64,000 nt of DNA from Streptomyces dengpaensis (lineage in GTDB: Bacteria > Actinomycetota > Actinomycetes > Streptomycetales > Streptomycetaceae), in contig NZ_CP026652.1 of assembly GCF_002946835.1 (NCBI RefSeq), positions 8,060,001 through 8,124,000 on the forward strand, written 5' to 3'. Positions 1 through 64,000 of the stretch are shown in pieces. The position numbers and the translations under genes are program-made. The notes beneath the pieces are model-generated. The model saw only the letters and a list, made by a program, of their open reading frames with translations. It ran no database searches and had not been told where the DNA came from. How positions within the stretch are numbered: position 1 is the stretch's first letter; the number at the start of each line of letters is the position of its first letter.

Positions 1-2446
1 CGGCCGCACGGGACAAGGAAGGGCCGCCCCGCCTGCCGGGCGGGCTGCTCGCGCGCGACAGGGTCGCCCGGAGGGTTTCGACGCCCTCGTCGATGTCGGT
101 GCCGGGGCGCTCGACCAGGCCGTCCGTGTACAGGGCCAGGACGGCGTCGGGTTCCAGGAGCAGGTCCGTCACGGGGTACCGCGCGTCCCGGTCCACGCCG
201 AGCACCACCCCGCCGGGCAGGTCCAGCACCTCGGTGCGGCCGTCGGGATGGCGCAGCAGTGGCTGCGGATGCCCGGCCCGCGCGGCGCGGACGACGCCGG
301 TGACCGGGTCCAGGCGGACATAGCAGCAACTGGCGAACTGACCCGGATCGAGGTCGATGAGCAGCCGGTTGGTGCCGTTCATCACCTCGTCCGGGGAATG
401 GTCGCCGTGCGCGAACGCCCGTACCGCGCTGCGCAGTTGACCCATGGTGGCAGCCGCCTGCACGCCGTGCCCCTGCACATCGCCGATGACCAGCGCGAGC
501 CCGTCGCCGGCCTCGACGACGTCGTACCAGTCGCCGCCCACGTCCATACCGAGCGTGCCGGGCAGATACCGGCCGGTCGTCCGCACCAGGGGATGCGCCG
601 ACAGGCGGTGCGGCAGCAGGGCCTCCTGGAGCCCACGGGCGAGGGCCGCCTCGTTGTCGTAGCGCCGCGCCCGCTCCAGGGCCTGCGCGATCAGTCCGGC
701 GAGCGCCGTCAGGACCGTACGGTCCTCGGTGCTGAAGCCGCGGGGCCGGTCGAAGCCGAGGGTGCAGGAGCCGACGGGCCGCCCCGAGGCGATCAGCGGC
801 AGGTACGCCCGGGCCCCGTGACTGGCGTCCAGCGCCATGCCCGGATAGGCGGCCTCCAGCCGCTCCATCGACTCGAAGAAGAGCGGGCGCCCACTGGTGA
901 GTGCCTCGACCCCGGGCAGCTTGGCATCCAGCCCCGCCCCGTCGAACTGGGCGAGGAATCCCTGCGGGAAGCCGGTCTCCCAGGCGAGGTACAGGCGCCG
1001 GTCCTGGACCAGATAGATGGCCAGGCGGCGTCCGCCGAACGCGGGCAGCAGCTCCCGCATCACCATCTCGGACACCTGGCGGGCCGTCACGGCCTCGGTC
1101 AGCGCGATGGCGAGGGCGATGGGCCGGTACAGCGGCGCGGTCGTCACGGCGTCGGTCCCGGGTGCGTCCGCATCGGGCTGTTCGGCCGCCACCGATCTCG
1201 TGTCGAACGGAGTGGCGACCGTGGTGTCCGCGACCCGCCCCACCGGCACGATCTTGCACGTCAGGCTGTCGGGGCCGGGGTAGACCGACAAGGTCAGACT
1301 GGCGCCTTCGGTGCTCCCGGAAGTCGCCTCGCGGCCGTCTCCGCGCGGGCGTGTGACCTGGAAGTGCACCGGATCCGGTGACAGCAGCGCGCCGCGCAGA
1401 TGATCCTCGTACGCCGGCCGGTCCAGCCAGGGCACCGCCTGCAACAGTGGCCGCCCCAGCAGCTCTGTCCGGGCCAGGCCGAGCAGTTCGGCGGCGCGCG
1501 GGTTGGCGTAGGTGATCAGTCCGAGCCGGTCGAGCGCGAAGACGCCCTCCGGCAGCAGATCGGCAGCTCCGTCCGCGGCCGTGCCCGGGCCTGGATCGAC
1601 GACCACGCCGCTGACCCGGTAGGGCGGGGCGGGCGCCGCACCCGAAGTCCACAGCTCCAGCAGACGCAGTCCGCCGTCCGCGGTGCGCACCGGCAGCGGG
1701 TGGGGCGGTGGACGCCCGGCGGCCGTCTCGCGCAGCGCGGCCAGCAGCAGGCGCGGATTCTCGTGGTTCACCGCGTAGGCGAGTGCCTCCGGCGTTCCGG
1801 CGAAGCCCTCGCCGCTGGTGCCGAGCAGGGTCCACAAGGCGTCGTCCGCGGTGACCGTGCCGTCGGCAGGATCCCAGGTGAACCCCCCGACAGCCCGTGA
1901 CGAAGGACAGGCGACCGGTGGCCGCCTGCAGAGCGGCTCCCCGTCCCAGAAGACGCCCGTCCCGGCCTTCTCCAGCGCCGCCAGAGCGGCACCCAGTTCA
2001 TCCGCCACCGTGGTCATCCGGTCACGGTCCGGCAGCACCTCGGTGGCGTCCGAGGCCGACGGCCGCAGGACTGTCAGGACGCCGAAGGGGATCGAGGCGC
2101 CCACGACCGGGACGTACAGCGAACCGAACGGGAAGGGCAGCCCCGCGGCCAGTTGCGGATAGCGGCGCATCGTCTCGGTGGCGTCGGCGAGCAGCACCTC
2201 CACGCCGCTGCGATGGACATCGGCGACGGGAAGCGGCCGGTCCATGTACATGTGCCACCAAGGCCGGAACAACTGGCCGGGCAGCCCCGCGAGCACGGCC
2301 AGTCTCAGCAGCCCGGGGGTGCTCGAGCGCAGATAGACGCCCCCCGCGAAGCCGCGGGCCGCCCGGATCGCGTCCGTCACGGCCCCGCTGAGCAGGGTGG
2401 CCAGGCTTGCCGTCGCCTGGTCCTCAAGCCCGGCGCTCCCAGTCAT
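1..2446 (-). CDS. SpoIIE-family PP2C phosphatase with GAF and PAS sensors, 3' end outside window
   Basis: Only the first 815 codons are visible and the frame is still open at the left edge. The start is ATG at 2446 with GGAAG about 7 nt upstream. Reading along the protein, an N-terminal GAF-like region (about 1-150) is followed by PAS-like segments (about 170-370), a second GAF domain (about 430-570) and the PP2C/SpoIIE phosphatase domain from about residue 600. Its signatures are LQEALLPHRL, VGGDWYDVV, GDVQGHGVQAAATMG, AGHPQP and LYTDGLVERPG. Such proteins dephosphorylate anti-anti-sigma factors in partner-switching cascades. No transmembrane segment is seen, so it is probably cytosolic. The PP2C domain is nearly finished where the window ends; whether an RsbW-like ATPase domain follows cannot be told. 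Confidence 0.93.
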   Translation of the reverse strand, partial: MTGSAGLEDQATASLATLLSGAVTDAIRAARGFAGGVYLRSSTPGLLRLAVLAGLPGQLFRPWWHMYMDRPLPVADVHRSGVEVLLADATETMRRYPQLAAGLPFPFGSLYVPVVGASIPFGVLTVLRPSASDATEVLPDRDRMTTVADELGAALAALEKAGTGVFWDGEPLCRRPPVACPSSRAVGGFTWDPADGTVTADDALWTLLGTSGEGFAGTPEALAYAVNHENPRLLLAALRETAAGRPPPHPLPVRTADGGLRLLELWTSGAAPAPPYRVSGVVVDPGPGTAADGAADLLPEGVFALDRLGLITYANPRAAELLGLARTELLGRPLLQAVPWLDRPAYEDHLRGALLSPDPVHFQVTRPRGDGREATSGSTEGASLTLSVYPGPDSLTCKIVPVGRVADTTVATPFDTRSVAAEQPDADAPGTDAVTTAPLYRPIALAIALTEAVTARQVSEMVMRELLPAFGGRRLAIYLVQDRRLYLAWETGFPQGFLAQFDGAGLDAKLPGVEALTSGRPLFFESMERLEAAYPGMALDASHGARAYLPLIASGRPVGSCTLGFDRPRGFSTEDRTVLTALAGLIAQALERARRYDNEAALARGLQEALLPHRLSAHPLVRTTGRYLPGTLGMDVGGDWYDVVEAGDGLALVIGDVQGHGVQAAATMGQLRSAVRAFAHGDHSPDEVMNGTNRLLIDLDPGQFASCCYVRLDPVTGVVRAARAGHPQPLLRHPDGRTEVLDLPGGVVLGVDRDARYPVTDLLLEPDAVLALYTDGLVERPGTDIDEGVETLRATLSRASSPPGRRGGPSLSRAA

Positions 2447-2565
2447 CGGTTTGCTTCCGTCCGCCCGCCGCCAGGGGGGTATCACAGCAAGAATGCGCCT
2501 CGCGGGCCCCTGACCGCACCTCGACGCCTCCGGAGCACGGGCGCGTGCCGCCGGGAATGACCTGG

Positions 2566-2601
2566 ATTCCGGGCGGAACGCACCGAACTCGCGCCCGGAA
2601 T
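2566..2601. promoter_or_regulatory. 10-bp inverted repeat upstream of the DUF6479 gene
   Basis: ATTCCGGGCG at 2566-2575 and its exact complement CGCCCGGAAT at 2592-2601 are separated by 16 bases. The pair lies about 80-115 bp upstream of the DUF6479 start, in the divergent region shared with the left-edge phosphatase gene. It could be an operator or simply a hairpin; no regulator is assigned. Confidence 0.35.
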
Positions 2602-2679
2602 GATCCGGAATACAATTGAGTCGCCGTCGTTGACGGAGTTCCACGCAGTTTTCCCCTGGAATTGGGGGTACGCGAGCAA

Positions 2680-3048
2680 ATGATCATGGCGAGCTTTGAA
2701 CTCATCGCGGCGAGCGAGACCGTGAACGCCATCGGTGCCTTCGTCGGTGGTCTCTTCATCGCCGGCGCGCTGGTCTGGGCCGTCCGGCTGGGCATCAGCG
2801 TGCGGAGCAAGGAACTGCCCCCGCCCCGCCCCGAAGAGCAGCCCAGGCTGCCCGACGGTGGAGCGGTGCACGAAGAGAGGGAGATACGGGAACCCGACGA
2901 GGTTCCGCGCGCCGCGGACGAGAGCGAGCGGCTGATGCCGTACAACATGCACGCGGCAGGGACCAAGCACGCTGCGGACCAGCATCGGAAGCGCTGGGTT
3001 CCGGGATCCAGCGGGTCCTTCGGCGGCGGTGGACCCGGCAAGACCTAG
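2680..3048 (+). CDS. DUF6479-like small membrane protein
   Basis: A 122-residue protein with one hydrophobic helix near the N-terminus (about residues 15-35, VNAIGAFVGGLFIAGALVWA) and a charged, proline-rich tail. The tail ends in RKRWVPGSSGSFGGGGPGKT; this arginine-tryptophan / PGSSGSFG ending is what I associate with the Streptomyces DUF6479 family. The function of the family is unknown. An upstream TTG (2662) stays in frame, but GGGGG at 2664-2668 suits the ATG at 2680 or 2686. The gene converges on the DNA ligase and is closed by the 3061-3090 palindrome. Confidence 0.75.
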   Translation: MIMASFELIAASETVNAIGAFVGGLFIAGALVWAVRLGISVRSKELPPPRPEEQPRLPDGGAVHEEREIREPDEVPRAADESERLMPYNMHAAGTKHAADQHRKRWVPGSSGSFGGGGPGKT

Positions 3049-3060
3049 CGGGGTGGGCAG

Positions 3061-3090
3061 GACGTGACCGCCCGATCGGGCGGTCACGTC
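3061..3090. terminator. Perfect 30-bp palindrome, bidirectional terminator
   Basis: The 30 bases are exactly self-complementary (GACGTGACCGCCCGA and its reverse complement). The palindrome begins 13 bp after the stop of the DUF6479 gene and lies beyond the 3' end of the convergent ligase gene, which is where a shared terminator is expected. There is no U-tract, as usual in Streptomyces. Confidence 0.7.
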
Positions 3091-3102
3091 CGTACGCTCT
3101 GA

Positions 3103-3198
3103 GGAAGATCAGCCGCGGACTCCTACGGGAGATCAGCCGCGTACTCCTACGGAAGATTCGCCGCGGAGTCCTACGGGAGATCCGCCGCGGAGTCCTCG
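3103..3198. repeat. Four 24-bp tandem repeats spanning the ligase stop codon
   Basis: Four direct copies of a 24-bp unit lie at 3103-3126, 3127-3150, 3151-3174 and 3175-3198, with a few substitutions each. Read on the minus strand, the unit is a stop codon followed by codons for a peptide close to DSAADLP. The copy at the right end encodes the ligase C-terminus (EDSAADLP), the next supplies its TAG stop, and two more downstream copies repeat stop plus peptide in the same frame. Confidence 0.9.
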
Positions 3199-4136
3199 GG
3201 GGCCAGGTCCCGGCGCAGGCGCAGCCACGACGGCTGCCGCAGCAGTCCGGCCCGGGTACGGGTGCTGTACCGGACCTCGCCGACCAGCCGCGGAACGACC
3301 CAGCGCGCGCCTGACACCCGTGGGACGCTGTCGAACGGGCAGCGGTCGGTCGCCGCGGCTCCCAGCAGCCGGGCGAGTTCCGACCGCTCGGCCTCGCTCC
3401 AGCCCGTCCCCACGCTCCCGACATAGCGCAGCCGCCCCGCGTCGCGCTGTCCCACCAGTACCGCACCGGGCAGTCCTGACAGGCGCCCCTTGCCGGGGAC
3501 CCAGCCGCCGACGATGACATCCGCGGTGCGCACGTTGCGGATCTTGATCCAGGCGCGGGAGCGCACCCCGGGCTCGTAGACGGAGTCCAACCGCTTGCAG
3601 ACCAGCCCCTCCAGACCGCTTTCGCGCGTCGCCCGCAGGGCCAGCTCACCATGGCCGACGAGCGCGGAGGGCGTCGACCAGAAGGGCCCGGTGAGGGCGA
3701 GGCCTTCCAGCTCCCGCCGCCGTCGCGCGTAGCGCAGGCCCGTCAGATCGCCCCGCAAGTACATGACGTCGAACAGGACGAGATGCGCGGGAGCCTCCGC
3801 CGCGCGACGCGCCGCCCTGGCCGGCGACTGGGCCAGTCCCATGCGGGACTGCAGGAGCTGGAAGTCGCCCCGCCCCTGTTCGTCCAGGACCAGGACCTCG
3901 CCGTCCAGGATCGCGGGGGTCGCGCCGAGCGTGCCGCCCAGTGCACGGAGTTCGGGATACGCGGCGGTGATGTCCTCCCCCGAGCGGGCGCGCAGCAGCA
4001 CGCTTCCGTCTCCGGGGAGGTAGACCACGGCGCGCTGCCCGTCATGCTTCGTCTCGTACGCCCAGCGCATGTCCTGCCCGGCGGGCGGCAGGGTGCCGGG
4101 TGTGGCGAGCATGGGAGCGATCAGCGGCAGTCTCAC
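3171..4136 (-). CDS. ATP-dependent DNA ligase, stand-alone
   Basis: A 321-residue ligase using the GTG at 4136; the next in-frame ATG (4112) would remove the first eight residues. The adenylation domain has the nucleophile motif TKHDGQR (lysine at residue 30), followed by AILDGEVLVLD, LFDVMYLRG, LEGLVCKR and AWIKIR, which correspond to ligase motifs I to V. The C-terminal third is the OB-fold. There is no polymerase or nuclease domain, so it resembles the small LigC-type or LigD-core ligases rather than the NAD-dependent replicative enzyme. No Ku gene is in the window. It probably seals nicks during repair. The last codons lie inside a tandem repeat. The frame stays open upstream to 5135, but there it is only the antisense-like shadow of the neighbouring oxidoreductase gene. 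Confidence 0.9.
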   Translation of the reverse strand: MRLPLIAPMLATPGTLPPAGQDMRWAYETKHDGQRAVVYLPGDGSVLLRARSGEDITAAYPELRALGGTLGATPAILDGEVLVLDEQGRGDFQLLQSRMGLAQSPARAARRAAEAPAHLVLFDVMYLRGDLTGLRYARRRRELEGLALTGPFWSTPSALVGHGELALRATRESGLEGLVCKRLDSVYEPGVRSRAWIKIRNVRTADVIVGGWVPGKGRLSGLPGAVLVGQRDAGRLRYVGSVGTGWSEAERSELARLLGAAATDRCPFDSVPRVSGARWVVPRLVGEVRYSTRTRAGLLRQPSWLRLRRDLAPEDSAADLP

Positions 4137-4213
4137 AGCTGTGTTGTCGACACACCCCCAGGTGCCCACGCACCCCGGCCCGCCGTTTCGCCTGAACGGC
4201 GTCCCTTCCGGTT

Positions 4214-5107
4214 CTAGCTGTCCAACGCATGGGCCATGAGGGTCTGCAGATACAGCCCACGATGGGCATCGATCGCGCCGGACCGCCCCGTCCGTACGGC
4301 GGTGGCGAACTCCCGGCGCAGCACGGGCCAGAGTTCCTCGTGGTCGAGTGCCGAACTGTCGAACACGTGCTCCGGGTGCCGGCCGAACAGCTCGACCCGC
4401 ATCAAGCCCCGCTCGAGTTCGACCGCCCCCGACAGGGACGCCTGGCTGACGGCTCCGCTCTCGTGCTCGCAGGTGAGCTCGATCCAGCGGCGGACGTCCC
4501 CGGCACCGCGCACCCGGACGATCGGCCCCAGAGCCGCGTCCAGCAGGTCGAGGAGGTGCGGCCCGAGGTCCAGCAGAGCACCGTGTTCGAGGCGCCACGG
4601 GGTCGCGAAGTCGCCGCCCAGGAAGGCGCCGCTCAGGCAGCAGGACCGTGCGCCTACGGTGTCGAGACCCTGGGCGGCCTTCAAGAACTGCTGGGTGACC
4701 GGGTGGTAGCGGTTCGTCAGGACGAGCTGGGAGACGACGCCGGCGGTGTCGATGGCGCCCACGAGACGCCGCGCCGACGGCAGATCCAGCGCGATCGGCT
4801 TCTCCAGGAGCAGGGCCTTGCCCGCCTTCGCGGCCTGCGGCGCGAGCTGCGCCTGCACGGCGGGCGGAACCGCGAAGGCGACCGCCTCGCAGCCGTCGAG
4901 CAGTTCCTCGAAGGTCGCGGCGACGCCCGCACCGTAGGGGGCCGCCGTCGCACGGGCCGCCTCGGGGCGGCGTGCCCACACCGACGTCAGCCGCGTCTCG
5001 GGCCCGGCGGCGAGCACGCGCGCGTGCACGGCGCGTGCCCACGGCCCTGCACCGACGAGCCCGACCTCGACGGGTGCGTGGGGCCAGTTCTGCGAGGTTC
5101 CGGTCAC
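4214..5107 (-). CDS. Gfo/Idh/MocA-family NAD(P)-dependent oxidoreductase
   Basis: A 297-residue protein with an N-terminal Rossmann fold. The dinucleotide motif is GLVGAGPWA (16-24) and the family hallmark EKP lies at residues 102-104 (LEKPIALDLP). The C-terminal half shows the alpha/beta substrate domain, with GALLDLGPHLLDLLDAA matching the family pattern GxxxDxGxHxxD. Members oxidise or reduce sugars, inositols or related hydroxyl compounds; the substrate cannot be read from the sequence. It lies upstream of the ligase on the same strand, with 77 bp between them, so read-through is possible. Confidence 0.88.
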   Translation of the reverse strand: MTGTSQNWPHAPVEVGLVGAGPWARAVHARVLAAGPETRLTSVWARRPEAARATAAPYGAGVAATFEELLDGCEAVAFAVPPAVQAQLAPQAAKAGKALLLEKPIALDLPSARRLVGAIDTAGVVSQLVLTNRYHPVTQQFLKAAQGLDTVGARSCCLSGAFLGGDFATPWRLEHGALLDLGPHLLDLLDAALGPIVRVRGAGDVRRWIELTCEHESGAVSQASLSGAVELERGLMRVELFGRHPEHVFDSSALDHEELWPVLRREFATAVRTGRSGAIDAHRGLYLQTLMAHALDS

Positions 5108-5140
5108 GCGAAGTCTCCTCTCCGGATGGGCTCATTCTTA

Positions 5141-5244
5141 GCCCGTCCGGCGGTTGAGGACGAGCGCGTCAGCGCGACAAGCGGGGATCCGGGGGCGGCA
5201 GCCCGCCCCCATTACCGGACGGGTAGGGGCGGAGCGGGTGAAAA
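5141..5244. repeat. Streptomyces-type dispersed intergenic repeat
   Basis: This stretch begins GCCCGTCCGGCGGTTGAGGA and ends with a GGGTAGGGGCGGAGCGGG-type segment. It closely resembles an intergenic element I recognise from many Streptomyces genomes. It contains nested inverted repeats: CCCGTCCGG (5142-5150) pairs with CCGGACGGG (5215-5223), and GGGGGCGG pairs with CCGCCCCC inside. It may act as a terminator or processing hairpin. Confidence 0.65.
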
Positions 5245-5552
5245 CACTCCGAGGCAGGTACGTGTGCAGGGCCGCGGACGCACTGAGCCGGTGCAGGCTC
5301 CGCTGGTGGAGGTCCCGCGCGCGGCTGGTCAGCTCGCTGAGAACGCGATCGGGACTAGCGGCGGTGCGCAGCTCATTCAGGACCGACTCAATGGTCGTGA
5401 GCGGGTAGTTGCCTCGACGTGGAAGCGCGACGACGCCCGGCGACGGTTCGGTCATCAACGACTCGGACTACCGCGAGGTCGGCCAGTGGCGCGTTGCCGC
5501 GACTGCCGGGCCCTCAAATGCACTGAGTCAACCTATGACGGTGAGAGGTCCC
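5245..5552. other. Intergenic stretch without a convincing gene
   Basis: A minus-strand open frame starting at 5455 or 5458 runs through this stretch and into the dispersed repeat (to 5138). Its C-terminal third is repeat sequence and the rest (beginning MMTEPSPGVVALPRRG) matches nothing I recognise. It may be a gene remnant or chance. Nothing else is seen here. Confidence 0.4.
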
Positions 5553-6470
5553 TCAGCGACGGGCCGCCGCGATGAGGCGTCGCAGTGCGGCGTGGGCGGG
5601 TGGGCCCCAGGTGGGCTTGCCGCCAGGGCGGCCGCGGACACCGGCCTCTCCGATGAGGATGCCGCTGAGGGCGCGCAGCACTGCCCAGCCGCGGGCGCGG
5701 CGCAGGGTCGCGGCGTCCGGGATCGGTTGGTAGGCGTCATGGAAGCGGTCGGCGGCGCCGTCCGGCAGCAGCGCCCACGCGGCGGCGAGGTCGCAGGCCG
5801 GATCGCCCGCGCAGAGATCGCCGAAGTCGATCACGCCGCAGAAGGTGCCGTCCGTGGTGAGGATGTTGGCCGGGTGCAGGTCGCCGTGGAGCCACACTGC
5901 CGGGCCCGCCCAGCCGGGCGCGGTGGCGGCGTCTTCCCACACCGCGCGGACGGCTTCCGGCTCGGGGACCAGCCCCAGCTCGGTGGCCGAGACGAGTTGC
6001 TCGGCGAACTGCTCGGCGCGGTCGGCCGGCGCGCCGCCGCGGCCACGGCCGGCGGGTGCTTGGTCGGGAGCGGGTCGGTGAAGAGCCGTCAGGAAGGCGG
6101 CCAAGCCGTCGGCCGCATCTGCAGCGCGTGTGGCGGGGGCGCGGTCGGCGGGCATGCCCGGCACCCATGTGGTGACGATCCAGGGCCGCGGAAACCGCTC
6201 GGATGGCTCCCCGAGGCGCTGCGGGATGGGCACCGGCAAAGGAAGGTGCGGGGCGAGGGAGGGCAACCAGGCGTGCTCCTTGCGCAGCAGAGCGTCCGCA
6301 GACTGCGTCGCCCAGGGCAACCGGACGGCGAGGTCGTCGCCGAGCCGCCACAGCTGGTTGTCCCAGCCGTGCGCGCCGAGCCTCAAAGGGTGATCGGCCA
6401 GGTCGGGGTGCTGGTCGCGCAGCAGATCCCGGACCAATTCAGCGGTGATCTCGATGTCGGTGTGGGTCAT
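5553..6470 (-). CDS. APH-family small-molecule phosphotransferase
   Basis: A 305-residue protein of the aminoglycoside/choline phosphotransferase fold. The catalytic loop LHGDLHPANIL lies at about 194-204 and the metal-binding IDFGDLCAGDPACDLA at about 214-229. The start is the ATG at 6470; a TTG nine bases upstream is also in frame. The family phosphorylates antibiotics, homoserine, choline or sugars, and the substrate is not deducible. It lies 91 bp downstream of glgB on the same strand with no obvious terminator between, so it could be a late addition to the glucan operon. Confidence 0.85.
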   Translation of the reverse strand: MTHTDIEITAELVRDLLRDQHPDLADHPLRLGAHGWDNQLWRLGDDLAVRLPWATQSADALLRKEHAWLPSLAPHLPLPVPIPQRLGEPSERFPRPWIVTTWVPGMPADRAPATRAADAADGLAAFLTALHRPAPDQAPAGRGRGGAPADRAEQFAEQLVSATELGLVPEPEAVRAVWEDAATAPGWAGPAVWLHGDLHPANILTTDGTFCGVIDFGDLCAGDPACDLAAAWALLPDGAADRFHDAYQPIPDAATLRRARGWAVLRALSGILIGEAGVRGRPGGKPTWGPPAHAALRRLIAAARR

Positions 6471-6561
6471 GCCGAGCAACGGTAGTCAGGCGGCCACTCT
6501 TCCTGTCGAGCGCCTCCGGGGCGCCGCCGCGCTTCCACGCATGAGGAAGAAAATCACCTAC

Positions 6562-8775
<2,214 letters not shown>

Positions 8776-8779
8776 GGCT

Positions 8780-10198
8780 TCAGCCTCCTCGAGAGGGGTT
8801 GGGGGCGGGTGGGGTGAGGGTCCTTGAGCAGCGTTCGGCGAGACGTCCGACCGCGGCCATGGGCACGGGCAGCCAGTCGGGGCGGTGTCGCGCCTCGTAC
8901 AGCACCTCGTACACGGCCCTGTCCGTCTCGTACGCGCGCAGCAGCTCGGGTTCCTCGCGCGGGTCCCACTGCGCCTCGGCGGCATAGCCCGCGCAGTAGG
9001 CCTCGCGGCAGCGCTCCGCCCACTCGGGGCGCCAGGGGTGGCGGGAGCGGGCCGCATAGTCGAAGGAGCGCAGCATGCCGGCGACATCGCGTACGGGGGA
9101 CTGGAGGCGCCGGCGTTCGGCGAGCGGGCGGGCCGGTTCGCCCTCGAAGTCGATGACGGACCACTGCTGCCCGGCCCGCAGCACCTGGCCGAGGTGGAGA
9201 TCGCCGTGAATCCGCTGTGCGGGCCGTACCGCTGTGTCGAGGGCCGCGAGCGCGTCGAAGGCGGTCCTCAGCCCTGACGCGTACGGCCGGAGTTCGGGAA
9301 CGGCACGCGCTGCTGCGTCGAGACGCTCGCTCATCGCCGACGCAAGCCGCCTGTTCTGCGGCGGACTTGGTGCGTCGACGGGGAACGCCGCGGCCAGCGC
9401 CACATGTACCTCCGCGGTGGCCCGGCCCAGCTCGTACGCCTCGTCGGTGAACCCCCGCCCTGAGGAGAGGGATTCGAGTGCCAGCGTCCAGCCGTCCGCC
9501 GCCTCGCGCAGGAACGGCTGAAGAACGCCGAGTGTCGCTTCCTGTGGCCGCGAGGTCCGGAACCACGCAGCGGGAGCGGGTACGCGGGTGCAGCCCTGCC
9601 GGGCCAGTGCCCACGGCACCTCCAGGTCCGGGTTGATGCCGGGCTGGACGCGCCGGAAGATCTTCAGGATGAACGAATCCCCGTACACCAGCGAGGAGTT
9701 GGACTGCTCGGCGTCGAGCAGGCGCGGCGCGAGACCGGCGGGCACTGCCACGCGCTTGTCCCGCTCGAAGCGCAGCGGGCCCGTCGTGCCCGGTCGGCGC
9801 AGGCGCTCCAGGAGCAGTCGTGCCGCCCTGGGGTCGTGCAGGGCGTCGTACACGATCAGGTTGGTCAGCGGGCCCTTGCTCGCGCGGCCGATGGCGGCGT
9901 GGGTGAGACGCGGCGGCAGGGCGTCCCGTACACCGAGGAGCAGTTGGTAGCAGTCGTCGGGCGGGGGAGCGCCGGGGCCGCTGTGGGCCGGCGGGCCGGA
10001 GTGTTCGGTGCGGACCAGCAGATGCAGGCATCCCGGGTAGAGCTCGGTCGTCGACACCAGGCTGAGATCCGTGACGGGCCTGCCCTTGCCCGCGAACCAG
10101 CGCTGCCTCGGCAGCCAAGCGCGCAGCAGCTCGGCGAGCGAGGCCAGCAGCGGAGCGGAGCCGAGGCCGTTCGGACGGTGCAGCGCGGTCTTCGCCAT
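8780..10198 (-). CDS. Maltokinase (Pep2/Mak)
   Basis: A 472-residue kinase that makes maltose-1-phosphate from maltose and ATP, the donor for GlgE. The N-terminal part begins with a Streptomyces Pep2-like [16 protein letters not shown] segment; the C-terminal half has the APH-like catalytic loop [12 protein letters not shown] (near 329) and [11 protein letters not shown] (near 348). The start is ATG at 10198 behind GAAAGGAC; a longer frame reaching 10240 has no good ribosome site. It lies between treS and glgB in the same order as known Streptomyces pep/glg clusters. Confidence 0.94.
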
Positions 10199-10249
10199 GG
10201 CGACACGTCCTTTCAGAGGCGGGCGGGCTGGGGAGCACACGACAAACGG

Positions 10250-11967
<1,718 letters not shown>

Positions 11968-11971
<4 letters not shown>

Positions 11972-13968
11972 GTGGGTGACCCTCCGATCCGCGGTGAAGG
12001 ACCGAAGGTGAGCACATGCGCACCGCCCGGCTCCAGTCGCACATAGTTGGCCCTGCCCCAGTTGTAGGTCTCGCCGGTGAGTTCGTCGCGCAGCGATACG
12101 GACTCGTGCCAGTCCAGGCCGAGTTGCGGCGTGTCCAACGAGACCGTGGCCTCCTGGGTGTGGTGAGGATCGAGGTTCGCCACCACCACGACGGTGTCGT
12201 CGCCCGTGCGCTTGCTGTACGCGATGAGAGCGTCGTTGTCCGCGGAGTGGAAGCGGAGGTTCCTGATCTCGTGCAGGGACTTGTGGCGCCGCCTGATCCG
12301 GTTCAGCCGGGTGATCAGCGGTGCGATCGTCCTGCCCTCGCGCTCGGCCGACTCCCAGTCCCGCGGCCGGAGTTGGTACTTCTCGGAGTCGAGGTACTCC
12401 TCGCTCCCTTGCTGGACGGGGGTGTTCTCACACAGCTCGTATCCGGCGTACATGCCCCATGACGGCGAGAGGGTCGCCGCGAGCACCGCCCGTACCTCGA
12501 AGGCGGGCCGTCCACCGTGCTGGAGGTAGCCGTGCAGAATGTCCGGGGTGTTGACGAAGAAGTTGGGGCGCATGAACGCGGTCGTCTCGCCCGAGAGTTC
12601 AGTGAGGTAGTCGGTCAGCTCCTCCTTGGTGTTGCGCCAGGTGAAATAGGTGTACGACTGCTGGAAGCCGACCGCCGCCAGCCGCTGCATGATCGCGGGC
12701 CGGGTGAAGGCCTCCGCCAGGAAGATCACATCCGGGTCGGTGCGGTTGACCTCGGCGATCACCTGCTCCCAGAACACCACCGGCTTGGTGTGCGGATTGT
12801 CGACGCGGAAGATCCGTACGCCATGATCCATCCAGAAACGCAGCAGCCGTACCGTCTCGCCGATCAGGCCCGGCATGTCCTCGTCGAAGGCGATCGGGTA
12901 GATGTCCTGGTACTTCTTCGGCGGGTTCTCGGCGTACGCGATCGTGCCGTCGGGACGGTGATGGAACCACTCCGGGTGTTTGTCCACCCACGGGTGGTCC
13001 GGGGAGCACTGGAGGGCGAAGTCGAGGGCCACTTCCAGGCCTTCGCGCCCCGCTCGGCGTACGAACGCGTCGAAGTCGTCGATCGTGCCGAGGTCCGGGT
13101 GGACCGCGTCGTGCCCGCCCTGTGAGGAGCCGATCGCCCAGGGCACACCGACATCACCGGCGTTCGCCGACAGGCTGTTGTTGGGGCCCTTGCGGAAGGT
13201 GGTGCCGATAGGGTGGATCGGCGGGAGGTAGACGACGTCGAAGCCCATCTCCGCGATGGCGGGCAGGCGTTCGGCGGCCGTACGGAACGTGCCATGAGGC
13301 CGTTCCACGGTTCCCTCCGAGCGCGGGAAGAACTCGTACCACGCGCCGTACAGCGCTCGCTTCCGCTCCACGAGCAGGGGCAACGGCAGGGAACGGGTGA
13401 GCCGTTCACGCAGCGGGTGCTCGGCGAGAGCGGCGTCCACGTCCGGAGTCAGGGCGGCCGCGAGGCGGGCGGCCGGCGGGCGGCACTTGTCGCTCAGGGC
13501 TTTCGCGGCCGCCAGCACCGCGTCCCGGCCCGCCGCTTCCGGCACCCCGGCGGCGGCCCGTTCGTACAGAGCGGCGCCCTCCTCCAGGACCAGCTCCACG
13601 TCGATCCCGGCCGGGACCTTGATCCCGGCGGAGCGGCGCCAGGCGGCAACGGGGTCGCTCCACGCCTCCACCAGGTAGGTCCAGTGACCCATTTCGTCGG
13701 GAGTGACAAGGGCGCCCCAGCGGTCGGTACCGGGGGCGAGTTCGCGCATCGGGGTCCACGGGCCGAGACGCCCGCTCGGGTCGCGCAGCACTACATTGGC
13801 GGCGACGGTGTCGTGGCCCTCGCCGAAGACAGTCGCGGTGACCCGGAAGGTCTCGCCGGAAACCGCCTTCGCCGGGCGTCTGCCGCACTCGACGACCGGG
13901 CGGACATCCACGATCGGGATGCGGTCTGTGTCAGGGTTTACGTCCATGGGTTTCGCCTCCGCCGTCAT
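11968..13968 (-). CDS. glgE: Alpha-1,4-glucan:maltose-1-phosphate maltosyltransferase
   Basis: A 666-residue GH13_3 enzyme that extends alpha-glucan with maltosyl units from maltose-1-phosphate. The central part carries [18 protein letters not shown] barrel motifs (here [15 protein letters not shown]), [14 protein letters not shown], the nucleophile aspartate in [11 protein letters not shown] (near 389) and the acid glutamate in FLAEAFTRP (near 417). It corresponds closely to the S. coelicolor GlgE sequence I know. The start is ATG at 13968, with a second possible ATG 21 bases later. It overlaps treS by 4 bp and lies 16 bp after the small DUF5133 gene. Confidence 0.97.
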
Positions 13969-13984
13969 TGGCCCCGCCTGCGGT

Positions 13985-14197
13985 TCAGATCCGAGTCCGA
14001 ACGTCCCGCAGATAGTGCTCGGCGGCGTCCGCGGCCTCCCGCGCGCAGCGCTTGCCCATCAGGACGCACAGCGTGTACCCGGTGTTCTCGAAATTGCCCC
14101 GCACCACCTGGTCGGCCGGGGCCGCAAGCAGCAGGCGTTCCCAGGCCCGGTATCGCTCCAGATGCCTGGCGACCTCGGCTTTGGCAGGCAGCAGCAT
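13985..14197 (-). CDS. DUF5133-like small protein upstream of glgE
   Basis: A roughly 70-residue protein starting MLLPAKAEVARHLERY and containing FENTGYTLCVLMGKR, which fits the Streptomyces DUF5133 pattern (short helical protein with a central YTLCV motif). I chose ATG 14197 because AAGGTGA lies 8 nt upstream and family members begin here; the frame also extends to an ATG at 14305 with a weak ribosome site. Its function is unknown. It ends 16 bp before glgE on the same strand and may be the first gene of the operon. Confidence 0.7.
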   Translation of the reverse strand: MLLPAKAEVARHLERYRAWERLLLAAPADQVVRGNFENTGYTLCVLMGKRCAREAADAAEHYLRDVRTRI

Positions 14198-14497
14198 CAC
14201 GCCGGTCACCTTCTCTCTCGACCGCGCACGGCTCGCCTGGATGGCGACTAAAGGCCGTGTACGCAGAGGCACCGATCTGTTACGGAGATCAGAGCTTTCA
14301 CTCATGGTGCCCGTATCATCACCAAGCGTCTTGTTGGGTCTTCAACAACACTGGTGGCGCTCTCGGGTTGCACGAATGGAGTAGCGCTCTCACCCTGGGA
14401 CTGACTCAGGAGCGATCAGTGCTCACGCTTCGTGTTCGGGGCTCGGCCCGCTGGGGCGAGGAGAGGCGGGAGCTTCGCCGGTGAGGAGCCAACGACG

Positions 14498-15013
14498 ATG
14501 AAAGCTGCAGTGCCCTGCTACTACCACCTCGACGTGGAGGTCAGCCCGGAGCGGGTCGGACAGGTCAGGCGCATTCTGGCCGCGCACCTCCGGTACTGGA
14601 ACCTGGAGATTCTCGTCGAGTCCGTCTGCCACTGTGCCGAAGCGCTGCTCCGTACGATCGAGGAGCACGCGGCTGACAAGAACACGACCATCGAGATGTG
14701 GTGGAACGGCCAGCACCTCATCGCCGCCGTCTCGGACAACAACCAGGACATCCGCCCGCACAAGGCGCCGCAGGGCTGCCTGGCCCAGATCGCCGCGCTG
14801 AGTGACGGCTGGGGATGCTGCGCCACCGACGCGGGTGGCAAGATCATCTGGTTCTCGTGGCGAGCCCGGGCCGCCGAACGCGCCCCGCTGGTCCCCGCCG
14901 CGCCCGCGCCCAGTCTGCGGGAGGCGCGTCAGGCGCCTCGCCAGATGCCGCTGCCGGAGCCGGCGCTCGCCGGTTTCCGTGACGACACGGAGGAGGCCGT
15001 CGCCGTCCGGTGA
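14498..15013 (+). CDS. Stand-alone RsbW-like ATP-binding protein
   Basis: A 171-residue protein with a GHKL-type ATPase (HATPase_c_2) fold of the anti-sigma-kinase type: RILAAHLRYWNLE, then CHCAEALLRTIEEHA in place of the usual N-box helix, and a C-terminal GGKIIWFSW strand. The N-box asparagine expected in typical RsbW proteins is not evident at that position, and the G-boxes are degenerate (ALSDGWGCCA), so kinase activity is uncertain. The start is ATG at 14498 behind GAGGAG. It is transcribed divergently from the DUF5133-glgE operon. Confidence 0.82.
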   Translation: MKAAVPCYYHLDVEVSPERVGQVRRILAAHLRYWNLEILVESVCHCAEALLRTIEEHAADKNTTIEMWWNGQHLIAAVSDNNQDIRPHKAPQGCLAQIAALSDGWGCCATDAGGKIIWFSWRARAAERAPLVPAAPAPSLREARQAPRQMPLPEPALAGFRDDTEEAVAVR

Positions 15014-15104
15014 TGCCGGGACCGCCCTTGGCGGCCGCCGGCCGGATGGCCGGAGGAAACCATGGCCGCCGGATGAAACACGGCCGGGCGGCCGCATGAA
15101 ACAG

Positions 15105-15146
15105 GCGCTGAGCGCGTCGATCAGGACCGATCGACGCGCTCGGCGC
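15105..15146. terminator. 18-bp stem hairpin after the ATP-binding protein gene
   Basis: The arm at 15105-15122 pairs with 15129-15146 over 18 positions with one T:G pairing, around a 6-base loop. It lies about 90 bp after the stop at 15013 and before the convergent methyltransferase end (15219), so it probably serves both genes. Confidence 0.75.
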
Positions 15147-15218
15147 CTTCGTACGACTTCGTGCGGTCACCGGGGCGCGTACCCTCACGCGCCCCGAGGC
15201 AGCGAGCCCCCCTCGCTG

Positions 15219-16028
15219 TCACGGCTTGAGGGCCACGCCCCCGTGAACATCCGTGGGTTCGGGGGAAGTTCCGGTCTCCGGACGCCACAGGGGGCAGGAC
15301 ACGATGCCGGGTTCGAGGAGCTCCAGGCCCTCGTAGTACGCGCTGATCTGGGCGGGACTGCGCAGCACGTACGGGATCGCACCGGTGTCGTCGTAGCCCT
15401 GCTGGGCCTCCTTGAGCGCGGCGTCCGTGTCGGTGCTGTCGTAGTGCACGAAGTAGCTGCCGGAGGGCAGGGCGGCCTGGAGGCGGCGGACGATCGACTT
15501 GGCCTCCTCGTAGTCCTGGATGTGGCCGAGGATGCCCATGAGCATCAGCGCCACCGGCTTGTTGAAGTCCAGGATCCGGCTCGCCGCTTCGATGATCTTC
15601 TCGGGTTCGTGCAGGTCCGCGTCGATGTAGTCGGTGACGCCCTCGGGGGTGCTGGTCAGCAGTGCCTGCGCGTGGCGCAGCACCAGGGGGTCGTTGTCGA
15701 CGTAGACGATGCGGGACTCGGGCGCCACACGCTGGGCGACCTGGTGCGTGTTGTCGTACGTGGGCAGGCCGGTGCCGATGTCGAGGAACTGGCGGATGCC
15801 GAGTTCGCCGGCGACGAAGGTGACGGTGCGGATCAGATAACCGCGGGAGGCGCGGGCCATCGTCTCGATGTTCGGGGCCATGGCGCGATAGGCGTCGCCC
15901 GCTGTCCGGTCGACCTCGTAGTTGTCCTTCCCGCCCATCCAGTAGTTCCAGATGCGAGCCGAGTGCGGCACCGTGGTGTCGATCTTGGACAGCGCCTCTT
16001 GGTCGGGTGTGGACTGGCCGTCTGCCAT
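15219..16028 (-). CDS. SAM-dependent methyltransferase, DUF574 type (first copy)
   Basis: A 269-residue protein. The N-terminal signature SARIWNYWMGGKDNYEVDR and the SAM-binding motifs FLDIGTGLPT and RIVYVDNDPLVL identify the actinomycete DUF574 / methyltransferase-19 family; GILGHIQDY and a C-terminal GLELLEPGIV follow. The methyl acceptor is unknown; members are commonly found beside XRE/DUF397 regulators, and here such a pair lies 700 bp upstream. The start is ATG at 16028 with AGGAG upstream. A second paralogue lies at 23228-24052. Confidence 0.92.
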   Translation of the reverse strand: MADGQSTPDQEALSKIDTTVPHSARIWNYWMGGKDNYEVDRTAGDAYRAMAPNIETMARASRGYLIRTVTFVAGELGIRQFLDIGTGLPTYDNTHQVAQRVAPESRIVYVDNDPLVLRHAQALLTSTPEGVTDYIDADLHEPEKIIEAASRILDFNKPVALMLMGILGHIQDYEEAKSIVRRLQAALPSGSYFVHYDSTDTDAALKEAQQGYDDTGAIPYVLRSPAQISAYYEGLELLEPGIVSCPLWRPETGTSPEPTDVHGGVALKP

Positions 16029-16063
16029 GGGATGTCTCCTGCCATACGTCACGCGGTCGGTCA

Positions 16064-16561
16064 CTAACCTATCGTCAATGTCCTTGTCAGAGCGCCATGT
16101 TGGGGCTGATGAGGAGTGGGAGCCCGGATGGGGCGGCCCGGTTCCGCCCTGTCGAAGGTGACCACGGGGACATGCTGGGCCAGGGTGCGCACCGCCCGCT
16201 CGTACGCGTCGACCGCCTCGGTGTCGTCCGCCTCGCCTGTCACATGGATGAGGGCGCCGCCGCGTTCGGCCACCGCCTCCGCGAAGTCGAGTGCCTGGAT
16301 CCACGTCACCCGGGAGCGGCCGCGGCGCAGCGGCCCGTAGACCAGTTCGTGGACGAGGCTGCCGTCGATGGCCAACCGCCCTGGTGTGGCGAGGAGTTCG
16401 CGGTAGGGCTGGGTGGGGTTCACATGGTGAAGATGCCCGCGTGAGCGGCGGATCATGAATCCGTGGCGGGTCAGTTCGGCGATCAGGCCGCTCCTGCCGA
16501 TGCCGTCGGGGCCCTCGACGACCAGTGTCCGGCACTGGGTGAGGGCCTGGTGGAGGATCAT
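16064..16561 (-). CDS. Thymidylate-kinase-like P-loop protein with altered Walker A
   Basis: A 165-residue protein beginning MILHQALTQCRTLVVEGPDG. The loop GPDGIGRS (about 19-26) matches the nucleoside/thymidylate kinase P-loop in position and context, but the invariant lysine is arginine. The rest has HELVYGP and an ALDFAEAVAERGGALIHVTGE segment reminiscent of kinase cores. The start ATG 16561 suits GGAGGGAG at 11 nt; a GTG four codons upstream lies too close to it. It lies 35 bp upstream of the methyltransferase on the same strand. The function is not assigned. Confidence 0.6.
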   Translation of the reverse strand: MILHQALTQCRTLVVEGPDGIGRSGLIAELTRHGFMIRRSRGHLHHVNPTQPYRELLATPGRLAIDGSLVHELVYGPLRRGRSRVTWIQALDFAEAVAERGGALIHVTGEADDTEAVDAYERAVRTLAQHVPVVTFDRAEPGRPIRAPTPHQPQHGALTRTLTIG

Positions 16562-16610
16562 CCCCGCACCCACTCCCTCCAGAACGTCCCGACTCCGTCA
16601 GTGTGAGGGG

Positions 16611-16647
16611 GACAACCCGCACGGCGGGAGGCTGCGTGCGGGTTGTC
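16611..16647. terminator. 12-bp stem hairpin downstream of the DUF397 gene
   Basis: GACAACCCGCAC at 16611-16622 pairs exactly with GTGCGGGTTGTC at 16636-16647 around a 13-base loop. It is 84 bp beyond the stop of the minus-strand DUF397 gene and 50 bp ahead of the P-loop protein start, so it probably separates the two transcription units. Confidence 0.65.
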
Positions 16648-16730
16648 CGGTTGTGCGCGCGTAGTGGCGGGGCCACCAGGGCAGTACGGGGTAGTGCCTC
16701 AGAGCGGCACGGGCAACGCGGTGAGGCCGC

Positions 16731-16967
16731 TCAGGAGACCAGGAAGTCGGCCTGCCCGGACTTCGCGCCCCGCAGGAACGCGATCATCTCGTCGCGCGTG
16801 TAGATCAGTGCGGGCCCCTCGGGGTCCCGGGACTGACGGAAGGCGACGCTGCCGTCGGGCAGCCGCTTGGCCTCGACGCAACTCCCGCCGTTCGTACCGC
16901 TCCAGGGCTTCTCCCAGCCCTCGGTTCCCAGATCGATGGCGGGCATGCCGCTGTGGACGGATCCCAT
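16731..16967 (-). CDS. DUF397 protein
   Basis: A 78-residue protein with the DUF397 pattern: WEKPWSGTNGGSCVEAKRLPDG, then VAFRQSRDPEGPALIYTRDEM and IAFLRGAKSGQ. DUF397 genes almost always sit directly after an XRE-DUF5753 regulator in Streptomyces and are proposed to form toxin-antitoxin-like or developmental control pairs. Here the ATG (16967) comes 3 bp after the stop of that regulator gene, so the two are co-transcribed and probably coupled. Confidence 0.92.
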   Translation of the reverse strand: MGSVHSGMPAIDLGTEGWEKPWSGTNGGSCVEAKRLPDGSVAFRQSRDPEGPALIYTRDEMIAFLRGAKSGQADFLVS

Positions 16968-16970
16968 GGA

Positions 16971-17837
16971 TCACAACTCCTTACGCAGTTCACCCAGGAT
17001 GGCCCTGGTTCGAGCGACCGGCTCCGCCTGCACGGACATCCGGTCCAGTACTTCGAGATAGCTGACGACGTCGTCGGGCCTGTCGACGTAGACCGCGCCC
17101 ACGAGGCTCTCCGTGTAGACGACGTCAGGGAGTTCGGAGAAGCCGAAGCGGAAGTGGTGGAACGGGCCGAAGGCGCCCGGATGGGCGCCCGCATCGAAGC
17201 GCATGATCTGGATCCGGACCTTCGGCATGTCCAGGACCTCGTTCAGCCGGTCGATCTGAGCCCGCATCACCTCGGCCCCGCCCACCGGCCGGCGCAGCAC
17301 CGTCTCGTCCAGAACCGCCCAGATCGCGGGCGCGTCCGGCTTGGCGAGCAGGTCCTGGCGCTTGAGCCGCAGGGCGACGCGGCGCGCGATGTCCTCCTTC
17401 GACTCGTTGGTGAAGCCGATGCGCATGAGCGCGGTGGCGTAGTCGTGCGTCTGCAACAGGCCCGGAACGTAGTGGGGTTCGTAGAGGCGGATGACGCTGG
17501 CTTCGCTCTCCAGGCTCACGTAGGCGCTGAACCACTCCGGCAGTACATCGCGGTACTTGTACCACCAGCCGGGCTGGTTGGCCTCCCGTGCCATGGTGAG
17601 GAAGTCGTCGATCTCCGCCGCCGGAACCCCATACGTGCGCAGCAACTCCCGTACGTACGGGATGCGGAGGCCGACCTCGGCCTTCTCGATCCGGCGGACC
17701 GTCAGCGGAGTGACCTCGATGGCCCGCGCCGCGTCCTCGAACGACACGCCCGCCTGTTCCCGCAGCTGTCGCAGCCGCTTACCGAGAACCATCCGAAGGA
17801 CGGTGGGCGCACTGCCGCCAGAGCGGTTCTCGCTCAC
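16971..17837 (-). CDS. XRE-family regulator with DUF5753 domain (Scr1 type)
   Basis: A 288-residue regulator. An N-terminal helix-turn-helix (about 15-70; RLRQLREQAGVSFEDAARA followed by TPLTVRRIEKAE) is joined to the DUF5753 effector domain (about 85-280), with the typical YEPHYVPGLLQTHDYA, RRVALRLKRQDLL and RFDAGAHPG segments. Members control development or stress functions and are partnered with the DUF397 protein that follows. The AT-rich inverted repeat at 17915-17931 upstream may be its own operator. Confidence 0.93.
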   Translation of the reverse strand: MSENRSGGSAPTVLRMVLGKRLRQLREQAGVSFEDAARAIEVTPLTVRRIEKAEVGLRIPYVRELLRTYGVPAAEIDDFLTMAREANQPGWWYKYRDVLPEWFSAYVSLESEASVIRLYEPHYVPGLLQTHDYATALMRIGFTNESKEDIARRVALRLKRQDLLAKPDAPAIWAVLDETVLRRPVGGAEVMRAQIDRLNEVLDMPKVRIQIMRFDAGAHPGAFGPFHHFRFGFSELPDVVYTESLVGAVYVDRPDDVVSYLEVLDRMSVQAEPVARTRAILGELRKEL

Positions 17838-17914
17838 GTCCTACCTCCCGGTACGGCCGTCACAGCGTGCAGTGTGCCACGCCTTCGCTGACAGAGACAG
17901 GGCGAAGCCAATCT

Positions 17915-17931
17915 TTCTGAAATTATCAGAA
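17915..17931. promoter_or_regulatory. AT-rich inverted repeat between divergent regulators
   Basis: TTCTGA and TCAGAA flank AATTA, giving a 17-bp inverted repeat in an AT-rich patch that stands out from the GC-rich surroundings. It lies about 80 bp upstream of the XRE-DUF5753 gene and 160 bp upstream of the divergent 470-residue regulator, a suitable place for an operator or promoter controlling either gene. Confidence 0.4.
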
Positions 17932-18089
17932 CGCCGGTTGCACGCTGAGCGTGTCGGCCGCCATAGTGATCGGGTGACGTATCACACACTCTGTGGCGAT
18001 CACGACCAACTGCGCTCGCTCCTACGAGATGTGATGTCGCGACAGGTACGCCGGGGCGCAGCCGCACGCGACCGTGAGGCGAGACCGGG

Positions 18090-19502
18090 ATGGCCACCGT
18101 GACCGACGGACAAGCAAGGAACGCCGGCAAGGCGCCCGCCGGGGCCAACAAGGTGCTGGCCGCCGCCGTCAAGGAAGCCGGCTGCTCCTACGCCTCACTC
18201 GCCCTGCGGGTCAACGAGCTGGGACGCCGTCAGGGCACGGACTCCCACTACGACAAGGCGTCGGTCACCCGCTGGCTCCAGGGTCAGCAACCGCGGGGGA
18301 CCACACCGGAGTTGATCGCCGCCGTACTCTCCGAGCGGCTCGGCCGCGCCGTGTCACCCGCGGACCTGGGCTTCCACTCCGAACAGCAGCGCCCGGTCGT
18401 GAGCAGGGCGCTCGTCTATGGCGAAGACGTGGCAGAAACCCTTCACACCCTGGCGGAGCTGGGGTCCACCGACATCTCCCGGCGCAGCCTCCTCGGCTCG
18501 GTCCCCTTCGTCGCGGCTGCCCTGACGAACCCTCAACGCGAGTGGCTGCTCTGGCTGTTGGAGCACCACGACGCCGTTGACACGGCCCTTGCGGCGAACG
18601 GCGGTCCGGTCGAGCAGGTGCACGCGATGATCGCCATGTTCGACCAGATGGACAACCATTACGGCGGTGGCGGAGTGCGCACCAGCATCGTGCACTACCT
18701 GTCCACCGAGGTCGTCCCCCTGCTGCAGCGGCGCGGTACACCGCCTCGGCTGCGCCGCCAGCTGTACGCCGCCGCCGCACGCCTCGCCGCGATGGCCGGC
18801 TGGAGCTCGTACGACGCGGGGGAGTACGGACTGGCCCAGCGCTATATGACCCAGGGGCTGAGACTGTGCGCCGAGGGCCGTGACCGGGTGCTCGGCGGCC
18901 AGATCCTGGCCGGACTCTCCCACCTCGCCACCGGCCTCGGCCGCCCCGACGAAGGGGTGGCACTGGCCCGTGCCGGGATCGTCACCGCGAAGGACGCGGG
19001 CAGCCCGCTCGGCCTGATGCGCCTGTACGCCATGTCGGCGCGCGGACATGCCGCGCAGGCCCGCTCGGACGAGGCCTCCGAGGCCCTGCGGCTCGCCGAG
19101 CGGCAGCTGGACAGGAGCAAGGGAGCCGCGCAGGAGTCGGTCTGGGTGCGCTATCTCGACCACCACTATCTCCAGGCGGAGTCCGCCCTGTGCTTCCGCG
19201 ACCTGGGGCTCGCCGCACAGGCGGAGCGCACGGCGAGCGAGTCGGTCGGCGCCAACGCCGACCGGCGCAGGCGCCAGGCCATCAGCCGCTCCGTCCTGGC
19301 GACCGCCCATCTCCAGCAGGACCGCCTTGACGAGGCCGTCGGCACCGCGACCCAGGCGCTCGACACTCTCAGCACCGTGCACAGCGAACGGTCGATCCAG
19401 GCCCTGCGCGACTTCCGCAGGCGCCTTGAGCCCCGCCGGCACGAGCCCGTGGTGCAGGAGTTCGAGCACAGGTCCCGTGCGGTGCTGGGGGCGGTCGCAT
19501 GA
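18090..19502 (+). CDS. Large cytosolic regulator with N-terminal DNA-binding and TPR-like repeats
   Basis: A 470-residue protein. The N-terminus (about 20-100: NKVLAAAVKEAGCSYASLA, ASVTRWLQGQQPRG, LIAAVLSERLGR) resembles a helix-turn-helix module found in Streptomyces regulators of the NsdA kind. The remainder is alpha-helical with TPR-like repeats (LYAAAARLAAMAGWSSYDAG, AQRYMTQGLRLCAE, ALRLAERQLDRSKG). Such proteins often act as pleiotropic repressors of antibiotic production or development; the specific role here is inference. The start is ATG 18090; the gene is divergent from the XRE-DUF5753 gene and converges on the SDR gene. Confidence 0.8.
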   Translation: MATVTDGQARNAGKAPAGANKVLAAAVKEAGCSYASLALRVNELGRRQGTDSHYDKASVTRWLQGQQPRGTTPELIAAVLSERLGRAVSPADLGFHSEQQRPVVSRALVYGEDVAETLHTLAELGSTDISRRSLLGSVPFVAAALTNPQREWLLWLLEHHDAVDTALAANGGPVEQVHAMIAMFDQMDNHYGGGGVRTSIVHYLSTEVVPLLQRRGTPPRLRRQLYAAAARLAAMAGWSSYDAGEYGLAQRYMTQGLRLCAEGRDRVLGGQILAGLSHLATGLGRPDEGVALARAGIVTAKDAGSPLGLMRLYAMSARGHAAQARSDEASEALRLAERQLDRSKGAAQESVWVRYLDHHYLQAESALCFRDLGLAAQAERTASESVGANADRRRRQAISRSVLATAHLQQDRLDEAVGTATQALDTLSTVHSERSIQALRDFRRRLEPRRHEPVVQEFEHRSRAVLGAVA

Positions 19503-19525
19503 CCGGGGCGAACGGACGAGGCCGC

Positions 19526-20338
19526 TCAGTAGCCGTCCGGGGACGGCGCGTTCTGCGCGCGGTCGACCGGCAGATGGGCGCCCGAGATCCCGCTCGACCA
19601 GTCCGACAGCAGGAACGCCACCACCCGGGCGACCTCCTGCGGCGCGACCGGCGCTCCGCCCGGAAACTCCGCCGCCACGAACCGGGCGAAGGCGTCCGGG
19701 TCCTCCCTGCGCATCCGGTCCCAGCGCCGGCCGGGGATGAGCATCGACCCGGGGGAGACGGCGTTCACCCGGATCCCGTCGGGACCGAGCTCGCGGGCGA
19801 GCGACGCCGCCAGATGGATCTGCGCCGACTTCGCGACCCCGTACTGGGCGTGCGGACCGGGCTTCCATCCCGAGATCGACGAGATCACCACGGCCGAGCC
19901 GCCGCCCGCCTTTCGCAGGTACGGGACCGCGGCCCGCACCAGCCGCGCCGCATGGCCGACGTTCACTTCCCAGGTCGCCGCCCAGTCCTCGGCATCCGCC
20001 TGCTCAAAGCCGCCTCCGCGGGAACCGCCCGCGCAGGCCACCACTCCATCGAGTCCGCCGAAACGTTTCCCTGTAGCGGCGACAAACTCTTCCAGCTCCT
20101 CGGGAGCGGTGACGTCGAGCGGCCGGGTGAACACGGACGAGCCCAGCGATGCCGCCAGTGCGTCCAGACCCCGCGCGGTGCGCGCGCAGGTCGCCACCCG
20201 CGCGCCCTCGGCGGCCAGCAGGCGCACGATCTGCTCGCCCAGTCCCCGCGTACCACCGGTGACCAGGACGCGCTTGCCGTGCACCCCCGGCCAGCCGGTG
20301 TCACCGCCGCGGTGCGGCGTGGCCCGGCCCCCGTTCAT
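19526..20338 (-). CDS. Short-chain dehydrogenase/reductase
   Basis: A 270-residue SDR. The cofactor loop TGGTRGLG is near residue 30, VVACAGG replaces the usual NNAG, and the catalytic YGVAKSAQ (YxxxK) follows an ISSISGW serine motif. The C-terminal region has DGIRVNAVSPGSMLIPGRRW and LLSDWSSGISGAHLPVD. The substrate is unknown. The start is uncertain: ATG 20338, GTG 20347 or ATG 20359 are all in frame and none has a strong ribosome site. The gene ends 24 bp from the convergent regulator gene. Confidence 0.88.
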   Translation of the reverse strand: MNGGRATPHRGGDTGWPGVHGKRVLVTGGTRGLGEQIVRLLAAEGARVATCARTARGLDALAASLGSSVFTRPLDVTAPEELEEFVAATGKRFGGLDGVVACAGGSRGGGFEQADAEDWAATWEVNVGHAARLVRAAVPYLRKAGGGSAVVISSISGWKPGPHAQYGVAKSAQIHLAASLARELGPDGIRVNAVSPGSMLIPGRRWDRMRREDPDAFARFVAAEFPGGAPVAPQEVARVVAFLLSDWSSGISGAHLPVDRAQNAPSPDGY

Positions 20339-20491
20339 GTCGCTCACGCGATCGAACATACATCCCATGCCACTACGCGCCTGCAACCGGACAACCCCGA
20401 TACCCCCTGGTCCCCGCACTGGTCCGGCGTGTTGGCTGCACGGGCAGCCACCGAGACCTCCCCCACCCGCGCTGCATCCGAAGGAGGATCG

Positions 20492-21205
20492 ATGACGGCA
20501 GCCAGGGCACATCGCCACGGGCCGTCGCCCTCACTGGCACCCGACGTCCACACGCCGGCACACGACGTGCGCGCGCCCACGCATGACATCCGCGCGCCGT
20601 CGTCGCTCGAAGTCCACGCGCCGGACGACCACGCGCCCGCCCGTGGGACCCGGCCCGCCGAGGCCGCCACGATCCCGGTGCCCCCGTCGGCCCCCTTGAT
20701 GCCTGCGACGCCCTTGATGCCTGCGACTTCCGTGATTCCCGCCCCCGTGACGCCCACGACTTCCGTGACGCCCACGACTTCCGTGATGCCCGTGAGCAAA
20801 GTCCACCTCCTGCGGTCCACGTTCCCCGCGCACCCCTCGCGCGCGGCGGGCGTACGGGCCATGCTCGCCGAGCACCTCACTCACCTGCGGCTGCCGCCCG
20901 AGCACCGCGACAGCGCCGTCCTCGCCACGGACGAGCTGTTCGCCAACGCGGTCCAGCACGGAAGCCCCGACGATGACGGCACGATCACCGTGACCATCGA
21001 GTACGCCGAGAGCGAGCTGCGCGTGACGGTCGCCGACTGCTCGCCCGCCCTGCCGCGGCTGTGTACGGCGGACGGGGCCGAGGAATCGGGACGGGGACTG
21101 GCCATCGTCGCCGCGCTGGCCGACGACTGGGGCACCGCTCCGGCCGACCCGGGCAGCTCGGGCAAGAAGGTGTGGTTCACGCTGACGCTTCGGGGGAGGC
21201 CGTGA
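20492..21205 (+). CDS. RsbW-like ATP-binding protein with repetitive Pro/Thr-rich N-terminus
   Basis: A 237-residue protein starting at ATG 20492 behind AAGGAGG. Residues 1-100 are low complexity: repeated histidine/proline phrases and tandem LMPAT and TSVTPT units. The C-terminal 135 residues form an HATPase_c_2 domain with ATDELFANAVQHGSP (N-box), VTVADCSPALP (G1) and SGRGLAIVAALADDWG (G2), so ATP binding looks intact. It is probably an anti-sigma-factor-type kinase or its descendant. Its stop overlaps the GTG start of the DUF6624 gene. Confidence 0.87.
   Translation: MTAARAHRHGPSPSLAPDVHTPAHDVRAPTHDIRAPSSLEVHAPDDHAPARGTRPAEAATIPVPPSAPLMPATPLMPATSVIPAPVTPTTSVTPTTSVMPVSKVHLLRSTFPAHPSRAAGVRAMLAEHLTHLRLPPEHRDSAVLATDELFANAVQHGSPDDDGTITVTIEYAESELRVTVADCSPALPRLCTADGAEESGRGLAIVAALADDWGTAPADPGSSGKKVWFTLTLRGRP
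20691..20790. repeat. In-frame 18-bp tandem repeats in the ATPase N-terminus
   Basis: Two copies of CCCTTGATGCCTGCGACG-type units are followed by copies of ACTTCCGTGACGCCCACG and variants. All are multiples of three and keep the reading frame, so copy-number change would only lengthen or shorten the proline/threonine-rich linker of the overlapping gene. Confidence 0.8.
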
Positions 21206-21774
21206 AGGGGCACCCGGGACACATCGCGGCCGACGGCGACGTACGGCCGGAGCAGGCGGCCGCGCGTCGGATGGTCCCGGAGCTGGCGGCGGCGCTCGCC
21301 AGGGAGCTCGTGCGCCGGGCGGACGAGGAACAGCGCCTCATGCGGCAGGCGCGGGCGGACGCCACCCCGCGGTGCCGACGCGCCCTGGCCGACTGCCGCG
21401 AAGCCAACGCCGAAGCCCTCGCGGTGATCGTCCACCGGCACGGCTGGCCGACCGCCGACCTGGTCGGCGCGTCCGCCTCGACGGCGGCCCTGATGATCCT
21501 GCTGCACGCCCCCGACCTCGACTTCCAGCTCTCGTGCCGCGACCTGATTGCCCAGGCCGCGGCGGACGGGCGCTGCCCCGCCCTGCACCACGTCTATATC
21601 GCCGACCACTGCGCCGTCGAACAGGGCCGGCCGCAGTTCTACGGCACCCGCGTCAATCCCCTGACCCTGCGCCCGTATCCGATTCGCCGGCCCGAGACCC
21701 TCGACGAACGCCGCCGCGACGTCGGCCTGGGCCCGCTCGACGAGCAGATGCGGACACTGCGCGACGGCGGATGA
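21202..21774 (+). CDS. DUF6624-like protein
   Basis: A 190-residue protein whose GTG start (21202) overlaps the TGA of the preceding ATPase gene as GTGA, with GGGGGAGG upstream. The sequence has VIVHRHGWPTADLVG, a run of helices, YIADHCAVEQGRPQFYGTRV and a C-terminal DERRRDVGLGPLDEQ, the pattern I associate with DUF6624. The family's function is unknown. The overlap strongly suggests co-translation and perhaps a functional link with the RsbW-like protein. Confidence 0.75.
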   Translation: MKGHPGHIAADGDVRPEQAAARRMVPELAAALARELVRRADEEQRLMRQARADATPRCRRALADCREANAEALAVIVHRHGWPTADLVGASASTAALMILLHAPDLDFQLSCRDLIAQAAADGRCPALHHVYIADHCAVEQGRPQFYGTRVNPLTLRPYPIRRPETLDERRRDVGLGPLDEQMRTLRDGG

Positions 21775-21851
21775 GACGCCACGGAACGTGATGTGCGGCA
21801 CGCGCGGAAATGGCGTCGCGGCCGCCGGGGAAAGATTCTGCCTGGGCAGCG

Positions 21852-21868
21852 CTTGATCGCCGATCAAG
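21852..21868. promoter_or_regulatory. Inverted repeat upstream of the 21964 gene
   Basis: CTTGATC and GATCAAG flank GCC and are followed by an A-rich stretch. The hairpin lies 78 bp after the DUF6624 stop and about 95 bp before the next start, so it may be a weak terminator for the former or an operator of the latter. Confidence 0.35.
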
Positions 21869-21963
21869 AAAAGGGAAATCCCTGGCCACGGCATGTTCCG
21901 CGCATTTGACACTTCATTGAGGGCACAGATAGGAAACAGCTCTCTGAGGTGGAGAGGTGGACT

Positions 21964-22482
21964 GTGCGCGAGCCGAATGTGGTCGGGGACTGGCAGGAGT
22001 ACGACGAGCATGCCGGCCTGCGTGTCCGCGTCCACGGAGTGGAAAAGGCGGAGCCGCCGCGAGGGCGCGACGACGCCGCCGACGAACTGATCTACTTCAG
22101 ATTTCGGGTGACCGTCGAAAACCGCGCGACCGAGCATTTCGGTATCCATCTCGAAGACGGTCAGATCGATATTCGCATCGGCGCCGACGGTGAGAGCGCG
22201 TTCCTCGACTGGCGGAACTCACAGTTCATCGAGGGCTTCGACGTCTACCCCCTGCGCCGGGCCACCGCGGTCCTCTATGCCGCGGGCCCCGAGGCCTTCC
22301 TGCACCGCGCGGACATTCAGATCCAGCTGAAGGTCGACGACGAGTGGACCGAGCGCTATCTCTGGGCGGGCAGCATCGACCCGTACGAGACGCCCGTCGA
22401 CCCGGGCACACACCCCGGCACGGCCACGGACAGCCTCGCCTACCAGGTGAGCAACTTCCTGAGGCGGGAAGCGGAGTCCTGA
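21964..22482 (+). CDS. Conserved-looking protein of unknown function
   Basis: A 172-residue protein starting at GTG 21964 (GAGAGG upstream; another GTG at 21949 is in frame). No signal peptide or membrane helix is seen. Alternating strands such as LIYFRFRVTVENRATEHFGI and RADIQIQLKVDDEWTERYLW suggest a beta-sandwich similar in style to DUF4352-like domains, but I do not recognise the family. It ends 15 bp before the convergent membrane-protein gene. Confidence 0.7.
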   Translation: MREPNVVGDWQEYDEHAGLRVRVHGVEKAEPPRGRDDAADELIYFRFRVTVENRATEHFGIHLEDGQIDIRIGADGESAFLDWRNSQFIEGFDVYPLRRATAVLYAAGPEAFLHRADIQIQLKVDDEWTERYLWAGSIDPYETPVDPGTHPGTATDSLAYQVSNFLRREAES

Positions 22483-22497
22483 CGCGGTGGACAGGCC

Positions 22498-23040
22498 CTA
22501 GCGTTCGCTGGCCGGATTGCCCTCGATCCACTGGATGAGGAGCTGCCGTACGTACGGATTGCCGTCCTGCGAGGCATGTGCCAGGCGCTCCGCGCTCGCG
22601 CGGGCCGCTCGCCATCCGACCGGGGTGTCCTCGGCGTGCGCCTGGTCGGCAGCGGCCAGCGCGTCGGCCGCCAGATGGCGGAGCTCCTCCGACAGTTCGT
22701 CGTCCGCGGCGGCCCGGTACGCCTCGAGGCGCACGGCCGCCATCTCCTTGGAAGAAGGGGAAGGCGGCGCCGGGGGCTGGGCGTAGCCGCTGACGGCTAT
22801 GACCACGCAGAAGGTGGCGACGTCCCGGCGGCCCTCCCGCTGCCCCCTCGCGATGGCGGGCGCGAGCCACAAGGGCGCCTTCCAGTGCGAGACCGACGTG
22901 GCCGCGACGAGGGCAACGGCCAGCGTCACGACGGGAATCCAGCCACCCAGGAACCAGCCGATCGGCGCGAGCACCAGGAAGCAGCCGGCGCTGCTCAACC
23001 AGAGGCGACGGCGACCGAGTCTCAGGTGTCGTGGATCCAT
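22498..23040 (-). CDS. Membrane protein of unknown function
   Basis: A 180-residue protein with a basic N-terminus and two closely spaced hydrophobic helices (about 13-33 and 35-50: LWLSSAGCFLVLAPIGWFLG, IPVVTLAVALVAATSV), then a mostly helical cytosolic region rich in alanine and glutamate (ELSEELRHLAADALAAADQA) ending in YVRQLLIQWIEGNP. No family is recognised. It starts at ATG 23040. Confidence 0.75.
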   Translation of the reverse strand: MDPRHLRLGRRRLWLSSAGCFLVLAPIGWFLGGWIPVVTLAVALVAATSVSHWKAPLWLAPAIARGQREGRRDVATFCVVIAVSGYAQPPAPPSPSSKEMAAVRLEAYRAAADDELSEELRHLAADALAAADQAHAEDTPVGWRAARASAERLAHASQDGNPYVRQLLIQWIEGNPASER

Positions 23041-23227
23041 GGGGCTCAGTCTCGCAGGGGCACAGGGGACGGGATGAGGCGGCGGGCGATTCGCACGGTG
23101 GCGCGGGCACCACAGGCACCACGGGCATCATGGTCACCGCGGGCACCATGGGTACCGTGGTCGCCGCAGCCACCGCGGGCATCACGGTCACCACACGTGC
23201 TCGCGCCGCCTCCGTATGACCGGATCG
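23041..23227. other. Low-complexity intergenic segment
   Basis: From about 23100 to 23195 the sequence is a degenerate mixture of GGGCACCA, GGGCATCA and GGTCACCG-like units. In minus-strand reading it would encode only valine/methionine/proline repeats. It lies upstream of the membrane protein gene and downstream of the methyltransferase gene; no gene or clear signal is seen. Confidence 0.5.
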
Positions 23228-24052
23228 CTACGCCTTGCGGCCCACTCCGCCGTAGGCGTCGACGGCGGCATCGGTGCCCGATGAGTCACCGGGTTCCGGG
23301 CGCCACCGCGTGACCTGGACGATGCCCGGCTCCGCCAGCTCGAGCCCGTCGAAGAAGCCGCCGATCTCCTCGACGCTGCGGACGTAGTACGGCACGGCCC
23401 CGCTGGAGTTGTAAGCGTCCGACGCCGCGATCATGCCCTCGCTGGTGGAGGTGCTGTCACTGATGACGAGGTAGCTGCCCGACGGGAGACCCTCCATGAG
23501 CCGGGACACCAGCGCCCGAGCCCGGTCGTACTCGGCGACGTGGCCGAGCGTGTTGAGGATCATCACCGCGATCGGCCGGGAGAAGTCGAGCGTGCCCGCG
23601 GCAGCCTTGAGGATGGCGTCGGGGTCGTACAGGTCGGCGTCGAGATAGGCGGTCTCGCCCTCGGGCGTCGTGGTCAGCAGAGCGCGGGCGTGTGCGAGTA
23701 CCAGGGGGTCGTTGTCGACGTACACGATCCGCGCGTCCGGTGCCAGCCGCTGGGCCACCTCATGGGTGTTGTCGGCGGTCGGCAGGCCCGTACCGATGTC
23801 CAGGAACTGGCGGACGCCCTGGTCCACCGCCAGGTAGCGGACCGCGCGGCCCAGGAAGTGGCGGCTGGTGCGCGCCACATCGACCAGGCCCGGGAAGATC
23901 TGCTTGATGTGGTCGCCGAGCTCGCGGTCGACCTCGTAGTTGTCCTTGCCGCCGACGAAGTAGTTCCAAAAGCGCGCGGAGTGGGGCTTGCTCGTATCGA
24001 TCCGGGCGCGTATCTCGGCGGCGGCAACGAGCTGGGGGTCAGGGTCTGACAC
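23228..24052 (-). CDS. SAM-dependent methyltransferase, DUF574 type (second copy)
   Basis: A 274-residue paralogue of the 15219-16028 gene. The shared signatures are SARFWNYFVGGKDNYEVDR, FLDIGTGLPTADNTHEVAQR and RIVYVDNDPLVL, followed by NTLGHVAEY and GLELAEPGIVQVTRW. The start is GTG 24052 behind AGGAGG. The methyl acceptor is unknown. Unlike the first copy it has no adjacent XRE/DUF397 pair. Confidence 0.92.
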   Translation of the reverse strand: MSDPDPQLVAAAEIRARIDTSKPHSARFWNYFVGGKDNYEVDRELGDHIKQIFPGLVDVARTSRHFLGRAVRYLAVDQGVRQFLDIGTGLPTADNTHEVAQRLAPDARIVYVDNDPLVLAHARALLTTTPEGETAYLDADLYDPDAILKAAAGTLDFSRPIAVMILNTLGHVAEYDRARALVSRLMEGLPSGSYLVISDSTSTSEGMIAASDAYNSSGAVPYYVRSVEEIGGFFDGLELAEPGIVQVTRWRPEPGDSSGTDAAVDAYGGVGRKA

Positions 24053-24080
24053 GAGAGCGCCTCCTGCGCAGCGATGTTCG

Positions 24081-24455
24081 ATGGCTGAACATCAACCTAG
24101 ACGAACCGGTGCGCCCCCGCCCGGCTCCGCATCTCAACTCCTCGCCGAGGCACGACTTTTGGCCACGCGCGACGGGACACCCGCCATGGTCCGCACGCCA
24201 CGCGCCGCGTGCCGGGCGGACGCGCTGCGCCGCCCCACCACGACACTCGCGCCCGTGGTGGCGCTCACCCTGCGTGGGGCCACGGGCGCGTACCCCTGCG
24301 GCGAATGCCGTGCCGAATGGCCGGAGATCGCCCTGGCCGCCCCGGACACCGCTGCGTACGATGCCGTCACTCCCGGTCTTCACGGCTCCTTCACAATCGG
24401 GGGTGAGCTGCGCATGATCATTTGTCATGCGCATGTTCCATCGAGCCGCGCTTGA
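24081..24455 (+). CDS. Possible small protein, uncertain
   Basis: An open frame of 124 codons from ATG 24081, or 89 codons from ATG 24186. The middle part has the high G/C third positions expected of a Streptomyces gene and a YPCGECRAEWPEIAL segment with a CxxC pair, but the ends look less gene-like and there is no strong ribosome site. It may be a small gene or chance; nothing else is seen between 24053 and 24572. Confidence 0.3.
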   Translation: MAEHQPRRTGAPPPGSASQLLAEARLLATRDGTPAMVRTPRAACRADALRRPTTTLAPVVALTLRGATGAYPCGECRAEWPEIALAAPDTAAYDAVTPGLHGSFTIGGELRMIICHAHVPSSRA

Positions 24456-24572
24456 TCCACGCACTGGTCTGCGACGGTTCCCCGCACGGGCGGGGAACCG
24501 CACCCCCCATTTCACGGCGGCGCACGCGACGTGTGCCGCCGCCGGAACACCAACGCAACGGATTGGAGCACC

Positions 24573-25223
24573 ATGGCTGGTGGGCTGCTTCTGGGTGGCG
24601 CGATCGCCGCCCTGTTCGCCTCAGCGCTCCCGACACAGAACCCGTCCTCCGGGTTCGTCGACCCGCCCCCGGACAAGATCGTCATCAAGGTGGCCACGGT
24701 GAACGGCTCCGGCTGTCGCCAAGGGACCGCCGCCGTCGCGGTCTCCCCGGACAACACGGCCTTCACGGTCACCTACAGCGACTACCTCGCCCAGGTCGGA
24801 GCGAACGCCGACCCCACCGCGTTCCGCAAGAACTGCCAGCTCAACCTGATCGTCCACGTCCCGCAGGGCTTCACATACGCCATCGCCAGCGCGGACTACC
24901 GCGGTTTCGCCTCACTCCAGCCGGGCGCGAGCAGCACCGAGAAGGCCTCGTACTACTTCCAGGGCTCTCCGAACACGGCCGCCATCAGCCACAACTTCAG
25001 CGGCCCGTACAACGACAACTGGCAGGCCACGGACGCCACCGAGTGGGCCCAACTGGTGTGGGCGCCCTGCGGTGTTCAGCGGAACTTCAACATCAACACG
25101 GAGCTCCGGGTCAACGCGGGTACCTCCGCTCCCGGCAGCACCAGCTTCATGACCATGGACTCGACGGACGGTGACATCAGCACCGTCTACCACCTGGCCT
25201 GGAAGGAGTGCACCCGCTCCTGA
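24573..25223 (+). CDS. Secreted DUF4360-type protein
   Basis: A 216-residue exported protein. A short hydrophobic signal segment (MAGGLLLGGAIAALFASALP) is followed by the DUF4360 pattern: PPPDKIVIKVATVNGSGCRQGT, SPDNTAFTVTYSDYLAQVG, a CQLNLIVHVPQGFTYAI strand and a C-terminal cysteine pair. Function unknown; relatives are extracellular beta-rich proteins of actinomycetes and fungi. The start is ATG 24573 behind GGAG. The transcript ends at the 25261 hairpin. Confidence 0.87.
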   Translation: MAGGLLLGGAIAALFASALPTQNPSSGFVDPPPDKIVIKVATVNGSGCRQGTAAVAVSPDNTAFTVTYSDYLAQVGANADPTAFRKNCQLNLIVHVPQGFTYAIASADYRGFASLQPGASSTEKASYYFQGSPNTAAISHNFSGPYNDNWQATDATEWAQLVWAPCGVQRNFNINTELRVNAGTSAPGSTSFMTMDSTDGDISTVYHLAWKECTRS

Positions 25224-25260
25224 TCCGTCGCACCTGAGCGACTGTTCCCGACCGCACGTC

Positions 25261-25294
25261 CTTGGCCGGCTCCGCCGCATCGGAGCCGGCCAAG
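25261..25294. terminator. 14-bp perfect stem hairpin
   Basis: CTTGGCCGGCTCCG (25261-25274) pairs exactly with CGGAGCCGGCCAAG (25281-25294) around CCGCAT. It follows the DUF4360 stop by 37 bp, and the convergent small gene ends 70 bp beyond, so it can stop transcription from both sides. Confidence 0.8.
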
Positions 25295-25361
25295 CCGAAC
25301 CGGTCAAACCGAACCGGTTCAAACCGAGTCGGTCAAGCCGAGTCGGAAAACCGTGTCGGTC
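25292..25361. repeat. Five degenerate 14-15-bp tandem repeats
   Basis: Units of the form AARCCGARYCGGTC follow each other at about 25292, 25306, 25321, 25335 and 25347, next to the terminator hairpin and just before the stop of the convergent gene. They are more AT-rich than the flanks. Possibly a terminator extension or a slippage product. Confidence 0.65.
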
Positions 25362-25364
25362 GCG

Positions 25365-25571
25365 CTAGGGAAGCAGCTTGTCCATGGCCGCAGGCCCTTC
25401 CTCCCTCAGCTTGCGCTCGGCCCAGGCCATGTTCTTCGGGGTGATGTCGCGACCCGCGGCGAGCACCAGGTCCTCGGCGGTCACCGGGCCGCCGGAGCCC
25501 GTGTGCAGCAGTGCGTCGGGGGTCGCCTTGTCGTCGGACGGCACGGTCGAATCAGACTGGCTGGTTGTCAT
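25365..25571 (-). CDS. Small protein of unknown function
   Basis: A 68-residue protein from ATG 25571 behind GGGAGAG. It has an unstructured serine/threonine N-terminus (MTTSQSDSTVPSDDK) and a helical C-terminus ITPKNMAWAERKLREEG ending in DKLLP. I have the impression of similar small cytosolic proteins in other Streptomyces, but no function is known to me. Confidence 0.65.
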   Translation of the reverse strand: MTTSQSDSTVPSDDKATPDALLHTGSGGPVTAEDLVLAAGRDITPKNMAWAERKLREEGPAAMDKLLP

Positions 25572-25777
25572 GATCTCTCCCTGTTCCACCTGACCTGTTA
25601 TCACGCTACGGGCATTCCGCACGCCCCGCTCGACGCACCCAGGACGCAGCCGTAGCCGCAGGTCAGAGGGATGGCACTCGATGCCGGGGCCCCGTTCGGG
25701 CGTACAACGATGTCGGTCGCCGCCCGTGGAGGTGATGGTGGAGGAAATCGCACCCCTGCGACTGATCGGAGCTTTTC

Positions 25778-26014
25778 ATGCGTATTCGTCTGATGGCCGC
25801 CGCCGGGCTGGCCGGCGTGGCCCTGCTGGCTACTGCCGGGACCGCTGTCGCTGACGACCCCGACCCGGTCGGTGTCGCCGCGAACAGTCCCGGATTCGTG
25901 TCCGGCAACGTCATCCAGGTCCCCCTCGACCTCGGCCTCAACCTCTGCGGCAACTCGATCAACCTGATCGGTCTGCTGAACCCGGCGGCCGGCAACACTT
26001 GCGAGAGCGACTGA
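25778..26014 (+). CDS. Short chaplin
   Basis: A 78-residue secreted protein. A signal peptide (1-25, ending TAVA) is followed by one chaplin domain: ANSPGFVSGNVIQVPLDLGL, then NLCGNSINLIGLLNPAAGNTC. The two cysteines (57 and 75) form the conserved chaplin disulfide. Short chaplins assemble into amyloid-like fibrils that make aerial hyphae hydrophobic. There is no sorting signal, so it is not a long, sortase-anchored chaplin. No rodlin or second chaplin gene is next to it. Confidence 0.93.
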   Translation: MRIRLMAAAGLAGVALLATAGTAVADDPDPVGVAANSPGFVSGNVIQVPLDLGLNLCGNSINLIGLLNPAAGNTCESD

Positions 26015-26025
26015 CAGCGCCGTGG

Positions 26026-26051
26026 CGCCGGGCAGGGCTTCCTGCCCGGCG
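26026..26051 (+). terminator. 11-bp stem hairpin after the chaplin gene
   Basis: CGCCGGGCAGG at 26026-26036 pairs exactly with CCTGCCCGGCG at 26041-26051 around GCTT, 12 bp after the chaplin stop codon. Confidence 0.75.
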
Positions 26052-26119
26052 AACGGCCCAGGGCTCCGGGTTCTGGGACCCGGGGCTCACTTGTCGGCCA
26101 TTACCGGTCGAACGGGAAC

Positions 26120-26190
26120 ATGGGGGATGCGGGGGAGGGGGATGCGGGGTGGCTGCGGGGGAGGGGGAAGCGGGGGTGGCTGCGGCGGTC
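26120..26190. other. G-tract region with quadruplex potential
   Basis: Between the chaplin and the next exported protein, runs of four to six G recur (GGGGGATGCGGGGGAGGGGG and following). The plus strand has many more than four G-runs separated by short spacers. Both strands hold open frames across the 26052-26480 gap but none looks coding, so this is treated as intergenic. Confidence 0.5.
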
Positions 26191-26480
26191 GCCCAGCCGG
26201 ACGAGATCCTGGCCGACGCCGCCCGGGTTGAGCGCGAACTTCCACCGACAGGCATGTCGGACGATCCGGCTCCAGGCAACCATGCCCCTTGGGCGGGGCT
26301 CGCTCGGATGGCGATGGCAATGGCAATGGTGATGACTTGCCGCCTGTCGGACAGGGAGTCGACAACATCCTTTTCTCGATGGAGAGTTGACGGCTGACGT
26401 TCTCGTCATTGGTCTGTACATGACCTCTGTGACGGGCCAGACTGTGCGCCGAACACACCCCCCGCCGAGGAGTCGACCTC

Positions 26481-27362
26481 ATGCGCACGCCCGCACGGCA
26501 ACGTTGTCACGCGACCCTGGCCGGTCTCGTCACGCTCGCCACGGCCGCCGTTCTGTCCGTCGCCACCACTACGCCCGCCGCGGCCGCCGACACCTGGAAC
26601 GAGGTGGGCTCGGACCGCGCCGACCCGCTCACCGAAAGCCAGGGGCTGACCTCGGTCGAGGTCCCGGCCGCAAGCGCCAACCGCTATACGGGAATCGGCA
26701 CCATCCCCGTGGGCGTGAGAAGCCGCGGCTGGAACCACGTCGGCGACCCCGACGCCTCGTACGACGGCTACTACATCGAGCCCTACCAGCAGGACTCGGG
26801 CAGCTCGAAGATGTTCCGGGTGCAGGCGCCCGGCGGCGGCTGGTCGGAGTACGTCCACGCGCTGAGCAGCGGCGAAGCGCTCAACAACTCCTTCGTCACC
26901 TTCACACCGAGCGGTACGTGGATGGTGTCCGGCGAGTGGGGCACGATGACCCGGCTGCTCGTGTTCCCGACGCCCGGAGTGAATCCGAGCACGTCTCCCT
27001 CGGCGAACCTCCCGCAGGCGTCCACCATCAACCTGGACCACGCCGTACGCGACGTCCAGGGCTGCGACTTCGTCACCGCGACCAGGCTCCTGTGCTCGTC
27101 CGACGACCCGGCGGGCACGCTCTTCGGCATCACCAAGCCGCTGCTCCAGATCGACCTGTCCGGCGAACCGAACGGCACGACGGACGTGTCCGGCCACGTC
27201 ACGGCTCTGCGTCAACTCCCGCTGCGCAGTGGCTGCTCGGGCACGTTCGAGGCGGAGGGCATCGACTACGACCGGCGCACCGGGACCCTGCGTGTGATCG
27301 TCGTGTCACCCGGCTTCTGCGTGCTGACCGACAGCAAGACCTACCGGTTCACCAGGAGTTGA
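26481..27362 (+). CDS. Secreted protein of unknown function
   Basis: A 293-residue exported protein with a clear signal peptide (about 1-36, basic start, hydrophobic core, TPAAAA cleavage region). The mature part is rich in glycine, serine and aromatic residues with repeated strand-like phrases (GSSKMFRVQAPGGGWSEYVH, GTWMVSGEWGTMTRLLVFP), suggesting an all-beta, possibly propeller-like fold. Four cysteines occur in the C-terminal half, probably two disulfides. No enzyme motif is recognised. Confidence 0.78.
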   Translation: MRTPARQRCHATLAGLVTLATAAVLSVATTTPAAAADTWNEVGSDRADPLTESQGLTSVEVPAASANRYTGIGTIPVGVRSRGWNHVGDPDASYDGYYIEPYQQDSGSSKMFRVQAPGGGWSEYVHALSSGEALNNSFVTFTPSGTWMVSGEWGTMTRLLVFPTPGVNPSTSPSANLPQASTINLDHAVRDVQGCDFVTATRLLCSSDDPAGTLFGITKPLLQIDLSGEPNGTTDVSGHVTALRQLPLRSGCSGTFEAEGIDYDRRTGTLRVIVVSPGFCVLTDSKTYRFTRS

Positions 27363-27469
27363 GCGTTCCAGCCAGCCCTCGACGCGGGCGTGCCCGTTCC
27401 CCCGACGACCCCGTGCCCCAACTCCTGGCCCGGCGCCTGCCCTTCTGTCTCTCCCCGCTGAGCCGTGGC

Positions 27470-28417
27470 TCACCAGAGCCGCGGTTCACTGCCCACGATC
27501 GGTGCTGACGGCTTGCCGTCCACCCCCACCGGGACATCGCCGGCGAGCATCACGCGGTGCATGATCCGAGGGTGGTCGACATGCGCCGTGTCACTGGGCG
27601 CCAGATGGATCGTGGCCCGGTTGTCCCAGAAGGCCACGCTGCCCGGCTCCCACCGGAACCGGACCGTGTACTCGGGCCGGGTCGCCTGCTGGAGGAGCAT
27701 CTCCAGCAGGGCCTGGCTCTCCGTGCGGGACACCCCGAGGATCTGCTCGACGTAGTAGCCGTTGACGAACAGCACCCGCTCACCCGTCTCCGGGTGCACC
27801 CGTACCAGAGGGTGGTCGGAGGCGATCTGATGGTCCAGCAGATGGCGTACATACGCGTCGTCGCCGGGCCGTGCCTGGTAACCGACCCCCAGCCGGTGCT
27901 CCGCACGCAGGCCGTCCAGGAAGTGCCGTACGGGCTCCGAAAGGCCCGCGTAGGCTACGGCCAGGTTGGACCACGTCGTGTCACCGCCGTACGGCGGCAC
28001 GGTCTCGGCGCGCAGGATGGTCGCCGCCGGTGGATCGACCCGGGCGCCGTGGTCGCAGTGCCACCCCCGCAGCAGCGAATGGCGGCGCCGTCGCAGCCAC
28101 TCCTCGTGGTCCATGCCGTAACGGCCGCCGAGTTCCAGCCGGTCGGCCGTGGTCTCGATCTCGGGGACGTCCCGGGGCGACGCGCTGCCGCGTGACCTCA
28201 GCCGGATCGGCTCGCCGAAGCGCCGCGCGAACGCGACATGCGAGGAGTGATCCAGCCGCTGTGCCCGGAAGAACACCACCTTCCAACGCAGGACCGCTGC
28301 CCGGATCTGGGCAACAACCTCGTCCGCCAACTCCTCTGCCAGGTCGACTCCGGTGATCTCCGCGCCGATGTGGCCGGCGACCGGCTTCACTTCCAGACGT
28401 GTGACCTGGTCCGTCAT
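27470..28417 (-). CDS. TauD/TfdA-type Fe(II)/2-oxoglutarate dioxygenase
   Basis: A 315-residue protein. The N-terminal GHIGAEITGVDLAEEL and VVFFRAQRL are typical of the family. The metal triad is visible as HCD in RGWHCDHGARV and a distal histidine in PRIMHRVML; VRFRWEPGSVAFWDNRATIH precedes it and supplies the usual WDNR context. It hydroxylates a small organic substrate, often a sulfonate or an aryloxy acid, using 2-oxoglutarate. There are no transport or sulfur genes beside it, so the substrate is open. The start is ATG 28417. Confidence 0.9.
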   Translation of the reverse strand: MTDQVTRLEVKPVAGHIGAEITGVDLAEELADEVVAQIRAAVLRWKVVFFRAQRLDHSSHVAFARRFGEPIRLRSRGSASPRDVPEIETTADRLELGGRYGMDHEEWLRRRRHSLLRGWHCDHGARVDPPAATILRAETVPPYGGDTTWSNLAVAYAGLSEPVRHFLDGLRAEHRLGVGYQARPGDDAYVRHLLDHQIASDHPLVRVHPETGERVLFVNGYYVEQILGVSRTESQALLEMLLQQATRPEYTVRFRWEPGSVAFWDNRATIHLAPSDTAHVDHPRIMHRVMLAGDVPVGVDGKPSAPIVGSEPRLW

Positions 28418-28636
28418 GTGCGCTCCGTTGATCGTGCTGTCGGGTCGTCGGGGTCCAGCATGACCGTTGGGCCCGGCTCAGGGCAGGGCGCATCGCGGCG
28501 GGCGCGGCGGATCTCGGGTCGGCCGTGCGGCGGCTCCTCCGGTTGGCTGTGGGGTGAGGCGCGGTGCACCGGGCACGCCCAGCGTCTGCGAAAGGGCGGG
28601 GCCTGTTTACGTGGGCCGCCCCGTGTCGTCAGGGAA

Positions 28637-29104
28637 TCAGCTCTTTTGGTTGCGCAGGGCGGTGAGGGCACGGTCGGCGTGCGCGCTCATGCGCAGCTCG
28701 CTGCGGACCACCTCCAGGACCGTACGGTCCTGCGCGATGACGAAGGTGACCCGTTTCGTGGGGGCGAGGGAGAAGCCGCGCTTCACCCCGAACCGCTCAC
28801 GGATGCTCCCGTCGGTGTCGGACAGCAGCGGGAATCCGAGCGTGTGGCGCCCGGCGAACTCCTGCTGCCGCTCGACCGGATCACCGCTGATCCCGACCGG
28901 CCGGGCACCGGCGGCGGCGAACTCGGCGGCCAGATCACGGAAATGGCAGGCCTCGGCGGTGCAGCCCGGGGTAAGGGCGGCGGGATAGAAGAACAGCACC
29001 ACCGGCCCGTCGCCGAGGAGTTCGGACAGCCGACGGCTCGTCCCGGTCTCGTCCGGCAGCGTGAAGTCCTCGACCGTGTCGCCCACGTTGACCCGAGACG
29101 TCAT
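28637..29104 (-). CDS. Peroxiredoxin, PrxQ/BCP type
   Basis: A 155-residue thiol peroxidase. The active site ALTPGCTAEACHFRD carries the peroxidatic cysteine and, five residues on, the resolving cysteine typical of atypical two-cysteine PrxQ/BCP enzymes. FPLLSDTDGSIRERFGV and KRVTFVIAQD complete the thioredoxin fold. The start ATG 29104 overlaps the stop of the DoxX-like gene as ATGA, so the two are translated together. Confidence 0.93.
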   Translation of the reverse strand: MTSRVNVGDTVEDFTLPDETGTSRRLSELLGDGPVVLFFYPAALTPGCTAEACHFRDLAAEFAAAGARPVGISGDPVERQQEFAGRHTLGFPLLSDTDGSIRERFGVKRGFSLAPTKRVTFVIAQDRTVLEVVRSELRMSAHADRALTALRNQKS

Positions 29105-29481
29105 GACCGGCCCTCCCCGCTCCGGGCGACACCGCGCGCCCACAGCACGAGCGGCACCTGCAGCGGGAGCCGGGCGAGAGCCGCGGCCTTGAGCGGTGCG
29201 GGGCGACGGCGGCAGTCCGCGGCCATCTGGACGTTGGCGGGGAACACGCCGACGAAGAAGGCAGCGGCCGCCCGAGCGGCGACACGGCGGGTACGGGGCA
29301 GCGCCACCCCGGCCGCCAGCGCCAGTTCGGCGGCACCGCTCGCATAGGTCCAGGAGCGCGGCGCACCCGGCAGAGCACGCGGGACCATCGCGTCGAACTG
29401 CCGTGGCGCGACGAAGTGGGTGAGGCCCGCGGCGGCCAAGAGGCCGGCGAGCAACAAGGGCGAGCGGTCCGGCCGTGGCAC
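29101..29481 (-). CDS. DoxX-like membrane protein
   Basis: A 126-residue protein starting at GTG 29481 directly after GGAGGAACC. Four hydrophobic segments can be traced, with AAGLTHFVAPRQFDAMVPRA and YASGAAELALAAGVALP matching DoxX-family proteins. These integral membrane proteins are linked to oxidative stress and thiol systems, fitting its coupling to the peroxiredoxin downstream. Confidence 0.85.
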   Translation of the reverse strand: MPRPDRSPLLLAGLLAAAGLTHFVAPRQFDAMVPRALPGAPRSWTYASGAAELALAAGVALPRTRRVAARAAAAFFVGVFPANVQMAADCRRRPAPLKAAALARLPLQVPLVLWARGVARSGEGRS

Positions 29482-29511
29482 GGTTCCTCCTCTGGGGGCC
29501 TGTTGCGCGAT

Positions 29512-29533
29512 ATTACTGGACGGTCAGTGGTGG
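29512..29533. promoter_or_regulatory. Candidate operator upstream of the DoxX-peroxiredoxin pair
   Basis: TTACTGGACGGTCAGTGGT contains ACTG and CAGT as inverted halves, about 30 bp upstream of the GTG start. It looks like a small dyad of the size bound by TetR-type repressors, but no such regulator is nearby. Confidence 0.25.
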
Positions 29534-29673
29534 TGGGGCGGGGTACGCACGTCGATGACCGCTCTTGGAGGCTGAGCCCCTTGCCGGGCACTCCAAGGAG
29601 GACGCCCGACAGGCCAGGCAAAAGACGCACGACGTCGTTCGGCTGTGACGATGGACTGCCTCCCGTGGGCCGC

Positions 29674-30063
29674 TCACGCCGTCAAGGCGTGCAGGGGTGC
29701 ACCGGCCGAGGCTGCCGCATCCCGCGCGGCGGCCCGTACCGGGTACGTGGTCTTCGCCGGGTCCACCAGCGGATCTCCCAGGACGATCCGGCCCGCGGCG
29801 TGCAGCGTGTCGCACTCGTCCGTGGGCAGCGCCATGTAACAGGCGCCGCGCCCGGCCTGGGAAGTCAGGGGGAGCCAATAGCCGTACCGGCGGCGCCCGT
29901 TGGCATGCACCGTGAGGCAGACGGGGAAACGCTGCTCCGTGATCAGACGCAGAACCTCGGCACCGCCAGGGCTGAGCGGAGTGTGCGGGCGCGGGAGGGG
30001 GCGGAGTACCGTCACCGGCCTTCGCTCACGGCTCGCGGCGCGGTGGTGGGGGGTGGGCGTCAT
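29674..30063 (-). CDS. Hypothetical protein
   Basis: A 129-residue protein from ATG 30063 (GAAAGG 12 nt upstream). After a basic, proline-rich N-terminus it has AEVLRLITEQRFPVCLTVHA and RRRYGYWLPLTSQAGRGACY, then GRIVLGDPLVDPAKTTYPVR. The composition is that of a real Streptomyces gene, but no family or motif is recognised. Confidence 0.6.
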   Translation of the reverse strand: MTPTPHHRAASRERRPVTVLRPLPRPHTPLSPGGAEVLRLITEQRFPVCLTVHANGRRRYGYWLPLTSQAGRGACYMALPTDECDTLHAAGRIVLGDPLVDPAKTTYPVRAAARDAAASAGAPLHALTA

Positions 30064-30660
30064 GTGCGTGCGGCCTTTCGACGGACGGATTTGATCACGG
30101 TACCGCCCGGAGCGGTGACGTTGTTGCTGCTTGGCATTGTTCCGCAGGCCACTGACAATGCCGGTTCGCCCGGGGACACCTTCACGGGCCATGGGCCGGG
30201 CACGGTCACCCGTGGTGAGCCGGCCGCTGCCTGTTCGCGGGGTGGCCGCCCCGCCCGAGGTCCCTCCGGAAGGCACCAGGCAGCTCCCAGACCTCGCGGA
30301 CCGACCAGCCCAGTGGTCTGGAGTCGGTCAGATGAACGAGGTGGTACGCAACTGGGCACCTCCAGCAAGGAGTTGAGGGGAAGGCCTGATGATGACCGGA
30401 ACAACGACACGCGATCCGACTTCGAACACACGTGTTTGAGTCGCATCCCCACCCGCGTAGTCTCGCGGGCCGCACGCCGCCGGCCCCGGATTCATGGGGC
30501 GCACCCGCTGCCGGTCGTGGCCGAAACGCCGTCAGCCGATACCCAAGTGACCACTGAGGTTGGCGGAATGACGGCGCCCCCCTCGCGCGGGCACACGCCG
30601 TGCCGGCGGACGACCCCGGGTGGGCGGGAGCGGCCACCCGCCGGCGGCTGAGCTCCGGGC
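30064..30660. other. 597-bp stretch without a supported gene
   Basis: Open frames exist on both strands, the longest on the minus strand from 30452 to 30060, but its serine/proline/arginine-rich product and lack of a ribosome site argue against coding. No clear hairpin or repeat is seen. Confidence 0.45.
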
Positions 30661-33402
30661 TCAAGGCAGCGGCTGCTCCGCCCAGATCACCTTGCCGGCG
30701 GGGGTGTAGCGGGTGCCCCAGCGTTCGGCGAGCTGGGCGACCAGGAACAGTCCGCGTCCGCCCTCGTCCGTGGTGGCCGCATACCGCAGGTGAGGCGAGG
30801 TGCTGCTGCCGTCGAAGACCTCGCAGATCAGGGTGCGGTCGCGGACCATGCGGACCCGGATGGGGCCGCTGCCGTGGCGGATCGCGTTGGTGACCAGCTC
30901 GCTGAGGATCAGCTCCGTGGTGAACACCATCTCGTCCAGTTCCCACTCGGTGAGCTGCCGGGTGACCGAGGCGCGCACCACGCCGACGGCGGCCGGTTCG
31001 GACGGCACCTGCCACTCGGCGATCCGGTCGGCACCGAGCGCGTGGGTACGGGCGACGATGAGGGCGATGTCGTCGCTCGGCCGGGCCGGCAGGAGGGCGT
31101 CGAGAACGGCCCGGCAGGTGTCCTCCGGTGACCGGTCGGCTCCGGCCAGGGCGGTGCCCAACACCTCGAGACCGGTGTCGATGTCCCGCTCCCGGTCCTC
31201 GACGAGCCCGTCCGTGTACAGGACGAGCCGGCTGCCTTCCTCCAGCTCCAGTTCGGCCGTCTCGAACGGGAGGCCGCCCAGGCCGAGCGGCGGACCGGCC
31301 GGCACCTCGGGGAACGCGACGCTGCCGTCGGGACGCACCACCGCCGGCGGCGGGTGGCCGGCCCGCGCGATCGCGCAGCGCCGGGAGGTCGGGTCGTAGA
31401 TGGCGTACAGGCAGGTGGCGCCGGTGATGGTGGCTCCGCTGCCCTCCGCCACCTCGTCCTGGTCGATGCGGCCGACCAGCTCGTCCAGGAGCCCGAGGAG
31501 CTCGTCGGGCGGTAGGTCCAGGGCGGAGAAGTTGTGCACCGCGGTACGCAGCCGCCCCATCGTCGCCGCGGCGTGCAGCCCGTGGCCGACGACGTCGCCC
31601 ACGACGACCGCGACACGGGCGCCGGGCAGCGGCAGTACGTCGAACCAGTCCCCGCCCACCCCCGCCTGCGCGGGAAGGTAGCGGTAGGCGATGTCCAGGG
31701 CGCTCTGCTCGGGCAGGCTGCGGGGGAGCAGACTGCGCTGCAGCGTCACGGCCATGGTGTGCTCGCGGGTGTAGCGGCGCGCGTTGTCGATGGACACCGC
31801 CGCGCGGGCCACCAGCTCCTCGGCGAGGGCCAGATCCTCCACGTCGAAGGACTCGGGCTTCTCGGAGCGCCAGAAGTTGACGACACCCATCACCAGGGGG
31901 CCCACCCGCAGGGGCACGGTGATCAGTGAGTGGATTCCGTAGTCCACGACCTGTGCCGTGCGCCGGGGATTCTGTGCCAGCCAGCCCGGCGCCTCGCCGA
32001 GGGCGGGCTCGAGGACGGCCTGGCCGGTGCGGAGGCTGTGCGCCTGCGGCGACGTGGGCACGAAACGGATGTGCTCGCCCCTCGGATAGAGCGGAGCGTC
32101 GTCGCGGATCCCGCCGTACGCCGTGCGGCGCAGCTCGGTGCCCGCGTCGTCCGGCTCCTGCCCGTTCAGTACGGCGTCGGCCAGGTCCACAGTGAGGAAG
32201 TCCGCGAACCGCGGGACGGCCATTTCCGCGAGTTCCTCGGCCGTACGGGTCACGTCCAGGCTCGTTCCGATGCCGAACCCGGCGTCGTACAGGAGTTTGA
32301 GTCGCTCCCGTGCCACCTCGGCCCGGCCGGACAGTGCGCGCAGTTCGGTGGAGTCACGGAGTGTCGCGACGCTGCCGGACGGGCCGCCCTCAAGGTCGGT
32401 GGGCCGTTGGTTGATGGCCAGCAGCCGGTCTCCGACCAGGTGCACCTCGTCGGAGGCGATGCGCCCCGAGGACAGCAGGCCGGCGGTGGCCGCGTCGAGG
32501 CCGAGGTCGAGGACGTGCCGCCCCTCGGCGTCGTCGGGAAGGTCGAGCAGGCGGTTGGCCTCGTCGTTGGCGAGCAGCAGCCGACCCTCGCCGCTGACGA
32601 TGATCACGCCCTCCCGGACGGCGTGCAGCACCGCGTCATGGTGCTCGTACATCCGGGTCATCTCGTACGGGCCCAGGCCCCGGGTCTGGCGCATCAGGCG
32701 TCTGCTCACGAGCGCAGTCCCCGCCGTGGCCAGGGCGAGCCCGACGCCCGCGGCCGCCAGGACGAGCGGCAGCTGCTGCTCCGCGACGCCGCCCACGTGG
32801 GCGGTGGTGATTCCGGCCGACACCATGCCCACGACCTTGCCGTCGGGATCCTTGACGGGCACCGTGGCCTGCACCAGCGGCCCGATCGTGCCCGTGATGT
32901 TCTCGACGACCGGCTGCCCGGCCAGCACGGGTGCGGTGGTCCCGACGAATTTCTTTCCGATCAGGTCGGGGTTGGGGGAGGTGTAGCGGATCGCGTCGGT
33001 GTTCATCACGACGATGAAGTCCACCGGCGCCGCCTTGCGGGCGGCTTCGGCACGGGGCTCGAGCACGGCCGTGGGGTCGGGGGCGCTGAGTGCCGCGCGG
33101 GTGCCCGGTGCGTTGGCGAACATCTCGGCTACGGCGAGTGAACGGTTGCGGGCCTCCTGCGTGCTGTCGTGTCGTACCTGCAGCACCAGCGCCACGACCG
33201 CGGCCAGGACCAGGAGGATCACGATCACCACTTGCAGGACGAAGACCTGTCCGGCGACGCTGTGCCCGCTCAGCGCCGACCGGGGCCCGGCGGACGGGCC
33301 CCGGCGGTGCGTGCCTCCTCCGCGTTGCCCCCGCAGATGAGCGAGCGGTTTGTCGAGGCGACGGGTCGACTGAGCCCGGGATCGACCCAATAGTCCGACC
33401 AT
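30661..33402 (-). CDS. Membrane sensor PP2C/SpoIIE phosphatase with RsbW-like kinase domain
   Basis: A 913-residue protein. A first membrane helix (about 52-74), an extracytoplasmic sensor of the CitA/DcuS kind (IRYTSPNPDLIGKKF, PVKDPDGKVVGMVSAGI) and a second helix (about 210-232) are followed by PAS (250-350), GAF (375-530), PP2C phosphatase (550-760: VGGDWFDVLP, GDVVGHGLHAAATMG, LYTDGLVEDRERD) and a C-terminal HATPase_c_2 domain (780-913: ILSELVTNAIRHG, DEGGRGLFLVAQLAERWG). It can thus in principle both phosphorylate and dephosphorylate an anti-anti-sigma factor in response to an outside ligand. The ribosome site is weak. Confidence 0.94.
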   Translation of the reverse strand: MVGLLGRSRAQSTRRLDKPLAHLRGQRGGGTHRRGPSAGPRSALSGHSVAGQVFVLQVVIVILLVLAAVVALVLQVRHDSTQEARNRSLAVAEMFANAPGTRAALSAPDPTAVLEPRAEAARKAAPVDFIVVMNTDAIRYTSPNPDLIGKKFVGTTAPVLAGQPVVENITGTIGPLVQATVPVKDPDGKVVGMVSAGITTAHVGGVAEQQLPLVLAAAGVGLALATAGTALVSRRLMRQTRGLGPYEMTRMYEHHDAVLHAVREGVIIVSGEGRLLLANDEANRLLDLPDDAEGRHVLDLGLDAATAGLLSSGRIASDEVHLVGDRLLAINQRPTDLEGGPSGSVATLRDSTELRALSGRAEVARERLKLLYDAGFGIGTSLDVTRTAEELAEMAVPRFADFLTVDLADAVLNGQEPDDAGTELRRTAYGGIRDDAPLYPRGEHIRFVPTSPQAHSLRTGQAVLEPALGEAPGWLAQNPRRTAQVVDYGIHSLITVPLRVGPLVMGVVNFWRSEKPESFDVEDLALAEELVARAAVSIDNARRYTREHTMAVTLQRSLLPRSLPEQSALDIAYRYLPAQAGVGGDWFDVLPLPGARVAVVVGDVVGHGLHAAATMGRLRTAVHNFSALDLPPDELLGLLDELVGRIDQDEVAEGSGATITGATCLYAIYDPTSRRCAIARAGHPPPAVVRPDGSVAFPEVPAGPPLGLGGLPFETAELELEEGSRLVLYTDGLVEDRERDIDTGLEVLGTALAGADRSPEDTCRAVLDALLPARPSDDIALIVARTHALGADRIAEWQVPSEPAAVGVVRASVTRQLTEWELDEMVFTTELILSELVTNAIRHGSGPIRVRMVRDRTLICEVFDGSSTSPHLRYAATTDEGGRGLFLVAQLAERWGTRYTPAGKVIWAEQPLP

Positions 33403-33586
33403 GTGCCTATGTCTACACTGCCCGGCGCCCGGAGGCGAGGGACGTCACGCCATGTGATCGACGGTGGCCTCGCCCCCGTGGTGCGGCCCGGAATCGTACG
33501 TCGAGTGCTGCCGTCCTGGGGATCTGGCCGCATCATGGAGGGGTATTCATTTGCCCGGATTTGTGGCCCAGGTGCGGGAGGTCGTC

Positions 33587-33823
33587 ATGACAACCCCGGA
33601 GTACTACCGGCTGACCTTCACCCATCAAGGATCGGGTACCAGCGTTGTGACGGACGAGGTGGTCGTCGCGAGAACCGACGCCCTCGGGCCGGGCGGCAAT
33701 CCCGTGTACTGCGATCCCACCGGAATCCTCCGTGCCGAGATCAGCCCGGCGGGGGAGGTACGGATGCTCGCCAGCGGTGCCTACCAGTCGCCGCTCAGCC
33801 CCTCCGCCGAACCGATTTCCTGA
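33587..33823 (+). CDS. DUF6296-like small protein
   Basis: A 78-residue protein starting MTTPEYYRLTFTHQG at ATG 33587 behind GGGAGG. The core VARTDALGPGGNPVY, then GILRAEISPAGEVRMLASG and a C-terminal proline-rich tail, fits my memory of the DUF6296 family of actinomycetes. Its role is unknown. It is divergent from the large membrane phosphatase gene. Confidence 0.6.
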   Translation: MTTPEYYRLTFTHQGSGTSVVTDEVVVARTDALGPGGNPVYCDPTGILRAEISPAGEVRMLASGAYQSPLSPSAEPIS

Positions 33824-33892
33824 CGACGAGCGCGCACGGGGCGGCCCCGACGGGGCCCCGTTCATCGTGGCCGCCGGGTGGCCGTGACACGC

Positions 33893-34513
33893 TCACTCGA
33901 ACCGGGAGGGATCCCCCGCTCCGAGCCGTACGATTTCGGGCTCCCGGCCGGAGAAGTCGATGACGGTCGTCGGCTCGGTGCCGCAGTCGCCGGAGTCGAT
34001 GACCGCGTCCACCACGTGATCGAGCTGCTCCTTGATCTCCCAGCCCTGGGTCAGGGGTTTGTCCTCATGGGGCAGGAGCAGGGTGCTCGACAGCAGCGGC
34101 TCACCGAGTTCGGCGAGGAGCGCCTGGGCCACGACATGGTCGGGAATCCTGACCCCGACCGTCTTCTTCTTCGGGTGCAACAGCCTGCGCGGCGCCTCCT
34201 TCGTCGCCGGGAGGATGAACGTGTAGCTGCCGGGAGTCGCCGCCTTGACCGCCCGGAACACCGCGTTGTCGACGCGCACGAAGTGGCCCAGCTGCGCGAA
34301 GTCCTCGCACATCAAGGTGAAGTGGTGCCGCTCGTCGAGCTGGCGGATCGAGCGGATGCGATCGAGTCCGTCCCGGTTGCCCAGCGCGCACCCGAGCGCG
34401 AAGCAGGAGTCCGTCGGGTAGACGATGAGCCCTCCGGCGCGGACGATCTCGGCCACCTGGCCGATGGTGCGTCGCTGCGGGTTCTCCGGGTGCACGTCGA
34501 AGTACTTGGCCAT
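33893..34513 (-). CDS. L-threonylcarbamoyladenylate synthase-like protein (YciO/Sua5 family)
   Basis: A 206-residue YrdC-fold protein. The RNA/nucleotide-binding pattern is seen in GGLIVYPTDSCFALGC, RIRSIRQLDERHHFTLMC, PGSYTFILPATKEAPRRLLH and VGVRIPDHVVAQALL, ending in IDSGDCGTEPTTVIDFSG. It lacks the extra C-terminal Sua5 domain, so it resembles the YciO/YrdC short form. It may act in tRNA t6A biosynthesis or be a YciO paralogue of uncertain activity. The start is ATG 34513. Confidence 0.88.
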   Translation of the reverse strand: MAKYFDVHPENPQRRTIGQVAEIVRAGGLIVYPTDSCFALGCALGNRDGLDRIRSIRQLDERHHFTLMCEDFAQLGHFVRVDNAVFRAVKAATPGSYTFILPATKEAPRRLLHPKKKTVGVRIPDHVVAQALLAELGEPLLSSTLLLPHEDKPLTQGWEIKEQLDHVVDAVIDSGDCGTEPTTVIDFSGREPEIVRLGAGDPSRFE

Positions 34514-34722
34514 GCGCCGAGCTTAGGTCCGCTGCGAGGGTGTTCGGCCGACCGGCGCTCAGCCCCTGAGATCTTCACCTGTGGCTGCGCGCGGATGGCC
34601 GCGCGCAGTTGCGGCCGGTTGCGACAGGCGCCGTGGAGGCGCGCTGTGGACGTCCGCTTCCATGGTCAAAGGGGGGCCTGGGGAGAGCCGAATCGAGCCG
34701 GCTCGTGTCGATGAAGGGAGGC

Positions 34723-35829
34723 TCACCCCCGGTCGCCGTCCTGCACCGGTGTGAGGACCAGCATGGTGACGTCATCGCGAATCGTGCAGCAGCGGACGAG
34801 GTCGTCCCACACACCGTCGATGAGCGCGGTCGGCGACTCCTCGGCGAACTTGGACAGACGGTCGGCCAAGGGATAGAAGGCGCCGCTCGTGTCCCGGCTC
34901 TCGCTCACTCCATCCGAGGCGAGGAACAGCCGATCGCCGAGGTCCAGCCGGACGGTGCGCCCCTTTGGCGGGCAGGCGTCGAAGAATCCCAGACCCAGCG
35001 GAGCCCCCGGCTCGAGATCGATTTCGACGACTTCGGAGCCGCGCAGAAGCAGCGGGTACGGATGCCCGCAGGACACCAGCCGCACCGCGTCGGCGCCGCG
35101 GGAGAATTCGAGGAGGAGGGCCGTCGCGAAGAGCTCGGCATGCTCGGTTCCCTCGGAGTCCAGGATCAGCCTGCGATCGAGGCGGCCCGCAACCGCTTCC
35201 AGGTCGTGCTGGTCGAGCACAGCCTCCCGGAACGCCCCGAGAAGCGACACGACCGTGCCGACGGCCGACAGCCCATGACCCTGAACATCGCCCATGAGGG
35301 CCCGGACTCCGTAGGGCCCGTCGCGCACATCGAAGAAGTCACCGCCGACCAGCGTCTCGCGCTCAGCCGCCCGGTACAGACCGGCGCAGCGGACGGGTCC
35401 GACGCGCTTGGGCAGCGGTGGCAGGACGGCGAGCTGGGCGGCCTCCGCGACGGTCCGCACCGTGACGAGATGCGCGTCCCGCCGGCTGCGCACCAGCGAC
35501 ACGAACACGCTGAGAACGGCGACGAAGATGATGGTCAGCAGGTCGGTATCGCCCGGACGATTGAGCTCCAGTGGGGGGACGTGCAACAGGAGGACGACGA
35601 TGAAGCCGAACACCCCTGTCGCAAACGGCCCGTAGGAGAGCACGGCGAGCGACGGAATGGCGCCCAGCAGAAAGCCGATGTCCAGCGGCCGCGGGCTCGC
35701 GAATTCGGCCGAGCAGACCCCGACCAGCAGCGCAGGCGGCAGCACTCGCACCCAGGGCGGAGGCGGCGAGCCACGCAGCCACCCCCGCTCCTCACCGTCA
35801 CGCCGCCCAGACACGGTCCTGTCGACCAT
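34723..35829 (-). CDS. Membrane-anchored SpoIIE/PP2C phosphatase
   Basis: A 368-residue protein. After a basic N-terminus, three or four hydrophobic helices (about 28-105: VLPPALLVGVCSAEFA, LLGAIPSLAVLSYGPF, FGFIVVLLLHV, LTIIFVAVLSVFVSLV) lead into the phosphatase domain (130-368) with VGGDFFDVRD, GDVQGHGLSAVG, LVSCGHPYPLLL and LFLASDGVSESRD. There is no GAF, PAS or ATPase domain, so it has the layout of the minimal membrane SpoIIE type. The start is ATG 35829 behind GAGGAGG. Confidence 0.92.
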   Translation of the reverse strand: MVDRTVSGRRDGEERGWLRGSPPPPWVRVLPPALLVGVCSAEFASPRPLDIGFLLGAIPSLAVLSYGPFATGVFGFIVVLLLHVPPLELNRPGDTDLLTIIFVAVLSVFVSLVRSRRDAHLVTVRTVAEAAQLAVLPPLPKRVGPVRCAGLYRAAERETLVGGDFFDVRDGPYGVRALMGDVQGHGLSAVGTVVSLLGAFREAVLDQHDLEAVAGRLDRRLILDSEGTEHAELFATALLLEFSRGADAVRLVSCGHPYPLLLRGSEVVEIDLEPGAPLGLGFFDACPPKGRTVRLDLGDRLFLASDGVSESRDTSGAFYPLADRLSKFAEESPTALIDGVWDDLVRCCTIRDDVTMLVLTPVQDGDRG

Positions 35830-35887
35830 GACACTCCTCCTCACACCACCACGCTCCTCCCCTCGGCCCCGCCACGCACTCCGGTCC

Positions 35888-35937
35888 GCTCACGGACAGC
35901 GGCAAGGGCATCGCTCACGGACAGCGGCAAAGGCATC
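35888..35937. repeat. Tandem 25-bp direct repeat upstream of the membrane phosphatase
   Basis: Two adjacent 25-bp copies (35888-35912 and 35913-35937, GCTCACGGACAGCGGCAAGG type) differ at one base. They lie 59-108 bp upstream of the phosphatase start, within its likely promoter region, and could be a duplicated activator or repressor site. Confidence 0.7.
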
Positions 35938-36042
35938 CCGGCACGCTCGCTCGTGCGCCCGCGAAAGCCGTACGCATGCGTACGGCCGCGGTCCCAGGCG
36001 GTCGCCTGTTGGTGCGGCGGCGCCACACGTTGAAGCTACGGC

Positions 36043-36903
36043 TCACATGTGTGGCGGCGTCGCGCCGGGCGCCTTGGCGGTGACCATCCAGCAGGCGGCG
36101 GTGAACCGGACCTCCGCGCCACGCACGTAGGGAGCGAAAGCGGGCCGGAGCGTTTCCACGACCTTCGCGCGAGTCCGCTCATCCGCCTCGTGCAGGGCTC
36201 GGCCGACGGGACCGAGCAGGGTGAGGTAACGAACCAGTTCGGTCTCAGGCAGGGTGCACGCGACATCGATCGGCTCCATTCCGATCCTGGTCCAGCCGCT
36301 TTCCTCGAGAATGCGGCGGACCCGATCCGCTTGCGCGAAAGCGAACTGGCCAGGCGCGTTCGGCTCACGCGGCGGCAGGTTGGGCAGGAGCGGCGCCGCG
36401 GCGCGCTCGGCCGTCGTCATGAACGGATTCTCTTCGGGGCTGCGCCAGGCGATGAACCGGAGTTCCGCGTCAGCCCTCGCCGCGCGCCGTAGATGCGCGA
36501 ACGCACGGACGAAATCGTCGAAGAACATGACGCCGAAGCGCGAAATGATCACGTCGAAGCCGCCGGGCTCGAAAGCGTAAGTCGCGGCGTCGGCACGGAT
36601 GAAGCGCGTCGGCACGCCATCCCGCTCGGCGCGCGCTCGGGCGGCCGCGATCATCGGCTCCGAGATGTCGATGCCGACGCAACGTCCCTCCGCGCCGGCT
36701 CGCCGCGTGACAGCCAGCGTCGTGGCGCCCGTGCCGCAGCCGACATCGAGCACGCTCGAGCCGGGGGCGACCGCTTCGGCGAGCAAGCCCTCGAAGGGCC
36801 TGAGCAGCTGTTCGACCAAGTCCTGCGCCTCAACCCAGCCGCGTGCCGCGCCGCCGGTCCAGAGCGCCTTCTGTACGTCATCGGCCCCGCGCGCGTCGCC
36901 CAT
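36043..36903 (-). CDS. Class I SAM-dependent methyltransferase
   Basis: A 286-residue methyltransferase with the SAM motif SVLDVGCGTGATTLAV near residue 50, CVGIDISEPMI as motif II context, FDVIISRFGVMFFDD as motif IV and RFIAWRSPEENPF thereafter. The substrate is unknown. It is transcribed away from a MerR regulator with 75 bp between the starts, and a dyad lies in that gap, so it is the probable target of that regulator. Confidence 0.9.
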   Translation of the reverse strand: MGDARGADDVQKALWTGGAARGWVEAQDLVEQLLRPFEGLLAEAVAPGSSVLDVGCGTGATTLAVTRRAGAEGRCVGIDISEPMIAAARARAERDGVPTRFIRADAATYAFEPGGFDVIISRFGVMFFDDFVRAFAHLRRAARADAELRFIAWRSPEENPFMTTAERAAAPLLPNLPPREPNAPGQFAFAQADRVRRILEESGWTRIGMEPIDVACTLPETELVRYLTLLGPVGRALHEADERTRAKVVETLRPAFAPYVRGAEVRFTAACWMVTAKAPGATPPHM

Positions 36904-36954
36904 GACCGTCTCCTTTCGCTTGCCGTCGAGAAGCGGAAGTCATACTGTGCCAAT

Positions 36955-36968
36955 TCAAGTCGACTTGA
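36955..36968. promoter_or_regulatory. 14-bp perfect palindrome, probable MerR operator
   Basis: TCAAGTCGACTTGA lies between the divergent methyltransferase and MerR genes. On the minus strand, TTGACC directly precedes it, so the dyad would fall in the spacer of a promoter reading into the methyltransferase, the arrangement bound by MerR-family activators. It ends 10 bp before the GTG of the merR-like gene, allowing autoregulation. Confidence 0.65.
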
Positions 36969-36978
36969 GGTCAAGAGC

Positions 36979-37494
36979 GTGGAAGACCTGGATAGAAGAG
37001 TGGGAGCCCTGGGCGGCGACGTGGGAGACCTGGACATTGCGGAGGTGGCCCGGCGTTCCGGCGTGCCTGCCTCGACGCTGCGCTTCTACGAGGAGAAGGG
37101 GCTGATCGCCTCGACCGGCAGGCGGGGCCTGCGCCGTCTCTTCGGTCCCGACGTGCTGGAACGGCTGGCGCTGATCGCGATGGGGCGCGCAGCCGGCTTC
37201 TCACTCGACGAAATCGCGCTCATGTTCGCGCCGGACGGACGGCCGCGTATCGACCGGCAGACGCTGGCGACCAAGGCGGACGAGTTGGACAGGACGATCC
37301 GCGAACTGAGTGTCATGCGCGACGGCCTGCGGCATGCCGCGTCCTGCCCCGCGCCCAGCCACATGGAGTGCCCCACCTTCCGCCGCTTGCTGCGGGCGGC
37401 GGGGGCGGGGGCTATCGGGGCTCCGAAGAAGAGCCCTCGACAAAAGCGCTTGAAGCAGAACCTGTTGACAGACCCTGGCTCCAATTCCGACTAA
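36979..37494 (+). CDS. MerR-family transcriptional regulator
   Basis: A 171-residue regulator. The winged helix-turn-helix reads LDIAEVARRSGVPASTLRFY followed by EEKGLIASTGRRGLRR, after which come a coiled-coil stretch (TKADELDRTIRELSVMRDGL) and a C-terminal ASCPAPSHMECPTFRRLL with two cysteines that could bind metal or sense redox state. The start is taken as GTG 36979; GTGs at 37000 and 37021 are also in frame. The first 14 residues are a repeat-like extension before the HTH. Confidence 0.88.
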   Translation: MEDLDRRVGALGGDVGDLDIAEVARRSGVPASTLRFYEEKGLIASTGRRGLRRLFGPDVLERLALIAMGRAAGFSLDEIALMFAPDGRPRIDRQTLATKADELDRTIRELSVMRDGLRHAASCPAPSHMECPTFRRLLRAAGAGAIGAPKKSPRQKRLKQNLLTDPGSNSD

Positions 37495-37728
37495 GACTTC
37501 AGTTGTTTGGCGAGCAACGGTCCCCGGGGGGAATGGTCTGCCGAGCTGGGCCGACTCGCCTCAGCCCGCGTCCTCAGAGTTCACCCCGGCCCACGTCCTC
37601 ATAGGCGTAAAGCCCCCAACCAACGACATTTCCCTTCCTCTGCGGTTACTCCCGGACCGATTTATGCTCATATCTGGATGACTCGGGCATTCGGTAGCCG
37701 GTCCTGCGCCGGCGGGAAGCGGGCTTCC

Positions 37729-38574
37729 ATGGCTGAGCGACTCAAGCGGCTTGGGCTCATCGGCGAGATGTCGGCCGAGTTCGTCGGCACCATGATTCTC
37801 ATCCTCTTCGGGTGCGCCGTAGTGGCCCAGGTGGTCGCCGGCGGAGCGCTCACCGCGCCACCGGGCGGTCTCGGAGACCACGACAGCATCTCCTGGGCCT
37901 GGGGCATCGGCGTCACCATGGGCATCTACGTCGCGGCCCGGCTGAGCGGAGCCCATCTCAACCCCGCGGTGACCGTCGCCCTGGCCACGTTCAAGGGGTT
38001 CCCTTGGCGCAAGGTGGTGCCGTACGTGGTGGCCCAGACGGCCGGCGCCTTCGTGGCGGCCCTCTTGGTGCGCTGGAACTACGCGGAAGCCCTGGCGAAG
38101 GCCGACCCTGGTCACACCGTCAAGACACAGATCGTGTTCTCCACGCTTCCCGCCAACGGCAACACGAACCTGCCGGTCTACGAGTGGGCCGCCTTTCGCG
38201 ACCAGGTCATCGGCACCGCCATTCTGCTGCTGATGATCCTGGCCATCACGGACCTGCTCAACACGCCCCCCGGCGCCAACCTGGCCCCGTTCATCATCGG
38301 CCTGGTCGTCGTGGGCATTGGCATGGCCTGGGGTACCCTCGCGGGCTACGCGATCAACCCGGCACGTGACTTCGGCCCCCGGCTGGCCCAGTTCCTCACG
38401 GGGTACGGCGGAGCATGGCGAGATCAGTACGGGAACCTCTACTTCTGGGTGCCGATCCTCGGTCCGCTGATCGGCGGTCTGCTGGGCGCCGGCGTGTACA
38501 AGGCGTTCATCAGCAAGTTCCTGCCCACGGCGGAGCCGGAGCCCCCCGGACGCGTCCCGCCCCGCGAGGGCTGA
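37729..38574 (+). CDS. glpF: Glycerol uptake facilitator (aquaglyceroporin)
   Basis: A 281-residue MIP-family channel. Six membrane helices can be traced, with the two pore loops AHLNPAVTV (NPA at 78-80) and INPARDFGPR (NPA at 210-212, followed by the aspartate at 214 that marks glycerol-conducting members). It lets glycerol diffuse in for phosphorylation by the kinase that starts 24 bp downstream. The start is ATG 37729. A 234-bp upstream region holds no recognised regulator gene. Confidence 0.94.
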   Translation: MAERLKRLGLIGEMSAEFVGTMILILFGCAVVAQVVAGGALTAPPGGLGDHDSISWAWGIGVTMGIYVAARLSGAHLNPAVTVALATFKGFPWRKVVPYVVAQTAGAFVAALLVRWNYAEALAKADPGHTVKTQIVFSTLPANGNTNLPVYEWAAFRDQVIGTAILLLMILAITDLLNTPPGANLAPFIIGLVVVGIGMAWGTLAGYAINPARDFGPRLAQFLTGYGGAWRDQYGNLYFWVPILGPLIGGLLGAGVYKAFISKFLPTAEPEPPGRVPPREG

Positions 38575-38598
38575 TCCCCACAACCGAGGCGGCACCCC

Positions 38599-40116
38599 AT
38601 GGCTGACTTCGTCGGCGCGGTGGATCAAGGGACCACCAGCTCCCGATTCATGATCTTCGACCACGACGGCAACGAGGTGGCGAAGCACCAGCTGGAACAC
38701 GCCCAGATCCTGCCGCGCTCCGGGTGGGTCGAGCACGACCCGGTGGAGATCTGGGAGCGCACCAACTCGGTGATACAGAACGCCCTGCGGTACGGGAACC
38801 TGTCCCCGACCGACCTCGCGGCGATCGGCATCACCAACCAGCGGGAGACCACCGTCGTCTGGGACCCGCGCACGGGTCGCCCGTACTACAACGCCATCGT
38901 CTGGCAGGACACCCGTACCGACTCCATCGCCGCGGCCCTGGAGCGCTCGGGCCAGGGCGACGTCATCCGCCGCAAGGCGGGCTTGCCCCCGGCGACTTAC
39001 TTCTCCGGCGGCAAGATCCAGTGGATCCTGGAGAACGTCGACGGCGTCCGCGAGGCAGCGGAGCAAGGACACGCCGTCTTCGGCAACACGGACTGCTGGG
39101 TCCTGTGGAACCTGACCGGCGGTCCCGACGGTGGCGTCCACGCCACCGACGTGACCAACGCCAGCCGCACCATGCTCATGGACCTGGAAACCCTTGACTG
39201 GGACGACGAGTTGCTGGGCTTCTTCGGGATACCCCGGAAGATGCTCCCCACCATCAACCCCTCGTCCGACCGGGAAGCGTACGGCGTGACGCGCACCTCC
39301 CGGCCGCTGCGCGCCGCCATCCCCGTCACCGGGGTGCTCGGCGACCAACAGGCGGCCACCGTCGGGCAGGTCTGTTTCGCGCCCGGTGAGGCCAAGAACA
39401 CCTACGGCACGGGCAACTTCATGGTGCTCAACACCGGCCGGGATCTGGTCCGCTCGCAGAACGGCCTCCTCACCACCGTGGCGTACCAGTTCGGCGACAG
39501 TCCGGCGATCTACGCCCTGGAGGGCTCCATCGCGGTCACCGGGTCCGCGGTGCAATGGCTGCGCGACCAGATGAAGATCATCAGCAACGCGGCCGAGAGC
39601 GAGACGCTGGCCCGCACCGTCGAGGACAACGGCGGAATCTACTTCGTCCCCGCGTTCTCGGGCCTGTTCGCCCCGTACTGGCGCTCCGACGCCCGCGGCG
39701 CGATCGTCGGCCTCGCCCGTTACAACGACAGCGGCCATCTGGCCCGGGCGACTCTGGAAGCGATCTGCTACCAGAGCCGGGACGTCGTCGAGGCCATGGA
39801 ACAGGACTCCGGAGTCCACCTCGACGTACTCAAGGTCGACGGCGGCGTGACCGCCAACGACCTGTGCATGCAGATCCAGGCGGACGTCCTCGGCGTACCG
39901 GTGAGCCGCCCGGTGGTCGCCGAGACCACCGCGCTCGGCGCCGCCTACGCGGCGGGTCTGGCCACCGGCTTCTGGCAGGACACCGAGGAACTGCGCACCC
40001 ACTGGCAGGAGTCGAAGCGCTGGGAGCCTCAATGGTCCGCCGCCCAGCGCGCGGAGGGCTACGCGGGCTGGAAGAAGGCGGTGGAGCGCACGCTCGACTG
40101 GGCCCAGGTCGAATAG
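38599..40116 (+). CDS. glpK: Glycerol kinase
   Basis: A 505-residue FGGY kinase making glycerol-3-phosphate. The N-terminal ATP-binding phrase [57 protein letters not shown] and the C-terminal [15 protein letters not shown] are all characteristic. It is co-transcribed with glpF and ends 2 bp from the convergent phosphatase gene. Confidence 0.97.
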
Positions 40117-40118
40117 TC

Positions 40119-42173
40119 TCAGCCCAGTGTGCGGACCAGCAGGAGCGCGACATCGTCGTCGGGCTCGGGGCGCAGCGCGCCGAGCAGCATGTCGCAGGTC
40201 CTCTCCAAGGAGCGATGCGTGCTCTGCAGCAGCCGTGTCATGGTCTCCAGCCCGGTGTCGATGGGCTGGCAGCGGCTCTCGACCAGCCCGTCGGTGTACA
40301 GGGCCAGCAGGGAGCCCGCGGGAAGTTCCTGCTCCATGGTTCCGAAGGGCACGCCGCCGACACCGCCGACACCGAGAGGTACACCGCCGGGGATGTCGAG
40401 GAGGTCCGCACTCCCGTCGGGACGGATCATGACGGGCGGAAGGTGACCGGCACTGGACAGCTCGCAGCTGCCGCGTTGAGGGTCGTAGCAGGCGTAGACG
40501 CATGTGGCGATCGCGTCACCGAGGGAACGCGCGATGTCGTCGAGATGGCCCAACAGCTCTGCTGGAGCCGGATCGAGACGCGCCAGAGCACGGGTCGCCG
40601 TGCTCAACTGCCCCATGATCGCGGCGGCTTGGACGCCCTTGCCCATCACATCGCCCACGATCAGACCGGTGCGTCCCCGGCCCAGGGGCAGCACGTCGTA
40701 CCAGTCGCCACCGACCTCGCTCAGGGCCGGAAGGTATCGCGCGGCGATGTCGAGTCCTTCGTGGTCCGCGGGCGTTGGGGGCAACAGGCTGCGCTGGAGG
40801 GTCAGTGCCGCGCCGCGTTCGCGTCCGTAGAGCCGGGCGTTGTCGATGCAGATCGCGGCGCGCGCGGCGAGTTCCGAGGCGAGGATGCGGTCCTGTTCGT
40901 CGAACGAGCGGGAGTTGATGGTGCGGTACAGACTCAGCGTGCCCAGCACTTCGCCCCGGGCGATCAACGGGACGGCCAGGTAGGAGTGGACGCCTGCCAG
41001 GCGCAGGGTCTGCGCGGCGTGCGAGTCCCGGGCGATGCGCCGCATCATGGCGGAGTCCACCCGTTCCACCAGGATCGGCCGGGACTCCCGGACACACTGG
41101 GTGATGATGCGCGTCGAGCCGTAGGTGGCCAGTTCGCCGACCGGGTCCGCGGCGTGAATGGCATTGGTGAGGTATCCGGCGGATACGGCCAGGGCCCGGA
41201 ACTCGGCTTGCCCCTCTGCGGTGATCGAGTCGGTGGTGCCGTGGCCGACCACCGACTCCAGCACGTCGACCGCCGTCAGATCCGCCAGTTGGGGTACCGC
41301 GACATCGGCCAGTTCCCGGGCGGTCTGCTGAAGATCCAGGGTGGTGCCGATCCGGACACCGGCGTCCGCGATCACCGCCAGACGCTCCCGCGCCTGGGAG
41401 ACGTCGGCCGCGGCCTGCTGCCGCTCGGAGACGTCGATGATGGCCATCGCCAGCCCGAGCACGCGGCCCTGGGCGTCTTCGATGCGGTGGTACGACTCGG
41501 AGAACACCCGTTCCTCGGTATCCGCCGCGGTCCGGCCGACGGTCTGCTGGTCCAGCAGGGGTTTACCGCTGGCCAGGACGAGTCGCATACGAGACTCGAT
41601 GGCCTCTACATCCAGATTCGGCAGCACCTCCCCGATGCGACGTCCCACCACCGCGTCCTCAGGCACACCGTTGATCCGCTCCAGTGCCGGATTGACGCTC
41701 ACCCACCGCAGATCGGTGTCGAACACCGCGATGCCCACCGGGGTCTGATGGACCAGGCTGTGGGACAGAGCCAGATCCCGCTCCACACGGCGTACGGTCC
41801 TGGCGTCCGCCGCCAGGCCCAGGAGATGCGGCTGCCCGTTTCTGGCGCGCAGCCGCATGGTGCGGAACTCCACGGGGCGTTCCGTGCCGTCCTTGTGCTG
41901 TAGGGGAAAGACTCCCGCCCATCGGGCTCCCGACGCCACCTGTGCGAACAGGTCGCGCGCCTGCTCGCGGTCGTCGGGCGACACCAGCAGTTGGTCGGCC
42001 CTCTGGTCCAAGGCCTCCTCCGCCTGATATCCCAGCAGCTGTTCGGCCTCCGGACTCCACAACACGATGCGTCCGTCGCTGTCGAGCACCACGGCCGCGA
42101 CCTGCAACAGGTCGAGCAACCCCCCCGGCGCCGCGGCGACCCCGTGGCCGCCCCCGGTCCTGTATCCGTCCAT
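40119..42173 (-). CDS. PAS-PAS-GAF SpoIIE/PP2C phosphatase
   Basis: A 684-residue cytosolic phosphatase: PAS (20-130, VVLDSDGRIVLWSPEAEQLL), PAS (140-260, GIAVFDTDLRWVSVNPALER), GAF (275-440, LAGVHSYLAVPLIARGEVLG) and PP2C (460-684: LQRSLLPPTPADHEG, VGGDWYDVLP, GDVMGKGVQAAAIMGQ, LYTDGLVESR, PDDDVALLLVRTL). There is no membrane helix and no ATPase domain. The 58013-60079 gene has the same layout and many identical phrases, so the two are paralogues. Confidence 0.94.
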   Translation of the reverse strand: MDGYRTGGGHGVAAAPGGLLDLLQVAAVVLDSDGRIVLWSPEAEQLLGYQAEEALDQRADQLLVSPDDREQARDLFAQVASGARWAGVFPLQHKDGTERPVEFRTMRLRARNGQPHLLGLAADARTVRRVERDLALSHSLVHQTPVGIAVFDTDLRWVSVNPALERINGVPEDAVVGRRIGEVLPNLDVEAIESRMRLVLASGKPLLDQQTVGRTAADTEERVFSESYHRIEDAQGRVLGLAMAIIDVSERQQAAADVSQARERLAVIADAGVRIGTTLDLQQTARELADVAVPQLADLTAVDVLESVVGHGTTDSITAEGQAEFRALAVSAGYLTNAIHAADPVGELATYGSTRIITQCVRESRPILVERVDSAMMRRIARDSHAAQTLRLAGVHSYLAVPLIARGEVLGTLSLYRTINSRSFDEQDRILASELAARAAICIDNARLYGRERGAALTLQRSLLPPTPADHEGLDIAARYLPALSEVGGDWYDVLPLGRGRTGLIVGDVMGKGVQAAAIMGQLSTATRALARLDPAPAELLGHLDDIARSLGDAIATCVYACYDPQRGSCELSSAGHLPPVMIRPDGSADLLDIPGGVPLGVGGVGGVPFGTMEQELPAGSLLALYTDGLVESRCQPIDTGLETMTRLLQSTHRSLERTCDMLLGALRPEPDDDVALLLVRTLG

Positions 42174-42402
42174 CCCAGCCGCTCCTTCTGGCGCGGCACC
42201 GGCACCGCCAAGATCGCCCTCCGGATCCTCCGATTAGGTCACACTGAGCACCTCGGGGCAACACCGGCAGAGCGGTTCGACTGACGCCGGGGGCCGGGGC
42301 GTCGCGTCCTGTGCCTTGCCGGAGTGCCGCGGCGGCGACGGTCGCGAGGCGGACGTGTCCGCGCTGGTCGGCTCCGACGCCTGATCGAAGCCCTCGGCGG
42401 GG

Positions 42403-42855
42403 TCAATTCCACAGGGGATAGCTGACCGTTCGCTCGTATCCGTCCGGCCGTTCGTCGGTGTAGACCAGGGTGATCTGGGTGTAGTGCTGTACTTGCGGCC
42501 GCTTCTTCCAGGGCTCCGGGTCGTCGAGCCGCACGGTGACCCGGTACGGGTGGAACTTGCCTGCCGCGCAGTAGGGCTTGCAGTCGTTGACCACGTTGAT
42601 GCCTTCGGCCGTCGCCGAGTTCGGAAGCCATTGCGACCACTGGAGCGAGATCAGGCGGCTATTGCCATCACCGCAGGCGAGGATGAAGTCGTCGGGGCGT
42701 ACCTCTGGCTGCCAGAAGCAGTCGACGATCACGGGTTCGGCATGGTGTTTCACAGGCTGCGTACCGGGAGGGGCGGCGGAGGCGGTTCCCACGACCGCGG
42801 CGAGCGATACGGCCCCGCAGAGCATCATCGTCGTCCTCGCTATGTGTCTCCGCAT
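42403..42855 (-). CDS. Secreted protein of unknown function
   Basis: A 150-residue exported protein starting at ATG 42855 behind AGGAG. A signal peptide (about 1-27, MMLCGAVSLAAVVGTASA core) is followed by a small beta-rich domain with cysteines at VDCFW, LACGDG and DCKPYC, and the motif SLQWSQWLPNSATAEG. I recognise the style of small Streptomyces secreted proteins but not a named family. Confidence 0.75.
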   Translation of the reverse strand: MRRHIARTTMMLCGAVSLAAVVGTASAAPPGTQPVKHHAEPVIVDCFWQPEVRPDDFILACGDGNSRLISLQWSQWLPNSATAEGINVVNDCKPYCAAGKFHPYRVTVRLDDPEPWKKRPQVQHYTQITLVYTDERPDGYERTVSYPLWN

Positions 42856-43308
42856 GTCCGCTCCTGGCCCGCTTGTTCCGCTACCCAAGGCCCCACGCCT
42901 GCGCCTGTGCTCCCCTGCCGACGTCTGGTTGCGTGGCTGATGTGGGGCGGTCTGCCGTTCCGTCGTCGGCGCCCCCGTCTCTCCACGACGCTACGACCGT
43001 GTCAGGGGATCCACCACTCGAACGGAGTAACGTCGCGATTACGGAGAGTTAGGTCCGCCTATGGCCGCCGGTCGGCGATTTATAGGGGTGGATGGATAGA
43101 ATTCTGGTATGGGCAGGTGGCCGGTGGGTTCGGCTGGGCCGGGACGTGTCTTCGAGGCCGGTTCCGGTGCCGTGGGCGGGTGTGCCGGGGCGGGCTGGCG
43201 GCTGAGGTCCGGGGTGCCGGGCTCGGCGGAGGTGTCCCTCGGTGTGGGCCGGCCGGTGGCCGGTGTCCGATGCGTAGCGGACGCGCGGTGGGGCGCAGGG
43301 GGTACGTG
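42856..43308. other. Divergent upstream region of the kinase gene
   Basis: This 453-bp stretch separates the secreted-protein gene from the kinase gene. A short plus-strand frame (43109-43309) ends so that its TGA overlaps the kinase ATG, but its glycine/arginine-rich product is unconvincing. AT-rich TTTATAGG and ATAGAATTCTGGTATGG around 43079-43113 are candidates for promoter elements. Confidence 0.4.
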
Positions 43309-44319
43309 ATGGGTACGGCGCCGGAGGGGACAGGTGTGTACACGGGGCGGGCCTCGGGGCTGATCGGGACCCAGATCGCGGGTTACCGGGTGGAGCGTGA
43401 GATCGGCCGCGGAGGTATGGCCGTTGTCTACTGCGCGAGGGATCTGCGTCTGGATCGCACGGTGGCGCTGAAGCTGCTCGCCCCGGAGATGGCCCGCAAC
43501 GACACCTTCCGGCGCCGTTTCACGCACGAGTCGCGTGTGGCTGCGGCGATCGACCACCCTCACATCGTGCCGATTTTCGAGGCCGGGGAAACGGATGGTG
43601 TCCTGTATATCGCCATGCGTTACGTCTCGGGGCTGGACCTGCGCGCTCTGCTCGACCGGGACGGCCCGCTGACGGTCGAGACGGCGCTGCGTATCGCCTC
43701 GCAGGTGGCGTCGGCACTGGATGCGGCCCATGAACACGACCTGGTGCACCGGGACGTCAAGCCCGGCAACATTCTGGTCGCCCGGGGCACTGACAGCGAT
43801 CATCCCGAGCATGTCTATCTCACGGATTTCGGGCTGACGAAGAAGTCGCTCTCACTGACCGGGTTCACGACGGTGGGCGAGTTCGTCGGCACGCTGGACT
43901 ATGTGGCACCGGAGCAGATTTCGGGCCGCCCGGTGGACGGCAGGTGCGATCTCTACAGCCTTGCCTGCGTCGTCTACGAAACCCTCGCGGGCGGGCCGCC
44001 CTTCCAGCGGGATGAGGACATAGCGCTGCTGTGGGCACATCAGTACGATCAGCCGCCTGCCCTGAGTGAGAAGCGTGCGGGGATCCCGTTGGAGCTGGAC
44101 GGCGTCATGGCACAGGCCCTGGCGAAGATTCCTGAGGACCGTTACGACTCCTGCCTGGAGTTCGTGGCGGCGCTGCGTGCCGCGGCGAGCGGCGCCGGCC
44201 ATGGTGCGCATGCGCAGGCACAGGCGGATGGCGCGGTGGCCGGAGCCGCGCAGCACTCCGGACCGGCGCCCGATCCGCCTGTTTGGGCCAGGCCGGTGTT
44301 CGTCCGCCCGCCCGGTTAG
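43309..44319 (+). CDS. Cytoplasmic Ser/Thr protein kinase, PknB type without sensor domain
   Basis: A 336-residue kinase. The glycine loop is IGRGGMAVVY (32-41), the ATP lysine is at 55 (VALKLL), the catalytic loop is HRDVKPGNIL (147-156), DFG is at 173-175, and APEQISGRPVDGRCDLYSL follows. After residue 285 there is only an alanine/glycine/histidine-rich tail (about 50 residues). There is no transmembrane helix or PASTA repeat, which most PknB-like kinases have, so this one is cytosolic. The start is ATG 43309 (GTG 43306 is possible). Confidence 0.93.
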   Translation: MGTAPEGTGVYTGRASGLIGTQIAGYRVEREIGRGGMAVVYCARDLRLDRTVALKLLAPEMARNDTFRRRFTHESRVAAAIDHPHIVPIFEAGETDGVLYIAMRYVSGLDLRALLDRDGPLTVETALRIASQVASALDAAHEHDLVHRDVKPGNILVARGTDSDHPEHVYLTDFGLTKKSLSLTGFTTVGEFVGTLDYVAPEQISGRPVDGRCDLYSLACVVYETLAGGPPFQRDEDIALLWAHQYDQPPALSEKRAGIPLELDGVMAQALAKIPEDRYDSCLEFVAALRAAASGAGHGAHAQAQADGAVAGAAQHSGPAPDPPVWARPVFVRPPG

Positions 44320-44599
44320 TGCTCCAGCCGCGGCAGGACACCGGCATTGGGTCCTCGGTGTTGGTTCACCCGCGACCAGGGCGACACCACCGGTGCACGC
44401 ACGACCGGCCAACGGCGCCGCCGGTGCCGAGCCGTCCTCGTCGGCCAGGGAGCCGACGCCGCCGACGGACAGCTGCTCGCCGGGCCTAGGCACGCCGTCC
44501 TGGTCGAAGCGGTCGGGCCGGATACTGGGGTGATCGACAATCTTCCGCCCTGTCCTAAGTGCTCGTGCGAGGGCGGGGATGTCGTCGGCGAGCCGGTCG
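44320..44599. other. Stretch between kinase and truncated Ig-like gene
   Basis: Both strands are open here but neither product looks like a known protein. A minus-strand frame reading IADRVLDDRLADDIPALARA runs from about 44655 to 44330 and could be a fragment of another gene joined to the end of the Ig-like gene. No terminator is obvious for either convergent gene. Confidence 0.35.
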
Positions 44600-45787
44600 T
44601 CAAGGACGCGGTCGGCAATGTGCTGCAGGACGGCGACTCCCGTGGTCGGCGTCGGCGACCGGGATCTGCTCGTTGACGACCAGTCGGGCGACACCCAGAT
44701 CGATCTCGGCGTTCGGCACGTCGGGAACGTCGATCTGCCTGCCGGCGACTTTCAGCGTCAGCGCGGTCTTGCCCTCGGCCTTCTGGCACGTACTGGTGGA
44801 GACCGCCTCGACCCCGGAGAGCTCGATGACCGGCAGCCCGGGCAGCCCGATCCGCGCCGATTCCACGGTGGTCCGCGCGACCGAGGAGCCGGGAGCCAGG
44901 GCAGTGGTGACCTCGGCGCACACCGCGTCCAGGTTCAGCCCCAGAGTGTCGATCTCGACGCTGCACGGCGGCCTGGTGACGGTGGCCCGGGCCGTGCGGA
45001 CCGCCCCGGTGTCGGGCTGCGGCGGGAGGGTCACGGGGAACAGGAGCAGGTCGACGTCGGCGAAGGCGCCGTAGGAGCGGCCGGTGGCGTACTGCAGCAG
45101 TACGGTCGCCGAGTCGCTGGAGGAGAGGTAGTAGTCGTCACCGGCGAACGCGGCCGACACCGGTACGGTGCCGTCCTGGTTCAGCGGCTGGTCGACCTTC
45201 GGCACGGTGCAGGACGCCGTACCGGTGTCGCTCGTAGCGGCATCGCAGTTCTGCTGGCCGGTCCCGGCTCCCAGGGTGAAGTTCACGGTGCGGTTCTCGA
45301 CCACCTGCCCGGCGCCGTCCTTGAGGGAGGCTGCCAGCCGCGCGGGCTCGTCGTTGGCGATGTGCTTGGTGCCGGTGTAGGCCAGCGTGGTGGCTGCCTT
45401 TTCGATCCGGAAGGTGCTGAAGGTGCCGACCCTTCCGGCGTCGCTCTCGGCGCGGACGCTCACGCCGTAGTAGCCCGGTTTGTCGGCCGGGGACAGGGTG
45501 CAGGAGGCGGAACCGTCCGCGCCGCTGGTCGTGGTACAGGAAGCGGAGCCGACCCGGAAGGTGACGGTGGCCCCCGCATGCCCGGCGTCTCCCAGGGTGA
45601 CGTCGGCGGACAGCCTCGTCGGGGCCCGGTAGGCGGCGCTGTCCGGTCCGGTGTACGTGACGTCCAGGGCCGCGGCGGCCGCGTTGGTGGGTACGGCCAG
45701 GACGGCCGCGGCAGCGGTGAGCAGGAGGCCGGCCAATCCGGCCAACGTGCGTCTGGAACGGGTGGGTAACTGTCTGAGCAGGCGCAT
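44600..45787 (-). CDS. Secreted Ig-like repeat protein, probably 3'-truncated (choice-of-anchor P type)
   Basis: A 395-residue exported protein with a signal peptide (1-38, ending TNAAAA). Two bacterial Ig-like domains follow (about 40-130 and 132-230), each with a cysteine pair, then a region containing ATGRSYGAFADVDLLLFPVT and ending in NAEIDLGVARLVVNEQIPVA. That C-terminal part resembles choice-of-anchor P proteins, which I expect to continue for several dozen residues; here the frame runs into SRRPAAHCRPRP and stops. The start is ATG 45787 behind GAGGAGG. Confidence 0.72.
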   Translation of the reverse strand: MRLLRQLPTRSRRTLAGLAGLLLTAAAAVLAVPTNAAAAALDVTYTGPDSAAYRAPTRLSADVTLGDAGHAGATVTFRVGSASCTTTSGADGSASCTLSPADKPGYYGVSVRAESDAGRVGTFSTFRIEKAATTLAYTGTKHIANDEPARLAASLKDGAGQVVENRTVNFTLGAGTGQQNCDAATSDTGTASCTVPKVDQPLNQDGTVPVSAAFAGDDYYLSSSDSATVLLQYATGRSYGAFADVDLLLFPVTLPPQPDTGAVRTARATVTRPPCSVEIDTLGLNLDAVCAEVTTALAPGSSVARTTVESARIGLPGLPVIELSGVEAVSTSTCQKAEGKTALTLKVAGRQIDVPDVPNAEIDLGVARLVVNEQIPVADADHGSRRPAAHCRPRP

Positions 45788-46270
45788 CTACGCCCTCCTC
45801 GTACGCCGTGTCCCCCGGGCGGCGTATCCCCCGGCCGAGCCACTTGATGTGGCCGCGACAAATGAGAGTAGGTGCCTCACACGACCCTGGCGGCTCCTCC
45901 CTCGCATCCGCACACTCACTCCCAGAACCCCATGTTCCGCCGCGTCCTTTTCCTGGATCCCGTCAGTACCGACCCGTCCGGGGCCTTGACAACGTTGTTC
46001 CTGCTTCGTCGCTTTGGGTCGGTTGTCATGCGAGATCGGTAGGAACCCGTGGTTCCGCGTCGCGCGCGGCGGCCGGGTGGCCGTGGGTACGGCTCGCCTT
46101 GGGCGGCATGCGGCCACTGTCCCTCCCGCAGCCCCGTCAGGGCAGTTGGGGCGGGGGGAGGGCGTCTTGTGTGGGCGACGGCGGAGCCGCCGCGCGTTGG
46201 CCGATGTGCCAAGGGGGAGACCTGCGGTGGTGTCGGCGGTCGGCGGAGGGGCGCGTCCCACTCGCGTGAT
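45788..46270. other. Intergenic stretch without a supported gene
   Basis: About 480 bp upstream of the Ig-like protein gene. Several arginine/glycine-rich open frames exist on the plus strand but none has a ribosome site or recognisable product. No repeats are seen apart from the terminator at its end. Confidence 0.45.
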
Positions 46271-46304
46271 GCACCGGCCCGCCTGGAGGGGGGCGGGCCG
46301 GTGC
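46271..46304 (-). terminator. 13-bp stem hairpin after the protease gene
   Basis: GCACCGGCCCGCC at 46271-46283 pairs exactly with GGCGGGCCGGTGC at 46292-46304 around an 8-base loop. It begins 8 bp beyond the protease stop codon. Confidence 0.85.
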
Positions 46305-46311
46305 GGTCGGG

Positions 46312-47469
46312 TCAGGCCGTGTGGAGCGTGAGCCCGTAGCGGCCCAGGATCTCGTTCACGGGCTGGTACCAGGTCTCGCCGCCGCCGCTGCAGTTGCCCC
46401 AGCCGCCGGAGGTGACGCCCTGCGCCTGGTCGCCGCTGATGAACGAGCCTCCCGAGTCGCCGGGTTCGGCGCAGACGCTCGTCTTGGTCATCTGATGCAC
46501 GGCGCCCTGGCTGTAGTTGACGGTCTCGTTCTTGGCGAGGACGGTGCCGCAGTGCCAGTGCGTAGTGGAGCCGGAGCGGCAGATCGATGCCCCGATGGGT
46601 GCCTCGCCCGAGCCGCGGACGAGCTGGTCGGGGACGGTGCCCCAGCCGAGTACGACGGGAACGGTCCACCAGCCGCTGCCTACGTTGACCCAGGCATAGT
46701 CGTTGTCCGGGAACGAGGAGCCCTGGAAGTTGCCGATGTAGCTGCGGTCCCAGCCGCTGACGCCGGCGCCCTGCTGGCCGCAGTGTCCTGCGGTCACGAA
46801 GCCGCCGTGCACGGAGAAGCCTATGGAGCAGCGGACGTTGCCCGTGTAATAGGGGTCGCCGCCCACGGTGCCGGCCGCGAACGTCTGCGGAGCCTTGTTC
46901 GTCTCCTGCACGGTGACGGGGCCGGCCTTGCGGGCGCGGGCGACGAAGTCCTGGACATCGTTGTCATCCTTGTGTGCGGCGACCACACTGATGACGACCG
47001 AGCTGGACTTGGGGTCGACGTGCCAACTGCCCACCCCGGCCGGGGCGTCGAGCGCGTCGATGCGCGCCATCGCGGCGTCGAGCTGCCGCTGGCTGTGCTC
47101 GACGAGCGCGACCCGGGCGCCGGTCGCCTCGACGGCGTCGCGCCGGGCGGTCTCGGTGAGGGCCACGGTGAGCCGGCCGCTCTTCGCGTCGAACCACGAG
47201 CCCCCGTACGAGGCCCCGGCGGCGCGCCGGGCGCTGCGCTCGACGGTGCGTGCCGCCGACTCCGCGGCGAGCCGGGTGGTCGCCTCGCTCCTGGTGAGTC
47301 CGAAGTCGTCCTGCATGGCCGCGATCAGCGCCTCGGATGCAGGTGCCCGGGGCACGGAGGTGGAGGCGAGGGGCGCGTCCTCGGCCGCCGCCTCGGTGAG
47401 TCCGACGGCTGTGGCACTGACGAGCAGGCCGGCGGACAAGGCTGTACGTAGAACTGTCGTGCGTCTCAA
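46312..47469 (-). CDS. Secreted alpha-lytic/streptogrisin-type serine protease
   Basis: A 385-residue preproenzyme. A signal peptide (1-28) and a long pro-region (about 40-180, with LTRSEATTRLAAESAA and VEATGARVALVEHS) precede the S1E domain. The catalytic triad is visible: histidine in VTAGHCG (near 226), aspartate in FPDNDYAWV (near 259) and serine in AEPGDSGGSF (near 338). Six cysteines give the three disulfides usual in streptogrisins. There is no C-terminal binding domain. The start codon is TTG at 47469 with AAAGG upstream. A LacI-type palindrome lies 53 bp upstream. Confidence 0.94.
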   Translation of the reverse strand: MRRTTVLRTALSAGLLVSATAVGLTEAAAEDAPLASTSVPRAPASEALIAAMQDDFGLTRSEATTRLAAESAARTVERSARRAAGASYGGSWFDAKSGRLTVALTETARRDAVEATGARVALVEHSQRQLDAAMARIDALDAPAGVGSWHVDPKSSSVVISVVAAHKDDNDVQDFVARARKAGPVTVQETNKAPQTFAAGTVGGDPYYTGNVRCSIGFSVHGGFVTAGHCGQQGAGVSGWDRSYIGNFQGSSFPDNDYAWVNVGSGWWTVPVVLGWGTVPDQLVRGSGEAPIGASICRSGSTTHWHCGTVLAKNETVNYSQGAVHQMTKTSVCAEPGDSGGSFISGDQAQGVTSGGWGNCSGGGETWYQPVNEILGRYGLTLHTA

Positions 47470-47521
47470 GGGAGTTGCCTTTCGTCGATCCGGTTCTCGG
47501 CGAGTGGGGCGAAGGGCAGGC

Positions 47522-47533
47522 GAGAGCGCTCTC
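47522..47533. promoter_or_regulatory. LacI/CebR-type palindromic operator upstream of the protease
   Basis: GAGAGCGCTCTC is a perfect 12-bp palindrome centred on CGC/GCG. It resembles the operators of LacI-family sugar regulators such as CebR (TGGGAGCGCTCCCA). It lies about 53 bp upstream of the protease start codon. Confidence 0.5.
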
Positions 47534-47794
47534 AGAGGTGCGCGAACGAGAATAGCCGGTGACCATGGTCAGGTCCATGCCAATGGCAATAATGCCCCTG
47601 CCTGGGTCACTGTTTCCTGGGACCTCACACGACACTCCGTCAGAACGGGATGCCGTCACCGCAACCGCTCGCCATCGCCATCGCCATGCGAGCCCGCGAA
47701 CCGGCGACGACGCGCGGTCGATCGAAGGACATGCCCACCCACCGCGTCCCCGGGCAGTGACCTGACTCGTCGCCGGAATCGCCGCGCGCAGGGG

Positions 47795-48508
47795 TCAGGT
47801 GGTGCGCACGGTCCGCTTGGCGAGTTCGTACGCGGGGAGCATCGCCGTGTGTTCCTCGGTGTCCAGCCCGCCGAGGTGCACCACGACCGGGCCGTCTGCG
47901 GTGGTGACGGCGAACGCGCACTCCTTCTTCGATTCCTCAAGGAACTCGCTCGTGTACACGTACTCGACCTCGACGCCGCTGACTCCGCCCGCTTCGAACG
48001 TGCGGTACGTCGCCTTGCTCGCGCCGTCCTCGGCCGCCACGAAGGCCTCCAGCACGGTGCGCGCGTCATCCTGGCCCGGCTCTCCGGTCCAGACCCGGAT
48101 ATAGCCGATGTTCCCGGCAGGCTTGGCGTCGACCTCGCACGCCAGGGTGACCGGTCCCTGCCGGAGGAGCGCATCGGCGACCTCCTCGGACAGGCCGCCA
48201 TCGGGGTCGCCGGAGCTGTCCGAGCCGGTGGTGTCGGTGTCCTGGCCGACCTCGCCGTCGACGGCCTCTGCCTTCCAGTCCTCGGCCGTGTCGAAGGTGA
48301 CGGGCAGTTCGCAGGCCGAGCCGACGGCACCGAGGGTGCCTCCGCTCTTGGTGACCGTTTCGGTGGCACCGGACGCCTCGGTCGTCGGCCTCGTGCTCGC
48401 CGACGGCTTCGGGCTCTGCGTCCCCGCCTCCGAGCAGCCCGCCACCGCCCCTGTCAGCAAACCCAAGCAGGCCAGTCCGCGCCACCCGGACGCCGCCCCC
48501 ACGTGCAT
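47795..48508 (-). CDS. Lipoprotein of unknown function
   Basis: A 237-residue protein from ATG 48508 behind GGGGGAG. The signal ends in a lipobox (TGAVAGC, cysteine 25), after which a serine/threonine-rich linker leads to a domain with LPVTFDTAEDWKAEAV, GPVTLACEVDAKPAGNIGYI and EYVYTSEFLEESKKECAF. It is expected to be anchored on the outer face of the membrane. I know similar Streptomyces lipoproteins but no function. The upstream gap (48509-48812) holds no supported gene. Confidence 0.82.
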   Translation of the reverse strand: MHVGAASGWRGLACLGLLTGAVAGCSEAGTQSPKPSASTRPTTEASGATETVTKSGGTLGAVGSACELPVTFDTAEDWKAEAVDGEVGQDTDTTGSDSSGDPDGGLSEEVADALLRQGPVTLACEVDAKPAGNIGYIRVWTGEPGQDDARTVLEAFVAAEDGASKATYRTFEAGGVSGVEVEYVYTSEFLEESKKECAFAVTTADGPVVVHLGGLDTEEHTAMLPAYELAKRTVRTT

Positions 48509-48812
48509 GATGATGTGCTCCCCCTTCGATCCGGCGGGACAATGTATCCCAGGGCGCGGACGGTACGTGCGGGCAGGTGGCGGGAGTTCGCCCGGTGGGG
48601 CCGACAGGCTATGCGTACGGGGGCGGCAGCGGTGGTGCGGCACTGTGCTCGAGCTGGCGTATGGACGGGTGGACGCCCGGGGGTGCGGGCGGGCGTGACA
48701 CGAAGAGACCGTGTGGCGTGCCACGCGGGGAGCGGTGCGGGGGTACGAGGGCGGGTCGAGTCGCGAGCCGTGCCGACGTGCCGCTCCGCGCACCCCCTAA
48801 GTGGGCGAACTA

Positions 48813-49265
48813 TCAGCCGAAGGCCCTGACCGCCTGGTAGTAGGTCCACGCCGTGCTGTTGCAGGCGGTCTTCGTCCCGCCGCTGTAGACGGCGCAGACG
48901 CGCTTGAGGTCCTCGTAGAAGGCGCTGTCGAGGCGGGACTTGTTGGCGTCGAAGGAGCCCGCGGCCTTGTAGTTGCGGTAGCCGAAGTCATGCCGGGCGC
49001 AGGACATGGAGAAGGGGAAGCCGAACGGATTGTCCGGAGACGAGGAGCAGTAGTCGGTGGACCAGTCGAACCCGTACGCGGACCAGGCGGCCTGGTTCGC
49101 ACGGGCGGCGGCCCAGAGGTTGTAACTCGACGCGCTGGTCTGGGTCCAGCTGGACAGGACCTGGGGCTTGTCGGCAGGGGCGGCGGTGGCGGCTGTGGCG
49201 GTGGCGGTGACAGTGACAAGGGCCAGTGCCGAGGCGGCAAGGCCGGTGGCGAGTCTGCGGTGCAT
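48813..49265 (-). CDS. Secreted phospholipase A2
   Basis: A 150-residue exported enzyme; the mature part of about 120 residues matches prokaryotic phospholipase A2. The catalytic segment is SMSCARHDFGYRNY with histidine 102 and aspartate 103; a second aspartate lies in LDSAFYEDLKRVC. Four cysteines (83, 99, and two near the C-terminus) fit the two disulfides known for S. violaceoruber PLA2. It cleaves the sn-2 ester of phospholipids outside the cell, with calcium. The start is ATG 49265 behind GGAGG. Confidence 0.92.
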   Translation of the reverse strand: MHRRLATGLAASALALVTVTATATAATAAPADKPQVLSSWTQTSASSYNLWAAARANQAAWSAYGFDWSTDYCSSSPDNPFGFPFSMSCARHDFGYRNYKAAGSFDANKSRLDSAFYEDLKRVCAVYSGGTKTACNSTAWTYYQAVRAFG

Positions 49266-49798
49266 CCCACACCTCCATGAGGCTGCGACCCGCCCATCGG
49301 GTCGCAGGTTCATGACAAATGATCGGCACCGCAACGGCCTCTCACACCGCACCTGTCCTAACGGTTGATTAACTCTGAGGTTCCAGGCGGGAGTTGTGGT
49401 GCCTGAGCAGCAGCCGGTGGCGTGTTTCAGCTGCGTCGCCTGCGCACTGAGCCGTGATCACCTGCCCGCAGCCGAGGCCGGCTTCGGCAGGCGCATGCGG
49501 GCGGCCTCCGCATGGCAGGCAACGATCGCCGCCTGGAGCTGGTACGGGCCCGGCTGCCGGCGCCTGATGGCGCGCGCAGGTGAACCAGGGCAGGTGTTGC
49601 TGCGCCTGGCCCTGGAACTGGGTGGCGACCTTGGCGGCCTGTGCGAGCGGCTCGCCGAGGCTCTAGAAGGCCGCGGCGCGGAATGCCTGTCCGGAGATTG
49701 CCCGGAAGCGTTGCCGGGCGCGGGGGCTTGGCAGAACGTGCACCGCCACCCATCATGCGGACAGCGCACGCGCGGGGAGCTGTGCCGGGGGAGGCAGC
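49266..49798. other. 533-bp stretch without a supported gene
   Basis: A plus-strand frame from about 49396 overlaps the start of the M4-like gene in another frame; its product mixes cysteine-rich and arginine-rich phrases and has no recognised domain. A minus-strand frame in the same place is equally unconvincing. Confidence 0.4.
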
Positions 49799-51290
49799 AT
49801 GGACAGTACGCTCGTCGCCGCCATCATCAGCGCCTTGGGAGCAGCCCTGGCCACCGCCGGGGGTGCGGTGCTGCGGGCCCGCAACAGCACTCGTACGGCG
49901 GCCAGGCTGATCTACGCCGAACTGACCCGGAACAGCGCGGCGGTCATGTACTTCCGGCAGACCAGTCACTGGGTTGCCCCCACGCTCTCGCGTGCGGCCT
50001 GGGACGAGCATGGCGCCGTCATCGCGCGTCGGCGCAGCAGTGCGTCGTTCGAGGCGGTGCACCGGGGATATGAGGCGCTGGAAATCGTCCCGGTCCTGGC
50101 GGATGGCTCGCTCGACGAGGAGGTACGCGACCGCCTGCTGCGCGACGCGGTGAAGTGGCTGGTGCAGGCCATCACAGAGCTTGGCAAGGTCGCTCAGATC
50201 TCCCCGGCCCGGATCCGGGAGACGACGGAGCGACTCGATGGGCCGTCAGCGGCAACCGCCGCACAGCTTCCGGCACCGCCGTTTCGGAGCACCGGTGCTA
50301 TCCCTCTTCCGTTGCTCGAACGTCTGACCGTGGTGGGCGCGGCGGTGTGGCAGGCAGGGCAGGTTTCGGGGCCGGCCGCTCCGGCCGGCAGGACCGAGCC
50401 GGTCATCGTCGCGGAGGCGCCGGATGCCGAGCACATCGTCTACGACGCCGGACACCAAGAGAGTCTTGACCGACTGGTTCTGGCCCGTTGGACCGGTCAG
50501 CCGACTACGGGCGACCCGGCTGTCGACGAGGCGTATGAGGGACTTGTGGCCGTTACCGCCTTCGGCCGCGATGTGCTGGGGCGCGACCCGCTCGCCGATC
50601 GGCCGCTTGTCGCCTTCGCTCACTACGGCACCCACTTCAATAACGCCTTCTGGAACGGCGAGGAACTGATACTCGGGGATGGGGACGGGGAGATCTTCGG
50701 CCGGTTCAGCCGGTGCCTGGACGTGATAGCCGGCGAGGTCTGGCACGGAGTCGAGGAGATGCTGCACTACCTTCGACTGGGAGGGCGAACACGGCGCGTT
50801 GCACACCTCGCTCGCTGACGTCTTCGGCCAACTGGCCAAGCAGTACTCCTTGAACCAGACAGTCGAGGAAGCCGACTGGATCTGTGGTGCGGGACTCCTC
50901 GCGCCCGGCATCAACGGCGTGGGCCTTCGCTCACTCAAGGCTCCTGGCACGGCGTATGACGACCGCATCCTCGGCCGGGATCCGCAGCCCGCCCACATGG
51001 ACGCCTACGTCCGTACCCACCGGGATCAGGGCGGCATCCACATCAACAGTGGTATTCCCAACCGTGCCTTCTACTTGGTCGCTGAGAGGCTGGGCGGCAA
51101 GGCATGGGAGGGCGCCGGGCGCATCTGGTGGGAGGCGCTTACCGGGGACGGTCTCCGCGAGGGACTGCTCTTCGCCGACTGGGCACGGCTGACCGCTACA
51201 GCGGCCCGCACACGCCACGGTACGGACAGCGTCGAGTACCGCGCCGTGCTCGACGCCTGGAATCGCGTCGGAGTGCCTGTCGTCGAGTGA
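49799..51290 (+). pseudogene. Membrane-tethered M4 (thermolysin-like) peptidase relative, frameshifted and lacking zinc ligands
   Basis: The first frame (49799-50818) encodes an N-terminal hydrophobic segment (MDSTLVAAIISALGAALATA), about 150 residues unlike M4 prodomains I know, then M4 sequence: IVYDAGHQES, FNNAFWNGEELILGDGDGEI. At the zinc site it reads DVIAGEVWHGV (residues 308-318): the first histidine of HExxH is glycine. A frameshift near 50745-50770 follows, and M4 sequence resumes in another frame to 51290: GALHTSLADVFGQLAKQY (the ligand glutamate of NExxSD is threonine), LKAPGTAYDD, GGIHINSGIPNRAFYL (the active-site histidine is kept). It is either a decayed gene or a pseudoenzyme with a sequencing frameshift. 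Confidence 0.85.
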
Positions 51291-51365
51291 GCGTCAACAT
51301 GGCCAACTGCGGGGCGGTGAACGCGCTTTCGTGATGGCTGTGGTGCCGCCGCATCCCGTCGCCGG

Positions 51366-52766
<1,401 letters not shown>

Positions 52767-53057
52767 GACCGCCAGCCTATGCTGCAGCGCCGTAGTCTGC
52801 CGATCCTGTCGGTCGGCGGTGTTGCACATCCGGGACGGCGCTCGCGTCAGGTCGGGCAACACCCAGGTACCGGAAAGCCGTTATTACCGCACGACCGAGA
52901 TTGGGCCTAGCCTCGACGGTGGATGTCCCCCGGAGCCCTTGACCACAGGGGACGACAGGGACGACGGCATGCGCCGGGCGAGGCACGTGCACTGGTCCGG
53001 CCAGGCGGACCGGGCTCGTTCGCGCCACCTGGCCGGCCGTACCTTCAGGAGAGACGG

Positions 53058-54725
53058 ATGGACTACTACGACCTCGGCACCCACAGCCGCCGCGTGACGA
53101 CGTCCTCCCCCTCGGCCCAGACGTGGTTCGACCGCGGGTTGATCTGGGCCTACGCGTTCCACCACGAGGAAGCCGTCTCCTGTTTCGAGGCCGCCGCCGC
53201 GGCGGACGCCGACTGCGCCATGGCCTACTGGGGCTTCGCCTACGCCCTCGGCCCGAACTACAACAAGCCCTGGGAGTTCTTCGATGACGAGGACCTGGCC
53301 CGGACCGTCGACCGCGCCCACGCGGCCGTGGAACGCGCGCAGGAAAAGGCGGCCGGAGCCACCCTCGTCGAACAGGCTTTGATCCGTGCGCTACGAGCCC
53401 GCTACCCGCAGGCGGAACCCGTTGAGGACTGCTCGGTCTGGAACGAGTCGTACGCCGACAGCATGCGCGCTGTGTACGATCTCGCCCCCGACGATCCCGA
53501 TGTGGCCACGCTCTACGCCGACGCGCTGATGAACCTCACGCCCTGGCAACTGTGGAATCTGCGGACCGGCGAACCGTCCGAGGGCTCTCGCACCCTGGAG
53601 GCCAAGGCTGTACTGGAGCGGGCGATCGCTGCCGAGGCCGGGACGGAACACCCCGGACTCCTGCACATGTACATCCACCTGATGGAGATGTCGTCCACCC
53701 CCGAGACCGCACTGCCCGTCGCGGACCGGCTGCGCGACCTGGTGCCCGACGCCGGCCATCTTCAGCACATGCCCACGCACCTGGACGTGCTGTGCGGCGA
53801 CTACCAGCGCGTCGTGTCGGACAACAGCAGGGCGATCGTCGCCGATGAGAAGTTCCACGCGCGAGCCGGCGCGATGAACTTCTACACCCTGTACCGGACG
53901 CACAACTACCACTTCAAGATCTACGGCGCGATGTTCCTCGGCCAGTCGAAGACCGCCCTGCGGACCGCCTCGCAACTCGAAGCCTCCATCCCCGAAGAAC
54001 TGCTACGGGTGGAGAGTCCGCCCATGGCGGACTGGCTGGAGGGCTTCCTCGCCATGCGGGTCCACGTGTTGATCCGTTTCGGCCTGTGGTCCGACATCCT
54101 GCGGCTGCCGATGCCTGCCGAACCGCAGCTGTACTGCGTGACGACCGCGATGCTCCACTACGCCCGCGGTGTCGCCCTCTCGGCGACCGGCAGGGAGGCG
54201 GAGGCCGAGCGTGACCGGTTCCGCGAGGCGGTCTCCCAGGTCCCGGAGACACGGATGCTGTTCAACAACACCTGTGCCGACATCCTCGCGATCGCTTCGG
54301 CGATGCTCGACGGTGAACTGGCATACCGCAAGGGCCATGTCGACGCCGCCTTCGCCGCGCTGGAGAGGTCGATCGCACTGGACGACAACCTCCCCTACGA
54401 CGAGCCGTGGGGATGGATGCAGCCCACCCGACACGCCTACGGGGCCCTGCTCCTCGAACAGGGGCGCGTCGCGGAGGCCGAAGCCGTCTACCGAGCCGAC
54501 CTGGGGCTCGACGACTCCCTGCCCCGCGCCGTGCAACACCCCGGCAACGTCTGGGCTCTGCATGGGTTCCACGAGTGTCTTGTCCGTCTGAACAAGCCGC
54601 GGGAGGCGCAGATCGTCGCCCAGCAACTGAAGATCGCGGTCGCTCGGGCGGACGTACCGGTCGAGGCGTCCTGCTTCTGCCGCCTCGAAGCCTTTGCCGG
54701 CACCACCGCGGCCGACTGCTGCTGA
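53058..54725 (+). CDS. TPR-repeat protein of unknown function
   Basis: A 555-residue soluble protein from ATG 53058 behind AGGAGA. The N-terminus [20 protein letters not shown] followed by [16 protein letters not shown] is shared by a widespread family of TPR proteins of unknown function. TPR-like helices recur through the protein ([38 protein letters not shown]). There is no signal or membrane segment. The C-terminus has two neighbouring cysteines (SCFCRLE). It is divergent from lpdA and lies 181 bp before pgm. Confidence 0.85.
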
Positions 54726-54906
54726 AGCCTGCCGGCAGAGCGAGGAGCGGGAGGTGCCTCCGCCGTGGGGCTGGGTTGTGCCGAGGGAGCAGCCAGCGTG
54801 TTCCAGTCAACGTTCGCGTCATGGTCGTGGCACTGAGCGGCCGTGGCGTCCGGTGGGGAAAGATGAGACCACAAACGGAGAACGAACGATGCGGAGGTGC
54901 GGGCAC

Positions 54907-56547
<1,641 letters not shown>

Positions 56548-56595
56548 CGCCGCCTGGGCCGCCGCTCCGCAGTGGGGTGCTGCGGCCGTGTCCGG

Positions 56596-57096
56596 TCAGG
56601 AATAGGTCCAGCGCCACGCGTTGGAGCTGTAAGAACACTTGATGCGCGCACCGCTCGCGGTGGTGGTCCGGGCTCCGTGGTCGCTTTTGCGGCAGTACTG
56701 GCCTGCCTGGTAGCAGTTGCCGGCGTTGGAGACGATGGAACACGTGCCGGTGCTCGTGTCGTCGCCGCTGCTGGTGCCCGAACCGGCGGCCTGAGCGGCT
56801 TTGGTGACGGTGACGGTGACGGTCGGACCGGGCGTTCTGACGGTCGTGGTTTTCGTGACCGTCGGTGCGGGGGAGGGGGAGGCGGCGGACTGTGCGGCGC
56901 TGGCCGTGACCGTCACGGTGGGGGTGGGCTTTGATGCCAACGCCTGGGCCGCGGTGGCGTTGTCGTTGGCGGACTGCGTGCCGCCGATGGCTCCGGCGGC
57001 GAAGAGGGCGAGGCCGGCGGCCCAGACGCGCTTGCGCCTGTGCAGCGGCCGGGCGTCGGCGGGGCGCTGCGGAGCTGGGCTGTTGTACGAATTCAT
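56596..57096 (-). CDS. Exported or membrane-anchored protein with cysteine-rich C-terminal domain
   Basis: A 166-residue protein. A basic N-terminus (PLHRRKRVWAAGLALFAAG) leads into one hydrophobic helix that may be a signal or an anchor, then a serine/threonine/valine-rich linker (TVTVTASAAQS, TPGPTVTVTVTK). The last 50 residues form a small domain with four cysteines (GTCSIVSNAGNCYQAGQYCR, IKCSYSSNAWRWTYS). I have seen this C-terminal module in other Streptomyces exported proteins; its function is unknown. Confidence 0.75.
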   Translation of the reverse strand: MNSYNSPAPQRPADARPLHRRKRVWAAGLALFAAGAIGGTQSANDNATAAQALASKPTPTVTVTASAAQSAASPSPAPTVTKTTTVRTPGPTVTVTVTKAAQAAGSGTSSGDDTSTGTCSIVSNAGNCYQAGQYCRKSDHGARTTTASGARIKCSYSSNAWRWTYS

Positions 57097-57168
57097 GGTC
57101 CCCCTGGGAATGACTGCGGGTTGCGGGATGGAGATCGGCTGCCGAGGTGCTGCCCGAGGCCGGGCAGG

Positions 57169-57656
57169 TCAGCAGGACTCCGTGTCCTTCACGGCGTAGA
57201 AGACGACTTTGGTGTCGGTGCTGTAGGTGCCAGGGCCGGGCTCCTGCCGGCACACAATCCAGTTCCGGTCGTAGACCTGGAAGCGGTTTTGGCCCGAGGC
57301 GTCCTGGTCGTCGAGCAAGAAGAACCCGGTGTCCTGCGCGGTGTCCTGCGCGTACTGCAGGTCTTCGCCTACGAGGTCGGGCAGCGAGGCTTCACTCGAC
57401 GTGCCGGTCTCGGCAGCGGCGTCGGCGGATTGTATGCCTCGTCGGCGCTGTCCTGGACGTCTTTACGCGCTGGGGCGTTGTCCTCCTGGTTGTTCTTCCC
57501 TGCGTCTTCGGCGGAGGCCGGCATGGTGGTGGGCGGCGCCGCGGTGACGGCCGGAGTACCGCCTGCGGTCTGCTGCTCCGTGCACGCGGTGAGTGCCGTG
57601 ACGGCGAGACCGGCCGTGGCGGCCAACAGGCAGGTGGGGCGTATGAGTTGATGCAT
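57169..57656 (-). pseudogene. PASTA-like lipoprotein gene split by a frameshift
   Basis: From ATG 57656 a lipoprotein begins (MHQLIRPTCLLAATAG; lipobox LTAC, cysteine 25) and continues through KDVQDSADEAYN, then runs out of frame and stops at 57369. In another minus-strand frame the protein clearly continues: TSSEASLPDLVGEDLQYAQD, DTGFFLLDDQDASGQNRF, YDRNWIVCRQEPGPGTYS and a C-terminal VKDTESC ending at 57169. This resembles PASTA-like lipoproteins of Streptomyces. The break is near 57430-57445. It is a real frameshift or a sequencing error. Confidence 0.8.
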
Positions 57657-58012
57657 GGTGATGCCTCTGCGATGTAGTGGTTCTGCGTGTCTGGGTGCCT
57701 GCACGGCGTTCGCCACGACGTGCGACTCGGTGCCGGCGTGGGCGGTTCGGCAGGGAAGGTGCTCGCGCTCCAACCGCGCGGGTCATGGGAGTGAGTTGCT
57801 GCGTCGCAGCCAACGCACCGTCAGCAGGCCCTGCTCTGTTCGCCGCCGGCGACTCCCACAAGGCCTACGGGCCGCGTGGTCCGGCCGAAGGCGGAGCGGG
57901 AGGGCTGTTGAGCCGTGTCGGACCACGTCATGAATGTCCTTGCAATGCGCGAGTGAAGTACGCGTGTGTGACTCGTGAAGGACTCGTGTGGTTGTGCGGC
58001 GGGCGGAAAGAG
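57657..58012. other. Intergenic stretch between lipoprotein and phosphatase genes
   Basis: No supported gene. It holds the upstream region of the minus-strand lipoprotein gene and the 3' flank of the phosphatase gene (stop at 58013). A short direct repeat GTGACTCGTGAAGGACTCGTG lies near 57967; no clear terminator hairpin was found. Confidence 0.4.
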
Positions 58013-60079
58013 CTAGAGGGCCCGGGCGGCGAGGAGGGCGACGTCGTCGTGGTCGTCGGGGTGGCGCAGGCCGTACAGCAGGAGATCGCAGGTCTCCTCG
58101 AGCGGCCGGTGGGGTTCGTCGAGGAAGCTGAGAAGCACGTTCAGGCGGTCGTCGATGGGGTGTTGCCGGGTCTCGACGAGGCCGTCGGTGTAAAGGACCA
58201 GCAGGTCGCCGGGGCCGAGGTACTCCGTCGTGGTCTCGAAGGTGATGCCGCCGACGCCGAGCGGGGCTCCGGCGGGCAGGTCGAGCAGTGCGGGGGCCTG
58301 GCCGGGGCGGGCCAGCGCGGGCGGCATGTGTCCCGCGTTGGCGATGTGGCACTGCCTTGTGTGGGGGTCGTACACGGCGTACAGGCAGGTGACGATGTAG
58401 TGCTCCAGATCGCAGGTGATCTTGTCCAGGTGCTGGAGCACCGCGGCGGGGGCGAGGTCGAGGTCCGCGTACGCGCAGGTGGCGGTCCGCAGCCTGCCCA
58501 TGGTCGCGGCGGCGTCGATGCCGTTTCCCATGACGTCGCCGACGACCAGCGCGGTCCTGTCGTCGGTCAGCGGGATGACGTCGTACCAGTCGCCGCCGAC
58601 TTCGCTGGTTGCCTGGGCGGGCTGGTAGCGGTAGGCGAGCTCCAGGCCGGTGTGCTGCGGCGGGTGGGCGGGCAGCAGGCTCCGCTGGAGCGTGAGGGCG
58701 GTGTTGCGCACGCTCTGGAACCAGCGGGCGTTGTCGATGGCCACGGCGGCGCGGGTGGCGAGCTCAGAGGCCAGGACGACGTCGTCCTCGTCGAACGGGA
58801 GCGGGTTGCGGGTGCGTTTGAGGTCGAGGGCGCCGAGCACCTCGCCGTGGGCGATGAGCGGCACGGCGAGATAGGAGTGGACGCCCGCGCGGGCCAGGAG
58901 CGTGGTGGCCTCGGCGTTACGGGCGATGCGTCGCAGATCGTGCTCGTCGACGTGGCGTACCAGGACCGGCCGACCGGTGTGGACGCACAAAGTGACGAGG
59001 CGGTCGCCGTCGTAGGCGACCAGGTCACCGGGAGCGTCGGCGGCGCGCAGAGCCATGGTGGGATGGGCGGCTTTGAGTGCCAGCGCGCGGAAAAGCTCGG
59101 GCCCGTTGTCCGGTCTGCGTGAACGGCGGCAGGCCAGGGCGGAGTCGAGCACGTCCACGGCGACCACGTCGGCGAGCTCGGGGGTGGCGATCTCGGCCAG
59201 TTCGCGGGCGGTCCGCTCGACCTCCAACGTGGTGCCGACGCGGGTGGAGGCGTCGGCGATGAGAGCCAGGCGGCGCCGGGCCCGGTCCGCCTCGGTGGCC
59301 GCGCGGTGCCGTTCCGTGACGTCGACGACCGAGGTGGCCGCGCCCAGGACCCGCCCTCCGGGGTCCTCCAGACGGTAGAAGGAGACGGACCAGGCGTGGT
59401 CGTGGTCGGGGTCGGCTGGGGTGCGGCCCACGTGGTACTGGTCGAGCAGGGGAGTTCCGGTGGCGAGCACCTGGCGCAGGGCGGTCTCGACGATGTCCAC
59501 GTCGAAGAAGGGCAGGGTCTCCCTCAGGTGGCGGCCGATGTGGTCTTCGGCGGGCATGCCGTCGATGCGTTCCAGTGCGGGGTTGACCAGGAGAAAGCGC
59601 AGGTCGGGGTCCATGAGGGCCAGGCCGATCGGGGACTGGCTGATCATCCGCTCGCACAGGGACAGGTCGGTCTCGACGCGCTGGAGCAGGGTGTGGTCGG
59701 CCGCGATGCCGAGGGCGTACACATCGCCGTGATCGTTCAGCAGCCGCATGTTGCGGAATTCCATCAGGCGGGTGCTGCCGTCCTTGTGCCGGATGGGGAA
59801 GGCGCCGGCCCACCTCCGGCCGGTCGCCATCACCTCCGCGAACAGGGTCTGGACGACCTGCAGGTGCTCGGGGTGTACGAGCAGGCGCGCCGCGTATGTG
59901 CCCAGGGCCTCGTCCGCGGTGTACCCGAAGAGCTCCTCGGCCTGCGGGGTCCAGAACACGATGCGGCCGCGGGCATCCAGGACCACCGCGGCCACGCTCA
60001 GCACATCCAGCAGGCCGACCGGCGGGAGTGGCTCGGTGCCTGAGTCGTCACTGCTGGGCTGGACGGATTCGGCTGTCAT
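58013..60079 (-). CDS. PAS-PAS-GAF SpoIIE/PP2C phosphatase (paralogue of 40119-42173)
   Basis: A 688-residue cytosolic phosphatase starting at ATG 60079 behind GGAGGATC. The layout is PAS (28-130, VVLDARGRIVFWTPQAEELF), PAS (145-265, GLALMDPDLRFLLVNPALER), GAF (280-450, LARAGVHSYLAVPLIAHGEV) and PP2C (460-688: LQRSLLPAHPPQHTG, VGGDWYDVIP, GDVMGNGIDAAATMGR, LYTDGLVETR, DDHDDVALLAARAL). The phrase order and wording match the 40119-42173 protein closely, so one probably arose from the other. There is no ATPase domain. Confidence 0.94.
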   Translation of the reverse strand: MTAESVQPSSDDSGTEPLPPVGLLDVLSVAAVVLDARGRIVFWTPQAEELFGYTADEALGTYAARLLVHPEHLQVVQTLFAEVMATGRRWAGAFPIRHKDGSTRLMEFRNMRLLNDHGDVYALGIAADHTLLQRVETDLSLCERMISQSPIGLALMDPDLRFLLVNPALERIDGMPAEDHIGRHLRETLPFFDVDIVETALRQVLATGTPLLDQYHVGRTPADPDHDHAWSVSFYRLEDPGGRVLGAATSVVDVTERHRAATEADRARRRLALIADASTRVGTTLEVERTARELAEIATPELADVVAVDVLDSALACRRSRRPDNGPELFRALALKAAHPTMALRAADAPGDLVAYDGDRLVTLCVHTGRPVLVRHVDEHDLRRIARNAEATTLLARAGVHSYLAVPLIAHGEVLGALDLKRTRNPLPFDEDDVVLASELATRAAVAIDNARWFQSVRNTALTLQRSLLPAHPPQHTGLELAYRYQPAQATSEVGGDWYDVIPLTDDRTALVVGDVMGNGIDAAATMGRLRTATCAYADLDLAPAAVLQHLDKITCDLEHYIVTCLYAVYDPHTRQCHIANAGHMPPALARPGQAPALLDLPAGAPLGVGGITFETTTEYLGPGDLLVLYTDGLVETRQHPIDDRLNVLLSFLDEPHRPLEETCDLLLYGLRHPDDHDDVALLAARAL

Positions 60080-60321
60080 CCCAGATCCTCCTCCACCAGC
60101 CGGCAGGAGACGCCGACGTGTGCCGGCAATGCCGACGCTTGGGTTCTGTGTACCCGTGCTTCCATGCTGCCTCTGGCCCCTTGCCTTGCCCAACGCCAGC
60201 GCATTGGCATGTCCAAGCCAAGGTCGCTTTCTCCTGGTACGCGAGGAGCGGGGCCGGCTGCTCTCGCCTCCGCCGCGGCCGGGGTGGAGCATGGGAGATG
60301 AGCGACCGAGGGAGGCCCGCA

Positions 60322-60498
60322 ATGAAATCCGAAGCTTCGGATTACGACACCTGGCTGTACTCTCACACGCCCTCTCAGGCCGAGGGGGAGCGCGACGAAC
60401 CGGCCGAGCGTGCGGCCATGGAGCAGCACCCGGACGTCCCCAGGACCGAGCCGTCCCAGGCGGAGGGCGAGCGGGTGGATGACATCAGGACCGCATGA
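60322..60498 (+). CDS. Small acidic protein with duplicated PSQAEGER motif
   Basis: A 58-residue protein starting MKSEASDYDTWLYSH at ATG 60322 behind GGGAGG; a frame beginning at ATG 60298 adds eight residues. The phrase PSQAEGER occurs twice (TPSQAEGERDEPAERAAMEQ and EPSQAEGERVDDI). No signal or membrane segment. It is divergent from one phosphatase gene and convergent with the next, so it may be linked to the signalling genes; function unknown. Confidence 0.6.
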   Translation: MKSEASDYDTWLYSHTPSQAEGERDEPAERAAMEQHPDVPRTEPSQAEGERVDDIRTA

Positions 60499-60504
60499 CC
60501 GCAG

Positions 60505-60538
60505 GTGAGCCGGACCGGGCGGTAGAGGTCCGGCTCAC
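60505..60538. terminator. 12-bp stem hairpin between convergent genes
   Basis: GTGAGCCGGACC at 60505-60516 pairs exactly with GGTCCGGCTCAC at 60527-60538 around a 10-base loop. It lies 7 bp after the small gene's stop and 30 bp from the stop of the convergent phosphatase gene. Confidence 0.8.
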
Positions 60539-60567
60539 TGCTGCTGGCCCCAGGGTGGGGGCGCGTG

Positions 60568-63189
60568 TCAGTTGTCGTTGGCGAGGAATTGTTCGGTCCA
60601 GACGGTTTTGCCGGTGGGGGTGTGGCGGGTGCCCCAGCGTTGGGTGAGCTGGCCGACGAGGAGGAGGCCGCGGCCGCCTTCGTCGTAGATGCGGGCGCGT
60701 CGCATGTGCGGGGTGGTGCTGCTGGAGTCGGAGACTTCGCAGGTGAGGGTGGTGATTTGGTGGATGAGGCGGAGTTGGATGGGGGGTTTGCCGTAGCGGA
60801 TGGCGTTGGTGACGAGTTCGCTGACGACCAGTTCGGTGATGAAGGAGGAGTCGTCCAGTCCCCAGACTGCCAGTTGGCGGGTGGCGTGCTGGCGGGCCAG
60901 GGTGACGGTGGCGGGGTCGAAAGGCAGGTCCCAGGCGGCGACTCGGTCGGTGTGCAGGGCGCGGGTGCGGGCGATGAGGAGAGCGATGTCGTCGTCGGGG
61001 CGGTGGCTGAGCATGGTGGTGAGGATGCGGTCGCAGACGGTGTCCAAGGTGCGGGCGGGGCGGGTGAGGACGGCGAACATGGTGTCGAGGGCGTCGTCGA
61101 TGTCGTGATCCCGGGTTTCGAGGAGGCCATCGGTGTAGAGGGTGAGGAGGCTGCCTTCGGGCAGTTCGGTCTCCAGGGCTTCGAAGGGCAGGCCGCCGAG
61201 GCCCAGCGGTGGGCCGGGAGGGACGTTGAGGAAGCGGACGGTGCCGTCCGGGGTGGCGACGGCGGGCGGGGGGTGGCCGGCGCGGGCGAGGGTGCAGCGG
61301 CGGGTGATGGGGTCGTAGACGGCGTAGAGGCAGGTGGTGCCGATGCCTCCGGCGCTGTCGGTGTTGTCGGCGTCGCCGCTCTCCTCGGCGGAGAGGTGGT
61401 TGACGAGGTCGTCGAGGTGGGTGAGGAGTTCATCGGGGGGCAGGTCGACGTCGGCGAGGGTGCGCACGGCGGTGCGCAGGCGGCCCATGGTGGCGGAGGC
61501 GCGGATACCGTGGCCGACGACGTCGCCGACCACGAGGGCGACCCGTGCGCCCGACAGCGGGATCACGTCGAACCAGTCGCCGCCGACGCCGGCCTGGGTA
61601 CCGGCGGGCAGGTAGCGGGTGGCGATGTCGACGGCCGCCTGGTCGGGCAGGGTCTGCGGGAGCAGGCTGCGCTGCAGGGCCATGGTGGTGGTGTGCGCGC
61701 GGGGGCGCTCGTGCTCCCGGCTGGGTGGGGCGTGGTGCAGCGCGGTCGCCGCCTTGGTGGTGAGTTCTTCCGCCAGCCACAGGTCGTCGGGTTCGAAGGG
61801 GTCGGCGCGCTGGTGACGGGCGAAGAGGGCGACGCCGAGGGTGGTGCCCTGGGTCCGGATCGGGACCACCATGAGCGAGTGGGTGCCGGTGCCGGGGATC
61901 CAGGCGGCGTGGGGGTCCTTGTCCGTCCCTTGGGTGAGGGCCGGGTCGCCCGCCTCGTACAGGGCGCCGCAGCCCTGGGCCAGGCACTGGGCGACCGGTG
62001 AGAGTCCCGGGTAGCGGATCTCCTCTCCCGCGGGGAGGGGGGCTGCCGTGTGGGGGGAGTCGGGGCTGTCGCAGGGGACCGACCGTACGGCGGCACGGTG
62101 CAGGGTGAGGGGTCCCGCCGGCGGGGCGGGGGGTATCTCGCCGCCGGGTCCGCCGGGTCCGCCGGGTCCGCCGGGTCCGCCGGGTCCGCCGGGTCCGCCG
62201 GGTCCGGAGGGTCCGGAGGGGCCGAGGAGGTCGATGGCGGCGATGTCGGCGAGCCGGGGGACGGCGACATCGGCGAGTTCCTGTGCGGTGCGCTGCGGGT
62301 CGGACGTGGCGCCGATGCGGGCTTGGGCGTCGCGCAGCAGGTGCATCCGCTGCCGGGCGAGGTGCTCGGGAGGTGCCGGGTGTGTCCGGTGTGCGGTCAG
62401 GCATACGGCGCGGACGCGGCCTGCGGGGTCTTTCAACGGGGCCAGTGAGGCCGGCCAGCCGTGTTCGGTGCCGGCACCGGCGGGACGGATGGCGGCATCC
62501 ACGTGCTGCGTCTGGCCGCTCTCGAGGACCTGGCGCATCTTTGCTTCGGTGTCGTCGCTTTCACGGTGCGGGGCGATGTCGGGCAGGCGCAGTCCGCGCA
62601 TCTGGTCCTCGGTGAGGGCCAGCGCGTGCTCCATGCCGGTGTTGGCCCGCACCAGCCGCAGGTTGGTGTCGAAGACGGCCACGAGGCAGGGGGACTGGCG
62701 GAACGCCCATTCGCCCACCGCCCCGCCTTCCTTCAGTACGTCGCTCTCGCGCGGCGTCTCGCCGCCGGGCGGCCGCGGGGTGTCACTCACGGCGGCCACC
62801 ACGAGCCACTCGGCGGCCGGGTCCTCGGGCGTGAGGCGGTGTGCGAGAAGTTTCTGCTGAAGCCGGTGGCCGTCCTGGTGCCGCAGTGTCAGGGTGCCGC
62901 TCCACCTCTCGCGTCCGGCCGCCTCCCGCCGTGCCTGCTCGCTGATGCCGCTGATGCCGCTGATGCCGCTGATGTCGTCGGTGTTGTCGGTGTCGTCGGC
63001 GAGCAGCCGCGCGGCGCTGTGGCCCACGATCTGTGAGGACGCGTAGCCGAGGAGCGTGCGGGCGCCTTCGCTCCACCCGGTCACGATGCCCTGCTCATTG
63101 ACTATGGCGGTGGCCGTATCGGTGCAGGCCGGCTGGGGCAGGGCGCTTGCCTGTGCCTGCTCGCGGGGAGGGGTGGGGAGTTGCTCCAT
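60568..63189 (-). CDS. PAS-GAF SpoIIE/PP2C phosphatase with RsbW-like domain and collagen-like insert
   Basis: An 873-residue protein. Two PAS-like domains (20-140 and 160-275) and a GAF region (280-510) lead to PP2C (530-740: LQRSLLPQTLPDQAA, VGGDWFDVIP, GDVVGHGIRASATMGR, LYTDGLLETR) and a C-terminal HATPase_c_2 domain (755-873: VVSELVTNAIRYG, DEGGRGLLLVGQLTQRWG). The GAF region is interrupted near residue 330 by a run of Gly-Pro-Ser and Gly-Pro-Gly triplets. No membrane helix. It combines phosphatase and kinase in one chain like the 30661-33402 protein but without the membrane sensor. The start is ATG 63189. Confidence 0.94.
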   Translation of the reverse strand: MEQLPTPPREQAQASALPQPACTDTATAIVNEQGIVTGWSEGARTLLGYASSQIVGHSAARLLADDTDNTDDISGISGISGISEQARREAAGRERWSGTLTLRHQDGHRLQQKLLAHRLTPEDPAAEWLVVAAVSDTPRPPGGETPRESDVLKEGGAVGEWAFRQSPCLVAVFDTNLRLVRANTGMEHALALTEDQMRGLRLPDIAPHRESDDTEAKMRQVLESGQTQHVDAAIRPAGAGTEHGWPASLAPLKDPAGRVRAVCLTAHRTHPAPPEHLARQRMHLLRDAQARIGATSDPQRTAQELADVAVPRLADIAAIDLLGPSGPSGPGGPGGPGGPGGPGGPGGPGGEIPPAPPAGPLTLHRAAVRSVPCDSPDSPHTAAPLPAGEEIRYPGLSPVAQCLAQGCGALYEAGDPALTQGTDKDPHAAWIPGTGTHSLMVVPIRTQGTTLGVALFARHQRADPFEPDDLWLAEELTTKAATALHHAPPSREHERPRAHTTTMALQRSLLPQTLPDQAAVDIATRYLPAGTQAGVGGDWFDVIPLSGARVALVVGDVVGHGIRASATMGRLRTAVRTLADVDLPPDELLTHLDDLVNHLSAEESGDADNTDSAGGIGTTCLYAVYDPITRRCTLARAGHPPPAVATPDGTVRFLNVPPGPPLGLGGLPFEALETELPEGSLLTLYTDGLLETRDHDIDDALDTMFAVLTRPARTLDTVCDRILTTMLSHRPDDDIALLIARTRALHTDRVAAWDLPFDPATVTLARQHATRQLAVWGLDDSSFITELVVSELVTNAIRYGKPPIQLRLIHQITTLTCEVSDSSSTTPHMRRARIYDEGGRGLLLVGQLTQRWGTRHTPTGKTVWTEQFLANDN
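62143..62205. repeat. Seven perfect 9-bp repeats encoding Gly-Pro-Gly
   Basis: GCCGGGTCC is repeated seven times without change, followed by two GGAGGGTCC-like units. On the minus strand these read as Gly-Pro-Gly and Gly-Pro-Ser triplets inside the phosphatase GAF region. The unit length preserves the frame. Confidence 0.95.
62941..62976. repeat. 9-bp repeat encoding Ile-Ser-Gly in the first PAS domain
   Basis: GCTGATGCC occurs three times in a row with a fourth altered copy, giving DDISGISGISGISEQ in the minus-strand protein. It is another in-frame expandable repeat in the same gene. Confidence 0.85.
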
Positions 63190-63905
63190 CGCCGTTCATC
63201 TCGCCCTTCGGGAAGCCTGCGCGGCCGGGCCTGGGGCAGAGCGCCCCTCCTGTCAAGCATGATCCTGAGGGGCATCGAGCACCAACCCGGCGCGGTCACG
63301 AGGGGCCGTCCCGCGTTCCGGGCGCCGACCGTGCCCAGTTAAGGGAGGCCGACGCCTCACCGCGGCCCGGCGTGCCCGCCCCGGCACGGCCTGGGGTGAC
63401 CGCCCCGGCACGGCCTGGCGTGCCCGCCGTGGTCCCCGCCCGGCCGGGGCACACGGCGCCTGCGACCTCGGTGGCGGTCACGGAGTGGGGGGATCCGGCG
63501 CCCGTCAGCGCCTTACCCGTGCCCACGGATCCGGGGACACCCGTTCCGGGGCCGCGCACGCGGCGCGGCGTGGCGGTTCCGTCAACCCCCAAAATAGTTA
63601 ACGCCGTTGCGGACGGCGGAGACGGCGAAAGAGCCGTCTCCGCCGCGATACGGCTCTCTCCGCGATCGCACGGTGGCGCTTCTCCGCGATCGCACGGTGG
63701 CGCGCCCGCGAATGCGTCCGGCGCGCCGCTGTCTACGCCCGTGGATGTGGCCTGTGACACGTCTGTGACAGTCGGCGGACACCGTCATGACGTCGACCGG
63801 CCAGGCTTATCGAAAAGGGACAAATGGCACTCAATCGGTCATATGTTTTCTGCTTTCAAGGGCGTGAGCAGGGGTGACCGAAGCCGATCCGTCGGAGGAA
63901 ATCCC
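63190..63905. other. 716-bp stretch without a convincing gene
   Basis: A minus-strand frame (63760-63296) encodes a glycine/threonine/proline-rich product built on repeated GRAGxxTPGRAG phrases and has no ribosome site, so it is not accepted. A repeated 23-bp sequence (TCTCCGCGATCGCACGGTGG type) occurs at 63657-63679 and 63681-63703. The last 130 bp are more AT-rich and hold the likely promoter of the right-edge gene. Confidence 0.45.
63615..63644. terminator. 12-bp stem hairpin
   Basis: GGCGGAGACGGC at 63615-63626 pairs exactly with GCCGTCTCCGCC at 63633-63644 around GAAAGA. It lies in a gap with no supported gene, so which transcript it ends is unclear. Confidence 0.5.
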
Positions 63906-64000
63906 ATGAGCCTCATCCACGCCACACCGCACGCCGAGGCCCCCGTGCCTACGCTGGCCCCGCGCGAGCGGGAGACTCTGCGGCATATCGCCGCTGGATG
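63906..64000 (+). CDS. LuxR-type helix-turn-helix protein, cut by the window end
   Basis: The first 31 codons are visible from ATG 63906, preceded by GGAGGAA. After a short leader (MSLIHATPHAEAPVPT) the protein enters LAPRERETLRHIAAGW, the start of a GerE/LuxR DNA-binding domain. With the domain this close to the N-terminus it is probably a small HTH-only regulator, but the rest is outside the window. Confidence 0.75.
   Translation, partial: MSLIHATPHAEAPVPTLAPRERETLRHIAAG

Follow-up and report, generated by a model that had tools for sequence, protein, structure and literature searches.

The locus raised the question of whether an M4 peptidase-like gene that has lost zinc ligands and is interrupted by a frameshift is merely decaying, or belongs to a family of pseudopeptidases that is still in use in other strains. 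It lies in a stretch of Streptomyces DNA of 64,000 nucleotides, the whole of which is called the window here. The best explanation as a whole, which we consider likely, was that the window gene, itself broken by a frameshift, belongs to an actinobacterial family of protealysin-related M4 proteins that are mostly intact and probably anchored in the membrane.

Two open reading frames on the forward strand cover the gene. ORF1 (49799-50818, 339 aa) is the N-terminal piece with the anchor, a helical domain, a degenerate prodomain and the N-terminal half of the M4 domain, and ORF2 (50799-51290, 163 aa, TTG start) is the C-terminal piece, which corresponds to the M4 alpha-helical domain and stays open as far as the stop at which the relatives end too. 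ORF1 matched PF01447 of Pfam with 52.2 bits (cut-off 22.4) and ORF2 matched PF02868 with 133.2 bits (cut-off 24.4), in agreement with an earlier note on this DNA that had described M4 identity on either side of the active site; both families were likewise above cut-off in the relatives P0003, P0018, P0036, P0072 and P0079. In NCBIfam, one match far under cut-off (30.6 bits against 900) was found for ORF1 and no match for ORF2. ORF1 and ORF2 are thus the two halves of a single M4-like gene.

The conserved motif NNAFWNG, the substrate-edge strand of M4 enzymes, was located at 50639..50659 (forward strand, as for all features of the gene). At 50732-50746, HExxH was replaced by GEVWH, with the first His ligand gone and Glu143 and the second His retained, and at 50802-50819 NExxSD was replaced by HTSLAD, with the Glu166 ligand gone and Asp170 retained. 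In thermolysin numbering (positions 142, 143, 146, 166 and 231), His142 was changed to Gly and Glu166 to Thr, while the ligand His146, the catalytic Glu143 and His231 were kept, the last within an intact GGIHINSG at 51030-51053. The three ligand positions of a catalytic M4 zinc peptidase are thus occupied by G, H and T, and the absence of two of the three ligands and the intact active-site phrase, both noted earlier, were borne out. This reading against ordinary M4 enzymes was made through the aligned P0039, whose GEVWH and HTSLAD are identical to those of the window, as the window pieces were not themselves an alignment row. The frames switched within about 50760-50780, that is, between the two ligand sites as had been claimed, and no homopolymer of more than three bases was found within 50741-50810.

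When ORF1 was searched for homologues, 70 proteins were obtained, among which P0002-P0038 spanned at least 87% of the query, and a profile search, from which the best 120 of 3073 matches were taken, added P0071-P0099. Since both searches scored just the candidates sharing most words, the family may be larger. The tree was built from 72 family rows (P0002-P0039 and P0071-P0099, minus the frameshifted P0007, plus the six locus translations L006, L007, L008, L088, L089 and L090) with 7 of 99 collected ordinary M4 rows as outgroup, and the broken gene of the window was not a row. The standard zinc-site pattern was present in 95 of the 99 ordinary rows; P0043, P0051 and P0069 were short pieces with gaps at zinc-site columns (P0069 also with Val at Glu143), and P0100 (VESxCD) probably belongs to the family in shortened form, with its zinc site intact. 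A Streptomyces clade of 44 rows was recovered with support 100. After removal of all zinc-site columns its support was 100/99 and it appeared in 100% of 200 bootstrap trees, the tree in this case omitting P0093, P0098 and one outgroup row. The clade included 26 proteins under Streptomyces names, 3 loci of named Streptomyces and 3 loci of the window's genus; P0003, recorded as S. albiflavescens, is carried by genome G212 of the same genus as the window. Outside the clade the organisms were Spirillospora, Actinomadura scrupuli, Streptosporangiaceae bacterium, Nocardioides, Actinomycetes bacterium, Actinoplanes and Geodermatophilus.

Normal zinc sites in all homologues, which the earlier note had named as the sign of simple decay in this copy, were the opposite of what was found: 43 of the 44 clade rows lacked at least one zinc ligand, 34 having lost all three and 9 keeping one. 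The ligand positions of the clade varied freely, and GEVWH and HTSLAD were not strictly conserved as such; GEVWH or GEIWH was common to five relatives (P0002, P0003, P0004, P0005 and P0039) and HTSLAD occurred in one, P0039. The clade exception was P0072 (S. durmitorensis), which has HTVWH and NESFCD and so keeps all three ligands with the catalytic Glu lost. Outside the clade all three ligands were present in 24 of 28 rows, and zinc competence is therefore the likely ancestral state. One of these rows, P0093, has HNLAH with the ligands kept and the catalytic Glu lost, so HExxH together with Glu166 was found in 23 rows there; the zinc-less rows outside the clade were P0080, P0089, P0092 and P0094. 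The tree places one loss of zinc competence in the Streptomyces line and shows three further losses, with 5 changes in all, P0072 being one of them. The position of P0072 inside the clade with all ligands suggested that the losses were probably stepwise within the clade, or that the ligands were regained once. From their motifs, P0072 and P0093 are possible intermediate states in metal-site loss. P0010 reads HEVWR with YASLCD, and it may serve beside P0072 as an intermediate for comparison.

What the clade has kept is the surrounding cleft. Glu143 was conserved in 36 of 44 rows, Asp170 in 40 and His231 in 38, and position 169 was Cys in 26 rows and Arg in 16 (42/44). The thermolysin fold that M4 membership calls for is predicted to be retained in a relative, and by this and the conserved residues the M4 fold and substrate cleft of the Streptomyces branch appear to be kept. 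The same conserved residues are what would speak for a new catalysis, metal-free or differently metallated, on Glu143, Cys/Arg169, Asp170 and His231. However, no invariant set was found, as Cys and Arg are swapped at 169, Glu143 is absent in eight clade rows and His231 in six, and we regard such a catalysis as quite improbable. An alternative metal site made from His146, Cys169 and His231 was also considered and rejected, no such set being conserved.

If instead the Streptomyces genes were pseudogenes on the way out, ligand loss would be the first sign of simple decay. The gene is rare and patchy, and several members are broken or short, including the window copy, the frameshifted P0007, and P0039, P0091 and P0097, clade members whose N-terminus is missing as annotated. 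However, 39 of the 44 clade rows were 484-513 aa in length despite large divergence, and, averaged over the M4 domain, zinc-less rows were as well conserved as zinc-competent ones, although the ligand columns were relaxed. The dN/dS check proposed earlier also spoke against decay: L007/L093, the only one of 28 pairs with dS below 0.7, gave dN/dS of 0.21; its dN was 0.00 for residues 1-150 and 0.06 for the M4 portion. In the other 27 pairs dS was above 0.7, and intact pairs ranged from 0.17 to 0.53. Decay of the whole clade is accordingly rated improbable. The intact relatives combine a kept fold, lost catalytic residues and selection, the last resting mainly on one close pair, and we are fairly confident that in other strains the gene encodes a pseudopeptidase whose function is under selection; the window copy itself is broken.

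Each of the window pieces, compared with three intact relatives, gave dN/dS of 0.18-0.40 with high dS, which is inside the intact-pair range, so the shift is probably either a recent event or an error. Overall, the frameshift of this copy is very likely a recent lesion or a sequencing error without function. Among the alternatives raised earlier, the membrane-tethered pseudopeptidase thus fits the family and the error or recent lesion fits the window copy. The third, a programmed frameshift in which ribosomal slippage joins ORF1 and ORF2, could draw on the fact that both pieces are open and constrained and that P0007 of S. alboflavus is also broken between the ligand sites. But P0007 is broken at another residue than the window, P0008 under the same species name is unbroken, and the other family rows cross the stretch in one frame, whereas a programmed shift, if conserved, should interrupt every row; this reading deserves almost no weight.

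The N-terminus of the window protein begins with a hydrophobic helix (residues 5-25, 49811..49873), a probable membrane anchor by sequence, followed by a family-specific helical domain (RTAARLIYAELTR..., residues 27-150, 49877..50248). In 67 of 73 family rows, the predicted anchor had a mean hydropathy of 1.48 over the 22 residues preceding RTAAR, and a net charge of -0.93 on its N side and +3.3 on its C side, so that by the positive-inside rule the protein would face the cytosol. For residues 1-150, no Pfam family was found in the window ORF (E<=10), P0003 or P0036, and weak helix-turn-helix matches under cut-off were seen at residues 124-153 of P0018 and P0072. The matches listed in the fold searches were mainly to the M4 domain, and hence said little on the fold of the helical domain. 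The hydrophobic helix and the unusual first 150 residues described in the earlier note were thus upheld, and its view that the whole N-terminus is unlike an M4 prodomain was not, because from about residue 164 the relative P0036 aligned by sequence with the protealysin prodomain, in a region where its structure model was of low confidence.

In the window, the degenerate protealysin-type prodomain lies at 50288..50431 and reads STGAIPLPLLERL where relatives show a VPPxxL motif. A PPL motif is described for protealysin-like prodomains (PMC6778150, excerpt), and the window reads PL instead. By column, PP was present in 18 of the 25 family rows that are zinc-competent and in all 7 outgroup rows, but in the clade in 1 row of 44, where two rows have no letters at the PPL column; in P0021 and P0029, both of the clade, PP was seen nearby by eye. 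P0072 is likewise without the PPL motif. All 4 zinc-less rows outside the clade retain PP, so the loss of PPL and the loss of zinc are not always coupled. The degeneration of this zymogen motif would fit a protein no longer in need of latency control.

Most zinc-less rows have a basic residue at one of two zinc-site positions: 34 of the 47 had Lys or Arg at 146 or 169, against 0 of 25 zinc-competent rows. Of the 255 columns in which neither zinc-competent nor outgroup rows have Lys/Arg, the two that ranked highest were 146 and 169 with 18 rows each (8 and 7 changes on the tree, respectively), and the next column reached 10 rows. In the 28 columns conserved outside the clade and variable inside it, Lys/Arg made up 29 of 835 substitutions, 17 of those at position 146; there the share was 17 of 35, compared with 12 of 800 in the remaining conserved columns. 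Position 169, just under the conservation filter, had Lys/Arg in 16 of 18 substitutions, and this residue would face the zinc site, as it stands three residues past Glu166 in the helix. On the other hand, other columns reached an equal Lys/Arg share, mostly those poorly conserved outside the clade. When Glu143 was kept (38 zinc-less rows), Lys/Arg occurred at 146, 166 or 169 in 32 rows and His146 in 6; when it was not (9 rows), Lys/Arg occurred in 4, His146 in 1 and neither in 4. Because of such exceptions the cation rule was rejected as a strict law. The window gene, with P0002, P0003, P0004, P0005 and P0039, is of the His146 type, which accounts for its own lack of Arg/Lys. Phylogenetically independent pairs followed the expected direction in 3 of 4 cases, too few for significance. 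His-to-Arg and Cys-to-Arg are single-base changes and the DNA is rich in GC, which also counts against the cation pattern. We propose only tentatively, and with considerable doubt, that in the Streptomyces clade, and in P0092/P0094 and P0089 outside it, zinc was exchanged for a built-in Arg/Lys at 146 or 169, giving a metal-free cleft with substrate-binding residues in a membrane-bound, cytosol-facing receptor for peptides or proteins. Other families offer parallels for basic residues where a ligand once stood: at zinc-ligand positions, alpha-MPP has HxxDR and EBP1 has Lys320 (PMC11266112, excerpt).

As to function, the Streptomyces members probably bind proteins instead of cutting them, to judge from their residues. 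By sequence and prediction, the branch has dismantled the zinc site and retained the M4 fold and cleft. In the mode that we put forward, with somewhat more doubt than belief, the protein, anchored in the membrane and facing the cytosol, would no longer be a zinc peptidase and would act by binding. The old cleft could hold a peptide or partner protein at the membrane, with a side-chain cation in place of zinc holding the site together, and the protein may regulate the active M4 peptidases of the same cell or act as their decoy, or else it may be a scaffold.

Protealysin of Serratia proteamaculans (PDB 2vqx) is the prototype of protealysin-like M4 peptidases. In these enzymes both the zinc ligands and the PPL motif are retained, whereas neither is left in most of the Streptomyces clade, and the present family differs from protealysin in having an extra hydrophobic helix as well as a helical domain some 125 residues long. 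The family members from Actinomadura scrupuli (P0035), Spirillospora (P0034) and a metagenome (P0036) share the N-terminal domain, a similar length and Cys169 with the clade but, unlike it, have HExxH and Glu166 intact and are zinc-competent by sequence. The metallopeptidase pseudoenzymes alpha-MPP (M16), EBP1 (M24) and FtsHi (M41) are alike in ligand loss with the fold kept, but belong to other families. A term search of the review PMC11266112 found neither 'thermolysin' nor 'M4 family', and no M4 pseudopeptidase was found in a literature search of open-licence PMC papers. If the reading holds, it would give one of the best-studied peptidase folds a pseudopeptidase branch with zinc-competent relatives of the same layout, in which metal-site loss and the possible replacement by a side-chain cation are directly testable. 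Many public records read 'M4 family metallopeptidase', which is functionally probably wrong for the Streptomyces clade.

The N-terminal domain was found in 6 of 392 Streptomyces genomes, that of the window included. With the N-terminal profile, the 394 class-wide genomes gave a match in the window's own genome only; relatives exist in other genera, and misses are likely, since scoring was limited to 9 candidates in each listed genome. ORFs flanking nine family loci and the window gene were called by a simple GC3 script and compared all against all, and no conserved neighbour gene was found among them; the script can miss genes, as it missed the family gene in L094. Apart from family genes and an ordinary M4 gene in L096, shared neighbours were confined to the close pair L007/L093, and L007 and L092 had one weak neighbour match of 35%. 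The ordinary M4 gene of L096 (15402-16742, genome G240) has HELTH and lies about 5 kb from a zinc-less member. Four ordinary M4 matches were present in the window's own genome, one of which, with HELTH, adjoins emfourin. Emfourin occurred in 6 of 6 gene-carrying genomes but also in 137 of 150 Streptomyces genomes, so its co-occurrence is uninformative and emfourin is no more than a candidate partner. The defence library PADLOC gave no match for P0003, P0036 or ORF1, and the phage library PHROGs none for P0003 or P0036. Directly upstream of the M4-like gene and divergent from it, the window carries a prokaryotic phospholipase A2 (48813-49352, reverse strand; PF09056, 124.4 bits). Also on the reverse strand are a PAS-GAF-SpoIIE protein (40119-42173), a probably secreted serine peptidase with an alpha-lytic-type protease prodomain (46312-47469; PF02983, 41.9 bits) and a gene resembling pyridine nucleotide-disulphide oxidoreductase (51366-52862), and a gene resembling phosphoglucomutase lies on the forward strand at 54694-56547.
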